64,000 nt of DNA from contig JAUIJC010000009.1 of assembly GCA_030431525.1 (NCBI GenBank), positions 1-64,000 on the forward strand, in the 5' to 3' direction. The position numbers were made by a program, and so were the translations under genes. How positions within the stretch are numbered: position 1 is the stretch's first letter; the number at the start of each line of letters is the position of its first letter. The DNA is from Bacteroidia bacterium. Lineage in GTDB: Bacteria; Bacteroidota; Bacteroidia; Cytophagales; JAAEPT01. Below are positions 1-64,000 of this stretch, in pieces. The notes below the pieces were generated by a model. It made no database searches. It had not been told where the DNA came from and saw nothing but the letters and a program-made list of their open reading frames with translations.

Positions 1-229
1 CAAGGACTTGCGTTACATTAGTGTAGTTTGCCATTTTCTTGCTCTTTATGTGCTTCTTTATATAACGAGCGGGGAAATGGCTTTCTTTTTTAAGTTTTGA
101 ACAGGACTACTTTCAAAGCGTCGCTACACAGCCAGCATCCTTCATGCCCTTGTCCACAAGTTCCTCAACACCTTAACAAAGTAATTCTCAAGGTTTCACT
201 AAATTACACGTCCAGTTTTTTCTATCCCA

Positions 230-964
230 ATGAACAAGATTGAAATTACCACCCCCCAGAACGTTACCATCGAATACCAACTGGCATCCTCCATCCAACG
301 GGTTGTCGCCCAAATCATTGATTCGGTAGCCATGGGCTTAAGCTTTACACTACTAGGATGGGCTTGGGCACTTGCTGGACTTATGGACTCAGACTTTGGG
401 GGATTATTTTACTCCCTGCTAATAATCTCTGTTTTTATAGGGTATGACATGGTCATGGAAATCCGAAACAACGGACAGACCATAGGAAAAATGGCTATGG
501 GCATCCAAGTCATTCGATTAGACGGGGAAGCCCTTACTAAAACCACTTCCTTTGGACGATGGGCGCTAAAACTGGTGGACGTCTTCCTGAGCTGGGGCAT
601 TTTGGGACTCCTTTTTACCATTTCCTCAGACAAGACACAACGACTCGGCGACATGGTTTCTGGAACAGCGGTTATCCGAAGCAGTAAAAAAGCAGGGCGA
701 ATGTCCCTAAAACACATTTTGGATTTGCAGAAGACCATTGACTACGAACCAAAATTCCCTACCGTCACACAACTTTCCAATGAGGAAATGCTTCTGGTCA
801 AAGAGACCTCTGACCGCTACAAAAAGCATAGAAACCTCGCCCATGAGGATGCGCTAAAACTCTTGGCCAAAAAGATTGAGACCCAACTCGGCATCAAAGG
901 CGGAAAGGACAAACAGCTATTCTTCCAGACCTTGATTCGGGATTATGTGTTTTTGACACGGTAA
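230..964 (+). CDS. RDD family membrane protein
   Basis: 244 aa. The N-terminal half holds an RDD domain: the segment VASSIQRVVAQIIDSVAMG (about residues 19-37) has the Arg and Asp residues that name the family, followed by hydrophobic helices around residues 33-52 and 58-76 and a third near 118-130. The motif NGQTIGKMAMGIQV is typical of RDD proteins. The C-terminal 90 residues are charged and soluble, so this is a membrane anchor with a cytosolic tail. RDD proteins are poorly characterised; some have been linked to ion transport. Translation starts at ATG 230. A bidirectional hairpin terminator separates it from the convergent next gene. The family call is firm; the function is unknown. Confidence 0.8.
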   Translation: MNKIEITTPQNVTIEYQLASSIQRVVAQIIDSVAMGLSFTLLGWAWALAGLMDSDFGGLFYSLLIISVFIGYDMVMEIRNNGQTIGKMAMGIQVIRLDGEALTKTTSFGRWALKLVDVFLSWGILGLLFTISSDKTQRLGDMVSGTAVIRSSKKAGRMSLKHILDLQKTIDYEPKFPTVTQLSNEEMLLVKETSDRYKKHRNLAHEDALKLLAKKIETQLGIKGGKDKQLFFQTLIRDYVFLTR

Positions 965-985
965 GAATATTCCATACCTACCAAT

Positions 986-1024
986 GAAAAAGGCGTGAAC
1001 ACGATAACTGTTCACGCCTTTTTC
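986..1024. terminator. Bidirectional terminator hairpin
   Basis: The inverted repeat AGGCGTGAAC / GTTCACGCCT (991-1000 and 1010-1019) has an A-tract before it and a T-tract after it, so it can stop transcription on both strands. It sits between the convergent RDD gene and the membrane protein gene at 1050. Confidence 0.85.
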
Positions 1025-1049
1025 ATTGCAACAAATTCAGAACGGTAGA

Positions 1050-1823
1050 TTAAAACACACCTTCTTCGTCACCTTCATATCCGTAAACAATGCGGTCGTA
1101 GGCCACATACATCGCAATAGAGGTCACTGGAATTGTCACCAACAATCCCAAACCAATAAGGAGCATGCCAAGGAAGTTAACGATAGAAAGCAAAATCAAC
1201 ATGCCAAGCAATCCCCAGATATTCTTCATGATCAACTTTCGAGAATGCTCCATGGCTGGCCAGAATTCTAAATCTTCAAACATGATAATGAATGAAGCCC
1301 AAGAATAAGTTAAAGCCACTAACATTCCTGGAATTGCCGCAAGGCCTATTAAAGGAACAAGGAATGGCTGTTCTTTAATCACTTGTTCGTTACCAGCAAT
1401 ATAGAAAATGAACGGCCCAACCAATACGCCAATCACAAGCCCTGCGATTAATGAACTCACCAAATAACTCCCCAGCAGGTGTCCATATTTCTTAAAGCCA
1501 TTAAAGAACAATGAGAAGTCAGCATGCTCTCCTCTCATAATTGCACGGGTCATAATTGCTGAACCGATTGCCAAAGGAGGAGTAATAAACAATCCCCCAA
1601 ATGGTACGACACCCGCTGCCGCAGAAATCATAAATGTCAGCACCAAAAAACCAATAAATCCTCCTGGGTTCTCTCCAAAAACAGAAAAGGCCTCCTTGAT
1701 AAATTCAATGGCTTCATAGGAATAGCCCGTCTCCTGCAACTGCTCAGAGCGTTCCTCAAAACTCACCTCCTCACTCGCCTCCTTACCTATCTGAAAATCA
1801 AGTATCTCTTCTTTAAACTCCAT
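1050..1823 (-). CDS. Polytopic membrane protein of unknown function
   Basis: 257 aa. An acidic cytosolic N-terminus of about 45 residues is followed by four to six hydrophobic segments, for example around residues 57-85, 118-140, 152-180 and 205-240. The layout resembles the DUF2189/BPSS1780-type family of small integral membrane proteins, with amphipathic stretches such as NGFKKYGHLLGSYL between helices. No catalytic motif is visible. A TATTTTTG -7-like box lies 16-23 bases upstream of the start. The neighbouring RDD and small membrane protein genes suggest an envelope function, but this is inference only. Confidence 0.6.
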   Translation of the reverse strand: MEFKEEILDFQIGKEASEEVSFEERSEQLQETGYSYEAIEFIKEAFSVFGENPGGFIGFLVLTFMISAAAGVVPFGGLFITPPLAIGSAIMTRAIMRGEHADFSLFFNGFKKYGHLLGSYLVSSLIAGLVIGVLVGPFIFYIAGNEQVIKEQPFLVPLIGLAAIPGMLVALTYSWASFIIMFEDLEFWPAMEHSRKLIMKNIWGLLGMLILLSIVNFLGMLLIGLGLLVTIPVTSIAMYVAYDRIVYGYEGDEEGVF

Positions 1824-1838
1824 CGTCTTTTTTTACTG

Positions 1839-1846
1839 CAAAAATA
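1839..1846 (-). promoter_or_regulatory. Putative -7 promoter element
   Basis: On the minus strand this reads TATTTTTG, matching the Bacteroidota TAnnTTTG -7 consensus, just upstream of the membrane protein gene that starts at 1823. No TTG box is seen at the expected 18-21 base spacing. Confidence 0.3.
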
Positions 1847-1994
1847 CTAAGCGAAAGAGAAATAATAAACTGATGTTCAGCTCAATGAACAACTCAGGAC
1901 AATTTCATAAACCCAAATCCCTCCAAGCAAACTTCACCATCCCTATATTTTTCCCTAAGTTGGAGCTGATTACTAACCTTTTTTCCCTTTTAAA

Positions 1995-2453
1995 ATGTCA
2001 GACTTTTTACTCGACAAGAACCAAGCACAAGGCGGACTCAGCCTTGGCAACCAGTCCATCAGTTACTTGAGCGAAACCCGAAAATGGACCTTTTTCCTAT
2101 CCATTTTAGGTTTAATCTTTTTGGGCTTAATAGTATTCTTGGCCATTATTTTCGCCACCATGATGGGTTCATTGGGCTCCATGCTTCCAGGCAACATGGG
2201 AATACTCGGAGCGAGTATGGGCGGACTGTATGCCTTTATCTTTATTGTGGAAGCCCTCTTCATGTTCTTCCCTATTTATTATCTCTTCCAGTTCTCTCGC
2301 AAAATGAAAGCAGCATGTGAATTACAGGACCAAGACCTACTGGAAGAAGCCCTAAAAAACCTTAAATCACATTATAAATTCTACGGCATCACGATGATTG
2401 TCGTCCTAAGTTTCTATGCAATCGGCATCCTCACTCAAGTCATGCTATCATAG
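1995..2453 (+). CDS. Small membrane protein, DUF5362-like
   Basis: 152 aa. The N-terminal 30 residues are polar. Hydrophobic helices follow at about residues 32-56, 72-95 and 130-150. The sequence SYLSETRKWTFFLSILGLI and the loop QFSRKMKAACELQDQDLLEE resemble the DUF5362 family found in Bacteroidota, in which a charged loop before the last helix is rich in 'A..LxxLKxHYKFYG'-like motifs. Translation begins at ATG 1995. A strong hairpin terminator follows. Function unknown. Confidence 0.6.
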   Translation: MSDFLLDKNQAQGGLSLGNQSISYLSETRKWTFFLSILGLIFLGLIVFLAIIFATMMGSLGSMLPGNMGILGASMGGLYAFIFIVEALFMFFPIYYLFQFSRKMKAACELQDQDLLEEALKNLKSHYKFYGITMIVVLSFYAIGILTQVMLS

Positions 2454-2529
2454 GGATTAGCTAATTCCACTTGACACTTTCCATCCATTCATCTACATTT
2501 GCAAACGAATGGCAATGGCTATCTAAGCA

Positions 2530-2560
2530 GAGGGGACTAAAAAGTCCCCTTTCTTTTTTG
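2530..2560 (+). terminator. Rho-independent terminator
   Basis: GGGGACT-AAAA-AGTCCCC followed by TTTCTTTTTT, 75 bases after the small membrane protein gene and just before rimP. Confidence 0.85.
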
Positions 2561-2580
2561 CCTGTCACGAACGAAAAAGT

Positions 2581-3042
2581 ATGGAACAGCTCGATCAGCT
2601 AAGGGAAATTGTCTTGAAACACCTGCCTCAGGACGTCTATTTGGTAGACTTAAGTTTTGGAGGCCAAAAGCTGCAGGTGATCGCCGACCACGACGAAGGG
2701 CTCAGCATTGACGTATGTGCCCAAGTTAGCCGTGACCTTGGTGAGGAGCTGGAAGCAAGGGAACTCATCTCCAATAAATACACCTTGGAAGTTTCTTCCC
2801 CAGGTTTGGATCAGCCCTTGGTACTTCCACGTCAATACGCCAAGAACGTAGGGCGAGAGCTTAAAATCATCTTGGAAGACGACAAGGAGAAGAGCGGGAA
2901 GTTGGAGGCGGCTGATGAGGAAAAGATTTCCTTGCTGGAATACGACAACCGAGGAAAATCAAAAGCAAAACGCTTTAAAAAAGAGCCTACGGAAATTGCT
3001 TTGGCCGATATCAAAAAGGCCACCATTGTTATTTCGTTTTGA
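2581..3042 (+). CDS. rimP: Ribosome maturation factor RimP
   Basis: 153 aa, the usual RimP length. RimP assists late maturation of the 30S subunit. The N-terminal alpha/beta domain carries the conserved segments SIDVCAQVSRDLGEEL and YTLEVSSPGLDQPL (about residues 40-85), the family's most recognisable signature. The C-terminal part (about 90-153) is the SH3-like barrel. It is followed immediately by nusA and then infB, the classic rimP-nusA-infB order. It is preceded by a terminator, so transcription probably begins in the short gap at 2560-2580 or reads through. Start ATG 2581. Confidence 0.95.
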   Translation: MEQLDQLREIVLKHLPQDVYLVDLSFGGQKLQVIADHDEGLSIDVCAQVSRDLGEELEARELISNKYTLEVSSPGLDQPLVLPRQYAKNVGRELKIILEDDKEKSGKLEAADEEKISLLEYDNRGKSKAKRFKKEPTEIALADIKKATIVISF

Positions 3043-3114
3043 GTTTAAAGCAATAGAATACCTTAAAATAACAGGATGCACGTTTCAAACATGTATCCCC
3101 CAAACACATAAACC

Positions 3115-4374
3115 ATGGATAGTTCGGAACTCGTAAGGTCGCTGGAGGAGTTCGCTCGGATGAAGCGAATTGACCGTCCAACTTTGATGCGCATCTTGGA
3201 AGATGTCTTCCGCACCATGATTCGCAAGCAGTTCGTCACCGACGAAAACTTCGACATCATCATCAACGCTGCCAAGGGTGACTTGGAAATCTGGCGCAAC
3301 CGTGAGGTTGTTGAGGACGATTACGACGAATACGACGAAAACCTCCACATCCGCCTATCTGCAGCTAAGAAGATTGAGGAAGACTTCGAAGTAGGTGAAG
3401 AAGTTCCTGAAGAACTAAAGCTGCTCGATTTCGGCCGTCGTTTGGTACAAACCGCTCGTCAGACCTTGATTCAAAAAATCAAGGACTACGAAAAAGAGCT
3501 GTTGTTCCAAAAGTACAAGGACCAAGTGGGCGACCTCATTTCTGCTGAGGTATACCAAATCTTGAGCCGTGGCGAAATCATTTTGGTGGATGCCGATGGC
3601 AAAGAGCTTTCCTTGCCGAAGGACCAGCAGATTCCTAAAGACCGTTTCCGCAAAGGCGACCTCGTTCGCGCGGTTATCCATAAGGCCGTTATCAACAACG
3701 GCAACCCAAAAATCATCCTCTCACGTACTTCACCTGAATTCTTGGAGCGCTTGTTCGAAAGCGAAGTTCCTGAGGTAGAAGACGGCTTGATCGCTATCAA
3801 GAAAATCGTTCGTGAGCCAGGAGAGCGCGCCAAAGTAGCTGTAGAATCTTTCGACGACCGCATCGACCCAGTGGGCGCATGTGTCGGCATGAAAGGTGCT
3901 CGTATCCACAGCATCGTTCGTGAATTGGAAAACGAGAACATCGACGTTATCAATTACACGGACAACTTGGAGCTTTACATTGCTCGTGCCCTCAGCCCAG
4001 CTAAGGTGAGCAACATCAAGGTGGACGAAACCACTCGTCGCGTGTCTGTTTTCTTGGAGCCTGAGGAGGTTTCCAAAGCGATTGGACGTGGCGGACAAAA
4101 CATCAAGCTCGCCAGCAAGTTGATTGACATGGAAATCGACGTGTTCCGCGATCTTGAAGAGCACGAGCAAGAAGAGGACGTAAACCTCGAAGAGTTCAAG
4201 GACGAAATCGAAGACTGGATCATCGCCGAGCTTCGCCGCATCGGCCTCGATACTGCCAAGAGCGTTCTCGCACTCACCAAAGACGAGTTGCTTCGTCGTA
4301 CCGACCTTGAGGAAGAAACCATCGAGGACGTACAAAACATCCTTCGTCAAGAATTCGAAGAGGAGGAAGATTAA
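3115..4374 (+). CDS. nusA: Transcription termination/antitermination protein NusA
   Basis: 419 aa. NusA binds RNA polymerase and nascent RNA to control pausing, termination and antitermination. Visible parts are the N-terminal polymerase-binding domain (residues 1 to about 125), an S1 domain (about 130-200, ending in IILSRTSPEFLERLFESEVP), and two KH domains with GACVGMKGARIHSIVRELE near 260 and IGRGGQNIKLASKL near 325. The tail is very acidic, with one short helix-hairpin-helix-like unit (IAELRRIGLDTAKSVLALTK). The two C-terminal acidic repeats of the E. coli protein are absent, as in many phyla. C-ending codons (GAC, AAC, TTC) dominate, in keeping with high expression. A hairpin terminator follows. 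Confidence 0.96.
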   Translation: MDSSELVRSLEEFARMKRIDRPTLMRILEDVFRTMIRKQFVTDENFDIIINAAKGDLEIWRNREVVEDDYDEYDENLHIRLSAAKKIEEDFEVGEEVPEELKLLDFGRRLVQTARQTLIQKIKDYEKELLFQKYKDQVGDLISAEVYQILSRGEIILVDADGKELSLPKDQQIPKDRFRKGDLVRAVIHKAVINNGNPKIILSRTSPEFLERLFESEVPEVEDGLIAIKKIVREPGERAKVAVESFDDRIDPVGACVGMKGARIHSIVRELENENIDVINYTDNLELYIARALSPAKVSNIKVDETTRRVSVFLEPEEVSKAIGRGGQNIKLASKLIDMEIDVFRDLEEHEQEEDVNLEEFKDEIEDWIIAELRRIGLDTAKSVLALTKDELLRRTDLEEETIEDVQNILRQEFEEEED

Positions 4375-4381
4375 TTATATA

Positions 4382-4427
4382 AAGCCTGTGCAAACGGGGA
4401 ATCTACCCCGACCTAAACAGGCTTTTA
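4382..4427 (+). terminator. Terminator-like hairpin after nusA
   Basis: AAGCCTG ... CAGGCTT, with a second inner hairpin CGGGGAATCTACCCCG, followed by TTAAAA. The T-tract is short, so it may act as an attenuator between nusA and infB rather than a full stop. Confidence 0.55.
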
Positions 4428-4487
4428 AAATAGGCTTCGCTCATTTCTCAAGGAGAAAACATATAGCGATTCACCTATAAACATTTT

Positions 4488-4601
4488 GGGAATGAGACCT
4501 TTGTAGTCATTTTGACGTAAAATCCGAAGGTCTTATTCCCAACTTCTATTACTGTTCAACAGTCAATAATTTGACAAACAATCACCAACTTTCGAGTTGG
4601 T
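4488..4601 (+). other. Two intergenic hairpins before infB
   Basis: The 318-base nusA-infB gap contains a 14-base inverted repeat (4488-4502 with 4527-4540, GGGAATGAGACC / GGTCTTATTCCC, one mismatch). It also contains a perfect 7-bp hairpin ACCAACT-TTCG-AGTTGGT (4584-4601) with a UUCG loop. Both lie upstream of the TAACTTTG box at 4659, so they would belong to the infB leader only if transcription reads through from nusA. No gene is seen in the gap. Confidence 0.5.
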
Positions 4602-4658
4602 AAATGATTAAGGTCTTTGTATTTCAGGTTTTTCCTCTTCCTTTTTGTGGAGAACTTG

Positions 4659-4666
4659 TAACTTTG
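4659..4666 (+). promoter_or_regulatory. Putative infB -7 promoter element
   Basis: TAACTTTG matches the Bacteroidota -7 consensus TAnnTTTG and lies 28 bases before the infB start. A TTG at the standard -33 spacing is not obvious. Confidence 0.4.
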
Positions 4667-4693
4667 GCCTCGGATTTCCAGAAGAACAACTAA

Positions 4694-7651
4694 ATGGCAG
4701 GAGAAAAGAAGATTAGGCTGAACCAAGCTTCAAAGAAACTCAATGTTGGGGTATCTACCATCGTAGACTTCCTTAGCAACAAGGGCTTTGAGCTTGAGAA
4801 TAAGCCGACGACAAAGATTAGTCAGGAAGAGTTTGACTTGCTCAAACAGGAATTCCGTCAATCCATGTCGGACAAGGAGGAAGCCTCCGAACTAAAAATT
4901 GGCTCTACTTCCAGCAAAGATGTAGTCGTAGCTACTGAATCTGCCGCTAAAAAGGAAGAGGCCAAGAAAAAGGCTGACGAAGAAAAGAAGGCAAAAGCAC
5001 AAGCTGCTGCCCCTCAGCCTAAAAAAGAAGAAGCACCTGCTCCAAAGCAGGAAAAGGCAAGCGAGCCTGTAGCCAAGGAAACCCCTGCTCCTAAAGTAAA
5101 AAAGGAAGAGGAAACCCCTGCTGGCTCCGCCCCTAAAATGCCAGGCCTTAAAGTCTTAGGCAAAATTGATTTGGATGCAGGCAAGAAAAAGCCTCAGCCA
5201 AAGAAGGAAGCGCCGAAGCCTGCTGCTGAAAAGCCAAAGGCCGAAGCACCTAAGCCAAAGAAGGAAGCGCCGAAGCCTGCAGCCACTCCGAAAAAAGAAG
5301 CGCCGAAAAAACCTGTTGCTGAAAAAGCTCCTACCCCATCTCCTGCCAAAAAGGAGGAGCCAGTTAAAAAACAGGAAGCGCCTAAGCCTGCCGCTGCGAA
5401 ACCACAGGCTGAAAAGCCTAAGGCCGAGAAACCTGCTCCACCAAAAGAAACTCCTGCCCAAGAGGATCAGGTGATCGAAGCCAAAGCCGACAAGCTACAA
5501 GGCTTGAAGGTATTGGGTAAAATCGAACTCCCTACTGAGCCTAAGAAAAAGAAAGGCCCAGGTGGTGCTGGTGACGACAGGCGCAAAAAGAAGCGTAAGC
5601 GTATCCAGAAGGACACAGGTGCCAAGCCTGTTGATCCAAAACAAGTTGCTGGCAAGAAGCAAGGCCAACAAGGTCAAGGCCCAGGTCAGGGCCGCAAACG
5701 CGGACCACAAAGAAAGCAGCAGACTGAGAAGGAGGAAATCTCACAAAAGGAGATTCAAGAAAAAATCAAGGCCACAATCGCCAAAATGGGCGGTGGCAAG
5801 CGCAAGAGCTCTCGTTCTACTCACCGTCGCGACAAGCGTCAGCAAATCGCAGAATCGCGTGAGGAGGAAATGCTCCGCGAACAGGAAGAGGCAAAAACAC
5901 TACGTCTCACCGAGTTCATCTCTGCCAACGATTTGGCTTCATTGATGGACGTCAGCGTGAACGAGGTTATCTCCACCTGTATGAACTTGGGCATGTTCGT
6001 AACCATCAACCAGCGCTTGGACGCTGAATTGGTAACGGTCATTGCCGACGAATTCGGCTACAACGTCGAGTTCATTACTGCCGAGGAGGAGAACGAAGAG
6101 TCTGTGGAGGAAATCCAAGACGCTGAAGAGGACTTGGTTGAACGCGCCCCTATCGTTACAGTGATGGGTCACGTTGACCACGGTAAAACTTCCCTCCTTG
6201 ACTATATCCGAAACACCAAGGTAACTGAGGGTGAGGCCGGTGGTATCACGCAGCACATCGGTGCATACAGCGTGATGACTGAAAGCGGAAAACGCATCGC
6301 TTTCCTTGATACTCCGGGTCACGAAGCCTTTACGGCCATGCGTGCTCGTGGTGCCAAAGTTACTGACATCGTTATTCTGGTTGTTGCGGCAGATGACCGC
6401 GTGATGCCTCAAACAAAAGAGGCCATCAACCACGCCCAGAATGCTGGAGTGCCTATCATCATCGCCATTAACAAGGTGGATAAGCCTACAGCCAATGCAG
6501 ATAAAATCCGTGAGGAACTCTCCCAAGAAAATGTCTTGGTAGAGGAGTGGGGTGGTAAGTACCAAGCCCAAGAAGTTTCTGCCAAGACAGGACAAGGCAT
6601 CGACGACTTGTTGGAGAAAGTCCTTCTTGAAGCTGAAGTCTTGGAGCTCAAAGCCAACCCAGACCGCAAAGCTATCGGTACTGTTGTCGAGGCATCTCTT
6701 GACAAAGGCCGTGGATATCTTTCCACCGTTCTTGTACAGACTGGTACGCTCCGCGTGGGTGACACCGTGATTGCTGGTTCCCACTATGGTCGTGTGAAGG
6801 CCATGACCGACCACAAAGGCAAGCGCCTGAAAGAAGCTGGACCATCTACTCCGGTACAGCTCCTCGGTCTTGACGGAGCACCACAGTCAGGTGACAAAAT
6901 CACAATTGCTGATTCTGACAAGGAAGCAAGGGAAATCACAGCCAAGCGCGCACAGATTCTTCGTGAACAGTCCGTTCGTACGCAGAAGCACATCACCATC
7001 GAAGAGATGGGACGTCGTTTGGCACTCGGTACCTTTAAGGAACTCAACCTCATCATCAAGGGTGACGTGGACGGTTCCGTTGAAGCCCTCTCCGACTCCT
7101 TGCTCAAACTCTCTACCGAAGAGGTTCAAATCAACATTATCCACAAAGCTGTGGGTATGATTACCGAATCGGACGTACTTCTTGCAACTGCCTCGGACGC
7201 CATCATCATCGGTTTCCAGGTTCGTCCTTCCTTGGGCGCCAAGAAGATTGCCGAAGCAGAGCAGATCGAAATCCGACTCTACTCCATCATCTACAAGGCC
7301 ATCGAGGAAATGAAAGACGCCCTCGAAGGATTGCTTGAGCCAGATGTGGAAGAAGTTATCGTGGGTAACGTTCAAATCCGTGAGACCTTCAAGATTTCGA
7401 AAATTGGTACGGTTGCAGGTTGTTACGTAACTGATGGTTACATCAAACGAAGCAGTACTATCCGTATCATTCGCGATGGCATCGTAGTCTACTCCGGTGA
7501 GATTGGCGCCTTGAAACGCTTCAAGGATGATGTTTCCGAAGTGAAATTCGGATACGAATGTGGTCTTAGCATCAAGAACTTCAACGACCTCTTGGTTGAT
7601 GACGTCATCGAGGTGTACGAAGAGCGTGAAATCAAGCGTAAGCTTAAATAA
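4694..7651 (+). CDS. infB: Translation initiation factor IF-2
   Basis: 985 aa. This GTPase places initiator tRNA on the ribosome. The N-terminus (residues 1-50) is the helix-turn IF2_N domain ([20 protein letters not shown]). It is followed by about 350 low-complexity residues rich in Lys, Pro, Ala and Glu, with repeated KEAPKPA-like units. The GTPase core shows G1 [16 protein letters not shown]3 DTPGHEAF, G4 NKVDKP and G5 SAKTGQGI (about residues 490-640). Domains II, III and IV follow to the C-terminus. The long basic linker makes it longer than E. coli IF-2 (890 aa), which is usual in this phylum. A strong terminator follows. Confidence 0.98.
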
Positions 7652-7704
7652 GTGTTGAAGTATTAGTGTGTTGAAGTACCCACTAAGCTCCACTCAACTC
7701 ATAC

Positions 7705-7740
7705 AAAACCCTGCTTTTTCACGAAGCAGGGTTTTATTTT
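7705..7740 (+). terminator. infB terminator
   Basis: AAAACCCTGCTT / AAGCAGGGTTTT stem followed by ATTTTG. The A-tract on its 5' side makes it potentially bidirectional. Confidence 0.85.
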
Positions 7741-7783
7741 GCCCAAAACAGATTGTTAACTGATCACCGCTAACTGTTAACTG

Positions 7784-8509
7784 ATGAAATACCCTTCCAA
7801 GATATACATGATTCCTACACCCTTGGCCCCAGACACCGCCAAGGACATTTTGCCACCACAAGTGACCGAGCTTCTGCCGACACTTGACCATTATCTTGCT
7901 GAGGAGATTCGCACCGCAAGACGCTTCTTGAGCGCCGTAGGCGTAGGCAAGCCCATCGAAGGCATTCAGTTCCGCACCTTGGACAGAAAGACCAAAAGAC
8001 ATCAGTTAGAACAGTATTTCAGAGATTTTGCAGGAAAGCCTGTAGGTGTGCTTTCGGAAGCTGGTTGTCCAGGCGTCGCAGATCCTGGCGCCATGGCTGT
8101 TGATTTCGCTCATGAAAAGGGAATTCCAGTGATTCCATTGGTAGGCCCTTCTTCCCTCCTAATGGCTTTGATGGGCTCAGGCATGAATGGACAATCGTTT
8201 ATCTTCCACGGCTATATTCCAATTGACAAAACAAAGCGGATTAAAACCATCAAGCATCTCGAAAGAGAATCAGAACAGCGCAACCAGACGCAGATTTTCA
8301 TCGAAACGCCTTTTCGTAACAAATGGATGCTCGTGGACCTGATCGCTAACTGCCGACCTGAGACAAAAATCTGCGTGGCCTGCGACCTCACTGCACCTAC
8401 CGAATACATGAAAACGCGGACAGTGAAGGAATGGAAACGACTGGAGGAAAGAAATCAGTTGCCCGACCTGCACAAGCGCCCAACGGTGTTCTTAGTCATG
8501 GCGGATTAA
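7784..8509 (+). CDS. RsmI-like SAM-dependent methyltransferase
   Basis: 241 aa. It belongs to the tetrapyrrole-methylase fold family (COG0313), whose best-known member, RsmI, 2'-O-methylates C1402 of 16S rRNA. Visible motifs are YMIPTPLAP at the N-terminus, VGVLSEAGCPGVADPGA (about residues 86-102, SAM-binding loop) and IPLVGPSSLLMALMGSG (about 115-131). FIETPFRNKWMLVDL near 170 corresponds to the FYESPHR region of RsmI. It is shorter than RsmI (about 286 aa) and lacks its C-terminal extension; Bacteroidota carry this short form alongside, or instead of, true RsmI. The exact rRNA target is therefore uncertain. It is followed 77 bases later by a TPR gene, with a palindrome between them. Confidence 0.8.
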   Translation: MKYPSKIYMIPTPLAPDTAKDILPPQVTELLPTLDHYLAEEIRTARRFLSAVGVGKPIEGIQFRTLDRKTKRHQLEQYFRDFAGKPVGVLSEAGCPGVADPGAMAVDFAHEKGIPVIPLVGPSSLLMALMGSGMNGQSFIFHGYIPIDKTKRIKTIKHLERESEQRNQTQIFIETPFRNKWMLVDLIANCRPETKICVACDLTAPTEYMKTRTVKEWKRLEERNQLPDLHKRPTVFLVMAD

Positions 8510-8522
8510 GACGTGAGATTTT

Positions 8523-8579
8523 AGACATTAGATGTTAGCATTTGCTGGGCTAAAGCCTATCTTCTAACATCTAATGTCT
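8523..8579. repeat. TTAGACATTAG-family palindrome, copy A
   Basis: A perfect 16-bp inverted repeat: AGACATTAGATGTTAG (8523-8538) and CTAACATCTAATGTCT (8564-8579) around a 25-base loop. The same arm sequence recurs at 11385, 13116, 58378, 59867 and 61383. Confidence 0.8.
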
Positions 8580-8586
8580 TTTTCCT

Positions 8587-9282
8587 ATGGAAACCCAAAT
8601 CCAACAAGTCCAAAAGCTTATCAGTCAACGTGCTTTCGAGAAAGCACAAAAGCTATTGGACACCATTCTTAAGGATTCCCCTGAAAATGCAGAAACGCTA
8701 TCCCTAAAGGCCATCTGCCTCATGGAACAGGGAGAGTTGGAAGAAGCGGAACAGATCGCCCGACTCGCCATTGAAAAGAACTTTGACTTGGGGCTGACTC
8801 ACCGCACTTTGGCCAAGGTTCAACTCCGGCAAAAGAACTACCTGGAGGCTGAAAAAACGGCGCGACAAGCTATTATCGTGGCTCCCCTTAACCCAGAGGG
8901 TATGACCATTTTTGGGCAACTGAAAGCCCAACAAAGCAATGATTGGACAACGGCTTTGGATTGGGCGATGCGTGGCCTCCAAACCGAAGAAGACCATCTC
9001 CCAAGCCTTCTACTCAAAACTGAATCCCTCTTAAACCTAAAGCGTTTGGACGAGGCCCAATCCACCCTCGACCAATTGAAGGCAACTGGATCAACTATCA
9101 TTGAGCTTTCCCTCCTAGAAGCTGATTTACTGGACAGACAGGGAAAGCCCAAAGAAGCCAGCAAACGCTATCAGGAGATTCTCCAGAAAGAACCCAACAA
9201 CATAAAGGCACAGGAAGGTCTAAAAGAGGCACTGAATAAAGCACCGCTATTTTTCCGATGGTGGGTCAAAATATTTGGTTGA
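8587..9282 (+). CDS. Tetratricopeptide repeat protein
   Basis: 231 aa, built of degenerate TPR units. Examples are AETLSLKAICLMEQGELEEAEQIARLAIE (residues about 37-65), RTLAKVQLRQKNYLEAEKTARQAI (about 73-96) and a C-terminal unit LLDRQGKPKEASKRYQEILQ. TPRs form helical scaffolds for protein-protein contacts; no enzymatic domain or signal peptide is visible. The short hydrophobic C-terminus FFRWWVKIFG could be an amphipathic membrane contact. It lies downstream of the methyltransferase gene on the same strand and ends at its own terminator. Partners are unknown. Confidence 0.8.
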   Translation: METQIQQVQKLISQRAFEKAQKLLDTILKDSPENAETLSLKAICLMEQGELEEAEQIARLAIEKNFDLGLTHRTLAKVQLRQKNYLEAEKTARQAIIVAPLNPEGMTIFGQLKAQQSNDWTTALDWAMRGLQTEEDHLPSLLLKTESLLNLKRLDEAQSTLDQLKATGSTIIELSLLEADLLDRQGKPKEASKRYQEILQKEPNNIKAQEGLKEALNKAPLFFRWWVKIFG

Positions 9283-9297
9283 CACCATAACATAAAA

Positions 9298-9330
9298 AAC
9301 GCCTTGATAGCCAATTACTATCAAGACGTT
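9298..9330 (+). terminator. Terminator of the TPR gene
   Basis: ACGCCTTGATAG / CTATCAAGACGT hairpin (one mismatch) followed by TTATTG. An A-tract on the left side makes it usable on both strands. Confidence 0.65.
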
Positions 9331-9390
9331 TATTGCTTTCAGCCCTCTATTCTAAAAAAGACCAATACTTTTTTAACCCAGCAGCCCCTA

Positions 9391-9759
9391 TCACCTATAC
9401 CGATCATTTACCCAATACGGCTTTAGCTTTACAGCGTCAGAAAGAGAGTCATGGATGGGTACTTTTATTTTGTAATACAGCTTGTTGCCATTATCCGCAC
9501 AAACGTAAATGTATGTTCTCTCCTTGCACTGACTGACGATGCTATCGATACAGGCATAACTCCTCTGTTTTGAGGTCAAAAAAACCTGTGACAAGGTATC
9601 ACTGGGGTTATTGATCCAAACCCTTTCAATTCTGGCATTATCATCCACCAGGTAGAAACACTTCGTCAATGGCGAATAATAGGCCCGCAATGGGCTACCA
9701 CAGGAAAAAAGGAGAAATGAAAAGACTACCAGCAGCAAAAGAACTTTTCTAAAAGGCAT
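9391..9759 (-). CDS. Small lipoprotein of unknown function
   Basis: 122 aa from ATG 9759; an upstream GTG at 9762 would add one residue. A clear lipoprotein signal, MPFRKVLLLLVVFSFLLFSC, ends in the lipobox LFSC-G, so the mature protein begins at Cys20 and is lipid-anchored. The rest is a small beta-rich-looking domain with pairs of Tyr and Cys (RSYACIDSIVSQCKERTYIYVC), which may form disulfides. No family was recognised. It stands alone on the minus strand. Confidence 0.6.
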   Translation of the reverse strand: MPFRKVLLLLVVFSFLLFSCGSPLRAYYSPLTKCFYLVDDNARIERVWINNPSDTLSQVFLTSKQRSYACIDSIVSQCKERTYIYVCADNGNKLYYKIKVPIHDSLSDAVKLKPYWVNDRYR

Positions 9760-9844
9760 CACTTAAAACTTTATGCCTCAGTGATGAGACTATTCTCCCT
9801 TTCCAACGGTAGCCTTTACCCTAGAGTTTCATCTTCTATAGAAA

Positions 9845-9875
9845 CAAAAAATGGAGGACACCTGTGTGCCCTCCA
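9845..9875 (-). terminator. Minus-strand terminator
   Basis: On the minus strand TGGAGGGCAC ACAG GTGTCCTCCA is followed by TTTTTTG. It lies directly after the 38-codon open frame at 9889-10005 and so ends that transcript. Confidence 0.75.
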
Positions 9876-9888
9876 GTAAAACATCATT

Positions 9889-10005
9889 CTAAAACTTAAT
9901 CGACAAGTTGAATAACAGCATAGCGATGGAAACAGATTTCACGATACTGGCATACATCAAAATCTTCGCAAGTCGATTCAAGAGCAAATCTTTAATATTA
10001 GTCAT
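9889..10005 (-). CDS. Possible 38-residue hydrophobic peptide
   Basis: A short frame reading MTNIKDLLLNRLAKILMY... and ending ...LLFNLSIKF, 38 aa. It has an amphipathic N-terminal helix and a hydrophobic C-terminal half, and could associate with a membrane. Support comes from its position: it fills most of an otherwise empty 290-base gap, has an ATG start, and is followed 14 bases later by a proper terminator on the same strand. No homologue is recognised. It may be translated with the 102-aa gene upstream (10051-10359). Confidence 0.45.
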   Translation of the reverse strand: MTNIKDLLLNRLAKILMYASIVKSVSIAMLLFNLSIKF

Positions 10006-10050
10006 GTTAGATAGATTTAAGTGAAACATTGAAAACGAACACAAAACCTA

Positions 10051-10359
10051 TCAATACAATCCTAACAGCCACTTTTGGAACAACTTGAACAATCGGTGAT
10101 AGCTGGATGTCTGGTAACCATCTAGCAAGGCCTCGCACGTACGTACCTCAAGGAAAGAGGGGGCAGAAACACCCCAAGAAACCTCAACATCTACGGTGTC
10201 GATCTCATAAGAAAGTACCGCCTCAACCGACTCCTCAAACTCGAAGGATTCTTCATTTTCCAAGGAGATGGCATTGCCTCCCATTTGCCCCGCCGTAAAG
10301 AGTAAAGCAAACAACAAAAGCCATCGAACACAGTAGCGATATAGCACCTTAGAAAACAT
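10051..10359 (-). CDS. Small hypothetical exported or membrane-anchored protein
   Basis: 102 aa. One hydrophobic segment, RWLLLFALLFTAGQMGG (about residues 13-29), is a signal peptide or anchor. The region after it is acidic (ENEESFEFEESVEAVLSYE). The C-terminus has an aromatic-basic helix (YHRLFKLFQKWLLGLY). No family recognised and no homology evidence. The start at ATG 10359 is the only one that includes the hydrophobic segment. Confidence that it is a real gene is moderate. Confidence 0.45.
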   Translation of the reverse strand: MFSKVLYRYCVRWLLLFALLFTAGQMGGNAISLENEESFEFEESVEAVLSYEIDTVDVEVSWGVSAPSFLEVRTCEALLDGYQTSSYHRLFKLFQKWLLGLY

Positions 10360-10536
10360 TGAATAAAAACAATCCTGTTACGATTAATCCTTGACCTTAA
10401 CTATAACTACGCTAGAAACTATGAATCAATACGCATAAACAAAAATCAAACATTTTTATAAATACCATAAATAATTTTTATAGACCATAGGGATTCACCC
10501 CTTCTCGTGATTGATCCTTTTGCAATGGCATTTAAC
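10360..10536. other. AT-rich intergenic stretch
   Basis: AT-rich sequence with many A/T runs and no credible coding frame on either strand. It probably holds the promoter of the minus-strand gene starting at 10359, but no TAnnTTTG box was found at good spacing. Confidence 0.4.
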
Positions 10537-10570
10537 AAAAAAGCGCTCAGGAGATTCCCCAAAGCGCATT
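10537..10570 (-). terminator. Minus-strand terminator
   Basis: Minus strand: GCGCTTTGGGGAATCTCC... closing with GAGCGC and TTTTTT. It terminates the gene at 10671-11228. It is almost the same sequence as the ilvD terminator at 11335-11369. Confidence 0.75.
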
Positions 10571-10670
10571 AAAAATTGGATAACCCAATGAATCACATAA
10601 TCTAAACTTTGGAAAAATAATTATTCCACATATCACAGATAATCAGGGGTAGCCCAAAATAGGATCATCA

Positions 10671-11228
10671 CTAAATACCATTACTATTATTGTAGGCAAT
10701 AATAAAATCAACCATTTCATGCAACTTCCCCAGACTTGTCACACTCTTCATTTGGTCTATTTTTCGAAGAGCCCGATCATCTCCTATCAACAACTTTCTC
10801 AATTTCCTTTTGGTTAATCGAACCATTTCACTATCCAGCCCCAAAGAGACTTGAAGACCAAATTGATTTTCTTCTAGGGTAACACCATCCTCAGTAAATT
10901 TAGTTGTGTAATTACCATACAAGACCAATTTACCAGTTTGAATCACGACATAAGGGATGTTTTTCTCATTCACTCTAAAGACCTTCCCATCACCTCTACG
11001 GTAACCCCACATAGAATGTCTATCAACCTTAATTTTTACTTTATCGCCATTTTGATCTAAAAAAACAACTTTAAAATTATTGGCAAAATGTCCAGTTCCG
11101 TAATAACCACTATACTCCTTTACAACCTTATTATTCAAATAATCCTCATAGGTTCTAAACACCCCTATTTGAGCATACAACACGCTATAAAATGTAAAGA
11201 ACAATACAGACAACGTAAACTTCCTCAT
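10671..11228 (-). CDS. Exported hypothetical protein
   Basis: 185 aa from ATG 11228; two extra codons upstream begin with TTG. The N-terminus MRKFTLSVLFFTFYSVLYAQ is a standard signal peptide with a predicted cut after Ala-Gln. The mature part contains short beta-like segments (TYEDYLNNKVVKEYSGYYG, VVFLDQNGDKVKIKVD, RRGDGKVFRVNEKNIPYVVIQTGKLVLYGN) of the type seen in Bacteroidota proteins of unknown function whose genes occur in paralogous groups. A helical C-terminus (LTKRKLRKLLIGDD, IDQMKSVTSLGKLHEMVDFI) follows. Periplasmic or surface location is inferred; function unknown. Confidence 0.6.
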   Translation of the reverse strand: MRKFTLSVLFFTFYSVLYAQIGVFRTYEDYLNNKVVKEYSGYYGTGHFANNFKVVFLDQNGDKVKIKVDRHSMWGYRRGDGKVFRVNEKNIPYVVIQTGKLVLYGNYTTKFTEDGVTLEENQFGLQVSLGLDSEMVRLTKRKLRKLLIGDDRALRKIDQMKSVTSLGKLHEMVDFIIAYNNSNGI

Positions 11229-11334
11229 ACCCAAAACCTAACCTATTTATAAGACAATACTTACAACAAATCAAAATCAGACAAATAAAATTCCCGCATT
11301 TTCGATATTCATACACCAAAACAGATTTATGATC

Positions 11335-11369
11335 AAAAAAAAGCGCTCAGGAGATTCTCCCAAGCGCTT
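11335..11369 (-). terminator. ilvD terminator
   Basis: Minus strand: AAGCGCTTGGGAG ... CTGAGCGCTT followed by TTTTTT. It sits 54 bases after the ilvD stop codon. Confidence 0.8.
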
Positions 11370-11384
11370 CGAAATATACCTGAG

Positions 11385-11416
11385 GCTAACATCTAATGTC
11401 TAACCTCTAAAGTCTA
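11385..11416. repeat. TTAGACATTAG-family repeat, half copy B
   Basis: GCTAACATCTAATGTCT followed by AACCTCTAAAGTCTA. It matches the right arms of copies A and C, but no left arm is present beside it. Confidence 0.6.
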
Positions 11417-11423
11417 TAATCCA

Positions 11424-13100
11424 TTAAAACTCGTCAGTCACACAACCCTCAGAAGCGGACTTCACAGTAGCGATGTACTTACGCAACACACCGTTGGTTG
11501 CCTTGTAAGGAGGCTGTACCCAAGCAGCTTTACGCTTAGCGATCTCAGCCTCATCAACCAACAAGTCGATGCGGTTGTTCACAGCGTCGATACGGATAGT
11601 GTCACCGTTCTCAACCAAGCCAATCAAACCACCCTCTTGGGCTTCTGGCGTGATGTGCCCTACTACGAAACCGTGGGAACCACCAGAGAAACGACCGTCA
11701 GTAATCAAGGCAACATCTTTACCCAAACCTGCACCCATTACGGCTGAGGTTGGCTTGAGCATTTCCGGCATACCTGGACCACCTTTTGGACCTGAGTAGC
11801 GGATAACGATGACCTCACCAGCCTGAACCTCTTCGCCAATGCCTTTGATGGCAGCGAACTCATCATCATACACACGAGCCTTGCCTTCGAAGACCTCACC
11901 TTCTTTACCAGTGATTTTAGCTACAGAGCCTTCGGAAGCCAAGTTTCCATAAAGGATCTGCAAGTGACCCTCTGGCTTAAGCGGCTCTTCCAATGGACGG
12001 ATGATGGTCTGGTCAGCAGGAAGCCCTGGCAAATCAGCTAAGTTCTCAGCCAAGGTCTTACCAGTTACGGTCAAACAGTCGCCGTGCAACAAGCCTTTCT
12101 CCAAGAGGTATTTCATCACGGCAGGAACACCGCCAATCTCATGAAGGTCTTGCATCAACCACTTGCCTGAAGGCTTAAGGTCGGCCAAAAATGGAGTTTC
12201 GTCAGCGAACTTCTGGAAGTCGTCCAAAGTCAAGTCCACACCAGCGGCGCGAGCCATTGCTACAATGTGCATAGTAGCGTTGGTAGAACCACCGAGAATC
12301 ATGATAAGACGCAAAGCATTTTCAAAGGCCTTACGGGTCATGATATCGCGTGGACGAATGTCCTTCTCCATCAAATTCTTGATGGCCTCCCCCACTTTCA
12401 TCAACTCAATCTTCTTCTCGTCGGAAACAGCAGGATTAGAAGAGCTGTATGGCAAACTCATACCCAAGGCCTCAATGGCCGAAGACATGGTGTTGGCAGT
12501 GTACATACCACCACAAGCGCCAGCACCTGGGATAGAGTTCTGGATGATGCCTTTGTAATCCTCGTCAGAGATTTCTCCCTTCAGCTTCATACCGTAAGCC
12601 TCAAAAGCGGATACGATGTTCAAGTCCTCACCTTTCCACTTACCAGCCTTAATGGTACCACCGTAAACGAGCAAACCAGGACGGTTCAAACGGGCCAAGG
12701 CGATCATTGCACCTGGCATGTTCTTATCGCAACCTACAATCGGCACAAGCGCATCGTAGTACTGGGCATTCATCACCGTCTCAATGGAGTCAGCGATAAT
12801 GTCGCGGGAAACGAGGGAGTACTTCATACCCTCAGTACCGTTGGAAATACCGTCAGAAACACCAATGGTGTGGAATACGAGGCCCACCAAACCAGCACCA
12901 GTAACACATTCTTTCACCTGATCGGCAAAACCGTTCAAGTGCATGTTACATGGGTTGCCTTGGAAACCTGTGGACACGATGCCCACCTGGGCTTTCGCCA
13001 TGTCCTCCTCTTTCAAGCCTACTGCGTAAAGCATGGCCTGCGAGGCTGGCTGCGACTCATCTTGGGTGATGGTCTTGCTGTACTTATTTAATTCGCTCAT
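11424..13100 (-). CDS. ilvD: Dihydroxy-acid dehydratase
   Basis: 558 aa, full length. It catalyses the dehydration step that makes the 2-oxo acid precursors of valine and isoleucine, using an iron-sulfur cluster. Cluster and active-site motifs are [13 protein letters not shown] (about residues 122-134) and [20 protein letters not shown] (about 195-214), together with [19 protein letters not shown] and [11 protein letters not shown] near the C-terminus, both hallmarks of the IlvD/Edd family. It is transcribed alone here. Other ilv genes are not adjacent; ilvB is 18 kb away. A TTAGAC palindrome and a TAACTTTG box lie upstream, giving a leader of about 100 bases. Confidence 0.97.
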
Positions 13101-13115
13101 TGCTCTATAAATAGG

Positions 13116-13190
13116 GACGTTAGACTTTAGACCGCTATGCTTTTAGACGATAGCCCAAGCTAAAGTCCAATGTCTAACCTCTAAAGTCTA
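13116..13190. repeat. TTAGACATTAG-family repeat, copy C
   Basis: GACGTTAGACTTTAGACC ... CCAATGTCTAACCTCTAAAGTCT, imperfect arms of the dispersed palindrome, between the ilvD start codon and its putative promoter. It would therefore lie in the ilvD 5' leader. Confidence 0.65.
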
Positions 13191-13206
13191 TTTCGGATGG
13201 AATATA

Positions 13207-13214
13207 CAAAGTTA
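13207..13214 (-). promoter_or_regulatory. Putative ilvD -7 promoter element
   Basis: Minus strand TAACTTTG, a match to TAnnTTTG, 107 bases before the ilvD start. No TTG at the standard spacing. Confidence 0.4.
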
Positions 13215-13239
13215 TGCAGTCCTAGGAGGTTTTAGAAAT

Positions 13240-14346
13240 TCAATGGGCGGTTCGCCCACCTAATTTTTGGAATTCATAGACCAAAGTCAGGTTGAATGCC
13301 TCGCAGACATACTCCAAATGGAAAAAACGGTTGGCCGCCATTCGGTTAATTAGAGGATTTCCAAATACGGAAAGGAAGGCTGCAGAGAACCACGAGAACC
13401 GACGTAAATCATCCGAGCTGGGAAGCTCAGAAGGGAGCAATTCCCAACTGCCAGTCAGCCGAAAGAAGGCCGTGGAAAGAAGCAATTCCTCTATCTTGTT
13501 GTTAGCCTTCGGCCAAAACGCCTGAATATCCTTGGCCAGCTTTTCTTTCAAGGGAACATGGCCCAAGGTATTTCCAGTTCCGAAAAGGCGCGCCAAATGG
13601 TATAAAACAATGGCCGTATTCGGATAGGAAGGCGAAATATGGAATGGACGATGAAAGTAGTCACCCTGTTCAATCACCTTGGAAATCAAGGTCATGGTTG
13701 CCTGACCGAATTCGTCGTAGGGGCGGACCTGTGTGTCCGCCTCTTGGGCTGTTGGGCAGACACACGGGTCTGCCCCTACAAACAGCAACATCAAGTTTGC
13801 TTGGGCGCACACATCAAACTCAATGGGCATTTTCACCCCAAACCAAGTAGAATACGCCTGAATCTTCCTGTATTCCTTGGGCGCGGTCGTATTCCAAAGA
13901 TGAACGCCATTGGCGTGATTCCTTAGACGCTCCTGCAACCACTCCAAATCACATTCATTTCCAAAGGAAAGCATCACCAAAGCAGTCACATCAATATCAT
14001 CAGGGAGAATGAACTTCTGAGTCTTATGCATGAAGCGTCCATTCGGAAAGGGCATCGGCTCTGGCTTATTCCGATAAAAATTGAACAAGGGCACCCCATC
14101 TCGACTCTCATACCGAGAATAGTTAGCGTGCACTCCGTCCCGAATCTGCTTCAATAAAACCCTCTCCCCATCATCCATCAACGGCTCCAATTGCTGAAGC
14201 ATAAACAGAATAGACGCACTGAAAAAAATGTTGTCATCCTCCCGTGCGATGGGCAACAGAAAATGCCTGCGCTGCGAGGGAAACATTCCCTTGGAATAGC
14301 ATTCATCTTCCCGTTGAACCTGTAAGGAGGCAATTTTTTCAAGCAT
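13240..14346 (-). CDS. Hypothetical protein carrying an in-frame REP insertion
   Basis: 368 aa, no signal peptide. The sequence is helical and rich in aromatic residues. Segments such as NIFFSASILFMLQQLEPLMD, DDIDVTALVMLSFG, YPNTAIVLYHLARLFGTGN and IEELLLSTAFFRLTG resemble the repeated helix pairs of alpha/alpha-toroid proteins (terpene-cyclase or glycosidase-like scaffolds), but no family can be named. Residues 190-210 are encoded exactly by a 63-bp palindrome of the REP type and give VGADPCVCP...RPY, an obvious insert. The rest of the frame remains open. Function unknown; transcribed toward ilvD. Confidence 0.6.
   Translation of the reverse strand: MLEKIASLQVQREDECYSKGMFPSQRRHFLLPIAREDDNIFFSASILFMLQQLEPLMDDGERVLLKQIRDGVHANYSRYESRDGVPLFNFYRNKPEPMPFPNGRFMHKTQKFILPDDIDVTALVMLSFGNECDLEWLQERLRNHANGVHLWNTTAPKEYRKIQAYSTWFGVKMPIEFDVCAQANLMLLFVGADPCVCPTAQEADTQVRPYDEFGQATMTLISKVIEQGDYFHRPFHISPSYPNTAIVLYHLARLFGTGNTLGHVPLKEKLAKDIQAFWPKANNKIEELLLSTAFFRLTGSWELLPSELPSSDDLRRFSWFSAAFLSVFGNPLINRMAANRFFHLEYVCEAFNLTLVYEFQKLGGRTAH
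13717..13779. repeat. REP/BIME-type palindrome inside a coding sequence
   Basis: 63 bp bounded by GTAGGGGC and GCCCCTAC, with the two halves GTAGGGGCGGACCTGTG... and ...CACACGGGTCTGCCCCTAC. The length is exactly 21 codons and it lies wholly inside the frame of the 13240-14346 gene without a stop. It is related in design to the GTAGAGAC elements at 25758 and 63832. Confidence 0.85.
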
Positions 14347-14420
14347 GATGCAAGGTACTAATTGTCTGGCTGCCTATGGACTAAGATTTTTTGCACAAAT
14401 CCAACAAGGACTTAAATCCC

Positions 14421-14428
14421 TATCTTTG
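14421..14428 (+). promoter_or_regulatory. Putative -7 promoter element
   Basis: TATCTTTG, a match to TAnnTTTG, 18 bases before the ATG of the lipoprotein gene at 14446. Confidence 0.45.
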
Positions 14429-14445
14429 TGAAAATTATTGATGGT

Positions 14446-14886
14446 ATGAAGAAGATTGCATTCGGGCTTTTAACCGTAGTAGGACTTTTTTCCTCTTGCG
14501 AAAAGTGGAACAACCTATCCACTTGGGGACTGCTTACTGAACACACGTGGCAACGGTCTTCCCACCCTGATGACATTGTTGTTTTGCAAGGTGAATTTGA
14601 GGGAAGCGAGTGCATCTGGGACAATACGCTCAGCCTTGTAGCCGAAGACACCACTTGCACCTATGACGTGGGCGGAAGCTGCACTCTAAAAGAAGAAGGC
14701 TCTTCTGGCTCATGGGCATTGATGGATAACGACACCAAATTGAGCCTTTACTGGACAGAAGGCTCCAAAGAACCAGAAGTTTGGGAAATTGAAAGCATTT
14801 CCCACGATGAGCTTATCCTAAGTACTGAAATTCCGTTGCTTGGCAGCACCTTAATCAAACGAGAATACTACAAGTCGATTGATTAA
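14446..14886 (+). CDS. Small lipoprotein, possibly lipocalin-like
   Basis: 146 aa from ATG 14446; a GTG at 14428 is in frame but overlaps the -7 promoter box. The signal MKKIAFGLLTVVGLFSSC ends in the lipobox FSSC, so the mature protein is lipid-anchored. The body alternates short strands (EHTWQRSSHPDDIVVL, WALMDNDTKLSLYWTEG, EPEVWEIESISHDELILST), the pattern of Bacteroidota lipocalin-like lipoproteins in which 'W.I..l....L.l' repeats. Two Cys pairs in ECIWDN and CTYDVGGSC could be bridged. Function unknown. A terminator follows. Confidence 0.6.
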   Translation: MKKIAFGLLTVVGLFSSCEKWNNLSTWGLLTEHTWQRSSHPDDIVVLQGEFEGSECIWDNTLSLVAEDTTCTYDVGGSCTLKEEGSSGSWALMDNDTKLSLYWTEGSKEPEVWEIESISHDELILSTEIPLLGSTLIKREYYKSID

Positions 14887-14925
14887 ACCTCACACTCCAC
14901 TGGCAAAGCCCCCTTAAGAAACTCC

Positions 14926-14970
14926 CCCCAGACCAATAAGCGAGATGCTGATTGGCCTGGGGTTTCTTTA
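14926..14970 (+). terminator. Terminator of the 14446 lipoprotein gene
   Basis: CCCCAGACCAATAAGC / GCTGATTGGCCTGGGG stem followed by TTTCTTTATT. The remaining roughly 230 bases before the next gene contain no coding frame. Confidence 0.8.
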
Positions 14971-15204
14971 TTATAGGAAAACCCTAGCCATTGACAAAAG
15001 TGGACTACGCAAAAATCTATGGCTAATTCCTATCTCCTTAGGAGAGCAAAAAATATTGTTAACTTCACTTCATCTATTTTGATAAGAGTCTGTGGTTGTG
15101 TGAATTTCTTCACATCCAGCCAATTTAGGAAAGCTCCTCCTTCCCACACTCTTCTAACTTTCTTCTCTTCCTATTCCAACCCATCAATTTAATTCAATAA
15201 AACT

Positions 15205-16971
15205 ATGATTCGTCCCCTTGCTTTGTGGCTTCTCTCACTTTTACCTCTTCTTTACCTGAATCCACTTCAAGCTCAAAATCCCACCATAGAAGAGGTAAAA
15301 TACTTTGTACCGCTTCCTACTACCCAAGGAGTATATTCCGATTCCAGAGATTTTCAAATAGCCATAGACAATTCTAATAACATATACTACGCAGGCTTAG
15401 TAACAAGTTATTCAGACGCTCCTGAAGTAGTAGTTTCTACCGCCTCATCATCAAAAATCATATTTGGGAAATATAACTCAAAATTGGAGGAGGTTTGGCA
15501 GAAAGAAATTCCTGTTGAAAACGAAGCTTTTATTTCGAGTATTGCTTTATCTCCAAACAACAATATTATTATTGGAGGTAGTTTTTTAGGATCATTAGAT
15601 GTTGACCCCAGCGAAAACACACACATCATTACCAGTGGAAAAGGTAACTCATCACTGTTAGTTCAATATGGAAATAATGGTGAGTTTAAATGGGCGCATA
15701 CAAATAGACCCTTCGTCTACAATCAAGACAATGAAACTGCTGAAGCAGTCATAAAAGACATTTGCACTGATACGGAAGGAAACATCCACGTAACTGGGTA
15801 CTATTCTGGATACATTTACAAAGACAGCAGTATCAATGAATCTAATTTCATTCAAAACATCGAAAACACCGATTTTATATACTCACCTATTGGATCGGCA
15901 ACTGGTCGATACAACGCCTTCACAATGAAATACTCACATGAAGGGAACCTGGATTTCATCTCTAATTTAGGCGGAAACTTTAACGATATCGGCAATGCCA
16001 TTGCAGTAGACAAACAGGGAAATGTGTTTATCACTGGCAAAGTAGTGAACGACTTCCTCAGCTTTTCAAGCAACTCAGAAGTAAAATCCATTGACCATGA
16101 CGTATCTAAATCAAGCCCAACTGCATTTCTATTAAAATTAAATTCTTCCAGCGAATATGAGTGGATCCAAAAATTAAACGCTCGTTCAGAAGGTTTTGAC
16201 CTCGTCACTGATAATGAAAACAACATTTATATCACTGGTGAAACGGAGGGAGGAGCACTATTCTCAGGGCAAGAATGGACCTTTATAATTAATGGTTCAT
16301 CAGATGCATTCACTATTAAATTTAGTTCAGAAGGAAACCCTGTTTGGGCAAACATAACAACTGGTGACGGATACAACCGAAGTAATAGGTTGCAAATAAG
16401 TCACGAAGACCACTTACTACTCACAGGAGAGTTTTCAACAAACATAGACCTAAACCCAGGATTTGAAAAAGACGAACACTTTTCTAATGATGGAGGAAGC
16501 TATATTCAAACCATTGACAAGGAAGGGAATTATGTTTCTGGCGATGCTATTTTACAAGACAGCGAGACCAACCTACTCACTTTAAAAACTATTATAGAGG
16601 ACAAAAATGGGAACAAATATATTGTAGGAGATTTGACAGGAAAGATTGACCTCAAATTTCAAAACCAAGTTGATTCCAGAGAATTGACCACTGGAGAAAA
16701 CACAAGTAGCTTCCTCTTAAAGACTGAATCTAACCAGAATGTATCCGGATTTCACTCAAAAAAGCAACCAAACACTTTTTCAGTTTTCCCTTCTCCAGCC
16801 AATAATCAAATAACCTTGAATTCAAATGACAAGGGAGAAGTCCATATTCTAAACCTACAGGGTGAAATAAAAATCACTTCATCCAGTAAAACCATAGACA
16901 TCAGCCAACTCACTGAAGGTGTCTATATCATCAAGCAGGGAACCATTACTGCCAAATTTGTCAAGTACTAA
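15205..16971 (+). CDS. Secreted SBBP-repeat protein with T9SS sorting domain
   Basis: 588 aa. The signal peptide is MIRPLALWLLSLLPLLYLNP..., with cleavage near LQAQ. The central region has repeated beta-propeller-like units of the SBBP type: GNIHVTGYYSG, GNVFITGKVVND, NNIYITGETEGG, DHLLLTGEFST and GNKYIVGDLTG, each with 'D..GN.Y.tG.f'. The last 75 residues form a type A T9SS sorting domain: NTFSVFPSPANNQITL, VHILNLQGEIK, IDISQLTEGVYIIK and a basic end TAKFVKY. It is therefore exported across the outer membrane and probably surface-attached. The next gene starts 11 bases later, so the two are likely co-transcribed. The target is unknown. Confidence 0.85.
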   Translation: MIRPLALWLLSLLPLLYLNPLQAQNPTIEEVKYFVPLPTTQGVYSDSRDFQIAIDNSNNIYYAGLVTSYSDAPEVVVSTASSSKIIFGKYNSKLEEVWQKEIPVENEAFISSIALSPNNNIIIGGSFLGSLDVDPSENTHIITSGKGNSSLLVQYGNNGEFKWAHTNRPFVYNQDNETAEAVIKDICTDTEGNIHVTGYYSGYIYKDSSINESNFIQNIENTDFIYSPIGSATGRYNAFTMKYSHEGNLDFISNLGGNFNDIGNAIAVDKQGNVFITGKVVNDFLSFSSNSEVKSIDHDVSKSSPTAFLLKLNSSSEYEWIQKLNARSEGFDLVTDNENNIYITGETEGGALFSGQEWTFIINGSSDAFTIKFSSEGNPVWANITTGDGYNRSNRLQISHEDHLLLTGEFSTNIDLNPGFEKDEHFSNDGGSYIQTIDKEGNYVSGDAILQDSETNLLTLKTIIEDKNGNKYIVGDLTGKIDLKFQNQVDSRELTTGENTSSFLLKTESNQNVSGFHSKKQPNTFSVFPSPANNQITLNSNDKGEVHILNLQGEIKITSSSKTIDISQLTEGVYIIKQGTITAKFVKY

Positions 16972-16981
16972 CTCACCTACC

Positions 16982-19054
16982 ATGAAAAAAGCACTTTCAA
17001 TACTTTCGTTTTTTCTACTGGCTTTTGTAGCATGTAAAAAAGACGACGAACCAAATAGTAGCGACAAGGGATCTAATAGCTCACAACTTTCATTGATCAG
17101 TGAAAGCAACTTAACCCACCAAAAAGAGATTGCCCACTTTCTATATAATGGCGCTCTAAAGGACACATCCTATACCGCAACAATTGACGGAATAGAATTA
17201 ACAGCCATTGTCACAAGCGATTCCACACTGGCATTGAGCATTCCAGACATTACTCCTGGAAACTATAACCTAAACGTTCCTGGCCTCAATGAAAATATTG
17301 AGATCTCAATTCAAGAAACTACCCTTGAGGACACTCCAGAAAACATTCTAAATAGCCTAACCAGCGCCTTAGAAAGTGAGCTAACAACTCTTGAAACTGA
17401 CAGTTCCAGCTCTTCTGAAGTAACCCCAGTAGATGTATTAAGCGAAGTCATAGAGTCATCCAGTGAGGAGGAGAAGATTGCTATGGCTAAGTTCTACAAT
17501 GCGAATAAGGAAGCATTTGATGCCATCATGTCAAATGAATATAACAACCTAAGAACCGCCTCTAACTGCATAGTTTGCACATCTGCAAACATTAAATTCT
17601 CAATTTCAGTACTAGTCATGGGTGGCGGGGTTGCCGTTGCTTGGCTTGCCCCGGATATCCCTGAAAAAGTAATTGCATCCGCAGTCGCTTATATCGGGTT
17701 TAAGAAGGCTAAGGTTTTTGGTTTAGAAATCACTAATGAAAAACTACTTATCATTTCATCAGCGATTAATAAAATAGAAAGTAAACTTAACGGGAACAAT
17801 ATTAGAACTGCTTCAACAGAGAAGCTAACATTGACAAATGATGAAGCCATAGAATTGAGTTTCGAAATTAACAACCGAACATTAAACGCTACTGATAGGT
17901 CAAACACTGCCGAAGGATCGATTTACTTCTTTGAATCATTCGATAGTTTCAATAGCACGATTTCGAGACTCAACTCTATCATCAACACGGTAAACAGCTT
18001 TAGCTTGTTTTCCAAAATGGATAATATCCCAAGCTTTGGTTTCAACAATGGAATATCTGGAAGTGAAGAGGTTAGCGGGGAAATGTTTAGCAACTTCTCT
18101 ATTTCAACCTCAAATCCAAACATAGTAGTCTCATCAGTAGTAACTACTTCAGGTCTAATTGATTTAAAATTGACAGGGGCAAACACATCCTTTCCTTTGG
18201 AAGGAGATTTAATCCTCACGTATTCTGATGAGTTCAACAACGCTACATTTACTATTCCGTTCGTATTAGACGAAATAACTTTCGATTGCAATAATGTCGA
18301 AAATGGAACAGCAAGCATCGATGAATGTGGAGTATGCTCTGGAGGAGATACAGGCATTGAGCCAAATTCATCTTGTAAAGACTGTAATAATGACGTTAAT
18401 GGTAGTGCATATTTGGATGGTTGTAACCGTTGCGTTGGCGGAAATACTGGGTTAGACGCTTGTGTCCCTGTGGAAACAGAAACGGACTCTTTAGGCAATC
18501 AATACAGCACAGTAAAAATCGGAAACCAAACGTGGATGACTGAAAACCTTAGTGTAACGACCTACAATGATGGCACCCCGATAGAAAATATCACCTCTGA
18601 TGCCGATTGGGGATTTGCCTCGGAAGGAGCATGGTCAGCATTTGACAACAATGACATAAATATCCCAGACGCAGGCTTGTTATACAATTGGCATACTGTG
18701 AACACAGGAAAGCTTTGCCCCGCTGGCTGGAGAGTACCTAGTAAAAACGACTGGCAGGAATTACTAAACCATGTAAACTCAGGAATCCCAGCATTTTATT
18801 TAAAGGACACCGAAGGCTGGATGTTATCAAGCAACGGTAATGGAAACAATAAGTATGGGTTCTCAGCCACTCCTGGCGGAAGTAGAAGCGACTTTGGAAC
18901 TTTTGAGAGCTTTACTTCCTCTGGATTTTGGTGGACCAGTGATGAGGGCTCTCCTGGAGAAGCGTGGTTTTTCCAGATGAATAGTAGCTCAACGGATGTA
19001 AATTCAAATTCCATCGATCAGGAATACGGCATGTCGGTGAGATGTGTAAGATAA
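16982..19054 (+). CDS. FISUMP-domain surface lipoprotein
   Basis: 690 aa from ATG 16982; the longer frame starts inside the upstream gene. The signal MKKALSILSFFLLAFVAC ends in a lipobox followed by KKDDE. The N-terminal half has an IPT-like start and long helical Ser/Glu-rich stretches. Around residues 435-495 is a Cys-rich repeat with DECGVCSGGDTG and DGCNRCVGGNTG. The C-terminal 190 residues are a 'Fibrobacter succinogenes major paralogous' (FISUMP) domain: YSTVKIGNQTWMTENL, LYNWHTV, CPAGWRVPSKNDWQELL, GFWWTSDE and a terminal MSVRCVR. It is co-directional with the T9SS cargo gene. FISUMP function is not established. Confidence 0.8.
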   Translation: MKKALSILSFFLLAFVACKKDDEPNSSDKGSNSSQLSLISESNLTHQKEIAHFLYNGALKDTSYTATIDGIELTAIVTSDSTLALSIPDITPGNYNLNVPGLNENIEISIQETTLEDTPENILNSLTSALESELTTLETDSSSSSEVTPVDVLSEVIESSSEEEKIAMAKFYNANKEAFDAIMSNEYNNLRTASNCIVCTSANIKFSISVLVMGGGVAVAWLAPDIPEKVIASAVAYIGFKKAKVFGLEITNEKLLIISSAINKIESKLNGNNIRTASTEKLTLTNDEAIELSFEINNRTLNATDRSNTAEGSIYFFESFDSFNSTISRLNSIINTVNSFSLFSKMDNIPSFGFNNGISGSEEVSGEMFSNFSISTSNPNIVVSSVVTTSGLIDLKLTGANTSFPLEGDLILTYSDEFNNATFTIPFVLDEITFDCNNVENGTASIDECGVCSGGDTGIEPNSSCKDCNNDVNGSAYLDGCNRCVGGNTGLDACVPVETETDSLGNQYSTVKIGNQTWMTENLSVTTYNDGTPIENITSDADWGFASEGAWSAFDNNDINIPDAGLLYNWHTVNTGKLCPAGWRVPSKNDWQELLNHVNSGIPAFYLKDTEGWMLSSNGNGNNKYGFSATPGGSRSDFGTFESFTSSGFWWTSDEGSPGEAWFFQMNSSSTDVNSNSIDQEYGMSVRCVR

Positions 19055-19060
19055 ATCAAT

Positions 19061-19106
19061 CCCCAGTTACCTCAATTTTAGGAGGTAGCTGGGGATTCTT
19101 ATTTTT
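19061..19106 (+). terminator. Terminator of the T9SS/FISUMP pair
   Basis: CCCCAGTTACCTC / GAGGTAGCTGGGG stem followed by ATTCTTATTTTT. Confidence 0.85.
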
Positions 19107-19121
19107 CAACGCATTTATTTA

Positions 19122-19175
19122 AGAGGTCAAAAGGCCTCAGCTGATAGTAGGCACGGGAACGCTACGCTGAACTCC
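19122..19175. repeat. GAGGTC...GCTACGCTGAACTC dispersed repeat, copy 1
   Basis: GAGGTCAAAAGGCCTCAGC, then GATAGTAGGCACGGGAACG, then CTACGCTGAACTCC. The two parts recur at 20189, 20883, 34377 (complete, inverted) and 34499. Confidence 0.65.
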
Positions 19176-19208
19176 GGCGCCATCAGAAGATACTAATGGT
19201 AAAGGCAT

Positions 19209-19242
19209 AAAAAAACCGCTGTTTCACTTTGAAAACAGCAGT
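19209..19242 (-). terminator. Minus-strand terminator
   Basis: Minus strand: CTGCTGTTTTCAAAGTGAAACAGCGG followed by TTTTTT. It ends the lipoprotein transcript from 20040. Confidence 0.7.
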
Positions 19243-19290
19243 AATTTAAACGGCCAAAGCCTTGAAAAAGCTACCTAAGGGCACCTTCCC

Positions 19291-20040
19291 TTATCGTGGG
19301 ATTTTACCTTCAAAAAGAATCTTCTCCATAGGACATTCTGCACCTTCATTAACTGCATAAAAATTCACCTTAAGGTAGTCTTGGTCGGTATAGCTACGAT
19401 AAGTCACCGTCTTTTCTTCGTGTGGCGGGAATACGACATAGTACCCAAGAATAGAGCCCCCAGCGCCACCATAAGGGCCACCTTCTACGGATGCATCATA
19501 GTTCTGGAATATCATGCCGTCATAATATAACCCTATCCGGCTTTCTCGGTACGCTCCTACATAACTATCGGAATTGTTCTTCACCGTGACGGAATAATGC
19601 ACTTCATCACTCAGGATTTTCGTGAACTTAAATTCCGTCACCTCCAATTGGTCAAACAGCTCGCAGCTAAACTCCCAGAACTGGAAATCGAAGGCTACCG
19701 TACCTTCGTCCACAGTCACCTTAATCTCTCCTGAAGTGGTTTCAGGAATGACCACCTTGAAGGTGTCTTCCGCCGCTTTGAAAACATTGGCCTTAGTCTC
19801 ATTGAAGAACACCACGGGAGTACTGCTCTCCTTCAGGGAAAGGCCAGTTAACGTCAATGTATCCCCAGCATAACCTGTGGTTCTGCTTAGGTGTAAGTCA
19901 ATCACCGTATCCTCGACCTTCACTTCAACTGTGTCGCTGCTCCCGCTCTTGGAGCTAGATGTTACTGTGTCATCATCTTTTTTGCAGGAAAAAGTCAGCA
20001 AAGTGACCGCCGCAAAAAACAGTGCAAACAAACGTTTCAT
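19291..20040 (-). CDS. Lipoprotein with IPT/TIG-like domain
   Basis: 249 aa from ATG 20040. The signal MKRLFALFFAAVTLLTFSC ends in a lipobox, followed by KKDDD, an acidic start that may act as a surface-export signal in Bacteroidota. The Ser/Thr/Val linker is followed by an IPT/TIG-like unit (GYAGDTLTLTGLSLKESSTPVVFF...VVIPETTSGEIKVTV, residues about 60-120). The C-terminal half is a beta-sandwich-like domain with VHYSVTVKNNSDSYVG, a pattern seen in CARDB-type modules. Probably a surface or periplasmic lipoprotein of unknown role. Confidence 0.65.
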   Translation of the reverse strand: MKRLFALFFAAVTLLTFSCKKDDDTVTSSSKSGSSDTVEVKVEDTVIDLHLSRTTGYAGDTLTLTGLSLKESSTPVVFFNETKANVFKAAEDTFKVVIPETTSGEIKVTVDEGTVAFDFQFWEFSCELFDQLEVTEFKFTKILSDEVHYSVTVKNNSDSYVGAYRESRIGLYYDGMIFQNYDASVEGGPYGGAGGSILGYYVVFPPHEEKTVTYRSYTDQDYLKVNFYAVNEGAECPMEKILFEGKIPR

Positions 20041-20353
20041 TTTTCTTGGTTTGATAAAAGTAAAATAGCGTACAAGCTTACGCCTTAATCCACTCGTTTC
20101 CAAAAGAATAAACCCCTAAGAGCCGAGGGGATTTCTATATGGTGGGTGTCTACTGAACCGTTTGATATTTGCTAAATAGAAGGGGAGCGCTACGCCGAAC
20201 TCCTGCGGTTGCAAGGGGGACTTTCATTTTTAAAGCAGACTTTTTACTTAACACACACTGTAACCAAAAGACTTTTAGGAATTATAGTGTAAAAAAACAG
20301 GTCATGAAGCTATACTCTTATCTTCAACCCAAGAAAAATAAATCCAGGGCCAT
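20041..20353. other. Intergenic stretch with half repeat
   Basis: 313 bases without a credible gene. It contains a part-2 copy of the dispersed repeat (20189-20215, GGGAGCGCTACGCCGAACTC) and becomes strongly AT-rich toward the next gene. Confidence 0.45.
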
Positions 20354-20797
20354 ATGAAAAAGATTATTTTTCTTCTACCTCTAATTATTATTGGATGTAC
20401 GTTAAGACAAAAAAAACATACAAGTGAATTCAATATTTATTTCAAACAACACATAGGCTATGACAACAGAGTTGAGCTACTTGAAAATAACATAGGTTAT
20501 AATTACGATTTAAATAAAGCAAAAACAATATTAATTGACGGCGATAAGTGGTGCCATATTAAGATAAACAATCACAACAATTTAAGTGGTATTTACTTTC
20601 ACATGGACAGTAAAGAGTATATAAGTGATGAATCAGGGAATTCATATAGAAACATAAGTAAAGATCAGTGTTTTCATTTTGGATCAAATAGAAACACAAA
20701 TATTTTCAGCAGTAGAGGTTTTTCAATTTCATACAACCCGTTGCATAAAACTTGGTTTATACAAGAGGGGAAATTTAGAGGAATAGGCCCACAATAG
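20354..20797 (+). CDS. AT-rich hypothetical lipoprotein
   Basis: 147 aa. The signal MKKIIFLLPLIIIGC is short and ends in a lipobox (IIIGC). The mature sequence is rich in Asn, Ile, His, Lys and Tyr (NNIGYNYDLNKAKTIL, NNHNNLSGIYFHMDSKEY). Base and codon use (AAT, ATA, TAT, AAA) is far more AT-rich than in neighbouring genes, suggesting recent acquisition. Halves of the dispersed repeat lie on both sides (20189 and 20883). No family recognised; may be an orphan gene. Confidence 0.5.
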   Translation: MKKIIFLLPLIIIGCTLRQKKHTSEFNIYFKQHIGYDNRVELLENNIGYNYDLNKAKTILIDGDKWCHIKINNHNNLSGIYFHMDSKEYISDESGNSYRNISKDQCFHFGSNRNTNIFSSRGFSISYNPLHKTWFIQEGKFRGIGPQ

Positions 20798-20882
20798 TGC
20801 ACATTTACTGCCTCGATCGCTTTTGAAAAACGTCCGTAACCGGACATTACACTTACAATATCCTAAAAAAAATTGACAACGG

Positions 20883-20918
20883 AGACCAAGAGACCTCAGA
20901 TAATAGTAGCCAGGAGGG
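20883..20918. repeat. Dispersed repeat, part 1 half copy
   Basis: GACCAAGAGACCTCAG followed by ATAATAGTAGCCAGGAGGGG matches the first half of the repeat at 19122. Confidence 0.5.
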
Positions 20919-20943
20919 GATTTTATTGTATGAATTCCAAAAG

Positions 20944-21252
20944 TTATACTGCACTTTCCTCTATGATTGGCAACCAACACAGCAACTGCAAGCCCCCATT
21001 AATCATAAGGTTAACCATAATCTTTCCACTTGCAATTTTTTGATCCCTCTTGAACAATTGCACCACCCCCAAAATGAAAAATGATATTGATAGAAGAATA
21101 CTAATGAAATGTAAAAGTAAATGCCCCACCTCATAGCCTTTGGTGGGCACAAAAAACACAATGACATAAAGAATTACGTACCCGATTTCCAGGTTCAGAA
21201 TGTTTATTACAACATTTTTTAGCCTAATAAGCCAAGCCCTTTGTTCCATCAT
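20944..21252 (-). CDS. Small membrane protein
   Basis: 102 aa from ATG 21252; a second ATG is the next codon. Three hydrophobic helices: NLEIGYVILYVIVFFV (about residues 19-34), VGHLLLHFISILLSISFFILGVV (about 42-64) and MVNLMINGGLQLLCWLPII (about 79-97). No motif recognised. It lies on the same strand as the RND exporter but beyond that gene's terminator, so it is probably transcribed separately. Function unknown. Confidence 0.5.
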   Translation of the reverse strand: MMEQRAWLIRLKNVVINILNLEIGYVILYVIVFFVPTKGYEVGHLLLHFISILLSISFFILGVVQLFKRDQKIASGKIMVNLMINGGLQLLCWLPIIEESAV

Positions 21253-21280
21253 TGAAAATATTCTCTAAACCCAATAGACT

Positions 21281-21314
21281 AAAAAAGCGAACCCCAACTT
21301 ATGGGATTCGCTTC
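21281..21314 (-). terminator. RND exporter terminator
   Basis: Minus strand: AAGCGAATCCCATAAGTTGG closing with GGTTCGCTT and TTTTT, 22 bases after the exporter stop codon. Confidence 0.8.
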
Positions 21315-21335
21315 TCTCATTTAAAAACCACAAAA

Positions 21336-23789
21336 TCAATCCTCCTTCTCTTCTTCCTCCTCCAAGTCATCAAACTCGTGTTCCTCCTCTCGGTATTGGT
21401 TGTCGTTGTAATCGTCAATTAACGGATGGTCACCCGCCTTGGACTTCTCGTACTTGCCATCATCAAAAGTCATAAGCAAGGACGGAAGCACAATCAAGTT
21501 GGTCAACATCGCCATCAAAAGGGTCGTAGAAGTCAACACACCCAGCATCACCGTTCCTTGGAAGGATGAGGCCGAGAAGATGATAAATCCGAAGAACAGG
21601 ATGATGGAGGTGTAAATCATGCTCGCCCCCGTTTCCTGAACACTTGTGGACACAGCATCCACCACAGAGAAATTATTCGCCTGAAGCTCCTGCCTGTATT
21701 TCGCCAAGAAGTGAATGGAATCATCCACGGCAATACCAAAGGCGATACTAAATATCAGCACCGTACTTGGCTTGAGCGGTATCCCAAAATAGCCCATCAC
21801 CGCCGCCGTAATGATCAACGGAACAATGTTGGTGGCCAAGGAAAGGAGAATAATCCGTACAGAACGGAACAACAAGGCCATCACCAAGGAAATCAACAGG
21901 ATAGCGACAAACAGGCTTTCGCGAAGGTTTTTAATCAGGAAGGCATTTCCCTTAATAAAGAGCAAGGTGGTTCCCGTAATGCGGTACGGCGCCGCGTCAT
22001 AATCCTTGTAATCCACATAGGCCTTCTCAGCCCCAAAGAGTGAATCAGCCATTGGTATAATCACCTGATTCACCAAGGAATCCATACGCTGAGAACCGAT
22101 ATCAGCCACCTTCAAGGAAATCCGCACCTGCCCCGTAGAATCATCGAAGAAGGTATTCAAAGCGGACTTCGACTCCTTTTTGTCGTTTCCAGAACGCTTG
22201 AGATACAACAAGATTTTATTCTTGTCTTGGCGCGTTGGCACCTCATAGAACATTGGGTCATTGCTCCAATAGGATTGACGAGCGGCCTTGATAAAATCGG
22301 TAACGCAAATCGCCTTGGACAGTTCAGGGATGCTGTCGCAGAACATTTCAAAATCCTGCAACATGTAGTGCGTTTCCAAACTGCGAAGCGCCTTTGGGTC
22401 GCCCGTATTCACTACGACTTCAAGTGGCATTACCCCGCCAAAATTTTTCTCAAAGAAGCGTAAATCCTTCTTCAGCACATCTTCCTCTGGAATGTCATCC
22501 ACGATGTAAGACACCGCATAAATTTTCCACGCCCCATAGGATGAAACCACCAACAGCACCGCCAACACGCTGTAAATCACACTTCGGCGATTCATCACGA
22601 TATGCTCCAACCAAACCAAAGCCTTGTTCAACAAAGGTTTGTCGAGGTGCTTCAAATGGCGTGTCTGAGGAGGAGGTAGATAAGTGTAAACGGCTGGAAT
22701 CAAAATGATGCTGATCACAAAAGTGACCATCACATTTACTCCCGCCACGATACCGAACTCCCGAAGGATGGTAATGTCTGTGGAAAGCAACACCAAGAAG
22801 CCAATGGCCGTGGTGCAGTTAGTAATCAAGGTAACAATGCCCGTCTTACGGATAATGGTGCTCAGCGCCCTTATTTTACTTCCGTGCTTGGCGTATTCCT
22901 GATGGTATTTATTCAATAAATAAACGCAGTTCGGAATACCGATCACCACGATGATGGAAGGCACCAAGCCCGACAGCATGGTAATCTCATAGCCAAACAG
23001 CGAGATGCTTCCCATGGTCCAGACCACCACCACAGCAATCACAATCATTGGAAAAATCACCGCCTTGAAGGATCGGAAGAAAAGAAGCAACACCATTGCC
23101 GTCACCACCAAGGAAAGGATGATGAAGAGCTTCAACTCCCGCTTGGCCTTGGCCGTCAGGGCTGTTCGCACATAAGGCAATCCTGCAAAGTGAACTTCAA
23201 TTCCCGTTTTTTCGGTAAATGTGGTGGCGTAATCCTCAATGGAATGAACGATTTCAACCCGACGCTCCGAGTTGTTCGTCGCCTTATCCAAGGTAATCAT
23301 CAACAGCGTCGCACCATTTTCAGGATTGAACAACTGCCTTTCATAAAACTTGGTTTTGCGGACATACTCCAGCTTGTCCTCTAACTCCTTCTGGTTGTCT
23401 GGCTTGTCATCAAAGAGAGGAAACAGATCAAAGCGACTTTTCGCACGGTTAGGCTCCAAGATTTGCGCCTCGGCGATAGACATCACTCCAGTCACCCCAT
23501 TGAGTTGCTTGATGGTGTCACCAAGCTCATCCAGAGCTGAGAAGTTTTTGAGCTGGTAAATGCTACTGTCTTGGAAACCCAGTACAAAGACGTTGGCATC
23601 TTCCCCAAACGTCCCTTGGAACCGCTTGAAATACTGCATTTCAGGGTGGTTCTTGGGCACCAGTTCGGCAAACTTAAAAGTCAACCTTGCCTCGGTGGCC
23701 TTGAATCCCATGAATACGGTCATCAAGGCGATGGCAATGATCAAAAAGAGCCTATTCTTTATTATAAAGTGGGCAAGCTTGGTCCACAT
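21336..23789 (-). CDS. RND superfamily exporter (MMPL/SSD type)
   Basis: 817 aa with the duplicated RND layout. TM1 (about residues 10-28) is followed by a large periplasmic domain, then a bundle of five TMs at about 215-370 containing GLVPSIIVVIGIPNCVYLLN, then TM7 near 405 and a second periplasmic domain, and a final bundle at about 625-780 containing TVLIFSIAFGIAVDDSIHFL. The acidic pair AVDDS in TM10 is the proton-relay-type motif of this family. The closest relatives are the MMPL/hopanoid-type 'predicted exporters' that move lipids or hydrophobic molecules. The C-terminus is strongly acidic (DDLEEEEEKED). No membrane-fusion or TolC partner is adjacent, as expected for MMPL-type proteins. 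Confidence 0.88.
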   Translation of the reverse strand: MWTKLAHFIIKNRLFLIIAIALMTVFMGFKATEARLTFKFAELVPKNHPEMQYFKRFQGTFGEDANVFVLGFQDSSIYQLKNFSALDELGDTIKQLNGVTGVMSIAEAQILEPNRAKSRFDLFPLFDDKPDNQKELEDKLEYVRKTKFYERQLFNPENGATLLMITLDKATNNSERRVEIVHSIEDYATTFTEKTGIEVHFAGLPYVRTALTAKAKRELKLFIILSLVVTAMVLLLFFRSFKAVIFPMIVIAVVVVWTMGSISLFGYEITMLSGLVPSIIVVIGIPNCVYLLNKYHQEYAKHGSKIRALSTIIRKTGIVTLITNCTTAIGFLVLLSTDITILREFGIVAGVNVMVTFVISIILIPAVYTYLPPPQTRHLKHLDKPLLNKALVWLEHIVMNRRSVIYSVLAVLLVVSSYGAWKIYAVSYIVDDIPEEDVLKKDLRFFEKNFGGVMPLEVVVNTGDPKALRSLETHYMLQDFEMFCDSIPELSKAICVTDFIKAARQSYWSNDPMFYEVPTRQDKNKILLYLKRSGNDKKESKSALNTFFDDSTGQVRISLKVADIGSQRMDSLVNQVIIPMADSLFGAEKAYVDYKDYDAAPYRITGTTLLFIKGNAFLIKNLRESLFVAILLISLVMALLFRSVRIILLSLATNIVPLIITAAVMGYFGIPLKPSTVLIFSIAFGIAVDDSIHFLAKYRQELQANNFSVVDAVSTSVQETGASMIYTSIILFFGFIIFSASSFQGTVMLGVLTSTTLLMAMLTNLIVLPSLLMTFDDGKYEKSKAGDHPLIDDYNDNQYREEEHEFDDLEEEEEKED

Positions 23790-23838
23790 AATATCTGTTG
23801 CAATATTTTTCCCAAAGAACTTTGGGTGATTTAACGGG

Positions 23839-23846
23839 CAAAGATA
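23839..23846 (-). promoter_or_regulatory. Putative -7 element for the RND exporter
   Basis: Minus strand TATCTTTG (TAnnTTTG), 50 bases upstream of the exporter start codon. No convincing -33 box. Confidence 0.4.
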
Positions 23847-23975
23847 GGTAATTGACCTTTTTCCGTGAAGTATAAAAACAGCTGACTCAAAATTCCCGAA
23901 ATAAAAATTTCATCGAAATTTGATCCTGATTAAGAGCTGATTAACATTTTTTAAACATTTTTTCACCTACAACGC

Positions 23976-24006
23976 TTGCGCTGTAAAACTAAACCCCATA
24001 CATTTG
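23976..24006 (+). promoter_or_regulatory. tRNA-His promoter (-33/-7)
   Basis: TTG (23976-23978), 20 bases, then TACATTTG (23999-24006), a full match to the Bacteroidota TTG / TAnnTTTG promoter. The predicted transcription start is a few bases before the tRNA 5' end at 24020. It is the clearest promoter in the window. Upstream are A/T runs. Confidence 0.7.
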
Positions 24007-24019
24007 CAGAACATTACAC

Positions 24020-24097
24020 GGTGGTTGTAGCTCAGTTGGTTAGAGCGCCTGATTGTGGTTCAGGAGGTCGTCGGTTCGAGACCGATCTTCCACCCCA
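24020..24097 (+). tRNA. tRNA-His (GTG), CCA encoded
   Basis: A cloverleaf is visible. The D-arm is GCTCAGTTGGTTAGAGC. The anticodon arm is CCTGA-TTGTGGT-TCAGG with anticodon GTG. The T-arm is GTCGG-TTCGAGA-CCGAT. The extra G(-1) at 24020 faces C73, the identity pair specific to histidine tRNA, and CCA is encoded (24095-24097). The acceptor stem is odd: 5' GTGGTTG against 3' CTTCCAC gives two adjacent U-U mismatches at positions 5:68 and 6:67. All other stems pair well and both a promoter and a terminator are present, so it is probably functional. Confidence 0.93.
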
Positions 24098-24131
24098 AAG
24101 CTCCTCAAGATTCTTGAGGAGCTTTTTTTTA
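24098..24131 (+). terminator. tRNA-His terminator
   Basis: AAGCTCCTCAAGA / TCTTGAGGAGCTT stem running directly into eight T residues. Confidence 0.9.
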
Positions 24132-24150
24132 TGCCTTTTTGGTAAAGTAG

Positions 24151-24198
24151 CAAGACACAAGTATCAAGATGCAGACGGTTCTTGATACTTGTGTCTTG
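24151..24198. repeat. 19-bp perfect inverted repeat
   Basis: CAAGACACAAGTATCAAGA (24151-24169) and TCTTGATACTTGTGTCTTG (24180-24198) around a 10-base loop, between the tRNA terminator and the end of the nitroreductase gene. It has no T-tract suited to the minus-strand gene. Related words (ATCAAGTATCAGGTATCAAG) occur near 56510. Confidence 0.75.
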
Positions 24199-24221
24199 AT
24201 ACCTGATACCCAAAAAAAACA

Positions 24222-24797
24222 TCACTCCTCCCAAGTCACTTTTTCTTGCCAATCGGAGCGCCTGCCTTTTTCTGGCCACTCAATCGTTGGATATCCCATA
24301 AAGAAGAATCCGAGCAACTTGTCTTTCTCTCCAAGCCCAAAAAACGCCTTAGCCTCCTCTTTATAAGTCACACCTCCACTTCCCCAATAAGCACCAATGC
24401 CATAGGCCGTAGCCGTCAGATACATGTTTTGCACGGCGCAGGCAACCGCCTCCACTTCTTCAATTTCTGGCACAATCTCATTGCGAGCCATGCCAATGGC
24501 AATCACATGGGAGCATTGCGTTGGCTTAAGCAAAAGCTTATCGTAATTCGCTTGTTTGAACTCTGTCTCTGGCGTCAATTCCTTGTAAAGATCAGCTTGA
24601 AATTGACCCAATCGCTTCAAGCCTTCACCCGAAAACACCGTGAATCGCCAAGGCTGTGTTAGTTTATGAGTAGGTGCCCAATTGGCATTCTCCAATAACT
24701 GCTCAACTACTTCACGTGGAATTTGTTTATCACTAAAGACCTGAGGATAAAGCGAACGGCGCTTGCGGATTAACTCGTTTATTGCTTCTGGATTCAT
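24222..24797 (-). CDS. Nitroreductase family protein (YdjA-like)
   Basis: 191 aa. A flavin-dependent oxidoreductase of the small single-domain type. Visible features are IRKRRSLYPQVFSDKQIPREVV at the N-terminus (the Arg-rich FMN phosphate-binding segment), NANWAPTHKLTQPWRFTVF (about residues 33-51) and GIGAYWGSGG (about 136-145, the Gly-rich FMN loop). LLGFFFMGYP near 164 and a final W-rich tail complete the fold. Substrate unknown; such enzymes reduce nitro groups, quinones or unsaturated acids with NAD(P)H. It stands alone, divergent from the acyltransferase gene. Confidence 0.88.
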   Translation of the reverse strand: MNPEAINELIRKRRSLYPQVFSDKQIPREVVEQLLENANWAPTHKLTQPWRFTVFSGEGLKRLGQFQADLYKELTPETEFKQANYDKLLLKPTQCSHVIAIGMARNEIVPEIEEVEAVACAVQNMYLTATAYGIGAYWGSGGVTYKEEAKAFFGLGEKDKLLGFFFMGYPTIEWPEKGRRSDWQEKVTWEE

Positions 24798-24885
24798 ATC
24801 AAATGATGGGGATAATAAGACTCTTGACTGTTCACAGTTGTAACTTGCAGGCCGAAGTTACACATATCGTTAACTTCGACGGATT

Positions 24886-25761
24886 ATGAAAAAAGCACTG
24901 TTTTACCTTTTCCTCCCATTGATTTACGGCATTTCATTGCTTCCTTTCCCCCTGCTCTACCTTTTTTCCGACTTTTTGCGCCTCCTGATTTACAATGTCT
25001 TTGGTTATCGCAAAAAAGTAGTGGCTGAAAACCTCAAGAATGCCTTTCCCGAAAAAAGCGATGCCGAGCGCAAACAAATCGCAAAGGACTTCTACGTCTA
25101 TCTCTGCGACGTCTTGCTGGAAACCTTAAAACTGTTGACGGTCTCCGAAAAAGGAATGCTCAAGCGTTGCCAAACCATTGAAGGACTGGACAAGGTAAAC
25201 AGCTTCCTTTCCAATGGACAAAGCATCATCACCGTTATGGGGCATTTTGGCAACTGGGAATGGGCCAACCCCATGTTCCGTACCCTGATGAAGGAATACA
25301 AGCTCACGGCGGTTTACAAAACGCTTTCGAACGAGAACTTCGACAAGCTGTTTTTGAAAGCCCGAACTAACTTCGGCGCAACGCTGATTCCCATGGAGCA
25401 AACACTTCGCGCCTTTGTTTCCGCCAAAAGCACCCCAACCAATATTGCCCTGATTGCCGACCAAGTGCCATCACCTAAAAACGCCCAGTGGATTAACTTC
25501 CTGAACCAAGACACCGCCTGCTTTGTAGGCACGGAGAAATTGGCGCGTAAATTCAACTTCCCAATCTTCTACGGCAAAGTCATCCGCATTGGACGAGGTC
25601 GCTACAAAATGGTGATGGAATTATTGGAGGAAAACCCAAGCAATACACAGGAAGGGGAAATCACGAAAAAGCACATGGGCGTACTGGAAGATCTAATCCG
25701 CCAACAGCCCGCTACATGGCTTTGGTCGCACAAGCGCTGGAAACATAAGCGACCTTCGTAG
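24886..25761 (+). CDS. Lysophospholipid/lipid A acyltransferase (LpxL/HtrB-like)
   Basis: 291 aa. Membrane-bound enzyme that transfers an acyl chain, most likely to lipid A. The N-terminal hydrophobic segment KALFYLFLPLIYGISLLPFP is followed by the catalytic motif GHFGNWEW (the HxxxxE box, about residues 120-127). NIALIADQVPSPKNAQWINF (about 186-205) matches the conserved 'DQ.p' region and CFVGTEKLARKFNFPIFYG (about 210-228) the acceptor-binding part. The end TWLWSHKRWKHKRP is the usual 'W.H.RWK' terminus. The stop codon lies inside a REP palindrome. Length is typical. Confidence 0.9.
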   Translation: MKKALFYLFLPLIYGISLLPFPLLYLFSDFLRLLIYNVFGYRKKVVAENLKNAFPEKSDAERKQIAKDFYVYLCDVLLETLKLLTVSEKGMLKRCQTIEGLDKVNSFLSNGQSIITVMGHFGNWEWANPMFRTLMKEYKLTAVYKTLSNENFDKLFLKARTNFGATLIPMEQTLRAFVSAKSTPTNIALIADQVPSPKNAQWINFLNQDTACFVGTEKLARKFNFPIFYGKVIRIGRGRYKMVMELLEENPSNTQEGEITKKHMGVLEDLIRQQPATWLWSHKRWKHKRPS

Positions 25762-25784
25762 AGACAGGGCATTGCCCTGTCTTC
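25758..25784. repeat. REP-type palindrome at a stop codon
   Basis: GTAGAGACAGGGC ATT GCCCTGTCTTC. Its second to fourth bases (TAG) are the stop codon of the acyltransferase gene. The same arrangement is found at recF (63832). Confidence 0.75.
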
Positions 25785-25911
25785 AACACAAGACAGCCAC
25801 AGCAAAAGGTTCAGATTTCAACCCAAAAAACCCTTCACTCACCGAAGTAAACACCTCAATTGCTCCTCCCCCTCGTTTTTGACGGTACATCCATCAAACA
25901 ATGGATCGCTT

Positions 25912-26358
25912 ATGAAAAAGTTGTGGATAAACTTGGGGTTGGTAGCCATGCTTGGCGGTTTCACCTTCGGGTGCCAAGAAAGCACGCCAACAGATGTCTC
26001 CAAGGAGAACAAAACGGGAATGGAGGGAGATACCACCAATACCGTAGTTATTGAGGAAGAAGAGGTCATCACTGAAATGCCAGAAGCCAAAGCTGACTCA
26101 TTCATGACAGCAGTGGAAGGCTTTATGACCGAACATGACATTGCGATTCCAGAAGGTGGCCTGAAAATGGAAACCACCCTTACGGAACTCAACATGAACG
26201 AGGAGCAACTCACTCACTTCAAAGAAATGATTGGCGACAAATGCGAGGTCACTTCCGAGAAAATTGAGGAGCACTGGCCAGAAATGTCCACCTTGGGCGA
26301 TGTCTTCACTCACCTCAAAACTGAAGGAGACGGAGAAGAACATGGACACGATCACTAA
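25912..26358 (+). CDS. Small lipoprotein, paralogue of the convergent gene
   Basis: 148 aa from ATG 25912; the longer frame adds 11 residues lacking signal character. The signal MKKLWINLGLVAMLGGFTFGC ends in a lipobox. After an acidic linker the C-terminal domain reads FMTEHDIAIPEGGLKMETTL ... MSTLGDVFTHLK. The convergent protein at 26418-26753 has the same order: MMNKEDIKMPKDGIKMDTSL ... AKTLGDVFNIV. The shared pattern (helix, '.I..P..G.KM.T.L.E', helix, 'TLGDVF..') recalls the acyl carrier protein fold without the phosphopantetheine serine here. The C-terminus is His-rich (EEHGHDH). Function unknown. Confidence 0.6.
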   Translation: MKKLWINLGLVAMLGGFTFGCQESTPTDVSKENKTGMEGDTTNTVVIEEEEVITEMPEAKADSFMTAVEGFMTEHDIAIPEGGLKMETTLTELNMNEEQLTHFKEMIGDKCEVTSEKIEEHWPEMSTLGDVFTHLKTEGDGEEHGHDH

Positions 26359-26373
26359 GTAACAACATGACAT

Positions 26374-26413
26374 AAAAGCAGGCTGACTTCCTAAAAAGGG
26401 TCAGCCTGCTTTG
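26374..26413. terminator. Bidirectional terminator
   Basis: AAAGCAGGCTGAC / GTCAGCCTGCTTT with A/T runs, between the two convergent paralogous genes. Confidence 0.85.
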
Positions 26414-26417
26414 TTGT

Positions 26418-26753
26418 TTATTTCACAATATTAAACACATCACCCAACGTTTTTGCGGCCTTAAACTTCCGCCCAATTTTACTTTTCGGAATGCCCATCT
26501 TGTCCTTCAAGAAATTGTCAAACGCCTTTTTCTTCTTTTTGTCATCGAAGATTTCGTCCAATGAGGTATCCATCTTGATCCCATCTTTTGGCATCTTAAT
26601 GTCCTCTTTGTTCATCATGCTGCGCACATCAGACAAGAACTTATCTTCGGTGATTTCCCGCTTCTGAAGGACGTCAACGGGGGTTTCCGCACCTACAACC
26701 ATGGCTACAGGTGCCGACAGCGCCAACCCTAAGGCGAATAGCATTTTTTTCAT
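26418..26753 (-). CDS. Small exported ACP-fold-like protein
   Basis: 111 aa from ATG 26753. The signal peptide MKKMLFALGLALSAPVAMVV ends near GAE. The mature domain of about 88 residues has FLSDVRSMMNKEDIKMPKDG, DGIKMDTSLDEIF, a Lys-rich helix KKKKKAFDNFLKDKMGI and a closing AKTLGDVFNIV. The end resembles the 'kTvgDl...i' end of acyl carrier proteins, and TSLDE lies where ACPs carry DSLD, but the protein is predicted to be exported, where ACPs do not normally act. It is the partner of the convergent lipoprotein. Function unknown. Confidence 0.55.
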   Translation of the reverse strand: MKKMLFALGLALSAPVAMVVGAETPVDVLQKREITEDKFLSDVRSMMNKEDIKMPKDGIKMDTSLDEIFDDKKKKKAFDNFLKDKMGIPKSKIGRKFKAAKTLGDVFNIVK

Positions 26754-26927
26754 GTCGCTTTTCAACTGTTTTACTGCCTTTACGATTAAGACCCATCTGA
26801 GATGACTCCTTTTCGATGAATGCCCACAAAAGCCAGTCTTTTCGGGACCTCGGCTACCAAATACAGCCATTCATTTCAAATTGCCAGTTTCCTTCACTTG
26901 AAGTAGGCATTTCCCCGATTCTCTCCT

Positions 26928-26935
26928 TATCTTTG
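26928..26935 (+). promoter_or_regulatory. Putative carB -7 promoter element
   Basis: TATCTTTG (TAnnTTTG), 78 bases upstream of the carB start. No TTG at 18-21 base spacing. Confidence 0.45.
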
Positions 26936-27012
26936 TGAAATTTTGGAGTTTAAAATACTTCAAAACTTACATCTGAATTAAGCAACCCACCAACCTTAGT
27001 TTCGGAAGCGTT

Positions 27013-29829
27013 ATGCCAAGGGATAATAGTATCAAGTCGGTCTTGATAATCGGTAGCGGACCAATCATTATTGGCCAAGCCTGTGAATTTGACTACTCTG
27101 GCTCTCAGGCCGCAAGATCATTGCGCCAAGAGGGAATCGAGGTGACTTTGATTAACTCCAACCCGGCCACCATCATGACGGATAAGGTGACCGCCGACAA
27201 CGTGTATTTGCGCCCGTTGGAGAAAAAATCCATCATCGAGATCTTGGAGAAGCACGATATCGACGCGGTGCTCCCGACGATGGGTGGCCAGACAGGACTG
27301 AACCTGGGCCTCGACTGTGAGAAAGCAGGAATCTGGGAAAAATACGGAGTGAAGATGATTGGTGTGAACACCGATGCCATCCAAACTACCGAAGACCGTG
27401 AGACCTTCCGTAAGTTGATGCTAGAAATTGGTGTTGGCGTATGTAAAGGTGAAACTGCGACATCTTTCTTACATGGTAAGGAGATCGCTCAAGAAATCGG
27501 TTTCCCTCTCGTTATCCGTCCATCCTTTACCCTAGGTGGTACGGGTGGTGGCTTTGTGAACAAGCCAGAGGATTTCGAAGCGGCATTGACCAAAGGTTTA
27601 CACGCCTCCCCAGTACACGAAGTACTACTTGAGCAGTCCATCTTGGGCTGGAAAGAATACGAGTTGGAGCTTTTGCGCGACAACAACGGCAACGTGATTA
27701 TCATCTGTTCCATTGAGAACTTTGACCCGATGGGTATCCACACTGGAGACTCCATCACCGTTGCCCCAGCCATGACACTTTCTGATACTTGTTATCAGCG
27801 CATGCGTGACATGGCCATCAAAATGATGAACGCCATTGGCCACTTCGCTGGTGGATGTAACGTTCAGTTCTCCGTTAACCCGAAGAACGAAGAGGAAATT
27901 ATCGGTATCGAGATCAACCCTCGTGTATCCCGTTCCTCTGCCTTGGCTTCCAAAGCCACTGGTTACCCAATCGCCAAAATCGCCGCCAAATTGGCCATCG
28001 GTTACAACTTGGACGAATTGGAGAACCAAATCACCCAAGAAACTTCTGCATTCTTCGAGCCTGCGCTTGACTACGTAATCGTTAAGATTCCACGTTGGAA
28101 CTTCGACAAGTTCAAGGGCGCTGACCGCAGCCTCGGCCTTCAGATGAAGTCTGTTGGTGAGGTTATGGGTATCGGACGTAACTTCCAAGAAGCCCTCCAG
28201 AAAGCCTGTCAGTCGCTTGAAATCAAGCGTAACGGACTTGGCGCCGACGGCAAGGAGCTTCGCAATCAGGAGCAAATCCTCGACAGCTTGGCCAACCCAA
28301 CTTGGAACCGCTTGTTCCACGTTCGCGACGCCATCGACTTGGGCATCCCTGTAAAAACCGTTCACTCCATCACCAAAATCGACAACTGGTTCTTGAACCA
28401 AATCGAGGACTTGGTGATTGTGGAGCGTGAAATTAAGAAGTACGAAATCGCTGTACTTCCATACGACTTGATGCTTGAAGCCAAGCAGAAAGGTTTCGCC
28501 GACCGTCAGATCGCCCACTTGGTGAAATGTCTAGAGAGCGAGGTGTACAACCGTCGTAAGGAATTGGGCATCAACCGCGTGTACAAGTTAGTTGACACTT
28601 GTGCCGCTGAGTTTGAGGCCAAGACTCCTTACTACTACTCTTCTTTCGAGGGCGAAAACGAATCCGTTGCTTCTGACAAGAAGAAAATCGTTGTGCTTGG
28701 TTCTGGACCAAACCGTATCGGTCAAGGTATCGAGTTCGACTACTCTTGCGTACACGGCATCTTGGCTGCCAAAGAGGCTGGTTATGAGACCATCATGATC
28801 AACTGTAACCCAGAGACGGTTTCCACGGACTTTAACGTGGCCGACAAGCTCTACTTCGAGCCTGTATTCTGGGAGCACATCTATGACATCATCGAGCACG
28901 AGAAGCCAGAAGGTGTTATCGTTCAGCTTGGTGGTCAAACTGCCTTGAAATTGGCTGAGAAACTGGAGCGCTACGGCATCAAAATCATGGGTACTTCCTT
29001 CGAAGCCCTTGACTTGGCCGAGGATCGCGGACGTTTCTCTGACCTCTTGGTAGAGCTTGACATCCCATTCCCGAAATACGGCGCTGTTGAAACTGCTGAG
29101 GAGGCGCTTGAAATCGCCCCTGAGATCGGTTTCCCAATGCTTGTGCGTCCATCCTACGTATTGGGTGGTCAGGGCATGAAGATCGTTATCAACGAAACCG
29201 AGCTTGAGCAACACGTGGTGAACGTCCTCCGCGACATTCCGAACAACAACGTATTGCTTGACCACTTCTTGGACAACGCCATCGAGGCTGAGGCTGACGC
29301 CATCTGTGACGGCGAGAACGTACACATCATCGGTATCATGCAGCACATCGAGCCTGCTGGTATCCACTCTGGTGACTCGTACAGCGTATTGCCTCCATAC
29401 AACCTCGGTGATTTGGTGATGACCAAAATCGAGGAGTACACTAAGAAAATTGCTGTGGCCCTGAAGACTGTTGGTTTGATCAACATCCAGTTCGCCATCA
29501 AGAACGACGAGGTGTACATCATTGAGGCTAACCCACGTGCTTCCCGTACCGTGCCGTTCATCTGTAAGGCTTACGACGAGCCATATGTGAACGCCGCTAC
29601 AAAAGTGATGTTGGGCGACAAGAAGGTGACTGACTTCAACTTCCAACCGAAGAAAGAAGGCTACGCCATCAAAATCCCTGTATTCTCCTTCAACAAGTTC
29701 CCGAAAGTGAACAAGGAGCTCGGCCCTGAGATGAAATCTACTGGTGAGGCGATCTACTTCATCGAGAACCTTCAGGATGACTTCTTCCAGAAGATCTACA
29801 CTGAGCGTAACCTTTACTTGAGTAAGTAA
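27013..29829 (+). CDS. carB: Carbamoyl-phosphate synthase large subunit
   Basis: 938 aa. It makes carbamoyl phosphate from bicarbonate, ATP and ammonia delivered by CarA, for pyrimidine and arginine synthesis. Two homologous ATP-grasp halves are clear: [18 protein letters not shown] (about residues 11-28) and its repeat [18 protein letters not shown] (about 560-577). [11 protein letters not shown] and [11 protein letters not shown] are the ATP loops, and [20 protein letters not shown] and [20 protein letters not shown] the metal-binding motifs. The protein stops where the C-terminal MGS-like allosteric domain (about 135 residues in E. coli) would begin. Codon use is that of highly expressed genes. 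CarA is not in the window. Terminator follows. Confidence 0.97.
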
Positions 29830-29861
29830 GAGATTATAAGAAGTAAGACGCTTATCCATAA

Positions 29862-29894
29862 GAAAAGCACCCTTGATACGAGGGTGCTTTTTTG
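29862..29894 (+). terminator. carB terminator
   Basis: AAAAGCACCCT / AGGGTGCTTTTTT hairpin. Confidence 0.9.
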
Positions 29895-29998
29895 GTTTCT
29901 GGCCTTTTTTAAACTTTACAATCTTTACAAGTGTTCTCTAAGTGTACATTTTTTCATGCATATCCATCGTTGAACCTGTGGAGAGTGGCCTAATGGTT

Positions 29999-30006
29999 TA
30001 ACTTTG
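29999..30006 (+). promoter_or_regulatory. Putative -7 promoter element
   Basis: TAACTTTG (TAnnTTTG), 31 bases before the DUF4834-like gene. Confidence 0.4.
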
Positions 30007-30037
30007 CATGCACACAAACGCCCATTTCAATTAGCTA

Positions 30038-30325
30038 ATGAGTTTCACAGAATTACTATTCTTTTTCCTTGCCATCTACATCCTGTTCAAAGCAGGTCCA
30101 CGGCTCATTAATGTCCTTCGAGGAAAGAATCCTCAAGAAGGACAGCAACAACGCCGTAGAAACCCTTTTGCTGATTTCGTCAACCAACAGCAACGCGCTG
30201 CACAACAGCGTGAAGAACACCATGAGGGGGATTTGAACATTGAAAAAATGCCAAAAAAAACCGCCAAGAAGAATCTTGGCGATTTCAAAGGTGGGGATTA
30301 TGTGGATTATGAGGAGGTGGATTAA
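30038..30325 (+). CDS. Small membrane-anchored protein, DUF4834-like
   Basis: 95 aa. One N-terminal helix (FTELLFFFLAIYILFKAGPRL) is followed by a Gln/Arg-rich linker (EGQQQRRRNPFADFVNQQQR) and a C-terminal motif KNLGDFKGGDYVDYEEVD. The closing 'GeYvDyEEv' is the signature of the DUF4834 family, small single-pass proteins found across Bacteroidota. Function unknown. It converges with the TPR gene 7 bases downstream, leaving no room for a terminator. Confidence 0.75.
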   Translation: MSFTELLFFFLAIYILFKAGPRLINVLRGKNPQEGQQQRRRNPFADFVNQQQRAAQQREEHHEGDLNIEKMPKKTAKKNLGDFKGGDYVDYEEVD

Positions 30326-30332
30326 GCATTGA

Positions 30333-31538
30333 CTACCACAGTAACCACTTTTTCTCCTTGTGCTCCCTCAAATACTTTTTAGCCTCCTTGTAGGTACTCG
30401 TTTTACTGTCAGCCAAGTCCTTCACACGCTCATAGTGTTTAATGGCCGTCTCCTTATCTCCTTCTGCATGGGCGATTTTAGCCAAGCCACATAAGGATGC
30501 GTGGTAATAACCCTTGTCTTGCGCCTTAAGCTTGTCACCGAACTCAATGGACTTTTGGAAATAGGTTTTGGCTGCCGTTGAATCCCTTTTGATACTCAGA
30601 TAATACTTCCCAAGGAAGTAGCTCGCCTTACGGCCACTTTCATCCTCATAACCAGCATAATTCTGGTCAATCTTTTTGATGATGTCCAATGAGGTCTCTG
30701 CGGACTCCTCGTATTTGCCTAAAGAATAGGCATGAAAGGCAAACTCCCTTTGGAAATAGGCATTGTCTGGATACTCATTGGCAAGCTTACGAATAATCGT
30801 GTAGGCCTTCTTTTTTTCCTTCTCATAGCCATAAATGTCCATGAGATGATGCATGGCCTCAATACGAGTATAAAAGGCCTCCATAGACACCTTCTCCAAC
30901 TGCTCCAAACCCTTCTTTTTATTCCCCTTTGGGAAGAACATGATGACTGGCTTTAGGAAGCCTTTGTTCTCAGGGATCCAAACACGGTAATAGTTGTAGA
31001 GTGCTGTGCCGAACTGGAACTCTGGGCCATACATTTCGCCCTTCTCATTTTCGGTGCGCAAATACTTTAGGGAATTCTTCGCTGCAAAAGTCGCCTTGCG
31101 ATACTCATCCAGCTCAGAGAATCGACGCGCCTTAAACCCATAGGCTCCTGCCAAGAAAAAGGCCGCCTCAGGATTATTCTCATTGCGATCATACATGGCC
31201 TCGGCCTGTTGGATGGTCGTGTCCATATAAGCGAAAAAATCCGAATCGTGATCCGTATTCGCCACATTAGGCACTGTCTTCCACCAGTTGCTCAAACCCA
31301 TCAAAAAATAAGGCAAAGGGTGGTTGGGGTACTCTTGGCGAAGCCAGTTAAACTTTCGCTCAGCTGAGGTAAACTTAAAATTGTATAGGTCGTTGATCGC
31401 ATCCGTACACTCCAACTGAATGGAAATGTTGGTCAGCAACATGTCCTTAGGATCAACCTTCTGTACAGGGTCTTGGGCAAAAAGGACCGAAGAACTGGCC
31501 CAAACCATCAAAAACGAGAGGAGTAGCTTTTTCACCAT
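30333..31538 (-). CDS. Exported TPR protein
   Basis: 401 aa. Signal peptide MVKKLLLSFLMVWASSSVLFAQ. The mature protein is a chain of tetratricopeptide repeats: DAINDLYNFKFTSAERKFNWL (about residues 46-66), MYDRNENNPEAAFFLAGAYGFKA (about 115-137), YPDNAYFQREFAFHAYSLGKYEESAETSL (about 260-288) and a last pair around 345-390 (IAHAEGDKETAIKHYERVKD). The scaffold is probably periplasmic. Similar proteins in this phylum are annotated only as TPR proteins. Partners are unknown. Confidence 0.8.
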   Translation of the reverse strand: MVKKLLLSFLMVWASSSVLFAQDPVQKVDPKDMLLTNISIQLECTDAINDLYNFKFTSAERKFNWLRQEYPNHPLPYFLMGLSNWWKTVPNVANTDHDSDFFAYMDTTIQQAEAMYDRNENNPEAAFFLAGAYGFKARRFSELDEYRKATFAAKNSLKYLRTENEKGEMYGPEFQFGTALYNYYRVWIPENKGFLKPVIMFFPKGNKKKGLEQLEKVSMEAFYTRIEAMHHLMDIYGYEKEKKKAYTIIRKLANEYPDNAYFQREFAFHAYSLGKYEESAETSLDIIKKIDQNYAGYEDESGRKASYFLGKYYLSIKRDSTAAKTYFQKSIEFGDKLKAQDKGYYHASLCGLAKIAHAEGDKETAIKHYERVKDLADSKTSTYKEAKKYLREHKEKKWLLW

Positions 31539-31582
31539 AATTTTTCCACAAACAAAAAAGTAGCCGAAAGTGTTCGCAAACG

Positions 31583-31620
31583 GAAAAAAGCAAAGAGCCT
31601 CCCATACATCAGGAAGCTCT
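31583..31620 (-). terminator. Terminator downstream of ilvB
   Basis: Minus strand: AGAGCTTCC TGATGTAT GGGAGGCTCT followed by TTGCTTTTTT. It lies after the 50-codon frame at 31644-31796, so that frame is probably in the ilvB transcript. Confidence 0.8.
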
Positions 31621-31643
31621 ATAGTTCAACTTTGTCAAATAAT

Positions 31644-31796
31644 TTAGGACTGTCTCTTCACTTGTGGAAGCCCCATTTTTTTAATGGCCTGATTAGCTTT
31701 TTCAATTTTCCCCTTGAAATGTCCCATATCCTTCAAACCAGTAAGTGACTGATCTATTTTGATGATGGGAATTTTCCGCTTGTTAAATATAATCAT
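31644..31796 (-). CDS. Possible 50-residue basic protein downstream of ilvB
   Basis: MIIFNKRKIPIIKIDQSLTG..., 50 aa, basic, ending ...KKMGLPQVKRQS. It starts 14 bases after the ilvB stop on the same strand and ends 24 bases before the terminator, so it would be the last gene of the ilvB transcript. The position is where ilvN (regulatory subunit) often lies, but the peptide lacks an ACT domain and is far too short. It could be a real small protein or merely an open frame in the 3' untranslated region. Confidence 0.35.
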   Translation of the reverse strand: MIIFNKRKIPIIKIDQSLTGLKDMGHFKGKIEKANQAIKKMGLPQVKRQS

Positions 31797-31810
31797 GGCT
31801 TTTCAACCAA

Positions 31811-33499
31811 TCAGTCCATGTCAGTATAATAAATCGTATCGGAAAGGCTTGCCGCTGGCGGAACCATTGGCAACACGTTTTCCTCACGAGGTACGAGACA
31901 GTGAATCAAGTAAGGACCATCCGTAGCCTGAGCTTCTTTTACAGCAGCATCCAAGGCCTCAACAGTCGATACTTTAGCCGCTGGAATATGATAGGCCCTC
32001 GCCAATTTCTCGAAGTCTGGGTTCAAGAGCTCCACGCCAGAATACTGTTTGTCGTAGAATTTCTCCTGCCACTGACGCACCATTCCGAGGTAGGTGTTAT
32101 CGAGCAACAAGATTTTCACAGGCCATTTCTCCTGAACGCAGGTAATCAATTCCTGCAAATTCATTTGGAAAGAGCCATCACCCGTGATGCACCACACCTC
32201 ATTTTCTGGCTTGGCAGCAACAGCACCCATAGCCGCAGGGAGACCGAAGCCCATTGTTCCCAAACCAGCTGAGGAAACAAAGTGGTTAGGCTGCATACGG
32301 CGCAAGTATTGAGCAGACCACATTTGGTGCTGCCCTACGTCCGTAGAGACAATAGCGTCATCTGGAAGATTGCGCTCCAACACGCTCAAAGCAGTAACCT
32401 CTGTGAATTGAGAGAAATCAGCCTCTTTCAATGGATATTTCTCACGCTGCTGCTCCAAATGCGCCACCCATTCTCTACGTGGTTGTGCATTGTCAGCAGT
32501 GCGTGTATCAGGACATTCTTTCAACAAACGCTTGATATCGGCATGCAAGAACACATCCGCCTTCACGTTTTTACTGTGCTCAGAAACGTCGATGTCCACG
32601 TGAATCACCTTGGCGTTAGGGGCAAATGCCGCCAATTTACCAGTAATACGGTCATCGAAACGAATACCCATGGCCACCAAAAGGTCGCAGTCTTGTACAG
32701 CATCGTTGGCGTATTTCATGCCGTGCATGCCCAACCATGAGAAGTACAATGGGTTATCGTGCTCCATGGCACCAATTCCCAAAATGGTAGAAATAACCGG
32801 AATATGCTCACGAGCAACAAACTCGCGCAACTCATCCCAAGCCTCAGCCATCAACACGCCGTGACCAGCGATAATCAATGGCTTTTTAGCCTCCGAAGTC
32901 AACTTGCGCGCCTCATCCAACTGTTCACGGTGCACAAAGTACACTTGGTTTTTGGTCGGTGCCTTTACGCGCTCTTCCCAACCTTCTTCCAGTTCGATGT
33001 AGGCGTTTTGAACATCCTTCGGCACGTCAATCAACACAGGACCCGGACGGTCGTGGATAGAAATGCGGTAAGCATCCATGAACACATCAATAGCGTCCTC
33101 AAGATCCTTAAGCAAATAAGTCTTCTTGGTGATTGGAATACAGATACCAGTGATGTCAGTCTCTTGGAAAGCATCACTACCAATCAAATCCGTACCTACC
33201 TGACCGGTGATCGCTACCATCGGCACAGAATCCGCATAGGCATCAGCGATACCCGTTACCAAGTTGGTTGCCCCCGGACCAGAAGTTGCCAAGCAGAAAC
33301 CCGGCTTATTCTTCAAACGACCGTAAGCATTAGCCGCCAAGGAGGCCGCCTGCTCATGGCGCACCAACACATTATGCAAGCTTGTGTTTGCCAAAGCGTC
33401 ATAAATCGGCAAAATCGCTCCACCTGGATAGGCAAACAACGGCCCTACGTCGAGCAATTCAAGAATCCTTACAATAAAGTCAGCACCGCGAAGTTTCAT
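31811..33499 (-). CDS. ilvB: Acetolactate synthase large subunit
   Basis: 562 aa from ATG 33499; the longer frame begins at TTG 33520. This ThDP enzyme forms acetolactate or acetohydroxybutyrate in branched-chain amino acid synthesis. Motifs: [19 protein letters not shown] (residues about 14-32), [15 protein letters not shown] with the catalytic Glu near residue 47, the FAD-domain segment [15 protein letters not shown], and the ThDP/Mg motif [15 protein letters not shown] with the conserved Asn. The catalytic subunit normally pairs with IlvN, which is absent from the window. A 340-base untranscribed-looking gap lies upstream, with no recognised leader peptide. Confidence 0.95.
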
Positions 33500-33837
33500 G
33501 TCTAAGGGTATTATATACAATGTGTTTGGTACATCCCATGCCTGACCAGCCGTTCATTTCGCCAATCAGTCAACACATTTATTTCATCATAACCACAATT
33601 AAACGGCAAATTAGCCATTTAATCCCAAGATTGGAACTGTTTAGTAAAAGCTAAACCACCCACCTCCAGAACAAAAGAGCCAACACTCATGTAATTTTTC
33701 ACCCCATTTGTAAAAACTTTTTCGCTGAGCGCCGTAAAAAAGTGTAAAAACAAACAGAAAAACATACGTGTCAAAATCTTACAGGGCAAGGGGCTACCCC
33801 CTGAACGATTTAGGCATTGGATGTTCCAAAAACACTT
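33500..33837. other. Divergent intergenic region
   Basis: 338 bases between the divergent ilvB and the 33838 gene. It must hold both promoters, but no good TTG/TAnnTTTG pair was found and no regulatory RNA or leader peptide was recognised. Confidence 0.4.
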
Positions 33838-34314
33838 ATGCGCAAACGTATCTATCAAACCATCAGCTTGTTCCTACTATTTACCCTAGGACTCAACCTC
33901 TCCTATGCAGGTGGCTCAGAAATTACCGCACTGGCTAAGGCAGCCCAAAACAAGACTTTGATTATTGTGATTGAAGACATCCCAAAACGCAAAGTGAGGG
34001 AATACAAACGCCGTCACGTTTATGAGGATATGATGGCCATTCACAAGGAAAAAAGCCAAGAGATGCTCACCCTTTTCCAAGAGCATTGGACCTTCAACGG
34101 CGATGTGGTGTTGATGCCAGAAAAGGTGTTCAAGAAAATGAAAAAGGAGAAGAACGACCAGTACATCTACCTCCAGCCAGATTCCTACACGGTCCGGGAT
34201 ATGTCCACTGGAAAACTACTGGTCAGTATCAAAGGCGCCAACCATGAGAATGTGGACCCTGTGTACGCCATGCAGACCTTGCAAAAGATGCTAACGTATT
34301 TGACTGAGGAGTAA
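33838..34314 (+). CDS. Exported hypothetical protein
   Basis: 158 aa from ATG 33838; the longer frame starts at TTG. Signal peptide MRKRIYQTISLFLLFTLGL..., cut near SYAGG. The mature domain is alpha/beta: KTLIIVIEDIPKRKVREYKR, an amphipathic helix, HWTFNGDVVLMPEKVFKKMK and YIYLQPDSYTVRDMSTGKLL. The pattern suggests a small periplasmic domain with a strand-helix-strand core. No family recognised. A strong terminator follows. Confidence 0.6.
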   Translation: MRKRIYQTISLFLLFTLGLNLSYAGGSEITALAKAAQNKTLIIVIEDIPKRKVREYKRRHVYEDMMAIHKEKSQEMLTLFQEHWTFNGDVVLMPEKVFKKMKKEKNDQYIYLQPDSYTVRDMSTGKLLVSIKGANHENVDPVYAMQTLQKMLTYLTEE

Positions 34315-34332
34315 ATTAGCAAGGCATTCCTA

Positions 34333-34368
34333 AAACAGGCTTTCCACGGCGGAAAAGCCTGTTTTTTT
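34333..34368 (+). terminator. Terminator of the 33838 gene
   Basis: AACAGGCTTT / AAAAGCCTGTT followed by seven T. Confidence 0.85.
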
Positions 34369-34376
34369 CCTTTTCT

Positions 34377-34436
34377 GGTTCGAGAGTTCAGCGAAGCGCT
34401 CTCGGACTTATTATCCGCTGAGGTCTCCTGACCTCC
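34377..34436. repeat. Dispersed repeat, complete inverted copy
   Basis: GAGAGTTCAGCGAAGCGCTC, then GGACTTATTATCCGCTG, then AGGTCTCCTGACCTCC, the reverse complement of the two-part repeat at 19122. Contains two small hairpins (AGCG-AAG-CGCT and GAGGTC-TCCT-GACCTC). Confidence 0.7.
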
Positions 34437-34498
34437 AAACAAAACGCACCTGGTACAAACCATTAAAACAAGTCCGAGACTTGAAGGCGCAATAGGTA

Positions 34499-34522
34499 CA
34501 AGAGCGCTACGCTGAACTCTTG
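34499..34522. repeat. Dispersed repeat, part 2 copy
   Basis: CAAGAGCGCTACGCTGAACT, direct orientation, 60 bases after the complete inverted copy. With it, this makes a head-to-head pair like a BIME. Confidence 0.65.
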
Positions 34523-34656
34523 CACCAGTTAGGATTGAATCAGCTTAAAAATACTCACGAATATTAACGACTTGTCCCACTTAGTTAACGGTAGCCCACT
34601 TTCCAAAAAAATTAAGTTCATTGCAGAACGCAATTATTCACTTTTAAGCCCCTGCA

Positions 34657-36864
34657 ATGAAAGAACTGGCAACCGCTTTTGAGAACTCCGTAAAACAGTA
34701 CAACCAATGGCTTCAGGAGGTGGAGCAGAAACAACCCCTGAAGGGATTCACGGCCATCGACTTTTTCTCCTTTGAGCCATTTTTTCCTGAACTCAACCAA
34801 TTGAATGCTGAGGACTTTCAGTTCTATCCTGACATTGAGAGCCTCCCCTCAGATGACATCATTGAGGTAGGCATTGATGAGGGAAAAATCATTTTTTCAC
34901 GCCAATACTACGGGCCAACCACCTTCTACGACAGCTTCTTTTTCTATACTGAAACAGAAAAATGGCGCTATCAGATTTATACCAACGGTATAGAAACCAA
35001 ACCCATTTTCGTGGAAAAGCTTGAATTAGGAGAGCATAATACTCCAATCACATTCAAGCGCTACGACACTTACTGCTACCTCGAAATAGATTACAACCAT
35101 CATGATGATGGATGCGACTTTAGCCTACAACGCTTTGACAAGACAGGCGAGCCCATTCAAAAGGAGCAATACGAAGTCAGGTTTGAGGACCAAAAGGTGG
35201 CATCCATCGAAAATATCAGCCAAAACAGATCGCTGTTTAACATCCACCAAAAGGAGGAATTGCTGGAAGAGCTGTTGGCAAAGTGCAAAACCAAATTGGT
35301 GGAGCGAATGATTCGCGGTGTTGAGAAGGCCAATATTGAGCAAAAAGACATCTGTGCGCTATTGGTGGAATACAGTCTGCAAGGCCCCTTCCCTGCCAGC
35401 ATTGGCTTCGCCCAAGAATCCGAAAAACAGGAGGCCACCGAAGATTATCCGCCACTGGCGTGGTTGAACGCCCCAGACATGGAGCTATTCTTTGAGTGCG
35501 AATTTTTCTACCCTGATGAGGAAGGCCTTTATGATGAGATCAATGCCCGACTAGACAAGCTTGAGTTCAAGGAGCAAAAGCAACTGGTTTTTGACTTCTA
35601 CGCGGATTACTGCCGTACCCTTCAGCAGTCGGAAAAACTGAAAGCCCTCATTCACACCACCGAAGACTTTTTTGTGAGTGCCTGTGACTATGAGGAAGGC
35701 AATCACTGGGAATTTCTTGAGGCATTGCTTCCCAAGAAGCAAATCAATCAGTACCAAAAAGAGTTCGACGACTACGAAAACAACCTAAAAGAAACCCTGA
35801 ACAACGACAAGGAATATCAGGACGTCATTGAAACCTTGGAGGATGCTGAGGCAGATTATGAGGCCTATCTATCAGCATTCAACAAGCAATCCTGCACAGT
35901 GGGCTATCATGAGCAACTGCTCTATTCCATCGACCCTTTCTTTGCACCATTGACCCTAAAAAGGGAAGGTTTTGCCCCCATCCCACTTTTGAAGGAAAAG
36001 CCCGAAGGTTCATATTATTACCAATATCACTACGTTGGTGAGCAAATCCTCAGCATCATCTATTTTCATGATGACAAACACATCTTCCAAATCTTCTTTG
36101 ATTACAAGGAAGACCAACTAACCGCCGGGAAATTCCATGGCAATCCTGAAGAAAAAAGGCCATCTGTGGAAGATTACAAAGAACTTTGGATTGAGGACGG
36201 AAAACCCACAACGCTCTACGAATACACCACCATTGCCTTTGAAAAAACGGATTACCACTACAATGACAAGGGCCAAATTGTGCGATTCGATGAATACAAA
36301 TTCATGTACAGCACGGAAGACAACATGAGGTTTGACCCCGTGCGTTGGTCCAAAGAAATCCGCTATACAGCCGACAATCAGCTACGACGCATCACCAGCA
36401 CGCCAGTAGGCCACGAAAGAAGCACGGTGATGTATTCCATTGATGATTCATTTGTGTTGGAGGCCATGGAACAGTCTGCCGAGATACTCAGCGACATCGT
36501 CATTGGGGATTTAGAAAAGCGTAAATCTCTGCCAAAAGGCATTTGCTTTGAGGTAGACCCAAGACTCTGTTTCCCTCCCAAGGTCTATTACAAACCTGAT
36601 AAAAAATGGACTGAAGCTCAGGGTCTATACGGCAAACTACTTGGCAATAAAGCTGTAGAAAACTCCAACCTCAACCTTTATCTCTTCCATGAAAACTATA
36701 AGGAAGAAGGCGCCTATTTCTCGCGGAGCCAATGCTTGGAATACATTGAGCAGGCTTATGAGCTGATTTGTAAAAAGATTGAGGGGGCAATTAGAGAAAA
36801 GTTTAACGCTACTATTGAGGTCAAAGCCAAGGGGATGTATGAAATATTGAATGCTGAGGAATAA
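34657..36864 (+). CDS. Large cytosolic hypothetical protein
   Basis: 735 aa, acidic, with no signal peptide or membrane segment. It is rich in aromatic and acidic residues with many 'Y/F-E-D' clusters. Segments such as GIDEGKIIFSRQYYGPTTFYD, YNHHDDGCDFSLQRFDK and DYHYNDKGQIVRFDEYKFMY look like repeated beta-hairpins of the kind found in YD/RHS-like or YwqJ-type proteins, where 'Y...G.i.....' repeats follow each other. The middle (about residues 290-400) is helical. No enzymatic motif could be recognised. It is flanked by palindromic repeats on both sides. Function unknown. Confidence 0.6.
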   Translation: MKELATAFENSVKQYNQWLQEVEQKQPLKGFTAIDFFSFEPFFPELNQLNAEDFQFYPDIESLPSDDIIEVGIDEGKIIFSRQYYGPTTFYDSFFFYTETEKWRYQIYTNGIETKPIFVEKLELGEHNTPITFKRYDTYCYLEIDYNHHDDGCDFSLQRFDKTGEPIQKEQYEVRFEDQKVASIENISQNRSLFNIHQKEELLEELLAKCKTKLVERMIRGVEKANIEQKDICALLVEYSLQGPFPASIGFAQESEKQEATEDYPPLAWLNAPDMELFFECEFFYPDEEGLYDEINARLDKLEFKEQKQLVFDFYADYCRTLQQSEKLKALIHTTEDFFVSACDYEEGNHWEFLEALLPKKQINQYQKEFDDYENNLKETLNNDKEYQDVIETLEDAEADYEAYLSAFNKQSCTVGYHEQLLYSIDPFFAPLTLKREGFAPIPLLKEKPEGSYYYQYHYVGEQILSIIYFHDDKHIFQIFFDYKEDQLTAGKFHGNPEEKRPSVEDYKELWIEDGKPTTLYEYTTIAFEKTDYHYNDKGQIVRFDEYKFMYSTEDNMRFDPVRWSKEIRYTADNQLRRITSTPVGHERSTVMYSIDDSFVLEAMEQSAEILSDIVIGDLEKRKSLPKGICFEVDPRLCFPPKVYYKPDKKWTEAQGLYGKLLGNKAVENSNLNLYLFHENYKEEGAYFSRSQCLEYIEQAYELICKKIEGAIREKFNATIEVKAKGMYEILNAEE

Positions 36865-36875
36865 AAAAGGCTGAA

Positions 36876-36980
36876 CAGGATTAGAAGGATTTAATGATGG
36901 ACAGAATTTCCGATTGCTCTTGAAGCCCTACATGTATCCTGCTTATCATTAAATCCTTCCAATCAAGGTACAGACATTAA
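36876..36980. repeat. Dispersed repeat AAGGATTTAATGAT, copy 1
   Basis: GGATTAGAAGGATTTAATGA near 36880 is opposed by ATCATTAAATCCTTCC near 36950, so the unit is itself an inverted repeat. The right part (CCTGCTTATCATTAAATCC, TTCCAATCAAGGTACAGAC) recurs at about 38240 and 38460. Confidence 0.6.
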
Positions 36981-37005
36981 AGATTTACTTACTCCCTACC
37001 AGTTT

Positions 37006-37947
37006 TTAATACCTCCGATAAGAAGGCTCAACCTCATCGTTCTTCTTATCGAGATAATCCATCAACCTAATACCGACAGACAAGTCAAACCTACACAGGG
37101 AAAAATTCACCGGAACTTCCGAAATCCCTGAGCTGTCCTCCACCTCGACATTGGTCAGAACACCCAAAGTGGTGGAAAAAAGTATTCCCAAAGAAAAGTG
37201 TTTAGAAAGACTAATGTCATAGCCCAAATCAAGGCCAACACCCGTCGCTGAACCAGTAATGGTTATTGGCTCCATGAGGTAAGCATTATCCTTATAAAGC
37301 AGTCCGCCAATTGAAACACTGGAGTAGAATGAACTTCTACTTGTAATGGGCAGGTTTCTAAAGCTTAATGAAGGACCAACAAATAAAATGCGTACATCAT
37401 CAACCATTGTGGTTTCGTAAAAAATGCTTGTCGAAGGATCGAACCATATATACCCTTCCGTTTCTTGCTTTGCTCGGAAGTAACTAAGCTTGGCTCCAAA
37501 GCCCAATACCCTATTCACAAAATGACTTATCTCAACGCCATAAGAAAGTCCAGACCTGAGACCTTCCAAATGCTCCTCATCTTGAGCCTTTAAACCATCA
37601 GGAATCTGTCCTAACTGATATGATAACCCAAGTTGTAGCCCTATCCTCAGTTTTGGATAATCAACTATGGTCTTGCCTCCTCCTGCATCTGCTTTATCAG
37701 TAGTTGATGTACTCTCTTCCTTTTCTTGCACACCATAGTAGTTCTTTTCGTAGTAAGCGACCTTCGACAAAGGCATCAGCATACTCTTCTCTCTACCATC
37801 ATCTTTATACTTAAAATAGATCTCTGCACTATAAACATGCATGATTTTGCAGTTGATGGAATCCTGATCAGTTGTTACAACCAAATCTTGGGCTTGTACA
37901 CAAAACGCACCCAGAAGGGATGCAAACAAAAAAACAAACCGCTTCAT
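37006..37947 (-). CDS. Outer-membrane beta-barrel protein
   Basis: 313 aa from ATG 37947. Signal peptide MKRFVFLFASLLGAFCVQAQ. Residues about 21-75 (LVVTTDQDSINCKIMHV, KDDGREKSMLMPLSKVAYYE) match a small N-terminal domain common in Bacteroidota outer-membrane proteins, in which 'D.I.t..gd.i.ckI' is followed by a charged strand. The remainder has alternating strands ending in aromatic residues (LRIGLQLGLSYQLG, RVLGFGAKLSYFRAK, ILFVGPSLSFRNLP, SFYSSVSIGGLLY, GVGLDLGYDISLSKHFSLGI), typical of an OmpW/OMP-like barrel. Cargo unknown. Dispersed repeats flank it on both sides. Confidence 0.72.
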   Translation of the reverse strand: MKRFVFLFASLLGAFCVQAQDLVVTTDQDSINCKIMHVYSAEIYFKYKDDGREKSMLMPLSKVAYYEKNYYGVQEKEESTSTTDKADAGGGKTIVDYPKLRIGLQLGLSYQLGQIPDGLKAQDEEHLEGLRSGLSYGVEISHFVNRVLGFGAKLSYFRAKQETEGYIWFDPSTSIFYETTMVDDVRILFVGPSLSFRNLPITSRSSFYSSVSIGGLLYKDNAYLMEPITITGSATGVGLDLGYDISLSKHFSLGILFSTTLGVLTNVEVEDSSGISEVPVNFSLCRFDLSVGIRLMDYLDKKNDEVEPSYRRY

Positions 37948-38314
37948 AAACGAATAATCAAAAGTGTAAAACGGGGAAGTGGTCAAAGGTAATACAATGA
38001 GATAGATCAAGAAAAAATGACATATTAATTTACCTGTTCAAAAACATCAACCCTAGAACAAAAAACACTCCCTAAAAACTCTATTTCAACACACAAAAAC
38101 CTGTAATAAAACGCTCCGACATTAGTACATCTAACAAACCAATTAGAGCTCCAAACTCTCTCATCTTGGAAAAACCTGAACCATGGTAAGCTTGATTTTC
38201 TGGATGGATAGAATTCCTAATAACCATTGAAGCCCTAAACGCATCTTGCTCTCCATTAAATCCTTCCAATCAAGGTACTGATAGAAGAAGAATGCTATAG
38301 AATGTTCTCAAATC
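37948..38314. other. Intergenic region with dispersed repeat copy 2
   Basis: 367 bases. It contains a second AAGGATTTAATG-type repeat around 38218-38282 (CCATTAAATCCTTCC, AATCAAGGTACTGAT). No convincing gene; the minus-strand 62-codon frame there is made of repeat sequence. Confidence 0.5.
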
Positions 38315-38437
38315 TTACTTTCCAAAATAGCCTTCTCCAAAAGCCTTGGCATATTCAGAAAGCATCCATTGATACAAGAAATACCCCAGCACTACTAATA
38401 CAAGAACAAACACAACATAGAAAAACACTCTCTTCAT
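38315..38437 (-). CDS. 40-residue single-pass membrane peptide
   Basis: MKRVFFYVVFVLVLVVLGYF, then LYQWMLSEYAKAFGEGYFGK; 40 aa. A basic start followed by about 20 hydrophobic residues and a polar C-terminal tail of about 15 is the usual layout of a small inner-membrane protein. GAGGGAT stands just before the ATG. It lies upstream of the outer-membrane protein gene on the same strand and is bordered by two copies of a dispersed repeat. No homologue is known to me, but the composition argues for a real protein. Confidence 0.5.
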   Translation of the reverse strand: MKRVFFYVVFVLVLVVLGYFLYQWMLSEYAKAFGEGYFGK

Positions 38438-38439
38438 AT

Positions 38440-38505
38440 CCCTCAAATACTAATTCCCTACACACATCCTGCTTATCATCAAATCCTTCCAAGGTACAGA
38501 CAAGA
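38440..38505. repeat. Dispersed repeat AAGGATTTGATGAT, copy 3
   Basis: CATCCTGCTTATCATCAAATCC followed by TTCCAAGGTACAGACAAG; matches copy 1 with a few changes and a 5-base deletion (ATCAA missing). Confidence 0.55.
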
Positions 38506-38568
38506 AAAAAAGGCACGCACAATCAAATTGCACCTGCCTCTCATCTGAATTTTTAATTCTAATTGGCC

Positions 38569-39777
38569 TTACAGCCCAAACTCTTTCTTCACGGAATCTA
38601 CGTAATCCAACTTCTCCCAAGTGAAGAATTCCAAACCGTTCTCAGTGTATGGCTCACGACCCATGTGGCCATAAGCGGCAGTTGGGGCGTAGATTGGATT
38701 TTTCAATTTCAAGCGGTCGATCAAAGCCTTTGGACGCATGTCGAACAACTTGGAAGCCTTTTCAGCAATCTCGATATCAGACATCTTCACATTGGCTGTT
38801 CCGTAGGTGTTTACGTTCAAGGAAACTGGCTCAGAAACACCGATAGCGTAGGAAACCTGTACCAATACTTCGTCAGCTACACCAGCAGCCACCAAGTTTT
38901 TGGCCATGTGACGGGAGGCGTAAGCAGCACTGCGGTCCACCTTTGAAGGATCCTTACCAGAGAATGCACCACCACCGTGAGCACCTTTACCGCCGTAAGT
39001 ATCGACGATAATCTTACGACCAGTCAAACCAGCATCACCGTGAGGACCACCAATCACAAACTTACCTGTTGGGTTGATGTGGTACTTGGTGTTTTCGTCC
39101 AACATGTCAGCAGGAATCACCTTGCCGATAACGTGTTTCTTCACGTCAGCCGCAATTCGAGCCAACATAGAAGCCTCATCGTCAAAGTCATCGTGCTGTG
39201 TGGAGACAACGATAGCCTCAACGCGCAATGGTTTGCCCGTTTTCTCGTCATAGGCGATGGTCACCTGTGACTTGGCATCCGGACGCAAATATGGCATCAA
39301 CTCGATGTGCTCCTTGCGGATATCAGCCAAACGCTTCACCAAGCGGTGAGAGAAAGCCAAAGCCATCGGCATGTACTCCTCGGTCTCTTTGTTGGCATAG
39401 CCAAACATCATCCCTTGGTCACCAGCACCTTGCTCAGTATCGGTTCCAGTACCTTCGTCCACGCCCTGAGCGATGTCAGGAGACTGTGCGTGAAGGGAAA
39501 CCATGACACCACAAGAGTCGGAATCAAAGCGATAATCAGAATGTGTGTAGCCAATCTTTTCGATGGTCTGACGCACCACTTCCTGAATATCAACATACGC
39601 TTTGGTGGTCACCTCACCGGCAACCACCACCATTCCTGTAGTCACAAGAGTTTCGCAAGCCACGCGAGAATCCTTGTCGTCGCGAAGCATCTCGTCCAAG
39701 ATGGCATCCGAAATCTGGTCGGAGATTTTATCTGGGTGTCCTTCGGAAACCGATTCCGAGGTAAATAAATACGCCAT
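38569..39777 (-). CDS. metK: S-adenosylmethionine synthetase
   Basis: 402 aa, with the three-domain fold of MetK. It makes SAM from methionine and ATP. Motifs: [18 protein letters not shown] at the N-terminus (ATP and Mg binding), [12 protein letters not shown] (about residues 131-142) and the Gly-rich loop [15 protein letters not shown] (about 266-280). It ends with the usual FTWEKLD and VKKEFGL region. Its leader (39778-39858) has a -7-like box but no recognisable SAM riboswitch. Strong codon bias suggests high expression. It supplies SAM for the methyltransferases here and completes the hom-metX pathway found at 55-58 kb. Confidence 0.98.
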
Positions 39778-39858
39778 GGAAAATCAATGATTATGTGTTA
39801 GGCTTGTTTTGAATCAATTCCTTGAGCTCGAAACAAACCGCTAAATTCTTAAAGCATC

Positions 39859-39866
39859 CAAAGTTA
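39859..39866 (-). promoter_or_regulatory. Putative metK -7 promoter element
   Basis: Minus strand TAACTTTG (TAnnTTTG), 82 bases before the metK start codon. Confidence 0.4.
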
Positions 39867-39956
39867 GAACGATTGGCGAAGATTAGAAAGGGCATACCCC
39901 ATCCGTTTCCAACAATTGACTTGAGCATTCATTAACTTGTGGGTTTAAATTGCGCT

Positions 39957-40880
39957 ATGTACGAAGAACCACGGGACCGATACATCAACCCCTTCACCGA
40001 CTATGGCTTCAAAAGGCTGTTCGGCGAGGAGCCCAATAAGGATTTGCTGATTGACTTCCTCAATGAGCTGTTGCGTGACGAGCAGGGTGAAATCGTCCAA
40101 CTTTCCTACCTCAAAACAGAGATGTTGGGGGACACGGAAGTGGACCGAAGGGCTATTTTCGACCTCTATTGTGAAAACGAGAAGGGCGAAAAGTTCATTG
40201 TGGAACTCCAAAAGTCCAAGCAAAACTTCTTCAAGGACAGGGCGCTATATTACTCCACATTCCCCATTCGGGAGCAAGCTAAGCGAAACGATTGGAATTT
40301 TGAGCTGAAGGCCATTTACACCATCGGCATTCTCGACTTTGTATTTGATGAAGACAAAAACGACCCCGACAAATTCTTCTACAAAGTAAAGCTCAAAGAC
40401 ATTGAGACCGACAAGGTCTTCTACGACAAGCTGACATTTATCTACTTGGAGATGCCCAAGTTCAACAAGACCTTGGACGAGCTGGAATCCCATTTCGATA
40501 AGTGGATGTACGTCCTCAAGAACTTGAAAAACCTTCAGCGAATCCCTGAAAAACTCCAAGAAAAAGTCTTTGACAAACTGTTCTCCACAGCAGAGTTGGC
40601 CAAACTCACCTATGAGGAAGTACTCTCCTACGAGCAAAGCCTGAAATATTACCGCGACCTCCAAAATTCCATCGATACTTCATTCAGCGAGGGGATGGAG
40701 AAAGGAATCGAGAAGGGTTTGAAAAAGGGAATAGAAAAAGGGATGGAGAAAGGATTAAAGAAAGGTGCCCAGACCATCGCCATCAACCTACTCAAGCTCG
40801 GACTGCCTCTCGAAGACATCGCAGAATCCACAGGCCTGACCATTGAAGAAATCAAGGCCCTACAAACAGAACTCGACTAA
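39957..40880 (+). CDS. Rpn-type PD-(D/E)XK nuclease/transposase-family protein
   Basis: 307 aa from ATG 39957; the longer frame uses GTG. The N-terminus YINPFTDYGFKRLFGEEPNK is the hallmark of the PDDEXK_2 'recombination-promoting nuclease/putative transposase' family (Rpn/YhgA-like). The nuclease core is the Asp of IFDLYCENEKGEKF and the E-L-Q of IVELQKSKQ (about residues 65-85). Near 240-270 is a repetitive Gly-Lys-Glu stretch (KGIEKGLKKGIEKG), followed by a small helical domain LLKLGLPLEDIAESTGLTIE, the standard ending. These nucleases promote RecA-independent recombination in E. coli. It precedes gldA by only 10 bases. Confidence 0.88.
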   Translation: MYEEPRDRYINPFTDYGFKRLFGEEPNKDLLIDFLNELLRDEQGEIVQLSYLKTEMLGDTEVDRRAIFDLYCENEKGEKFIVELQKSKQNFFKDRALYYSTFPIREQAKRNDWNFELKAIYTIGILDFVFDEDKNDPDKFFYKVKLKDIETDKVFYDKLTFIYLEMPKFNKTLDELESHFDKWMYVLKNLKNLQRIPEKLQEKVFDKLFSTAELAKLTYEEVLSYEQSLKYYRDLQNSIDTSFSEGMEKGIEKGLKKGIEKGMEKGLKKGAQTIAINLLKLGLPLEDIAESTGLTIEEIKALQTELD

Positions 40881-40890
40881 CCCCATAAAC

Positions 40891-41808
40891 ATGTCCGTCT
40901 CCGTCAATCACCTGATAAAAACCTATGGCCAGCAAAATGCGGTCAACGACATCTCCTTTTCGGTGGATACAGGGGAGATTGTTGGCTTTTTGGGGCCAAA
41001 CGGCGCCGGCAAGTCCACAACGATGAAGATTGCCACCTGCTACCTTCCGCCTACCAGTGGAACCGTGGAAGTCTGTGGCGACAATGTGGTGGACAATCCA
41101 TTGGAGGTGCGGAAAAATGTGGGCTACCTGCCTGAACACAACCCATTGTACTTGGACATGTACGTCCACGAATATTTGGGCTTTATCGGCAATCTGCACG
41201 GACTGACGGGCAAAAACTTGCGGGAGCGAGTGAAAAAAATGGTGGAGTTGTGTGGGCTGACAAGGGAACAGAACAAACAAATCGGTTCGCTCTCCAAAGG
41301 CTACCGCCAACGCGTGGGACTGGCCCAAGCCCTTATCCATGACCCCAAGGTGTTGATTTTGGATGAGCCAACTACCGGCCTCGACCCTAACCAGATTCTG
41401 GACATCCGGAACTTGATTCGGGAAATCAGCCAAGACAAGACGGTGATTTTCTCCACGCACATCATGCAGGAGGTGCAGGCGCTGTGTAACCGCGTCATCA
41501 TCATAAACCGTGGCGACCTCGTAGCGGATGAAAAGGTAGCCAATCTCCAAAACCTGCAAAAAGCGGGAGCTGTCCTCACCGTGGAATTCGACCAAGCCCT
41601 ATCCACCGAAGCATTAAGCACGATGGAAGGCGTAGTTGGTTTTTCAGCGCTTAGCGAAACCCGTTATGAAATCTCAGTGGCCGAGGGCATTGACCTCCGT
41701 CCTGTGGTCTTCAATTATGCGGTGGCCCAAGGACGCATCCTGTTGGAAATGAGCCAGCGCCAAGTTTCTCTGGAAGAAGTATTCCATCACTTAACAGCAA
41801 AAAACTAA
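40891..41808 (+). CDS. gldA: Gliding-type ABC transporter ATP-binding protein GldA
   Basis: 305 aa from ATG 40891. The ATP-binding subunit carries Walker A GPNGAGKSTTMKI (about residues 36-48), the signature LSKGYRQRVGLAQAL (about 135-149), Walker B VLILDEPTTGLDP (about 155-167) and H-loop STHIMQEVQ. The C-terminal 80 residues form the extension seen in GldA. In Flavobacterium GldA acts with GldF and GldG and is needed for gliding. Here the three lie together in the same order, supporting the assignment. The gene follows the nuclease gene directly. Confidence 0.88.
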   Translation: MSVSVNHLIKTYGQQNAVNDISFSVDTGEIVGFLGPNGAGKSTTMKIATCYLPPTSGTVEVCGDNVVDNPLEVRKNVGYLPEHNPLYLDMYVHEYLGFIGNLHGLTGKNLRERVKKMVELCGLTREQNKQIGSLSKGYRQRVGLAQALIHDPKVLILDEPTTGLDPNQILDIRNLIREISQDKTVIFSTHIMQEVQALCNRVIIINRGDLVADEKVANLQNLQKAGAVLTVEFDQALSTEALSTMEGVVGFSALSETRYEISVAEGIDLRPVVFNYAVAQGRILLEMSQRQVSLEEVFHHLTAKN

Positions 41809-41853
41809 AAACAGTCACCAACAGTCTGGGACTGCAAACTGATTACTGCCCTC

Positions 41854-42579
41854 ATGCTAGCAATCTATAAAAAAGAAATCACGGCCTTTTTCAATGACCT
41901 CATCGGTTATCTGGTCATCGGGCTGTTCCTAACCATGACGGGTCTGTACCTGTGGGTCTTCCCCGACACGGTCCTGTCGATAGGAAAAGCGGATATGTTC
42001 CAGTTCTTCTTTGCTGGGCCTTATGTGTTTTTGTTGCTGATTCCAGCGGTCACGATGCGCTCCTTCGCCGAGGAAAAGAAATCGGGCATGATGGAATTAC
42101 TCCTAACCCGCCCCGTCACCGAATGGCAATTGGTCTTGGGAAAATACTTAGCCTCCTTCAGCTTAGTCATCCTTTCCCTGTTACCGACACTGATTTATTA
42201 CTGGACACTTTATGAGTTAGGCGCTCCTAAGGGAAACATTGACTCAGCTGGCGTATTCGGTTCCTACATCGGATTGATTCTGTTGGGCGCCACCTACACC
42301 GCCATTGGCATTTTGGCTTCGTCCATCACCAACAACCAAATCGTGGCTTTTGTAATTGCCGTGGTCTTTTCGCTCTTCATGTTTGATGGTTGGGGCTATG
42401 TATCGCGCATCAACGAATGGGGCGAATGGTCCTTTTTCTTGAACAGCTTGGGCCTTTCCTACCACTACAATTCACTTAGCCGTGGCGTAGTGGATTCGCG
42501 GAACGTGATTTACTTCCTTAGTTTGACAGCCTTCTTTTTGACCACCACCCGCCTCATCCTGAACAGCAGAAAATGGTAA
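41854..42579 (+). CDS. gldF: Gliding-type ABC transporter permease GldF
   Basis: 241 aa with about six TMs: residues 13-38, 55-75, 100-125, 140-165, 170-190 and 215-235. The stretch FAEEKKSGMMELLLTRPVTEWQLV (about 68-91) is the diagnostic ABC-2/GldF cytoplasmic loop. It starts 45 bases after gldA and overlaps the next gene by 7 bases (ATGGTAA), which implies translational coupling. It forms the membrane channel with the GldG N-terminal part. Confidence 0.86.
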   Translation: MLAIYKKEITAFFNDLIGYLVIGLFLTMTGLYLWVFPDTVLSIGKADMFQFFFAGPYVFLLLIPAVTMRSFAEEKKSGMMELLLTRPVTEWQLVLGKYLASFSLVILSLLPTLIYYWTLYELGAPKGNIDSAGVFGSYIGLILLGATYTAIGILASSITNNQIVAFVIAVVFSLFMFDGWGYVSRINEWGEWSFFLNSLGLSYHYNSLSRGVVDSRNVIYFLSLTAFFLTTTRLILNSRKW

Positions 42580-43106
42580 AGGAACATCAGCAAAAGCCCG
42601 AACAGGAAAAGAACAAGGAGCATCAAACAACCATCAAACAGATTGGTGGACTGTTGCACAAGGTTATCCCGATTGTGGACAAATCAGGTGAGATTTTGAG
42701 CTATGCTCTAAAGCCGTTGATGGTGGAATTTAAGCCCAAGGACGTGCTTCAGGTGATTGTCGGCGCCTCCATTTTGGCCATTCCACTGGCCTTTACAGGC
42801 GAAGCATGGGATTTGGGAAAGGAGCTTCCGCTCAATAATGTACTTGGACTCGGCGCTCTCACGATATTCTTCATCGCCCTTTTCGTCTATTTCAACTACT
42901 ACAACACCTATTTGGGGAACCACTGGTTCAGCTACCTCAAACGCGTGTTGACCACCTATTTCCTTTCGGCATTGGTGGTAGCGTCTATCCTGACCATCAT
43001 CCAAAAATGCCCGTGGGGCGTGGACAACCTGCTGGCCATCAAACGCATTATTATCATCACCTTTCCTGCCTCGATGAGTGCAACGGTTAGTGACACCATC
43101 AAGTAA
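42573..43106 (+). CDS. Unknown membrane protein inserted between gldF and gldG
   Basis: 177 aa. A polar basic N-terminus of about 60 residues (KEHQQKPEQEKNKEHQTTIK) is followed by four hydrophobic helices at about 65-83, 90-110, 125-145 and 152-170. The layout matches small DUF2391/TIGR02587-like integral membrane proteins, seen in MVEFKPKDVLQVIVGASILAIPLAFTGEAWDLG and ALVVASILTIIQKCPW. Its start overlaps the gldF stop and gldG begins 12 bases after its stop, so it sits inside the operon. In the better-known gld loci, gldF and gldG are adjacent. Role unknown; perhaps an accessory factor. Confidence 0.65.
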   Translation: MVKEHQQKPEQEKNKEHQTTIKQIGGLLHKVIPIVDKSGEILSYALKPLMVEFKPKDVLQVIVGASILAIPLAFTGEAWDLGKELPLNNVLGLGALTIFFIALFVYFNYYNTYLGNHWFSYLKRVLTTYFLSALVVASILTIIQKCPWGVDNLLAIKRIIIITFPASMSATVSDTIK

Positions 43107-43118
43107 GAGTAAGCATCG

Positions 43119-44792
43119 ATGAAACAAAAAGCCCTAATACGATATTCTGCCCTCATCTTCGGATTGATTGCCCTGAACTTCATTGCCGGACGGTCATTCT
43201 TCCGATGGGATTTGACGGAAGACAAGCGATACAGCATCTCGGAATCCAGCAAGGCGATTGTCGAAAAACTGGAGGAACCCGTTTATGTAAAGGTTTACCT
43301 GCACGGAAATTTCCCCGCCGAGCTCAAGGAGCTGGAGCGCAACATCCGTGAGACTTTGGACGAACTAAAGGCCTATGGTGGCGCCAACTTAAAGTTCTCT
43401 TTTATCGACCCAACGGCGATTGCCGACAAGGATAAACGCGGTGAGCTCTATAAATCCTTGGCCCAAATGGGAATCAAGCCTTCCAATTTCCAAGCAAGGG
43501 AAGAAGGTAAATCCGTGGAGCGAATTGTTTTCCCCGGAGCGGTTTTGACCTATAAAAATGGGCAAATGCCTGTGGTGTTCCTTTCTGGAACTTCCGTGTC
43601 GGGCAACCGTGACTTTATCACACAGGCCATCGAGCAGGTGGAATACAAATTGGTTTCCGCCATCCACACACTAAGCTCTACTAAGCGCTCAAGAGTCGCC
43701 TTTATTGACGGGCATGGTGAGTTGGAACAAGACCGTCTGATTAGCCTAATCAGTGAAATGGGCGCTTCCTACGAAGTTGGCTTCCTGAACTTATCCACCA
43801 TTCCAAAAATTGAAGGTGTGGATGCTGTTATCGTGGCCAAACCACAGCGTTCATTTACCGAGTCCGACAAATACAAGCTGGACCAGTTCATTATGAACGG
43901 CGGAAAGGCCATGTTCTTTATCGATGCCGTGGAATCTCGCCGAGATACCTCTGGATTGACCGGTTTGCCGTATGACCTCAACCTTCGTGATTTGCTCTTC
44001 CGCTATGGCGTTCGCGCTAATGAAGATTTGATTCAGTCATTGCCGTCTGGAAGCCTACCCATCAAAGTGGGCAACCAATACCGCCCAGTGCCATGGGCTT
44101 TCCACCCTTTGCTCAATCCACAGAGTAGCCTCAACCCGAACGACAGGCCTCACCCCATTGTCCGCAACCTTGGGCCTGTGCTGGCCAAGGACGTAAGCAC
44201 CTTGGACACCATCACCGCCAAAGGCGTGACAAAAACGCCACTTTTGTTCAGATCCCAATACACCAAGGTGAAAGGCCAGCCGATTTTCTTCAGTGTGGAA
44301 GAGCTTCGCTTTGAACCACAAAAGGAACAATTCCTCAAAGGGGCCGTGCCGGTGGCTTTCCTTTTAGAAGGAAATTTCACCTCATTCTACAAGGGCCGAC
44401 CAACGCCTATGGGCGCCATTGGCTCCGACTTCAAACCGAATTCTGAAGGAAAAGGAAAAATCATTGTGGTATCAGACGGTGATATGCTGGCCAATGACAT
44501 CGATTACCAATCCAAGCGCCCACTTCCACTGGGCTATGACAAGTACACAGGCACCAGCTTTGGCAACAAGGACTTTGTGCTGAACAGCCTGAACTACCTG
44601 CTTGACAATTCTGGGATTATTGACCTTCGCACCAAGGTGATTGAAGAAAGGCCATTGGACGCCCTCTGCATAAAGGATGAAGGACACCTTAAATGGCAAT
44701 TGCTCAATCTTGGGCTGCCTATCCTATTAGTCCTACTATTTGGCATCATCCGCTTCTTTGTCAGAAAGAAGCAATACGCGTCTTTTAAGTAG
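43119..44792 (+). CDS. gldG: Gliding-type ABC transporter substrate-binding GldG
   Basis: 557 aa. An N-terminal TM (about residues 8-26) with the motif FRWDLTEDKRYSISE is the GldG signature. The long periplasmic domain (30-525) follows the DUF4350/GldG_N fold, with RSRVAFIDGHGELEQDRLISL and VIVAKPQRSFTESDKYKLDQFIMNGGKAMFFIDA, and KIIVVSDGDMLANDIDY before the C-terminal TM (about 530-550, LLNLGLPILLVLLFGIIRFF). The lone terminal TM with a basic end fits GldG. Last gene of the operon, followed by a terminator. Confidence 0.87.
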   Translation: MKQKALIRYSALIFGLIALNFIAGRSFFRWDLTEDKRYSISESSKAIVEKLEEPVYVKVYLHGNFPAELKELERNIRETLDELKAYGGANLKFSFIDPTAIADKDKRGELYKSLAQMGIKPSNFQAREEGKSVERIVFPGAVLTYKNGQMPVVFLSGTSVSGNRDFITQAIEQVEYKLVSAIHTLSSTKRSRVAFIDGHGELEQDRLISLISEMGASYEVGFLNLSTIPKIEGVDAVIVAKPQRSFTESDKYKLDQFIMNGGKAMFFIDAVESRRDTSGLTGLPYDLNLRDLLFRYGVRANEDLIQSLPSGSLPIKVGNQYRPVPWAFHPLLNPQSSLNPNDRPHPIVRNLGPVLAKDVSTLDTITAKGVTKTPLLFRSQYTKVKGQPIFFSVEELRFEPQKEQFLKGAVPVAFLLEGNFTSFYKGRPTPMGAIGSDFKPNSEGKGKIIVVSDGDMLANDIDYQSKRPLPLGYDKYTGTSFGNKDFVLNSLNYLLDNSGIIDLRTKVIEERPLDALCIKDEGHLKWQLLNLGLPILLVLLFGIIRFFVRKKQYASFK

Positions 44793-44804
44793 ATGTAAGA
44801 ATTG

Positions 44805-44836
44805 AGAGGTAAGACCCCATTGATCTTACCTCTTTA
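44805..44836 (+). terminator. gld operon terminator
   Basis: AGAGGTAAGA / TCTTACCTCT followed by TTATT. Confidence 0.8.
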
Positions 44837-44923
44837 TTCCCAACACTAATTTCAATTCGGCACGGTCTTGGAAAAGCGTCTAAATCACTGGGGAAAAGCG
44901 TGAAAATTTTGGCGCAGACCTCT

Positions 44924-44931
44924 TAGATTTG
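44924..44931 (+). promoter_or_regulatory. Putative -7 promoter element
   Basis: TAGATTTG (TAnnTTTG), 29 bases before the LPP20-like lipoprotein gene. Confidence 0.35.
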
Positions 44932-44960
44932 AACCAAGACTTAACAATCCTTTTTCAACG

Positions 44961-45530
44961 ATGAAAATCAGATTCACATCCTTCGCTAAAATGGCCTTAT
45001 TGGCCGGAGTTATCGCTTTTGGGGCCGCTTGTAAGAGCAAACCAAAAGAGCCAAAAGGCGAAGAGGAAATCAAAGTGTATTGCTCTGGCAAAGAGTTCAT
45101 GAGCGATAAAAAATTCTTCCGTGCTAACGCTGTAGGCGAAAGCCTGGACCAAGCCACTGCCAAGAAAAAAGCTCAGGCTAATGCCAAGCAGGATTTGGCT
45201 GCCGCCATCAACACGACCATCAAGGCTGTTACCGACAACTACGTGAACTCCCGTGAGTTCAACAATAAGGAGGAAGTTCGCGAACGTTTCGAGAGCCTTT
45301 CCCGCGAGGTGATCAACCAAGAGTTGGCTGGCGTAAGAACAATCTGTGAGCGCACCTTCAAAACAGCTGAGGGTAAATACAAGACTTATATCGCCATTGA
45401 GCAAGGCGCAGACGATTTGGTTGAATCCATCAACGAGCGCCTCTCCAAGGAGGAGCAGTTGAAAATCGACTACGACTACGAGAAGTTCAAAGAGAACTTC
45501 GACAAGGAAATGGAAAAGTTCGGCAACTAA
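44961..45530 (+). CDS. LPP20-family lipoprotein
   Basis: 189 aa. The signal peptide MKIRFTSFAKMALLAGVIAF ends in the lipobox GAAC, followed by KSKPKEPKGEEE. The core FRANAVGESLDQATAKKKAQ, then ANAKQDLAAAINTTIKA (about residues 48-85), matches the LPP20-like fold, in which a conserved 'a.G.g.s...A...A...Ar..ia' pattern is followed by a helix and strands; YKTYIAIEQGADDLVESI is the second part. The lipoprotein is probably in the outer membrane. The function of this family is not known. A terminator follows. Confidence 0.75.
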   Translation: MKIRFTSFAKMALLAGVIAFGAACKSKPKEPKGEEEIKVYCSGKEFMSDKKFFRANAVGESLDQATAKKKAQANAKQDLAAAINTTIKAVTDNYVNSREFNNKEEVRERFESLSREVINQELAGVRTICERTFKTAEGKYKTYIAIEQGADDLVESINERLSKEEQLKIDYDYEKFKENFDKEMEKFGN

Positions 45531-45551
45531 GCCGAAATGATGAATAGCTGA

Positions 45552-45594
45552 TAAAACGGCCACCCGAGGAGGAACCTTGGCGTGGCCGTTTTTG
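45552..45594 (+). terminator. Terminator of the LPP20-like gene
   Basis: AAAACGGCCAC / GTGGCCGTTTTTG stem and T-tract. Its T-tract overlaps the -33 box of the following promoter. Confidence 0.82.
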
Positions 45595-45620
45595 TTTGCC
45601 TTTTGGGCAAGTTATCTTTG
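45591..45620 (+). promoter_or_regulatory. Promoter of the structured leader and SH3 lipoprotein
   Basis: TTTG (45591-45594), 18 bases, then TATCTTTG (45613-45620): a full -33/-7 pair. The predicted start of transcription, about 45627, is just before the palindromic element at 45634, so that element would be the 5' leader of the gene at 45811. Confidence 0.6.
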
Positions 45621-45633
45621 GGAACGACATCAA

Positions 45634-45793
45634 GCAAAAGAAAAACAATAAACTGACCCAGTCGGTTTGTTCTTTTGCCTGCCGTTCGTAGCCACTTGAT
45701 TTGCGATAGCTACGGCTATCCCTTCATCAACTTGCTACGAACAGCGAACAAAATAACTGCGCCTTAGTGGGCCAGTTTATCATTTCACTTTCG
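45634..45793 (+). ncRNA. Palindromic structured leader element, copy 1
   Basis: About 160 nt with nested inverted repeats around an apical hairpin GATAGC-TACG-GCTATC (45705-45720), a C(UACG)G tetraloop on the plus strand. A second stem pairs GTTCGTAGC (45683-45691) with GCTACGAAC (45735-45743). TTGAT pairs with ATCAA, and the outer arms (AATAAACTG / CAGTTTAT) close the structure. It begins about 7 bases after the predicted transcription start and ends 17 bases before the start codon of the SH3 lipoprotein gene. Aligned with copy 2 at 52258 it shows compensatory changes. Class unknown; on the minus strand the tetraloop is lost. Confidence 0.6.
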
Positions 45794-45810
45794 CAAACCA
45801 CACTTTCAAA

Positions 45811-46695
45811 ATGCGTAAAATCAATTCACTTCTTTTTGCAGCCACATTCTCTGGGATGCTTTTTTCATGTGGCGGGGGAAACGATCAATCGACATCTTCA
45901 TCACTCACTGATGAAAAACCCGCTGAGACCGTAACTCAGCCTCCTGCCGAAACGGCTTCCGACCAACCACAGGTTGAAGAGCAAAAAGCCGAGGAAGAAA
46001 CTGCCATCTGCCTTTGGGGAAGCGTTGGCCTAAGGGAAACTTCCGACCCAAAAAGCAAATACTTGACTTCCATTAAATTCGGGGAGCTCGTTACATTCTT
46101 GGGCGAGAAAAAGGAAGACGGCAAACGCACTTATATCAAAATCAAAAGCTCGGATGGCCAGATTGGCTGGGCCAATGAATACCTTTTTGCCGTGGACGCT
46201 CAACGTGGTGTAGTCACCAAGGAGATGCGCATTTACAGCAAGCCTGACTTCATGACCAAAACGGACAAGAAATTGGCCATGGGTGAAGTGGTTGCCATTT
46301 TGAACAACCCTGACATCGATGGCTTCAAAGAAGTTGTGGGCAAGGAAAAAGCGACCAAGGGCTGGGTGAAATCATCAAGCACTGGCCTTTCTACTGAGCA
46401 AATCGACTTGGAATTGGTTGGTGAGTGGAAGCGCATCAACGACACCAAGGACAATGCTGCTCAAAGGGTACTTGCCCAAGAAATCTTGGACAATGCGGAC
46501 TACAGTACTTCCTCTTTCTATGTAGATCTTCAAGAGCGTTTTGGCGCCGAGGCTCAGGTTCAAAAAATCATCGACGAAGAAACCGAGGAAGAAACTGCTG
46601 AAATCAAAGAAATCATTGAGGAGGAAATCAGCGAAGAGCAAGGCGAGGAAGCTACCCAAAGCCCAGCTCCTGAGTTGGCTCCTGATGAGCTCTAA
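45811..46695 (+). CDS. SH3-domain lipoprotein
   Basis: 294 aa. The signal MRKINSLLFAATFSGMLFSC ends in a lipobox, followed by a Gly/Ser and then Thr/Glu/Gln-rich linker. Residues about 65-125 hold a bacterial SH3-like domain: LWGSVGLRETSDPKSKYL, FGELVTFLGEKKEDGKRTYI and SDGQIGWANEYLF. A second, similar unit runs from about 130 to 190 (VVTKEMRIYSKPDFMTKTDKK, GWVKSSSTGLS). The C-terminal 60 residues are strongly acidic (EETEEETAEIKEIIEEEI). Such proteins bind cell-wall peptides or other envelope parts. It shares 4 bases with the convergent methyltransferase gene. Confidence 0.78.
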   Translation: MRKINSLLFAATFSGMLFSCGGGNDQSTSSSLTDEKPAETVTQPPAETASDQPQVEEQKAEEETAICLWGSVGLRETSDPKSKYLTSIKFGELVTFLGEKKEDGKRTYIKIKSSDGQIGWANEYLFAVDAQRGVVTKEMRIYSKPDFMTKTDKKLAMGEVVAILNNPDIDGFKEVVGKEKATKGWVKSSSTGLSTEQIDLELVGEWKRINDTKDNAAQRVLAQEILDNADYSTSSFYVDLQERFGAEAQVQKIIDEETEEETAEIKEIIEEEISEEQGEEATQSPAPELAPDEL

Positions 46696-47324
46696 ACATC
46701 TTTTTGCGCCAGCTTGCTGGAGCGCACCATACCAAAATAGAAGCCTTCGGACCGCTCGGTTCGAAGGCCTTCTTTTTTTAGATGCTCCCAAACGGCAGGA
46801 AGTGTCTTCGCCTCAATGCCACAAAGGGCTCTAAAAAATCGGTACATCATCCACAAAAGTGCTTTTTTGAAAACATTGTTTGCCCCTTGCCTATCAAAAT
46901 CCGCAACCAGCCAAACCCCTGATGGGGACAACACATTTTTTAGTCGTTGGATTACATCCGTGATACGAGGTTTCTCAAAGAGATCTAACAAAAAGTGGGT
47001 GATAATGACATCAAACTTCTCCTCGGGCAAATCCTCCTCTGTTCCATGAATCCAATGAATTTTGGATGAAGCAACCCGCCTTTGACTCATTTGAAGCATT
47101 TTTTCTGAGGCCTCCACATACCAGACCTCCAACTTGGGCTTGTCTGCAAACAAACGTTCCAACACCCAACCAGTCCCGCCGCCAAGAATCAGCACCTTCC
47201 CTCGCTCAGGCAAATCTGAAAAAAAAGCCTCTTGCGCCCTTTCCAAGGACTTTCCGAACACTGCTTTGGCCAAGGGCTCATACACCCAAGCCACTCGGTC
47301 AAACCCCCTATCCTTGTTTTTCAT
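46692..47324 (-). CDS. Class I SAM-dependent methyltransferase
   Basis: 210 aa. The Rossmann methyltransferase core shows motif I VLILGGGTGWVLERL (about residues 44-58), post-I VWYVEASEKMLQMSQRR (about 72-88) and motif IV FDVIITHFLLDLFEKP (about 108-123), with SGVWLVADFDRQG as motif VI. The substrate is unknown; the sequence is like the UbiE/methyltransferase-11 group. The gene ends inside the 3' end of the convergent SH3 lipoprotein gene, and a terminator for that gene lies within its C-terminal codons. Confidence 0.85.
   Translation of the reverse strand: MKNKDRGFDRVAWVYEPLAKAVFGKSLERAQEAFFSDLPERGKVLILGGGTGWVLERLFADKPKLEVWYVEASEKMLQMSQRRVASSKIHWIHGTEEDLPEEKFDVIITHFLLDLFEKPRITDVIQRLKNVLSPSGVWLVADFDRQGANNVFKKALLWMMYRFFRALCGIEAKTLPAVWEHLKKEGLRTERSEGFYFGMVRSSKLAQKDV
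46739..46779 (+). terminator. Terminator embedded in the convergent coding sequence
   Basis: AGAAGCCTTCGGACC / GGTTCGAAGGCCTTCT followed by TTTTTT ends the plus-strand SH3 lipoprotein transcript. It is also codons for the methyltransferase C-terminus (RTERSEGFYFG region). Confidence 0.75.
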
Positions 47325-47359
47325 AACCTCCAGAAAGCATCTCAGCCTCCAAAGGTCTG

Positions 47360-47932
47360 CTAATGATATCGCTTCCCAAAAATCTTGTTGAATTTATAGC
47401 CTATCATATACGTCGTGAACGGCTCCTTGATACTTACCGCAATCTCAGGTGCCATAAACCAGCCATTGGCGACATAAAGATTATACTCCACCCCCAACAA
47501 GAGCGCTGCAAAATTCTTATGCTTCTCTAATTCAATACCAGGGCCTCCAAAAAACTCCAACCCATGTATCGGCTCCCAATAACCTGTCAACGCAAGTAAA
47601 AAAACATGGTCCCTAAATACAGGAACTGAATTATCATCAATGATATATTTGGCCAGCTCCATTTCCCACAGCAACCCCAGTCCCCATTTCTTATTGAATT
47701 TATATTGGTAGCTTAATCCAAAAGTTGGAAACACCTCTGTGTCTTTTTGGTCATTCTCCTCAATGGCATCACCCACCACCGCAAAGCCTTGATAGAAACT
47801 CAAGGTATGTCGACAAATAGGCCCTTTTTCCAGCAACAGACCAGACACATCGTGATGACTTCCATGCTCATATTGAGCCATTAAGACGGCAGGAAAACCA
47901 CAAAACGCAACAATAAGAAGAACAAGACGCAT
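47360..47932 (-). CDS. Exported beta-barrel-like hypothetical protein
   Basis: 190 aa from ATG 47932. Signal peptide MRLVLLIVAFCGFPAVLMAQ. Then HTLSFYQGFAVVGDAIEE, LSYQYKFNKKWGLGLLWEMELAKY, VFLLALTGYWEPI, LEFFGGPGIELEKHKNFAALLLGVEYNL and WFMAPEIAVSIKEPFTTYMIGYKF are alternating strands with aromatic edges. These suggest an eight-stranded outer-membrane barrel. It ends YKFNKIFGKRYH. No family can be named with certainty. Its own terminator is not obvious; the start lies just after the hairpin at 47946. Confidence 0.6.
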   Translation of the reverse strand: MRLVLLIVAFCGFPAVLMAQYEHGSHHDVSGLLLEKGPICRHTLSFYQGFAVVGDAIEENDQKDTEVFPTFGLSYQYKFNKKWGLGLLWEMELAKYIIDDNSVPVFRDHVFLLALTGYWEPIHGLEFFGGPGIELEKHKNFAALLLGVEYNLYVANGWFMAPEIAVSIKEPFTTYMIGYKFNKIFGKRYH

Positions 47933-47945
47933 AGCTTCAAAACAC

Positions 47946-47974
47946 AAAAACCCGAGCAGGTGCTCGGGTTTTTG
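47946..47974 (-). terminator. Terminator after the anti-sigma kinase gene
   Basis: AAAAACCCGAGCA / TGCTCGGGTTTTT, a strong hairpin with A and T runs, usable on both strands. Confidence 0.85.
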
Positions 47975-48018
47975 TACGAAACTTTTGATGCTTTAGTCAA
48001 TGCATCTCCGCAGGAATC

Positions 48019-48480
48019 TTACGATTTCACTGGGAAATTCATTCTAATCAAACTGCCATTCTCCCTATAAGTCACATTATCACAGAGGCTGTTGATAAGG
48101 AAAATGCCACGTCCACCAATCCTGTCGATATTCTCTGGAGAAGTTGGATCAGGTACGTTATCGTAATCAAAACCTTCACCTTCATCCTTGACTGAAAAGC
48201 AGAATCCTTGTGGTGAAACCTCTAAGATCAGTTGCACCATCTTTAAGCTGTCTGCTTCATTCCCGTGGAGAATTGCGTTGTTCACCGCCTCAGTGACACA
48301 GACCATAATGTTTCCATAAAGGTCATCGCTGATGGCAAATTGGTCCTTAACATTCTCTACAAAACTCTCAACAATACGAATATTCTCTGGTAGGGAAGGA
48401 ATATCGAGTTTAAACTGCTTGATTTCGCCCATGGTGTCCTGCGAATTTTGGGCATTCAATGGAAGACTTTGATTATACAT
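48019..48480 (-). CDS. RsbW-like ATP-binding (anti-sigma) kinase
   Basis: 153 aa. A stand-alone GHKL domain of the HATPase_c_2 type, similar to anti-sigma factor kinases such as RsbW and SpoIIAB. The N box is EAVNNAILHGN (about residues 70-80), G1 is VKDEGEGFDYDNV (about 107-119), and G2 is GGRGIFLINSLCDNVTY (about 131-147). In such systems the kinase is paired with a STAS anti-anti-sigma factor and a sigma factor or PP2C phosphatase; none is adjacent, so its partner must be elsewhere. Start ATG 48480. It is transcribed with, or just after, the DUF4175 gene. Confidence 0.85.
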   Translation of the reverse strand: MYNQSLPLNAQNSQDTMGEIKQFKLDIPSLPENIRIVESFVENVKDQFAISDDLYGNIMVCVTEAVNNAILHGNEADSLKMVQLILEVSPQGFCFSVKDEGEGFDYDNVPDPTSPENIDRIGGRGIFLINSLCDNVTYRENGSLIRMNFPVKS

Positions 48481-48638
48481 ACGAATAAAAATTTACAGAG
48501 TGAAAAGATATGTGTTGTGGGGAGAAGAACCTCCCTGTCCGGGAATTTTTCTTGTGACAAAAATTGAGACCAAGGGACAAAAAATAACCGAAGCCTCTCC
48601 AAAAGAAACGCCCAAACAATGTGCCAACACAGTATGGG

Positions 48639-48669
48639 CTTCTGCTAATAACTCACTGATTAGCAGAAG
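48639..48669. other. 11-bp perfect hairpin after the DUF4175 gene
   Basis: CTTCTGCTAAT / ATTAGCAGAAG with a 9-base loop, 18 bases downstream of the DUF4175 gene's stop on the minus strand. No T-tract follows, so it is at best a weak terminator or a 3' end stabiliser. Confidence 0.45.
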
Positions 48670-48686
48670 AATGAAAATATAATAAC

Positions 48687-51600
48687 TTATTTCTCCAATA
48701 AGTCAAAATATTCATTGGTTTCTTTCTTGAAATACGGTGTCAAGCTTGGCGGAATGGTCTGGAGCAACTCCACCTGTTTGGCCTTTTGGCGTAAGTATTC
48801 TTCATAAGAAGGTGGCAATGGACGCTCCTTTTGTTGGGCTGTGGTTGCCTCTCTCTTTTTGTCTTCTTTCTGCTCACGCGCCGCCTTTTCGGCCTCCAGC
48901 AATCGGGTCTGAATCTCAGACTGGCGTTGGATCGTACGGTCGTTGATGCGGTTATACACAATATCCTTCTCGGTCTCCTCCATGACCTTGCGCAACTCCT
49001 GTAGTTTCTTGCGCAACTCAGCACCTTCCTTACCTACGGCACCCTCTTCCATTTCCTTCAATGCACGACGAATGGCTTCCTGTTGCGTAGCCATTTTCAT
49101 CAAATCCTCAGATAACTGACGACCGGTCTTCTGACCAGATTTCAGTTGCTTGATCATGTCATTGAGTTGCTTCTGTTGATCGCTGAGACCCGGCTTCTGA
49201 CCAGGTTTATTCCCCTTCTTGTTTCCTTGGCTATTCCCAGGTTTCTGACACATCTGGTTGCCAGACATCTGCTGAGCCATCTGCTGTTGCATTTGTTGCA
49301 TTACCTCATCTAACAACAGCGCCAAGTTATTTGTGTGGGTCATCACGTATTGCTGTTCGCCAGCGGCGCGGTATGCCCGACGTGCGCGAATCTCTTCCAC
49401 GGTTTTCCCCATGTGGGATTTCAAGGCGCTCAACTCCTTGGTGATGTAGGATTCAATCTGAAACACACGCTTGGACAAGGCCAAAAGGCTGTCCTCCAAC
49501 ACCCTGAAATCATCATCCAGCTTCAACTGTTCCTGCGAAAGCGTCACAAAACGCGGATCAGCCTGTCGCACCGATTTGAACTCCTTCATGATGCGCTCCT
49601 GCTCAAAGGACATGGTGATTAACCCTTCGAGGATGTTTCGGATGTTGTCCAAATCCTCAGTGGCCTGTTGCATCTGACCCGCCTGCATCTGCTGTTGCAT
49701 TTGCTGGGCCATCTGCTTCATTTTCTGTCCGGCATTCTTCTGCGACTCCGAGGCCTTGCTGTTCTTCCCTTTTTCAAGGGATTCTTGGCTTTGCTGTTGT
49801 TCTTGGTCAATATCCTGCTGTTGCTGGGAATTATCGCCCATGTCATTTGGACGTTGGAGCTCCTTGTTCATTTTCTCCAACTGCTCCATCTCCTTCTGGA
49901 GTTGGTCAAACTTCTCGCTCAGCTCCTCCTGTTTTTGTTTGAGCTCTTCCTGCTGTTCCTTGCCCTTGGCCTCCTTGGTTTCCTCGGACAACTGCTCCTG
50001 CTCTTCGCCCAACTTCTCAAGCTCGTTGATGGTCTGCTCCATCTTCTGCTCAAACTTCAACTGTTTGAACAGCTCCAAGGTGCGGTCCAGCTCATTTTCC
50101 AAGGTTTCATCCTTTTGCTGAAGCTGGTCCAAGGCTTTCTGGATTTCATCAGGATTTTGCTTCTGGTATTCCTCCATCAACTTCTGGAGTTCTTCCATCA
50201 ACTTTTTGGTTTCCTCATCCATCAACTCCTCCATCAACTTGTTGATTTGCTCCACCTTTTTCTGAAGCTCCTCACTCTCCTGCTGGAATTGGTCCTTTCG
50301 CTGGTTGTTTTGCTGGTATTGCTCTTTGAATTTCTTCAGTTCCTCCTCCAACTCCTTATGCTTCTCCACCAACTTGTCCACAGCCTTCTTGTCCTGCCAA
50401 TCGAGCTTCTTCTTGGACTTTAGCTTGTCCTGAACTTCCTTGAGCTCCTTGCGGACTTCTTGTGCTTTCTGGAGGGCGTTATCGATGTCTTGCTCGGTTT
50501 CTGCGTTGGAAGCATCCATTTCTTCCTTCAACTGCTTTTCTGATGGCAACTCCATAATGCGTTGGCTGGAGCTACGCGCTTTGAACCCATGAGGAGCATC
50601 ATTGTCCCAAACTTTGACAAAATATTCAAGCTTGTCCCCAGCCTTCAAGTCCAAATCAGCGGTTTTCAGCTGATAGAAAAAAGTCTGACGCGCCCTTCCC
50701 TTGTCGATTGGAATTGCTTGGCTTTGGAACTTTCCTTTGCCTTTGCCGTCCCTTTGAATGCGATAGAACAGACGGCATTTGCTGATGCCATAATCGTCTG
50801 ATACCTGTCCGCCCACGATGATGTATTGGAACAACAAAGTATCATCATAATGCTCAAGCGAAATGGATGGGTACTGGTCCTTGATGACATTTACCGAATA
50901 AGAAATCTCGTCCTTGTTCTTGCCATGCGGGTTTTTCAGGCTCACGCCATAGCGCTCCGTCTTAGTGAAGGTCTTTCCAAAAGTGAATTTGTCATCCCCT
51001 TCTTTGGTGGCCTCAATGGCTCCTTCCGAGAAACTAACCAACAGTTTTTCGGTGTCCCGCACCTTGGCTGTCCATTGGATTTTTGTTCCTTCAGGAACGG
51101 TCAACGCACCAGCATTGGAGAGCTGTTCATCCTTTTTCCCCAAATAGGCCGGATAATCCAACTGTGCCTTGAGCTGGTCAAGTTGCGGACGGTAGCGAAC
51201 CGTCAAATGATATTGTTGGGAACCGAAGCCCGCCGATTCAAAGTGAAAATCTTGGTCCTCGGACACCTTGGGCAAGGTGTAGCTGAACTTAGTCAAACCG
51301 TCTTTTTTCAACTTTCTACGGCGACCATTGCTAACCAAGTAAACCTCATTGGGCACATCATTCCCGTTCTTTGGCTCAATTTCCAACTCTACGGTATAGT
51401 CCTCGTTTCGGAACACCTCGGTGGAGTTGTTCTTTAAGGCAAAGGTAAATGGCGCCTCCGGCAAATATTCCCGCTCATAGTTCACCAAACGCTCCGTACT
51501 TTTAATCAAAAGCTGTGGCGTGAACAATAACAACAGCAACAAAATGGACGCAGGAGCCAAGAAATAGCGCATAAATGGGCGCTTGTTTTCCTTGTAGTCC

Positions 51601-52037
51601 ACCGCCGTCAAAAAAGGAACAGCAGAAAGCTCTTGTGTTTTTTGGGCCAAGCTGGCTTCCAAAAGCTCACGGTTTCCCGAGGCGTTTTCGAGCTGAAGGG
51701 TATTCAATAATTTGTCCTTCACCTCAGGGAAAAACTCTCCAATTTGCTTGGAGGCCTCGGCGTCCGACAGTTCACGGTCAAGGTTTAAAAGTTGTTTTAC
51801 AGGGAATCCAATCCAGCCGACAAAGGCAAAAAGGCCCGCTCCCACCAACGCAAAAAACATGATGCTTCGGACGGCAGGACCAAAATGCCCGACCGACTCC
51901 AAGGAAGTCGTGACGAGATAAACCGCACTAAAGGAAGCCAAAAAAAGGATGCTTCCTCGTAGCAGTCGGTTGGTGTAATATTTCTTCTTGTAGGCACGAA
52001 GCTGGTGCTTAAGGCCTTGCAAGTTGGAATGACTCAT
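48687..52037 (-). CDS. DUF4175-type coiled-coil membrane protein
   Basis: 1116 aa. N-terminal TMs at about residues 25-45, 58-75 and 150-168 are followed by an extracytoplasmic region with Ig-like strands (about 180-510). A huge Lys/Glu/Gln-rich helical part follows (about 510-830), with heptad-like KLMEELQKLMEEYQKQNPDE and LKQKQEELSEKFDQLQKEME. Later come QQMQQQMAQQMSGNQMCQKPGN and a basic C-terminal tail with RERPLP-like residues. It corresponds to the DUF4175 family, large envelope proteins of Bacteroidota of unknown function. The low-complexity part is a plausible long coiled coil. It is the largest gene in the window. Confidence 0.75.
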   Translation of the reverse strand: MSHSNLQGLKHQLRAYKKKYYTNRLLRGSILFLASFSAVYLVTTSLESVGHFGPAVRSIMFFALVGAGLFAFVGWIGFPVKQLLNLDRELSDAEASKQIGEFFPEVKDKLLNTLQLENASGNRELLEASLAQKTQELSAVPFLTAVDYKENKRPFMRYFLAPASILLLLLLFTPQLLIKSTERLVNYEREYLPEAPFTFALKNNSTEVFRNEDYTVELEIEPKNGNDVPNEVYLVSNGRRRKLKKDGLTKFSYTLPKVSEDQDFHFESAGFGSQQYHLTVRYRPQLDQLKAQLDYPAYLGKKDEQLSNAGALTVPEGTKIQWTAKVRDTEKLLVSFSEGAIEATKEGDDKFTFGKTFTKTERYGVSLKNPHGKNKDEISYSVNVIKDQYPSISLEHYDDTLLFQYIIVGGQVSDDYGISKCRLFYRIQRDGKGKGKFQSQAIPIDKGRARQTFFYQLKTADLDLKAGDKLEYFVKVWDNDAPHGFKARSSSQRIMELPSEKQLKEEMDASNAETEQDIDNALQKAQEVRKELKEVQDKLKSKKKLDWQDKKAVDKLVEKHKELEEELKKFKEQYQQNNQRKDQFQQESEELQKKVEQINKLMEELMDEETKKLMEELQKLMEEYQKQNPDEIQKALDQLQQKDETLENELDRTLELFKQLKFEQKMEQTINELEKLGEEQEQLSEETKEAKGKEQQEELKQKQEELSEKFDQLQKEMEQLEKMNKELQRPNDMGDNSQQQQDIDQEQQQSQESLEKGKNSKASESQKNAGQKMKQMAQQMQQQMQAGQMQQATEDLDNIRNILEGLITMSFEQERIMKEFKSVRQADPRFVTLSQEQLKLDDDFRVLEDSLLALSKRVFQIESYITKELSALKSHMGKTVEEIRARRAYRAAGEQQYVMTHTNNLALLLDEVMQQMQQQMAQQMSGNQMCQKPGNSQGNKKGNKPGQKPGLSDQQKQLNDMIKQLKSGQKTGRQLSEDLMKMATQQEAIRRALKEMEEGAVGKEGAELRKKLQELRKVMEETEKDIVYNRINDRTIQRQSEIQTRLLEAEKAAREQKEDKKREATTAQQKERPLPPSYEEYLRQKAKQVELLQTIPPSLTPYFKKETNEYFDLLEK

Positions 52038-52080
52038 AGAGAAGAGAAAAGACGCCTAAATTTAGCATCAAAAGGTAGTT

Positions 52081-52143
52081 GTACAATGTATCATGTACAA
52101 TGATTACCTCACGACTGTAATCATTGTACATAATACATTGTAC
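52081..52143. repeat. 26-bp inverted repeat, GTACAATG family
   Basis: Arms at 52081-52106 and 52118-52143 match as reverse complements at 25 of 26 positions; each contains GTACAATGTAT and GTACAATGATTA. A related, imperfect element lies at 62520-62585. The remaining 110 bases before 52258 contain no gene. Confidence 0.8.
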
Positions 52144-52257
52144 TTAATACAATAATGTCCAGTAGTCTGATACTTGATACGGGCATCCTCTTTCAGGTTT
52201 TCAGTGAACTAAACAAAGTCGGAAAAAAAAGGGCTTTCGGCAAATGAGAAATCCTTT

Positions 52258-52419
52258 GCAAAAGAAAAACAATCAACAAAACAGAGTCGACTTGTTCTTT
52301 TGCCCACTGTCCATATCAAATTGATTTACGATAGCTACGGCTATCCCTGCATCAATTTGACATGAACAGTAGACAAAATAACTTCGTCTTGGTTGTTCAG
52401 TTGATTATTTCTCTTTCAC
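52258..52419 (+). ncRNA. Palindromic structured element, copy 2
   Basis: Homologue of the 45634 element. The apex GATAGC-TACG-GCTATC (52330-52345) is unchanged. The next stem TCAAATTGAT / ATCAATTTGA is perfect here. Further out, ACTGTCCAT (52306-52314) pairs with ATGAACAGT (52362-52370) with one mismatch. The outer arm AATCAAC / GTTGATT keeps pairing while differing in sequence from copy 1. It ends 41 bases before the arsR start, on the same strand. No -33/-7 promoter pair was found in front of it, so whether it is transcribed is unknown. Confidence 0.55.
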
Positions 52420-52439
52420 ATTGTGACAAAACAAAACAT

Positions 52440-52449
52440 ATAGTAATTT
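52440..52449. promoter_or_regulatory. Possible ArsR operator half-site
   Basis: ATAGTAATTT, 11 bases before the arsR start. The same word ATAGTAA occurs in the palindrome ATAGTAAAATTACTAT at 54669-54684 in front of the arsC-acr3 genes, so both may be bound by the ArsR encoded here. Confidence 0.35.
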
Positions 52450-52460
52450 CACAATACGTT

Positions 52461-52793
52461 ATGGGCACCATCAAAGAACAAGCATATTCAGAGGAGCGAA
52501 AAGCCTTGGCAAAGTTGATTAAAGCCATTGCACATCCGGCCCGTCTGACCATCCTCGACTATCTTTTACGGCAAAAGAGCTGTGTTTGTGGGGATATTGT
52601 TGAAGAATTGGACTTGGCCCAACCCACCGTTTCACAACACCTTAAGGAATTGAAAAGCGTTGGGCTAATCAAGGGTACCGTAGAGGGCAGGAATATTTGC
52701 TACTGCATCGACCCAAATACCTACAGCAAACTGCGAAGCGAATTATTAGGCTTGTTGCAACCATTGGAACAAGGCAATTCAAACTGTTGCTAA
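52461..52793 (+). CDS. arsR: ArsR-family arsenic-responsive repressor
   Basis: 110 aa from ATG 52461; the longer frame from 52362 adds 33 residues of palindrome-derived sequence. A winged-helix repressor with LAKLIKAIAHPARLTILDYLL (about residues 15-35). The metal-sensing segment KSCVCGDIVEEL contains the Cys-Val-Cys pair that binds arsenite in E. coli-type ArsR. LDLAQPTVSQHLKELKSVGL (about 51-70) is the recognition helix region. It ends in a double Cys (NSNCC). Located divergent-convergent with acr3, which lies on the opposite strand beyond a shared terminator. It should derepress when As(III) is bound. Confidence 0.93.
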   Translation: MGTIKEQAYSEERKALAKLIKAIAHPARLTILDYLLRQKSCVCGDIVEELDLAQPTVSQHLKELKSVGLIKGTVEGRNICYCIDPNTYSKLRSELLGLLQPLEQGNSNCC

Positions 52794-52815
52794 TTCCCTT
52801 CACTTATCCTCCATC

Positions 52816-52857
52816 AAAAAACCGGCTCTGAAAGTTAATTAAGAGCCGGTTTTTTTG
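52816..52857. terminator. Bidirectional terminator between arsR and acr3
   Basis: AAAAACCGGCTCT / AGAGCCGGTTTTTTT with A and T runs, stopping arsR (+) and acr3 (-). Confidence 0.9.
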
Positions 52858-52880
52858 ATGAAAGACTATCTTAAGTCACT

Positions 52881-53951
52881 TTAATCGTAATATTTCTTCT
52901 TCAGCCAGAAAGCCACATTTACCAAGGCTATCAAAGCCGGTACTTCCACCAAAGGACCGATAACTCCGGCAAAAGCCTGTCCGCTGTTGATGCCAAATAC
53001 ACCAATCGCCACAGCGATGGCCAACTCGAAGTTATTTCCTGTGGCCGTGAAGGCAATGGACGCATTTTTCGAATAATCCGCACCAAAGTACTTCCCGATG
53101 AAAAAGCTCAGCAGGAACATCAATGTGAAGTAAATCAACAATGGAATAGCGATACGGAATACGTCCATCGGAATCTCAACAATCAACTCCCCTTTCAGGC
53201 TGAACATCAAAACGATGGTCGAAAGCAGAGCGATCAATGTGATAGGTGAAATCCGTGGCAAATATTCCTCCTTGAACCATTGCTCACCCTTGAGCTTGAT
53301 AAGGCCATATCGGCTTACAATGCCCATGAAGAAAGGAATGCCCAAGTAAATGCCTACACTTTGGGCAATCTCACCCACGCTGACATCCACATCGAGGCCT
53401 TTCATTCCGAACAATGGAGGCAACACCGTAATAAACACGTAGGCATAAAAACTATACATCAACACTTGGAAGATGCTGTTCAACGCCACCAATCCGGCCG
53501 CATACTCCCGACTTCCATCGGCCAAATCATTCCACACAATGACCATGGCAATGCATCGGGCAAGTCCGATAAGGATAAGGCCAATCATATACTCAGGATA
53601 GCCCTGCAAGAACACAATGGCCAACACGAACATCAGAATGGGGCCAATCACCCAGTTGAGCAACAGAGATGCCCCCAACACTTTCGTGTTCCTAAACACC
53701 TCGCCCATTTTGCCGTAATCCACCTTTGCCAACGGCGGATACATCATTAGAATAAGGCCGATGGCCAAAGGAATATTTGTCGTTCCCGCTGACAGAGACT
53801 CGATATAACCGGAACTTTCTGGCAAGAAATAACCAATGGCCACGCCCAAAGCCATTGCCCCAAAAATCCACCAAGTCAGGTTTCGGTCCAGAAAGCCCAA
53901 GCGCTTTCGCTCGGCTACTGGATGACAGTTTTTTGCTGACATACTCTCCAT
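52881..53951 (-). CDS. acr3: ACR3-family arsenite efflux transporter
   Basis: 356 aa with about ten TM helices. It pumps As(III) out of the cell. The conserved cysteine in TM4, [18 protein letters not shown] (about residues 125-142), and the nearby Asn-Asp are required in ACR3 proteins. [22 protein letters not shown] (about 290-311) is the second family signature. Its ATG overlaps the arsC-like stop codon (TAATG), so the pair is translationally coupled. The long-frame ATG is preferred; a second ATG lies three codons in. Confidence 0.93.
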
Positions 53952-54592
53952 TATTTCTTCACGTTTTTAAACGCATACAACAACTCACGGGCAATCTGCG
54001 CACAGCGTTCGGCGTACTTTTCCGCTTCCTGCGGAGTATCGTCAAATGCCTTTGGATCATCGTAGCGCAATGGGAAACGCCAATCCGCCTCTGGAATGAA
54101 CGGACAGTTTTGGTCCGCATGAGAACAGGTCATCACCGCCGCATAGGCAATCCCCTCTGGCACGGCATCATCATAGGTTTTGGAATAGGCATGGAACGGT
54201 GCCAATGCTTGTCCCAAAGAGAGAACATATTTAGGATTATCTCCATTGGCTTCGATGTCCACGCCAAGTCCTGCGTTTTGAACAGCCTTGACAGCGCGCT
54301 CATTGAAAGCCGTAACCTCCGTGCCTCCGGAATAGGCATGCACGTTCAAGCCAAAAAATTCTGAGGCAACATGCGCCCAAACTTGGGAAAGCTGGCTTCT
54401 GCGTGAGTTGTGCGTACAAAGAAAGTTGAGGTGAACCTCTCCGCGCTCTTGAAGATTGCGCCCGATATATTGAGACAATTCCTGCAAAAGCGCCTTCCGT
54501 TCATCAGGAATTTGATCGAATTCTGACATCCGACCATCAAGGTAATCAAGCAAGGACTTGTTCATTTCCAAGGTGTTTGTTTTCAATTCCAT
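53951..54592 (-). CDS. arsC: Arsenate reductase-like tyrosine-phosphatase-fold protein
   Basis: 213 aa. A low-molecular-weight protein tyrosine phosphatase fold with the P-loop [13 protein letters not shown] (CX5R, about residues 59-71). The later [20 protein letters not shown] carries two more Cys (about 150-169), as in the thioredoxin-type arsenate reductases, which use a Cys triad. An extra N-terminal 50-residue helical segment is typical of Bacteroidota members. It converts As(V) to As(III) for acr3 to export. It is co-directional with and coupled to acr3. The phosphatase alternative cannot be excluded, but the ars context favours arsenate reduction. Confidence 0.85.
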
Positions 54593-54668
54593 TGTGATAT
54601 TGCTATTGATTAAACAATGTCAATGACTTTTAGTTTTCAAGGAATGAGGAAATCACCCTTAACAACCT

Positions 54669-54684
54669 ATAGTAAAATTACTAT
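54669..54684. promoter_or_regulatory. Palindrome upstream of arsC, possible ArsR operator
   Basis: ATAGTAAAATTACTAT, a perfect 6-4-6 palindrome 77-92 bases before the arsC start on the minus strand. Shares ATAGTAA with the region just before arsR. Confidence 0.4.
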
Positions 54685-54816
54685 GGAATTTATTGAGCCA
54701 CAAACGTGGAGGAAACTTATTCGCTTGTCAGTGGAAATATCAGGAAAGGAAGAGAGGGATATTTGGGGCTTTTACCCCTCAAAAATTCAGTCTAAAAAAT
54801 AGATGAACCATGAAAC

Positions 54817-55248
54817 TTACTCAGCATCATGGTTTTTCATCTCCAACAGCCATTCATAGGCTTTCTTTTCATCGGAAAAGACCTTGGTCGGGACTTCAAC
54901 ACTGTTCATTCCCAAAGCCATGGAGCCAATGAGACGAGCAATAGTATTCTGTGCAAGAATGGCCACGGCATAATACTTATCCAAAGTAGCATGTTTCTGG
55001 GTCAGCTTGCGAGCCTCATAATTCACAGAAAAGACCGAACCCAAATCCAACATCACCCCAACTCTATAATTTGGGCGGATACAATTCCGAACAGCAATAT
55101 TCTCCCGAGCGTTGTCTTCGTCAACTCGGGCATTTTTATCCAAGCGGGAATGAAGGATATCATTTTCATCCATCCAATACTCCGCTGTGGCAGTTTTATG
55201 CTTGATAATGGTTTCTTCAGAGTTCCCCATAAAAAACGAAACACTCAT
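54817..55248 (-). CDS. STAS/SpoIIAA-like small cytosolic protein (DUF7793-like)
   Basis: 143 aa, no signal peptide. The pattern TATAEYWMDENDILHSRL, NARENIAVRNCIRPNYRVGVMLDLGSVFSVNYEAR, YYAVAILAQNTIARLIGS and PTKVFSDEKKAYEWLLEM is that of DUF7793/SpoIIAA-like proteins. In these a strand-helix layout ends in 'p.kvF.de..A..WL'. Such proteins are often encoded near sensor or regulatory genes, but not here. Function unknown. Start ATG 55248. Confidence 0.65.
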   Translation of the reverse strand: MSVSFFMGNSEETIIKHKTATAEYWMDENDILHSRLDKNARVDEDNARENIAVRNCIRPNYRVGVMLDLGSVFSVNYEARKLTQKHATLDKYYAVAILAQNTIARLIGSMALGMNSVEVPTKVFSDEKKAYEWLLEMKNHDAE

Positions 55249-55307
55249 ATCTCTTTAAAAATTCAGTTGCCTCCCCCAAAAATCAGCACGGAAGTTCAGC
55301 TTTCCCC

Positions 55308-56498
55308 TTAGAAGAACTTTCCAGTACCTACTAACAACACATCCGCTGTGTTTAGCCTTTCTTGGATATTCAAAAGGGACGAAAGTTTAATCACCCCAAC
55401 CACATAATTATAATTTTTGCTGGTGTAGCGCTCAGTGATACGCTCAAACTTGAACTCCTTCAAATTTTTCTCGTCGTAGAAACGCAAGTACACCTCCATG
55501 CTTACATCCGTGGTATAATCCGGACGCTTTGGACGATGGAACTTCTTGTATTCGTACTTGTAATTATAGGAATTTGCAGAAACGTCAGAGATGACCGCAG
55601 AGCCCGTAGGATGTCCTCCAGCCCCCTTCCCCAAGAAGAACTGCTTATCTGAGAATGCACCTTCGACCTGCACAGCATTGTCCTCGTATTTCACGTGGTA
55701 CATTGGGTCATCCGACTTCACGAACATCGGCAACACATACATGGTCACCTGATTGTCTCCCACCTTGCGCACCTCGGCAATCTGACGAATCATATAGCCT
55801 TTTTCCTTGGCGTATTTCACGTCATAACGAGAGATGTTCTGGATGCCGTGGTGCAACACCTTTTTTGGCTCCAAAAACAGCCCATAAGCGTGAGCAGTAA
55901 CGATAATGAGCTTATAAAGCGCATCCCAACCGATAATATCCAAGGTGGAATCGCTTTCCAAATAACCCAAATCCTGCGCCTGCTTCAGGGCAATATCATA
56001 ATCAGCGTTCTTGTCGAACAGCTTGGTAACAATGTAGTTCACCGAGCTGTTAAACACCCCGCCAACGGAAATCAACAAGTCATTGTCGTAGTACTCCTCC
56101 AAGTTTCGGATGATTGGAATACTACCACAGGCAGAAGCCTCATAAAGCAAGGAAGCACCTGTTTCCTGCTGAAGATACATGAACTCCTCGATGTGCTCGG
56201 CGACCATTTTCTTATTCGCCGTCACCACGTTCTTCCCCTTTTTCAGGGCGTAGGTAACGTACTCATAAGCGGACTTGGCATCGTCAATCACCTCCACAAT
56301 GAGATTCACCTCTGGATTGTCCAACAACTCATAAGGGTCGAAGGTAAAACGCTCCATGGGCAAATCACGGCGCTTCTTCTCGTTCTTCACGCAAATCTTG
56401 ACCACTTCCGTGGGAAGCCCCGTGTTGGTCAACAAATCGTAAACGCCATGGCCAACTACGCCATATCCAAAAAGTCCGATGGTGGTGTTGTTTTTCAT
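55308..56498 (-). CDS. hom: Homoserine dehydrogenase
   Basis: 396 aa. It reduces aspartate semialdehyde to homoserine with NAD(P)H. The Rossmann motif LFGYGVVGHGVYDLL (about residues 9-23) is at the N-terminus; KNVVTANKKMVAEH (about 91-104) and LYEASACGSIPIIRNLEEYY (about 117-136) are the conserved catalytic segments, with SDSTLDIIGWDALYKLIIV (about 180-200). ACT domains are absent, so feedback by threonine through an ACT domain is not expected. It follows metX by 57 bases and is on the same strand, forming a homoserine-to-O-acetylhomoserine unit. Confidence 0.94.
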   Translation of the reverse strand: MKNNTTIGLFGYGVVGHGVYDLLTNTGLPTEVVKICVKNEKKRRDLPMERFTFDPYELLDNPEVNLIVEVIDDAKSAYEYVTYALKKGKNVVTANKKMVAEHIEEFMYLQQETGASLLYEASACGSIPIIRNLEEYYDNDLLISVGGVFNSSVNYIVTKLFDKNADYDIALKQAQDLGYLESDSTLDIIGWDALYKLIIVTAHAYGLFLEPKKVLHHGIQNISRYDVKYAKEKGYMIRQIAEVRKVGDNQVTMYVLPMFVKSDDPMYHVKYEDNAVQVEGAFSDKQFFLGKGAGGHPTGSAVISDVSANSYNYKYEYKKFHRPKRPDYTTDVSMEVYLRFYDEKNLKEFKFERITERYTSKNYNYVVGVIKLSSLLNIQERLNTADVLLVGTGKFF

Positions 56499-56555
56499 AA
56501 AAGGAGAATCAAGTATCAGGTATCAAGTATTAAGGCAGTTTAGCATCCAGCCACG

Positions 56556-57599
56556 CTACTTGAAACTTGCGTCCTTATTGGCGCACTGCGCGTAAAACCA
56601 TGCAAAAATTTCAGACAAGGCCTTTGATTCGACCAAGAATCCGTCGTGTCCGTAAAAAGATTCTATTTCCTCGTAAACCGCATTTGGAATATGCTCCGCC
56701 AAGAACTTCTGCTCATTGACAGGAAACAGCATATCCGATGAAATGCCGATTACCAAGGTTGGACAATTAATTACCCTTAAAGCATCCTCAGCGCTTCCGC
56801 GCCCGCGCCCCACATGATGGGAATCCATGGCCTTGGACAGGAAATAATAGGATTGGCAATTGAATCGGCTGATGATTTTATCGCCTTGATATTGCTGATA
56901 GCTGGACGCCTTGTAGAAATCCGTCTTCTCAATATCCGTCTCCGCTTGGGTCTTGTCGTAGGCATCGTAATTACGATACGACAACAAGGCCAATGCACGA
57001 GCAGACCGCAAACCTTCCTTTCCAGCTTCTGGAGTCACATCCTTCCACGTTGGGTCGGTCTGGATAATCATCCGCTGGGTTTCATTGAAGGCAATGCCCC
57101 AAGGCGAGTGCCAAGCATTGGTGGCCATCAGAATCAGGCGCTCAAACACGCCATTGGCCATAATAGCCCATTCCATAGCCTGCATGCCTCCCATCGAGCC
57201 TCCTACCAAGGTGTGGATGGTTTCAAAACCCAAGAATTTTCTCAACTCATCCATTGCGCGAACGGCGTCGCGAACGGTGTATTGAGGAAAATCAAGCAGG
57301 TATTGACGCTGGGTTTCCGGATTGGTGTCCAAAGGCCCCGTGGAGCCATAGCAGGAGCCAATCATATTGGCGCAAATGATGAAATGCTTGTCAGGGTCGT
57401 AAGTGCGTCCCTTGCCCACCATGCCTTCCCACCAGTCATCCACATCCGTGTTTCCCGTCAGGGCATGACACACCCAAATCACATTGCTCCGATCATCATT
57501 CAGCCTACCCAAGGTAGAATAGGCGATTTGAAAGCGAGGCAAATGCTCTCCAGACTCCAGCTCAAAGGGCTGATCATATTTAAATAGATGCTGTTCCAA
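56556..57599 (-). CDS. metX: Homoserine O-acetyltransferase
   Basis: 347 aa. It acetylates homoserine with acetyl-CoA, the first committed step to methionine. An alpha/beta-hydrolase: CHALTGNTDVDDWW (about residues 45-58), the nucleophile elbow VGGSMGGMQAMEWAI (about 133-147) with the catalytic Ser, and the His/Asp end FYGHDGFLVESKAL (about 318-331). The start is unusual: the only possible codon is TTG at 57599, because an in-frame stop lies at 57606-57608 and the first ATG is well inside the conserved region. Operon with hom. Confidence 0.94.
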   Translation of the reverse strand: MEQHLFKYDQPFELESGEHLPRFQIAYSTLGRLNDDRSNVIWVCHALTGNTDVDDWWEGMVGKGRTYDPDKHFIICANMIGSCYGSTGPLDTNPETQRQYLLDFPQYTVRDAVRAMDELRKFLGFETIHTLVGGSMGGMQAMEWAIMANGVFERLILMATNAWHSPWGIAFNETQRMIIQTDPTWKDVTPEAGKEGLRSARALALLSYRNYDAYDKTQAETDIEKTDFYKASSYQQYQGDKIISRFNCQSYYFLSKAMDSHHVGRGRGSAEDALRVINCPTLVIGISSDMLFPVNEQKFLAEHIPNAVYEEIESFYGHDGFLVESKALSEIFAWFYAQCANKDASFK

Positions 57600-57789
57600 G
57601 GCTGTTCAACAACTGGTGTTGGTTCCAACCCGCAAGTTACGCCTTAGTCCACACAAATGGCAATCCTATTGACGCTTAGTGTACTTACAACTTAATCGGC
57701 CAAGCAACATTTTTTTTCGACGAATTGAACCGAAACCACGTCGGCCTATGTTGATGAGGAAGACTAACGCACCTCAAAACCAACCATTT

Positions 57790-58374
57790 ATGATTGACAT
57801 CTCTAAGGCTGAAAAGGATGCTTTGTTTCACAAAGAACTACTTCCACACATCGACTCTGTTTACAGTTTTGCCTTCCGGCTTACCATGGACGAGCATGAG
57901 GCGCAGGACCTTGTTCAAGAAACTTTCCTGAAAGCTTACCGGTTTTGGGACGGATATCAACAAGGCACCAATGCCAAAGCGTGGTTGTTCACAATCCTTA
58001 AAAACACATTCATCAACGACTTCCGCAAGAAAAGTCGCGAGCCCTATAAGTTGAGCTACGACCAGCCGGAGGCATATTTCGGGGTAAACAACTTTAAGGG
58101 AAATGCCCTGACCACTGTGCTGGATGGCGCAAGCGGTATTCTTGGCGATGAAATCACCTTGGCCCTTCAGTCCTTAGACCCTGACCATAAACTCATTGTT
58201 GTATTAGCCGACCTTGAGGATTTCAAGTACGACGAGATTGCTTCCATCTTGGACATTCCGATTGGAACTGTGCGCTCACGACTTCACCGTGGACGCCACC
58301 TACTAAAAGATGCCTTGGCGAAATACGCTTCAAAAATGGGCTACTCGGAAGCGAAGAAGCATTTGGCGGGGTAA
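57790..58374 (+). CDS. ECF-type RNA polymerase sigma factor
   Basis: 194 aa from ATG 57790; in-frame ATGs at 57748 and 57754 are possible longer starts. Region 2 is YSFAFRLTMDEHEAQDLVQE, then TFLKAYRFWDGY (about residues 22-55), with NAKAWLFTILKNTFINDFRKKSRE as the -10 recognition part. Region 4 is KLIVVLADLEDFKYDEIASI, then LDIPIGTVRSRLHRGRHLL (about 135-175). No anti-sigma gene lies next to it. It is divergent from metX, and its promoter region, about 190 bases, must be shared. ECF factors usually respond to envelope or stress signals; this target is not known. Confidence 0.93.
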   Translation: MIDISKAEKDALFHKELLPHIDSVYSFAFRLTMDEHEAQDLVQETFLKAYRFWDGYQQGTNAKAWLFTILKNTFINDFRKKSREPYKLSYDQPEAYFGVNNFKGNALTTVLDGASGILGDEITLALQSLDPDHKLIVVLADLEDFKYDEIASILDIPIGTVRSRLHRGRHLLKDALAKYASKMGYSEAKKHLAG

Positions 58375-58377
58375 AAA

Positions 58378-58517
58378 TTAGACATTTAGAGTTTAGACAT
58401 TAGCTCATCCTGTAATTGAACTGAGCGACACCCTTTTCTAACTCCTTGTAAAAGAAAAGACGTTAGGCATTAACCCAATTTATCACGGGCTAATGTCTAA
58501 CGTCTATATTCTAATGT
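58378..58517. repeat. TTAGACATTAG-family repeat, copy D
   Basis: TTTAGACATTAGC (58392-58404) with GCTAATGTCTAA (58489-58500) as arms, extended by further TTAGACATTTAG / GTCTATATTCTAATGTCC words. It separates the convergent sigma factor and aspartate kinase genes. Confidence 0.65.
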
Positions 58518-58527
58518 CCCTTAACCC

Positions 58528-59847
58528 TTACAGGTTAAACAATCCTTTGTTCAAAGCCTGCAACGCCTGAACCTTGTTCTCCATTTTAATAAGGATGGAG
58601 ATGTTGTTTCGGCTACCACCGAAGGAAATCATACGCACAGGAATCTCTTCCAAGGCGTCAAAAACCTTCATCGCCAAGCCTTTTTCATCTACGATATTGG
58701 CACCTACGCAAGAGACAATCGTCTGACCTTTGTCCACTTCAACTTTACCGAAAGCGTCCAATTCCTTGATGATCTCATCCAAGTGAGTGGCATCATCAAT
58801 CGTCAAAGACACAGCCACCTCAGAAGTGGTAATCATGTCGATTGGCGTGCGGTACTTTTCGAATACCTCGAAGATTTTGCGCATGAAGCCATAAGCCAAC
58901 AACATACGGCTGGACTTCACCTTGATGGCAATGATGTCATCCTTGGCGGCAATCGCCTTTACACCAGAACCAGCAGCCTCACCTGAAATGGTTGTTCCCT
59001 TGGCGTCAGGGTCCATGGTGTTGAGCAATTTCACCGGCGTACCCACCTGCTGAGCAGGACGGATTGTAGCTGGGTGAAGGATTTTTGCTCCGAAGTAAGC
59101 CAACTCGGCAGCCTCATCGAAATTCAACTGTGCGATTGGGCGAGTTTGGTCAACAACGCGCGGGTCGTTATTGTGCATGCCGTCAATGTCCGTCCAAATT
59201 TGAACTTCTTGGGCATCCAAAGCAGCACCTACCAATGAAGCGGTGTAATCACTTCCACCACGCTTCAAGTTATCCACCTCGCCTTTGGCGTTACGGCAGA
59301 TATAACCCTGAGTCACATAGATACCTACCTGCTCGCCAGCATCAATGATGCTTTTTAGGCGCTCAGAGATTTTCTCCAACTCAGGCTCGTGGTCTTCATC
59401 AACACTCATGAAATCGAGGGCTGGCAACCAACGTGAAGTGATACCAATCTCTTCCAAGTAGTGGTGGAAAAGCTTTGTGGAAATCAACTCACCCTGTGCG
59501 AGCAACAAACGCTCCTCACGGTCAGTGAAGTCAAACTCCAACAAGCCACGGATTACACCAAAGCGAGTGTCAACAACACTCTTACCTTTGGAGTATCCTT
59601 CCTCAGTTTTATAAAGGCTCTTGACAAACGGCTGATAGTGCTCATAAAGAGCATCAATCAACTGCTTTCCTTTTGCCTTGTCCTTGGCGTAAAGCGCCTG
59701 TCCAATCTCTACCAATGAGTTGGTTGTGCCAGATACAGCAGACAACACAACCACTTTTGAATCTTGGTCGCGGGTAATCAACTCCTTGACCATTTCCATC
59801 CGCTCAGGCTTACCGACGGAGGTTCCTCCAAACTTTAGAACTTTCAT
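58528..59847 (-). CDS. lysC: Aspartate kinase
   Basis: 439 aa, monofunctional. First step of the aspartate family pathway. KFGGTSVGKPERM (residues 4-16) is the kinase start; LKRGGSDYTASLVGAALDA (about 211-229) and VQIWTDIDGMHNNDPRVVD (about 232-250) form the ATP and aspartate sites. Two ACT domains follow (about 295-439: VKSSRMLLAYGFMRKIFEVFEKY..., then IVSCVGANIVDEKG..., and a final ISILIKMENKVQALQALNKGLF), suggesting lysine or threonine feedback. Not fused to homoserine dehydrogenase. A TTAGAC palindrome lies between it and ribH. Confidence 0.95.
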   Translation of the reverse strand: MKVLKFGGTSVGKPERMEMVKELITRDQDSKVVVLSAVSGTTNSLVEIGQALYAKDKAKGKQLIDALYEHYQPFVKSLYKTEEGYSKGKSVVDTRFGVIRGLLEFDFTDREERLLLAQGELISTKLFHHYLEEIGITSRWLPALDFMSVDEDHEPELEKISERLKSIIDAGEQVGIYVTQGYICRNAKGEVDNLKRGGSDYTASLVGAALDAQEVQIWTDIDGMHNNDPRVVDQTRPIAQLNFDEAAELAYFGAKILHPATIRPAQQVGTPVKLLNTMDPDAKGTTISGEAAGSGVKAIAAKDDIIAIKVKSSRMLLAYGFMRKIFEVFEKYRTPIDMITTSEVAVSLTIDDATHLDEIIKELDAFGKVEVDKGQTIVSCVGANIVDEKGLAMKVFDALEEIPVRMISFGGSRNNISILIKMENKVQALQALNKGLFNL

Positions 59848-59866
59848 TTTTTATCTACTTAAAAAG

Positions 59867-59946
59867 GACGTTAGACCGCTTCGCTTTTAGACATTGGACA
59901 TTAGCAACGACTACTGGGAAAAGCTAATGTCTAAACTCTAACGTCT
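59867..59946. repeat. TTAGACATTAG-family repeat, copy E
   Basis: GGACATTAGC (59896-59905) with GCTAATGTCT (59923-59932), outer words GACGTTAGACC and AACTCTAACGTCT. Lies upstream of lysC. Confidence 0.65.
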
Positions 59947-59955
59947 CATTTTGCC

Positions 59956-60447
59956 TTATGCCTCATTCCTTGGCAAAGCCAACATCTTAATGGCCGTAAT
60001 GGCCGCCTCATCGCCTTTGTTGCCGTGAACACCTCCAGCACGGTCCAAGGCCTGCTGCTGGGTATTCGGAGTCAAAACGCCGAAGATGACAGGCTTGTCA
60101 TACTTCATTCCCACATTGGTGATGCCATGCGCTACAGCGTCACAGATGAAATCAAAGTGCTTGGTCTCACCTTGGACAACACAACCGATGGCGATAACCG
60201 CATCAATGTCATTGCGATGCGCCAAACGCTGAGCGCCTAGCGTCAACTCAAAACTGCCCGGCACATCATAGCGAATGATGTTTTCCACCTTGGCGCCATA
60301 TTCCAAAAGGGTGTCATAGGCTCCTTTATAAAGAGCGCCAGTCACCTCCTCGTTCCATTCAGACACGACAATACCGAAGGTTTTGCCGCTGATGTCAGTG
60401 ATATTCTTTTCTGAATATTCACTAAGGTTTTTTTCTGCTGAAGCCAT
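59956..60447 (-). CDS. ribH: 6,7-dimethyl-8-ribityllumazine synthase
   Basis: 163 aa. It catalyses the penultimate step of riboflavin synthesis and assembles into a capsid-like or pentameric structure. FGIVVSEWNEEVTGALYKGA (about residues 25-44) and RYDVPGSFELTLGAQRLA (about 60-77) bind substrate; IAIGCVVQGETKHFDFICDA (about 87-106) is the phosphate and catalytic-His region, and PVIFGVLTPNTQQQALDRAGG closes the site. It is downstream of the TPR gene and near recF, as in other Bacteroidota. Start ATG 60447. Confidence 0.96.
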   Translation of the reverse strand: MASAEKNLSEYSEKNITDISGKTFGIVVSEWNEEVTGALYKGAYDTLLEYGAKVENIIRYDVPGSFELTLGAQRLAHRNDIDAVIAIGCVVQGETKHFDFICDAVAHGITNVGMKYDKPVIFGVLTPNTQQQALDRAGGVHGNKGDEAAITAIKMLALPRNEA

Positions 60448-60460
60448 TTTTCTATGGTTA

Positions 60461-60536
60461 ATGGTTCATGGTTGGTAGTTAATAGTTTTCCGTTCGTGGC
60501 TCATCCATCAACGATGAACCAAAAACCATGAACCAT
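60461..60536. repeat. GGTTCATGG inverted repeat
   Basis: ATGGTTCATGGTT (60461-60473) and AACCATGAACCAT (60524-60536), a perfect 13-bp pair, with further copies of GTTAATGGTTCATGG-like words around it. Upstream of the ribH start. Confidence 0.7.
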
Positions 60537-60553
60537 CAACAATACACTATGAA

Positions 60554-60589
60554 CCAAAAAAAGGGACAAGGCTCAACACCCTGTCCCCT
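60554..60589 (-). terminator. Terminator of the TPR gene
   Basis: Minus strand: GGGGACAGGG ... CCTTGTCCC followed by TTTTTTT, 28 bases after the TPR gene stop. Confidence 0.85.
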
Positions 60590-60616
60590 TTGGGAATACT
60601 TATGTGTTTGACCTTA

Positions 60617-61363
60617 TCAGTTGCTCAGACCCTCGGCGCGGGCCTTCATCTTTCGAGCTTCGTTGTAAAGGTCAGATTTCTTGTACTTGGACACAATCTT
60701 ACCGTAGGAAGACGCTGCAGAAGCATAGTCGCCCTTAGCCTCATAAGCTTGAGCCAAGGCAAAAAGGTAAGAAGGTGTGAACTGAGCGTTTGGCTTGTAG
60801 TCAGCAGCTTTCTGCAAAGAAGCGATAGCTGCGTCTTTTTGGTCCAAATCCAATTGGGCCAAACCAATCAAGGCATAGACACGGCCTTGCAACAACAAGT
60901 CGTCAGAAGAGAACTGCTGAAGTTCAGCAATGGCCTTTTCAGACTGTCCTTCTTTCAAGTAAGAAACACCAGCGTAGTAGTGCGCCAAATTAGCGGCTTT
61001 GGTTCCAGAATGTTCGCTGGAAACGGAAGCCACACCGGCAATGCCAAGGCTGTCAGAACCGTTCAACACCAAATTGGTTGAGTCCTGAGAGAAGAAATAC
61101 TGGATTGGGTAAATCGCCTTTTGGGCTTTCTCCTCTTCTCGGGAAGCGCTTCCTTTGAAGAAGTAGATGCCTACAACAGCCAAAATCACCACACCGAGAA
61201 CACCACCCAATAGGCCTTTGTTCTTGGAAACAAACTCTTCACCCTTCTCGATTTGCTCGGCAAGGGCCTCAGGGTTTTCCAACAACTCGGAGCCTTCTTG
61301 TTGTGCCTGTTCCTCTTGGCTTTTCAACTCCTCCTGCTCGTCAAGCTTCTTTTTGTCACTCAT
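60617..61363 (-). CDS. Membrane-anchored TPR protein (YfgM-like)
   Basis: 248 aa. An acidic cytosolic N-terminus (residues 1-50, EEQAQQEGSELLENPEALAEQI) is followed by one TM (LLGGVLGVVILAVVGIYFF, about 51-69). A periplasmic TPR array follows: LAHYYAGVSYLKEGQSEKAI (about 126-145), LLLQGRVYALIGLAQLDLDQKDAAIASL and a last unit near 205-240 (QAYEAKGDYASAASSYGKIV). The arrangement is that of YfgM, which acts with the Sec/chaperone network. Located upstream of ribH on the same strand but beyond a terminator. Confidence 0.8.
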   Translation of the reverse strand: MSDKKKLDEQEELKSQEEQAQQEGSELLENPEALAEQIEKGEEFVSKNKGLLGGVLGVVILAVVGIYFFKGSASREEEKAQKAIYPIQYFFSQDSTNLVLNGSDSLGIAGVASVSSEHSGTKAANLAHYYAGVSYLKEGQSEKAIAELQQFSSDDLLLQGRVYALIGLAQLDLDQKDAAIASLQKAADYKPNAQFTPSYLFALAQAYEAKGDYASAASSYGKIVSKYKKSDLYNEARKMKARAEGLSN

Positions 61364-61382
61364 GAAAAATTGCTTTTGAAGA

Positions 61383-61455
61383 CTTTAGAATCAAGACATT
61401 AGACATTAGCCCCACTTTTAGGGAAAGCTAACGTCTAATGTCTACCCTCTAAAAT
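61383..61455. repeat. TTAGACATTAG-family repeat, copy F
   Basis: AGACATTAGACATTAGC (61394-61410) and GCTAACGTCTAATGTCT (61427-61443): 16 of 17 positions complementary, 16-base loop. Between pdhA and the TPR gene. Confidence 0.75.
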
Positions 61456-61460
61456 CTGAA

Positions 61461-62498
61461 TTAGTCCATCATAATAGGATAATCCTCTTGCTCGTACACG
61501 TCAGTGTAAGCCTCCGATACGTCTGGGTATGGAGACTCCTCAGCGAATTTCACTGCGTCGAGTACGCGCGCCTTGATTTCCTTGTTCATTGCAGCAAGCT
61601 CCTCCTCAGTTGCGAAACCGAATTCGAGGATGCGTTGCTTAGTTTGCTCGATTGGGTCTTGAGACTTAAAGCTCTCCAACTCCTCCTTGGTGCGATACTT
61701 CGCAGGGTCGGACATGGAGTGGCCCTTGTAACGGTAAGTCTTGAACTCCAACAAAGTTGGGCCCTCACCCTTGCGAGCGCGCTCAGCCGCCTTGGCAGTT
61801 GCTTCGTGTACGGCTTCCACGTCCATGCCGTCAACAGGCTCGGAAGGGATGTCGTAAGCAGCACCCAAACGGTAAAGCTCAGTTACGTTGGAAGTACGCT
61901 CTACGGAAGTACCCATAGCGTACATGTTGTTCTCAATCACGAAGATTACTGGAAGCTTCCAAGTCATCGCCATGTTGAGGGTCTCGTGGAATGCACCCTG
62001 ACGGATAGCGCCATCACCCATGAAACAGATACACAAGTTGTCTGTTCCGCGGTACTGCTCGCCCATTGCCAAGCCAGCGCCCAATGGAATCTGGCCACCT
62101 ACGATACCGTGTCCACCTACGAAGCCAACCTCCTTGTCGAAGATGTGCATGGAACCACCTTTACCTTTGGTAGTACCAGTTTCTTTGGCGAACAACTCAG
62201 CCATTACCTGCTCAGGGGAACGGTCCTCCTCGCCACGGTAACGCATACCGAGGGCCAATGGCATGCCGTGGTCACGGTAAGAAGTGATCCACTTGTCTCC
62301 CTCCTTCAACGCCGTTACGGCACCAGAGCCACAAGCCTCCTGCCCGATGTACAAGTGGCAGAAGCCTTTAATTTTTTGCTGGCCATAGAGCTGTCCTGCT
62401 TTTTCCTCGAAACGACGCACGAGGAGCATGCTCTTGTACCAGTACATATATGTTTCCTTGTCGAACTTAGGCTTTGCCTTCTTCGAATTAGATGCCAT
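61461..62498 (-). CDS. pdhA: Pyruvate dehydrogenase E1 component, alpha subunit
   Basis: 345 aa from ATG 62498; the longer frame begins with TTG. A ThDP-dependent decarboxylase subunit that joins an E1 beta and the E2 lipoyl core. Motifs: FCHLYIGQEACGSGAVTAL (about residues 47-65), GSMHIFDKEVGFVGGHGIVG (about 112-131), the ThDP motif CFMGDGAIRQGAFHETLNMA (about 157-176), and TYRYKGHSMSDPAKYRTKEE (about 259-278) in the phosphorylation-loop region. The partner genes are not in the window. A GTACAATG-type repeat lies just upstream. Confidence 0.95.
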   Translation of the reverse strand: MASNSKKAKPKFDKETYMYWYKSMLLVRRFEEKAGQLYGQQKIKGFCHLYIGQEACGSGAVTALKEGDKWITSYRDHGMPLALGMRYRGEEDRSPEQVMAELFAKETGTTKGKGGSMHIFDKEVGFVGGHGIVGGQIPLGAGLAMGEQYRGTDNLCICFMGDGAIRQGAFHETLNMAMTWKLPVIFVIENNMYAMGTSVERTSNVTELYRLGAAYDIPSEPVDGMDVEAVHEATAKAAERARKGEGPTLLEFKTYRYKGHSMSDPAKYRTKEELESFKSQDPIEQTKQRILEFGFATEEELAAMNKEIKARVLDAVKFAEESPYPDVSEAYTDVYEQEDYPIMMD

Positions 62499-62519
62499 AT
62501 CGGGTTTGCTTTTTAAAGG

Positions 62520-62585
62520 GTACAATGTTTCATGTATTATGCATTATGAGTATTCTCATTGTACTTAATACACTTTACATAATAC
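62520..62585. repeat. GTACAATG-family repeat, second copy
   Basis: Starts GTACAATGTTTCATG and ends TTGTACTTAATACACT..., an imperfect inverted repeat related to the perfect one at 52081. It lies between the divergent pdhA and recF genes. Confidence 0.55.
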
Positions 62586-62746
62586 TTCATCGGCGCCAAA
62601 ATTAAGGAAAGAAACCTGCCTATCCAACGAAAAACACAAAACGAACCAACAGGAAAACGTCTCACACACGGCAATTCAATCGGTAAACTATTGGGTTTCG
62701 TGAATTTTCGTGATTTTCGCAGGAATATTCTCCGCATCTATTCTAC

Positions 62747-63835
62747 ATGCACCTCCAGTCACTCCGCCTATTCAACTTCAAAAACCATCGGGAAGCCGAA
62801 CTCGATTTCTCGGAAGGATTGAACTGCATTGTGGGGGACAATGGCACGGGCAAAACCAACCTCTTGGATGCCATTCATTTCCTATGCCTGACCAAAAGCG
62901 CACTTGGATTGAAGGACAAGCAGTTGATTCTGCATGGGGAGCAATTATTTTTGGTCCAAGCCAATGTGAAAGATGCAAACTATGAGCATTCTCTTCGGGC
63001 GGGATTTCAGGAGGCGAAAAAACAGTTTCTGTGGGACCAAGTGCCCTACGACAGGTTGAGCGACCATATCGGCAAGATTCCCATCGTGTTTGCCGCACCC
63101 AATGATGTGGACCTGATTCACGGTGGCAACGAGGAGCGCAGAAAGTTTTTCGATGCCCTGCTCTCGCAATTTGACCCCTATTACCTTCGGGACGCCATCC
63201 GCTACAACCAAAACCTGAAACAGCGAAACGCCCTTTTGCGCCAATTCGCCGAGCATGGCCGTCCAGACGCCGATCTGTTGGAACCTTATGACCATCAGTT
63301 GGCCACCTTGGGAAAGGCGCTTTACGAAAAGCGAAAAGCATTGACCGAGGAATTCCTTCCACATTTCCAGTCCGCCTATAATGAATTGAGCGGAGGTCGA
63401 GAAGAGGTCAATCTCAGCTATCGTTCCCATCTGGAAAACCCTGACTTTCTAAAAGAATTACAGGAATCCCACCTCAAAGACACCGTTTTGAAATACTCCA
63501 CGATGGGCATTCACCGCGACGCCTATCGTTTCAACATCAACGGCAAATCCCTCAAACTCTACGGCTCCCAAGGACAACAAAAGTGTTTTGTGACGGCCCT
63601 CAAGCTGGCCCAATTCCATATTTTGGAGGAACGCACTGGCAAAAAACCATTGCTGTTACTGGACGATATTTTCGACCGCTTGGACGAGCATCGCACCAAA
63701 AACCTCCTTCAAATGGTGACTGAAGGACGCTTTGGTCAGGTCTTTTTGACGGACGCCAACCCCAAACGTTCACAGACGCTTTTTGAGGAATTGGACCCGA
63801 AGCCAAAGGTTTTTGAGCTACCATTGCATTCGTAG
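62747..63835 (+). CDS. recF: DNA replication and repair protein RecF
   Basis: 362 aa. An SMC-like ATPase that loads RecA at gaps. FKNHREAELDF (about residues 11-21) is followed by Walker A GDNGTGKTNLLDAIHFL (about 31-47), then RNALLRQFAE, the signature LYGSQGQQKCFVTALKLAQ (about 275-293) and Walker B LLLDDIFDRLDEHR (about 301-314). Length is typical. The stop codon (TAG, 63833-63835) lies inside a REP palindrome, exactly as in the acyltransferase gene at 25.7 kb. The gene is divergent from pdhA. Confidence 0.96.
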   Translation: MHLQSLRLFNFKNHREAELDFSEGLNCIVGDNGTGKTNLLDAIHFLCLTKSALGLKDKQLILHGEQLFLVQANVKDANYEHSLRAGFQEAKKQFLWDQVPYDRLSDHIGKIPIVFAAPNDVDLIHGGNEERRKFFDALLSQFDPYYLRDAIRYNQNLKQRNALLRQFAEHGRPDADLLEPYDHQLATLGKALYEKRKALTEEFLPHFQSAYNELSGGREEVNLSYRSHLENPDFLKELQESHLKDTVLKYSTMGIHRDAYRFNINGKSLKLYGSQGQQKCFVTALKLAQFHILEERTGKKPLLLLDDIFDRLDEHRTKNLLQMVTEGRFGQVFLTDANPKRSQTLFEELDPKPKVFELPLHS

Positions 63836-63901
63836 AGACAAGGCACCGCCTTGTCTCAATCGCATTATTTGTTTTAGCCAAGGCAATGCCTTGGCTCTAC
63901 G
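63832..63901. repeat. REP/BIME pair at the recF stop codon
   Basis: GTAGAGACAAGGC ACC GCCTTGTCTC (63832-63857), a spacer, then AGCCAAGGC AAT GCCTTGGCT (63876-63896) closing with CTCTAC. The outer GTAGAG and CTCTAC are complementary. It is the only sequence between recF and the next gene, apart from a few A residues. Confidence 0.8.
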
Positions 63902-63913
63902 AAAAAAACAACC

Positions 63914-64000
63914 ATGAAAAAAGCCATCTGGATTTCCCTCTCTCTCATCACAGTTCTCCTCACCTCCGCCTTTTTCACCCTGAAAAACCCGCTTTTGGTC
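63914..64000 (+). CDS. Partial gene, signal peptide or membrane anchor
   Basis: Begins with ATG 63914 and runs off the window. The 29 visible residues, MKKAIWISLSLITVLLTSAF then FTLKNPLLV, are a basic start and a 15-residue hydrophobic stretch, so the product is exported or membrane-anchored. It follows recF and its REP element by 12 bases. Nothing further can be said. Confidence 0.6.
   Translation, partial: MKKAIWISLSLITVLLTSAFFTLKNPLLV

Follow-up and report, generated by a model that had tools for sequence, protein, structure and literature searches.

According to the accessible portions of PMC3733652, GTAG repeats are listed for Proteobacteria, Cyanobacteria, Chloroflexi, and the PVC group, and those listed for Bacteroidetes are CGTC repeats; dimers or groups of GTAG REPs located inside genes are described there as encoding 20–30 amino acids, and their placement in loops or linkers was proposed. 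In the available text of PMC6006769, REP-associated tyrosine transposases (TnpA-REP) of subclass 2.4 are abundant in Cyanobacteria and Bacteroidetes, REPs in frame inside the transposase are reported, and REP-inserted transposases were already linked to Bacteroidetes. In-frame palindromes in protein genes are also represented by the Rickettsia palindromic elements (RPEs), ~150 bp in length (excerpt of the review PMC10969869), and the R. conorii RPE sequences end in CGTC (same portions of PMC3733652).

The window, i.e., the whole stretch of 64,000 nucleotides analyzed here, contained a REP doublet inside a protein gene (Table 1). The element starts with GTAGGGGC and ends with GCCCCTAC, and its two inverted 25-base arms flank a 13-base spacer. 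In each arm, a GTAG foot, as in the GTAG REP family, precedes a hairpin, GGGCRGAC...GTCYGCCC. On the minus strand, the element makes up 21 stop-free codons of the 368-codon ORF (residues VGADPCVCPTAQEADTQVRPY). The coordinates, the 63-bp length, the absence of stops, and the codon positions were all as reported in the initial annotation. The element folded as DNA at −22.9 kcal/mol, compared with a mean of −11.0 for shuffled sequences (z −5.3, 0/200 shuffles equal), and the palindrome is well beyond chance.

Table 1. Coordinates of the REP doublet and its host gene in the window.
Feature	Position	Strand	Description
REP doublet	13717..13779	.	63 bp; two inverted GTAG-tagged hairpins
Left REP arm	13717..13741	+	GTAG foot and hairpin; 0 mismatches to the 25-base pattern
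Right REP arm, inverted	13755..13779	-	0 mismatches to the 25-base pattern
Host gene	13240..14346	-	368 aa; element = residues 190-210; fold nearest to drimenol/drimenyl-diphosphate synthases
Codons 116-121, DDIDVT	13984..14001	-	DDxDDT or DDxDDS in aligned orthologues; range derived from the ORF start (14346)

The 25-base arm was matched 70 times (≤3 mismatches) in the 4,236,503-base genome and the reversed-pattern control 0 times. The earlier assignment of the segment to a REP/BIME-type element was upheld, and the element is lineage-specific and in frame. The strict form, GTAGGGGC-N30..60-GCCCCTAC, was present at 11 places, each matched on both strands. Arms were clustered within the fetched stretches (up to 5 mismatches; loci L005, L009, L015, L024, and L034 were excluded beforehand as overlaps of other loci), yielding 76 arms at 49 places, and 24 complete doublets of 59–78 bp were counted, the window copy included. 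Tens of copies and inverted dimers are features of the GTAG REP family, and so is a mostly extragenic location: 47 of the 49 copies were between genes or at gene edges. A copy was considered to be well inside a gene when the ORF was ≥150 aa with ≥60 codons on each side; ORFs running off the locus end were left out of this count (two such, C15:7878 and C25:68446, both near the predicted start). Only two copies were well inside genes, the window copy (C19:13717, 189 codons before and 159 after) and the one at C32:80522 (297 before and 149 after). Since ORFs of ≥100 aa cover 86% of the window, random insertion would place most copies in genes, and in-gene copies would thus have been mostly removed by selection or avoided. 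Both in-gene copies were among the 5/24 doublets having two perfect arms, and with such arms a recent arrival of both fits.

In several REP copies of the genome of the window (G000), at C39:93, C54:165, C70:81222, C64:11670, and C57:5293, GTAGGGGC was substituted at one end by ATTGGGGC or another variant. These copies had a common outer sequence, TTAATGCAACAGC or TTAAAGCAACAGC, which suggests a longer composite repeat. A second MITE-like repeat adjoining REPs, CCCACCTCTGTCCTCCCC, was found in 11 of the 321 loci, all from the genome of the window (L012, L047, L051, L053, L063, L065, and five others), and in five of its loci it formed an inverted pair ~106 bp apart (closer in L065).

The length and content of the palindrome had been regarded as suited to protein coding. 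This did not hold for the family, with its 59–78 bp range, 5/24 doublet lengths divisible by three, and all but the two copies outside the inner part of genes; the divisibility count ruled out a family length tuned to codons. About 55% of the six frames were open across the 24 doublets, one phase usually stopping at the TAG of GTAG, and ~10% of doublet-frame combinations were both open and a multiple of three. A random in-gene insertion is accordingly expected to be open and in frame in ~10% of cases, or ~18% if any net length is possible (derived from the doublet statistics). The in-frame survivor is what selection leaves of random hits, with no sign of coding tuning.

The host protein was matched in 9/59 genomes and in 86/390 genomes of the order (the genome of the window counted in both). 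Of the 85 other genomes of the order with a match, 36 provided a locus, and these 36 orthologues were aligned; L043, which is the latter half of the L041 gene, was not counted separately. The orthologues were 23–42% identical to the host protein, which was collinear with them on both sides of the element and as far as the C-terminal region. The element was absent in 36/36, and at its site all 36 had seven residues, unvarying in length (e.g., YKHELPL in L068). The comparison proposed in the initial annotation therefore gave collinear flanks and an element with no counterpart in these orthologues, and the same residues in distant orthologues, which it had named as evidence to the contrary, were absent from the 36. 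The clean 21-residue insertion it described had to be amended: seven orthologous residues are missing, and the net gain of the host protein is 14 residues (42 bp), not 21. As far as the alignment tells, the 21 bp were either removed by the insertion or lost separately. No close relative with an empty site was found: the genus was represented by G000 alone, and the gene had no match in G001, the single other genome of the family; the contig scan with the host protein as a query returned no relatives.

We consider it highly probable that a mobile REP doublet belonging to the GTAG super-family recently entered a conserved gene, leaving the frame open and adding a floppy 21-residue loop (net +14). 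The entry would have been fairly recent, and 21 bp of an interhelical loop would have been replaced by the insertion or lost along with it, for a net change of +42 bp. The frame would have stayed open and the protein would have gained the loop. The element was presumably moved as single-stranded DNA by a TnpA-REP enzyme, most other in-gene copies would have been removed by selection, and the decorated protein is presumably still made and working. The element is most likely without function in the protein, and the insertion was probably neutral.

The host protein had no family above the cut-off in Pfam or NCBIfam. A T9SS sorting domain was found in a neighboring gene, and by this the genome looks like one of the Bacteroidota. 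The AlphaFold model (37-row alignment) had a mean pLDDT of 85.7 and a pTM of 0.89. Its sole segment of ≥3 residues with pLDDT <50 was 193–202, within the element and between helices 179–190 and 212–227. Foldseek returned ten matches at E ≤ 0.001, all of them drimenol/drimenyl-diphosphate synthase entries (TM-score over the query 0.53–0.59, identity 12–14%); in the profile search of solved sequences, the same protein appeared only at E 0.22. The predicted structure thus points to a class II terpene-cyclase-like fold as likely.

The host gene might also be a fresh pseudogene or be under relaxed constraint, its open frame surviving only through recency, which we regard as unlikely. Both arms are perfect, so little time has passed, and the host protein alone has V at the fifth position (120) of the DDxDDT motif, which could indicate weaker constraint. 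In DxDD/DxDTT motifs, the middle Asp serves as the catalytic acid; the change from D to V therefore need not inactivate the protein, and D116, D117, and D119 are kept. The host deviates in 8/41 near-invariant columns, but its closest orthologue, L068, deviates similarly (8/46). The 368 codons run without a stop or frameshift, with the collinearity described above, and an insertion landing at random would have been open and in frame in just the ~10% (or ~18%) of cases given above, which also argues against a decaying gene.

Retention of the element for a function, whether as a loop with a new role or as an RNA hairpin in the message that slows transcription or translation, appears improbable. 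The RNA hairpin is very strong (−46.7 kcal/mol, z −7.3, 0/200 shuffles equal), and in several genomes one loop of a transposase repeatedly carries related REPs in frame. On the other hand, most copies are intergenic, the modeled loop has no confident structure, and the other in-gene copy uses a different frame. That copy (C32:80522-80582, L023:1501-1561) is 61 bp long, reads RRGGPVCPP..., and is located between the HTTM domain (11–267) and the VKGC lumenal domain (319–463) of a 466-aa protein. It directly adjoins a different palindrome, TTAGACCTGACAGGTTTTGGAAACCTGTCAGGTCTAA, which is also read in frame. Alignment with 19 homologue loci (L124–L142, of 24 possible; the remaining matches had no locus) showed that the linker exceeds those of the six closest homologues (L124–L129) in length and that linkers about as long occur in some distant ones (L134, L136).

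The arm (≤1 mismatch) was patchy in the order, being present in 11/390 genomes including that of the window. A Y1_Tnp gene had such REPs on either side of it in G076, G117, G142, and G209, and beside and within it in G002 and G128; the transposase genes of G209 and G128 were broken by a stop. The G076 protein scored 76.5 bits against the NCBIfam REP-associated tyrosine transposase, just below the cut-off of 80. The transposases of G128, G002, G068, and G098 (two genes in the last) contained, in frame and directly after the HUH motif, a pair of the GTAGGGGC type or closely similar to it, encoding VGADxxVCP or similar, then GEHxGSPL or similar. The loci with in-frame REP pairs in the loop after the PNHFH motif were L160, L161, L162, L163, and L169 of the order, as well as L251 and L271. 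REPs both flanking and in frame inside their cognate transposase, the subclass 2.4 arrangement, were thus found in other genomes but not in that of the window. Across the phylum, 197/395 genomes matched the transposase in the survey listing.

Master copies in frame inside transposases could keep a coding-compatible form of the REP, VGADxxVCP being in the same frame as in the window copy, although we hold this to be very doubtful. If true, REPs spread from transposase copies would be pre-selected to do no harm when they cross genes as flexible loops, and would form a small exon-like system that gives proteins extra loops. An old, conserved protein segment with a mere resemblance to a REP, as the in-frame, stop-free sequence of the 21 residues might suggest, is ruled out by their absence in all 36 orthologues and by the recurrence of the DNA at 48 other places in the genome.

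The genome of the window had no match to the REP-associated transposase at E ≤ 0.001, and mobilization in this genome is therefore presumed. It has three Y1_Tnp genes, with no GTAGGGGC REP within 400 bp on either side of them; a REP beside one of the three was ruled out by this flank search together with the absent transposase match. The transposase may have been lost, be missing from the draft assembly, or have been replaced by one of the three Y1_Tnp genes. One of the three, on the contig of the window (L002, C19:81230), had another imperfect palindrome at its flanks, CGTAGGGC...GCCCTACG, which was also seen elsewhere, e.g., beside a REP at C18:57138, and is perhaps another REP-type family with its own transposase.

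The exact 25-base arm was found in at least 119 contigs from many phyla, as judged by record titles; among the matches listed were Bacteroidota, Clostridia, Chloroflexi, Cyanobacteria, Nitrospinota, Deltaproteobacteria, and Omnitrophota. Among these at least 119 contigs listed, three had a transposase within 400 bp, L251 (Nitrospinota) and L271 (Sumerlaeota) had an in-frame REP inside a transposase, and 114 had neither in the stretch. Of the 147 arms among the matches listed, 14 were mid-ORF (ORF ≥200 aa, ≥60 codons on each side). A single gene of L218 accounts for six of the 14, and several of the other ORFs look spurious. In this cyanobacterial contig (Shackletoniella, L218:431-3935), the six REP arms were in frame at 69-bp steps in a 1167-aa ORF, which by eye looks like an alpha-mannosidase.

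The window element resembles the RPEs in being a palindrome inserted in frame in a protein gene. It differs from them, as they are described in the excerpts cited above, in its 63-bp length and in having GTAG at both ends instead of a CGTC tag; RPEs are also largely genic, whereas the window family is overwhelmingly intergenic (2/49 well inside genes). The REP-adjoining transposases are predicted members of subclass 2.4: they fit its description in the available text of PMC6006769 in their NH[FI]H motif, in having REPs in frame, and in broad taxonomy. Unlike the in-transposase REPs of that subclass, the window copy interrupts a gene unrelated to the transposase, and its own genome yielded no such transposase. 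When the literature was searched with the arm and peptide strings, the matches listed held a DNA 8-mer only, and none looked relevant by title. The window element is also like the intragenic GTAG REP dimers in the consulted part of PMC3733652, which are GTAG-tagged inverted hairpins, mostly intergenic with a minority in genes. The window element departs from the distribution given there in being GTAG-tagged yet in a Bacteroidota-type genome. The in-frame palindrome had initially been called unusual; in-gene REP dimers encoding 20–30 residues are, however, already described in that source. The locus provides a well-resolved REP doublet in a conserved enzyme-like gene, with an alignment showing seven residues exchanged for 21, and a second in-gene copy from the same genome is available for comparison. 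It would be of use for asking what a REP insertion does to its target site and how frequently proteins tolerate such loops, and, relative to the sources as cited, the window copy is a further case of a rare but already published phenomenon.

Follow-up and report, generated by a model that had tools for sequence, protein, structure and literature searches.

A mobile hairpin element of about 160 bases in Bacteroidota with a fold selected on one strand

Two copies of a long palindrome lie in the window, the whole 64,000-nucleotide stretch analyzed here from a Bacteroidia bacterium, and they raise the question of whether the sequence is a leader RNA of the neighboring genes or a mobile element whose fold is maintained. 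Both copies that the original prediction had placed in the window were found, with the apex GATAGCTACGGCTATC identical between them; the start of copy 1 at 45634 stood, and its end was moved from 45793 to 45794. The two copies are 78.5% identical over 163 columns, and paired double changes between them exist, far beyond chance. The features of the window are listed below, with scores from R1, a covariance model of the minus strand.

45634..45794, minus strand (the structured strand): mobile hairpin element copy 1, 161 nt, R1 172.7 bits
45634..45651, plus strand: left terminal inverted repeat of copy 1, GCAAAAGAAAAACAATAA, pairing with 45777-45794
45777..45794, minus strand: right terminal inverted repeat of copy 1, GCGAAAGTGAAATGATAA on the minus strand
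45705..45720, minus strand: apical stem-loop of copy 1, GATAGC-CGTA-GCTATC, with the TAGC..GCTA apex conserved in the family
52258..52419, minus strand: mobile hairpin element copy 2, 162 nt, R1 163.8 bits
52258..52275, plus strand: left terminal inverted repeat of copy 2
52402..52419, minus strand: right terminal inverted repeat of copy 2
52330..52345, minus strand: apical stem-loop of copy 2
1851..1868, plus strand: isolated terminal repeat GCGAAAGAGAAATAATAA, left over from a third copy, with no partner end nearby

With R2, a model built solely from 38 sequences of other families, copy 1 scored 114.8 bits on the minus strand versus 46.9 on the plus strand and copy 2 scored 119.5 bits, and nowhere else in the window was a match significant (the two had E = 9.7e-22 and 8.6e-21, the E-values of R1 and R2 being rough). 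A separate long inverted repeat at 52080-52145 (GTACAATGTATCATGTACAATGATTAC ... GTAATCATTGTACATAATACATTGTAC), about 110 bases before copy 2, is possibly another small palindromic repeat. Weak R1 matches (23 bits) at 984-1026 and 63831-63901 are probably ordinary terminator-like hairpins.

Mobility and position relative to genes

Copies in the genome of origin (4.24 Mb, 75 contigs) were sought by blastn, pattern and covariance-model searches. The element, which had been described as two-copy, is present there in 49 full-length copies of 160-162 bp with paired ends and no ORF, besides the lone end at 1851-1868, and deletion forms of 48-55, 82 and 104 bp lack the middle. The ends are imperfect inverted repeats (GCRAAAGWRAAAYAATAA). 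When the flanks of 44 copies were compared at an offset of exactly 3, the three positions were identical in 36, 37 and 36 copies, and an exact 3-mer target-site duplication, mostly TTA or TAA (TWA), was found in 25 of the 44, compared with 8.3 expected and a maximum of 19 in 2000 shuffles. The clean duplication has been lost in both window copies. Neighboring copies in Microscilla are separated by exactly 3 nt, and back-to-back copies in Arenibacter and in a Chitinophagales MAG by 2 nt. In Saprospira grandis, the CTAG site of an empty repeat unit has a single TA, and in a filled unit a TA stands on either side of the element. The paired termini and the 3-bp target-site duplications demonstrate that the element is mobile and MITE-like. 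It has the short, non-coding form with terminal inverted repeats and the target-site duplication (3-bp TWA, or TA in the CTAG class) of a MITE, and ends common to an autonomous insertion sequence (IS) were found in two other genomes, G483 and G463, but not in its own.

Coreless copies with both ends number about 8 against 49 complete ones in the genome of origin. Forms of about 50 bp that contain only the terminal repeats exist, one of them flanked by TAA/TAA, indicating that movement does not strictly depend on the core. Four 51-bp forms there (L089, L092, L093 and L087) consist of the two ends only; L089 and L092 have the interior AAGCCGACTGGG in common and possibly represent a mini-family of their own. 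One copy in that genome (L097:2054-2320) is split by a different palindromic element of about 210 bp with the ends AGGGCAACC..GGTTGCCCT. Back-to-back arrays with one common target duplication, sometimes in opposite orientation (L270:1499-2248, L158, L137, L288 and L282), look as if existing ends attract new insertions.

Relative to neighboring genes, whose orientation was taken from longest-ORF calls, the copies lie in intergenic gaps at a median of 64-70 nt. In window-plus orientation, the own-genome copies were distributed as ++ 12, -- 12, -+ 19 and +- 6, and in structured-strand orientation 90 other copies were distributed as ++ 31, +- 26, -- 19 and -+ 14. In the window, copy 2 ends 41 nt upstream of what is probably the start codon (ATG, 52461) of an ArsR-family gene, and both copies face the downstream gene with the weaker-folding plus strand. 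The suggestion of a new leader RNA is therefore not supported: a 5′ leader would occupy a consistent position and orientation upstream of genes, whereas the copies lie on either side of genes in inconsistent orientation. The other suggestion, a fold-preserving mobile palindrome, is supported by the target-site duplications, the 49 copies and the phylum-wide covariation described below.

Selection on one strand of the hairpin

Consensus folds were computed from alignment A1, which consists of the 49 own-genome copies. The consensus fold (alifold) reached -60.0 kcal/mol on the minus strand versus -12.2 kcal/mol on the plus strand, and single copies folded at a mean of -79.0 versus -57.1 kcal/mol, with the minus strand better in 48 of 49. 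The relevant loop had been taken to be a plus-strand C(UACG)G of the UNCG type; we rejected this hairpin, because the plus strand folds far less stably, with broken pairs, and the selected loop is GATAGC-CGTA-GCTATC on the minus strand. At positions that are mostly Watson-Crick paired, departures read on the minus strand were G.T in 137 cases, A.C in 14 and other mismatches in 40. Since strand-symmetric mutation would yield G.T and A.C equally, this excess identifies the minus strand as the selected one. On the terminal branches of the copy tree, where changes were assigned by parsimony on short sequences, Watson-Crick pairs changed to G.U 63 times and to A.C 12 times, even though G>A is commoner than C>T at unpaired minus-strand sites. 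The 24 youngest branches showed a G.U:A.C ratio of 12:2 together with 12 other mismatches, suggesting that selection there may be weaker. The bias was independent of insertion orientation and of the transcribed strand of the neighbors, and stood at 14:1 in copies whose structured strand is antisense to both neighbors.

In three sets of copies from outside the genome of origin, the structured strand was again the more stable one (29 of 29, about 24 of 26, and 53 of 57 copies); loci from minus-strand matches must be reversed for this count. With DNA energy parameters the minus strand was likewise favored (-42 versus -33 kcal/mol), so that stability does not separate RNA from single-stranded DNA. 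Compensatory changes together with G.U pairs tolerated on one strand, the signature of a structured RNA, were thus found, and these results show that a rod-shaped hairpin over the full length of the element is kept by selection on one strand only. Neither a double-stranded cruciform nor template switching can produce a strand-biased excess of G.U.

Homologs, conserved core and differing ends

A first pattern search of genome contigs found no match, and neither did blastn of the copies against 58 relatives; only the covariance model reached homologs. R1 detected full-length homologs in seven other genomes of the order Cytophagales, to which the window belongs, from four other families, one genome having 40. 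The 38 homologs from other families have a median identity of about 47%, and 85.7% of their cells pair versus 55.9% in shuffled alignments, with a covariation score of 0.693 versus 0.179 shuffled and 0.11-0.16 slid. Outside the order, R2 in turn found copies in 11 genomes, which belong to the same class or to three families from other classes. For 61 further sequences that had no part in training, pairing reaches 84.4% of cells versus 53.7% shuffled, and covariation was 0.70 versus 0.14 on a score devised in this analysis. Further copies with covariation in other Bacteroidota, and arms that keep their pairing instead of diverging independently, agree with the original prediction that the fold itself is under selection.

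Because a palindrome alone can score against a covariance model, it is important that letters are shared too. More than 118 contigs contained the pattern GCATAGCCRTAGCTAYGGN{8,16}AACG, versus about 1 calculated by chance, and 33 of 51 copies had an AGGC, absent from the query pattern, at the same fixed position. The family core reads AGGC / GCATAGCC-RTA-GCTAYGG / AACGMNG, within the consensus aTTTTtt..tta..caAGGCaAaatttt.a.GCATAGCCRTAGCTAYGGtt..aaattTTAACGaaG...aa...aAAA; the named loci were picked by a pattern fixing part of the apex and the AACG letters. Homologs of the same length and fold were found in other Cytophagales families, other Bacteroidota classes, Chlorobiota and Endozoicomonas. 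Outside Bacteroidota, the pattern occurred in an isolate, Endozoicomonas ascidiicola, and in Chlorobiota, as well as in MAGs called Sulfurimonas, Deltaproteobacteria, Gemmatimonadetes, Acidobacteria and Arcobacter, which may be misbinned. A single core match in viral contigs (L342, from IMG/VR) lies at a contig end. As had been surmised, no described RNA class matched: Rfam 15 returned nothing for the element in the window or, at family thresholds, near copy 1, and 12 diverse copies gave no match at E<=0.05. A literature search by words and by core sequence, with subscription journals and preprints outside its reach, returned no description of the core. These may be a previously uncatalogued family of elements of about 160 bases across Bacteroidota and sporadically beyond, for which an earlier description is possible.

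The terminal sequences, by contrast with this core, form several unrelated sets that differ between lineages. Among 88 placed copies, the target was TWA in 38 and CTAG in 12. On a tree of the cores, which is weak with its 80 columns, the best topology has eight changes between the TWA and CTAG end classes, and at least two are forced by well-supported branches. In G483, an IS of 858 bp, whose IS5-type transposase frame contains one in-frame stop, shares its 18-nt end with the elements there, and in G463, an IS of about 1.2 kb with a frameshifted IS630-type frame has the GTGCTGCGTCAAG ends common to the elements there, both type names resting on our own reading of protein sequence and target sites. 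The target duplication of the element likewise corresponds to that of these two ISs. The element itself is not an IS5 or IS630 insertion sequence: its 160 bp leave no room for a transposase ORF and only the ends match. Conversely, those two ISs lack the internal hairpin core.

The transposase search covered the DDE_Tnp_1 and Y1_Tnp families. In the genome of origin, 7 DDE_Tnp_1 and 3 Y1_Tnp loci yielded no autonomous partner, and none of the lone ends or of the seven DDE_Tnp_1 loci inspected fits an autonomous parent. G479 and G507, with several copies each, had no DDE_Tnp_1 match. The three Y1_Tnp (RAYT-like) genes of the genome of origin (L084, L085 and L086) are not near an element copy. 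Mobilization by RAYT was rejected, as no copies lie in the 13.7-20 kb around these genes.

How the element may spread

We favor, as the probable explanation, a non-autonomous element moved by a DDE transposase that matches its ends, with a single-stranded fold, most likely RNA, needed for its own spread. Each copy would be a MITE-like insertion of about 160 bp whose paired termini are recognized by a DDE transposase encoded elsewhere, the class of enzyme being suggested by the ISs with matching ends in two genomes. Insertion would occur at TWA with a 3-bp duplication or at CTAG with a TA duplication, as set by the ends of the lineage. The element would then be read through into a folded strand. 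From the bias toward one strand, the abundance of G.U pairs and the conservation of loop letters, we infer that it works as a single strand, most likely an RNA. The weakest step is the next one, from a selected fold to a fold that aids transposition: the strand would most likely serve the spread of the element rather than the regulation of host genes, as suggested by a bias independent of neighbors, the lack of a consistent gene orientation and the scarcity of coreless forms. As for the molecular role of such an RNA, the core may, for example, bind a conserved RNA-binding machine and thereby capture a transposase that usually acts in cis. A bolder form of this proposal, which we advance tentatively and with some doubt, is that one cross-phylum lineage of hairpin RNA hijacks unrelated DDE transposases, its transcript working in trans and its ends changing to suit the transposases that each host offers.

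Bacterial MITEs are commonly regarded as transient remnants of insertion sequences that underwent deletion, and the element might accordingly be a recent internal-deletion derivative whose palindrome was perfected by template switching or gene conversion without selection. Terminal repeats, target duplications and a high copy number are what any MITE would be expected to show; yet template switching repairs toward Watson-Crick pairs and cannot favor G.T on a single strand, and elements with unrelated ends have the same length, fold and core throughout the phylum at an identity of about 47%, so that this account is already contradicted and very improbable. That the selected molecule is single-stranded DNA, with the minus strand folding in replication or excision and a transposase acting on the hairpin as in IS200/IS605 or attC, we regard as unlikely. 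Strand-specific selection independent of the neighbors' transcription, the inclusion of the terminal stem in the fold and the greater stability of the minus strand as DNA would all suit it, but the clean duplications (3 bp or TA) and the inverted ends indicate a DDE enzyme acting on double-stranded DNA, and RNA better accounts for the positions at which a G.U-type pair is fixed in 80-85% of copies. The own-genome Y1_Tnp genes also lack flanking copies, and leading and lagging strands were evenly represented (12 versus 14 in four complete genomes, a rough hand count with the record start assumed to be the origin). IS200/IS605-type elements make no target duplication, and the clear duplications here rule against such an element.

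A host-level role, in which copies are kept because their transcript stabilizes, attenuates or shields neighboring mRNAs as in ERIC, NEMIS or BIME, also seems quite improbable. Intergenic placement close to genes and a tandem excess of ++ over -- (31:19) outside the genome of origin speak for it, as do bacterial MITE transcripts known to act on mRNAs (PMC2229807, PMC3049150). The own-genome tandem orientation is, however, exactly 12:12, the overall bias is not significant, and the G.U:A.C bias is equally strong where the structured strand is antisense to both neighbors.

Several bacterial MITEs resemble the element in part. RUP, BOX, ERIC and NEMIS each occupy narrow hosts (PMC2229807, PMC3049150, PMC10969869). 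RUP, BOX and SPRITE of Streptococcus pneumoniae (PMC3049150) are likewise small, non-coding, interspersed intergenic repeats with terminal inverted repeats and predicted conserved transcript structures, and RUP ends match IS630-Spn1, much as the ends of the element match ISs; they are confined to a few streptococci, whereas the element keeps one fold and a conserved core across a phylum with several unrelated end types, and strand-specific covariation has been measured for it. ERIC, NEMIS (Correia) and YPAL share the form of 100-200 bp palindromic mobile repeats with a long stem-loop transcript, which for the element is predicted; they differ in their TA target, one set of terminal repeats per family and restriction to a genus or family, and the review PMC2229807 records no cross-phylum core. 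REPIN/RAYT, IS200/IS605 and integron attC sites also experience selection on one folded strand, but the element has target duplications, no RAYT association and no GTAG or attC core letters, and it occurs as dispersed single copies without conserved end boxes. Eukaryotic Alu/SINE RNAs offer a looser analogy, as non-autonomous structured RNAs that parasitize the enzyme of another element; DDE DNA transposases are proposed here, with no evidence of retrotransposition.

Throughout a phylum and beyond, the family has retained its length, its fold and its loop sequence, yet its transposon ends are exchanged. A fold maintained over the whole length with swapped ends suggests mobile DNA that needs an RNA to spread. 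It also adds a predicted structured-RNA family missing from Rfam and scattered through many Bacteroidota genomes. If the folded strand is RNA, whether an RNA aids DNA transposition in trans becomes a testable question, and an element transcript acting in trans would, if true, be a bacterial counterpart of SINE RNAs.
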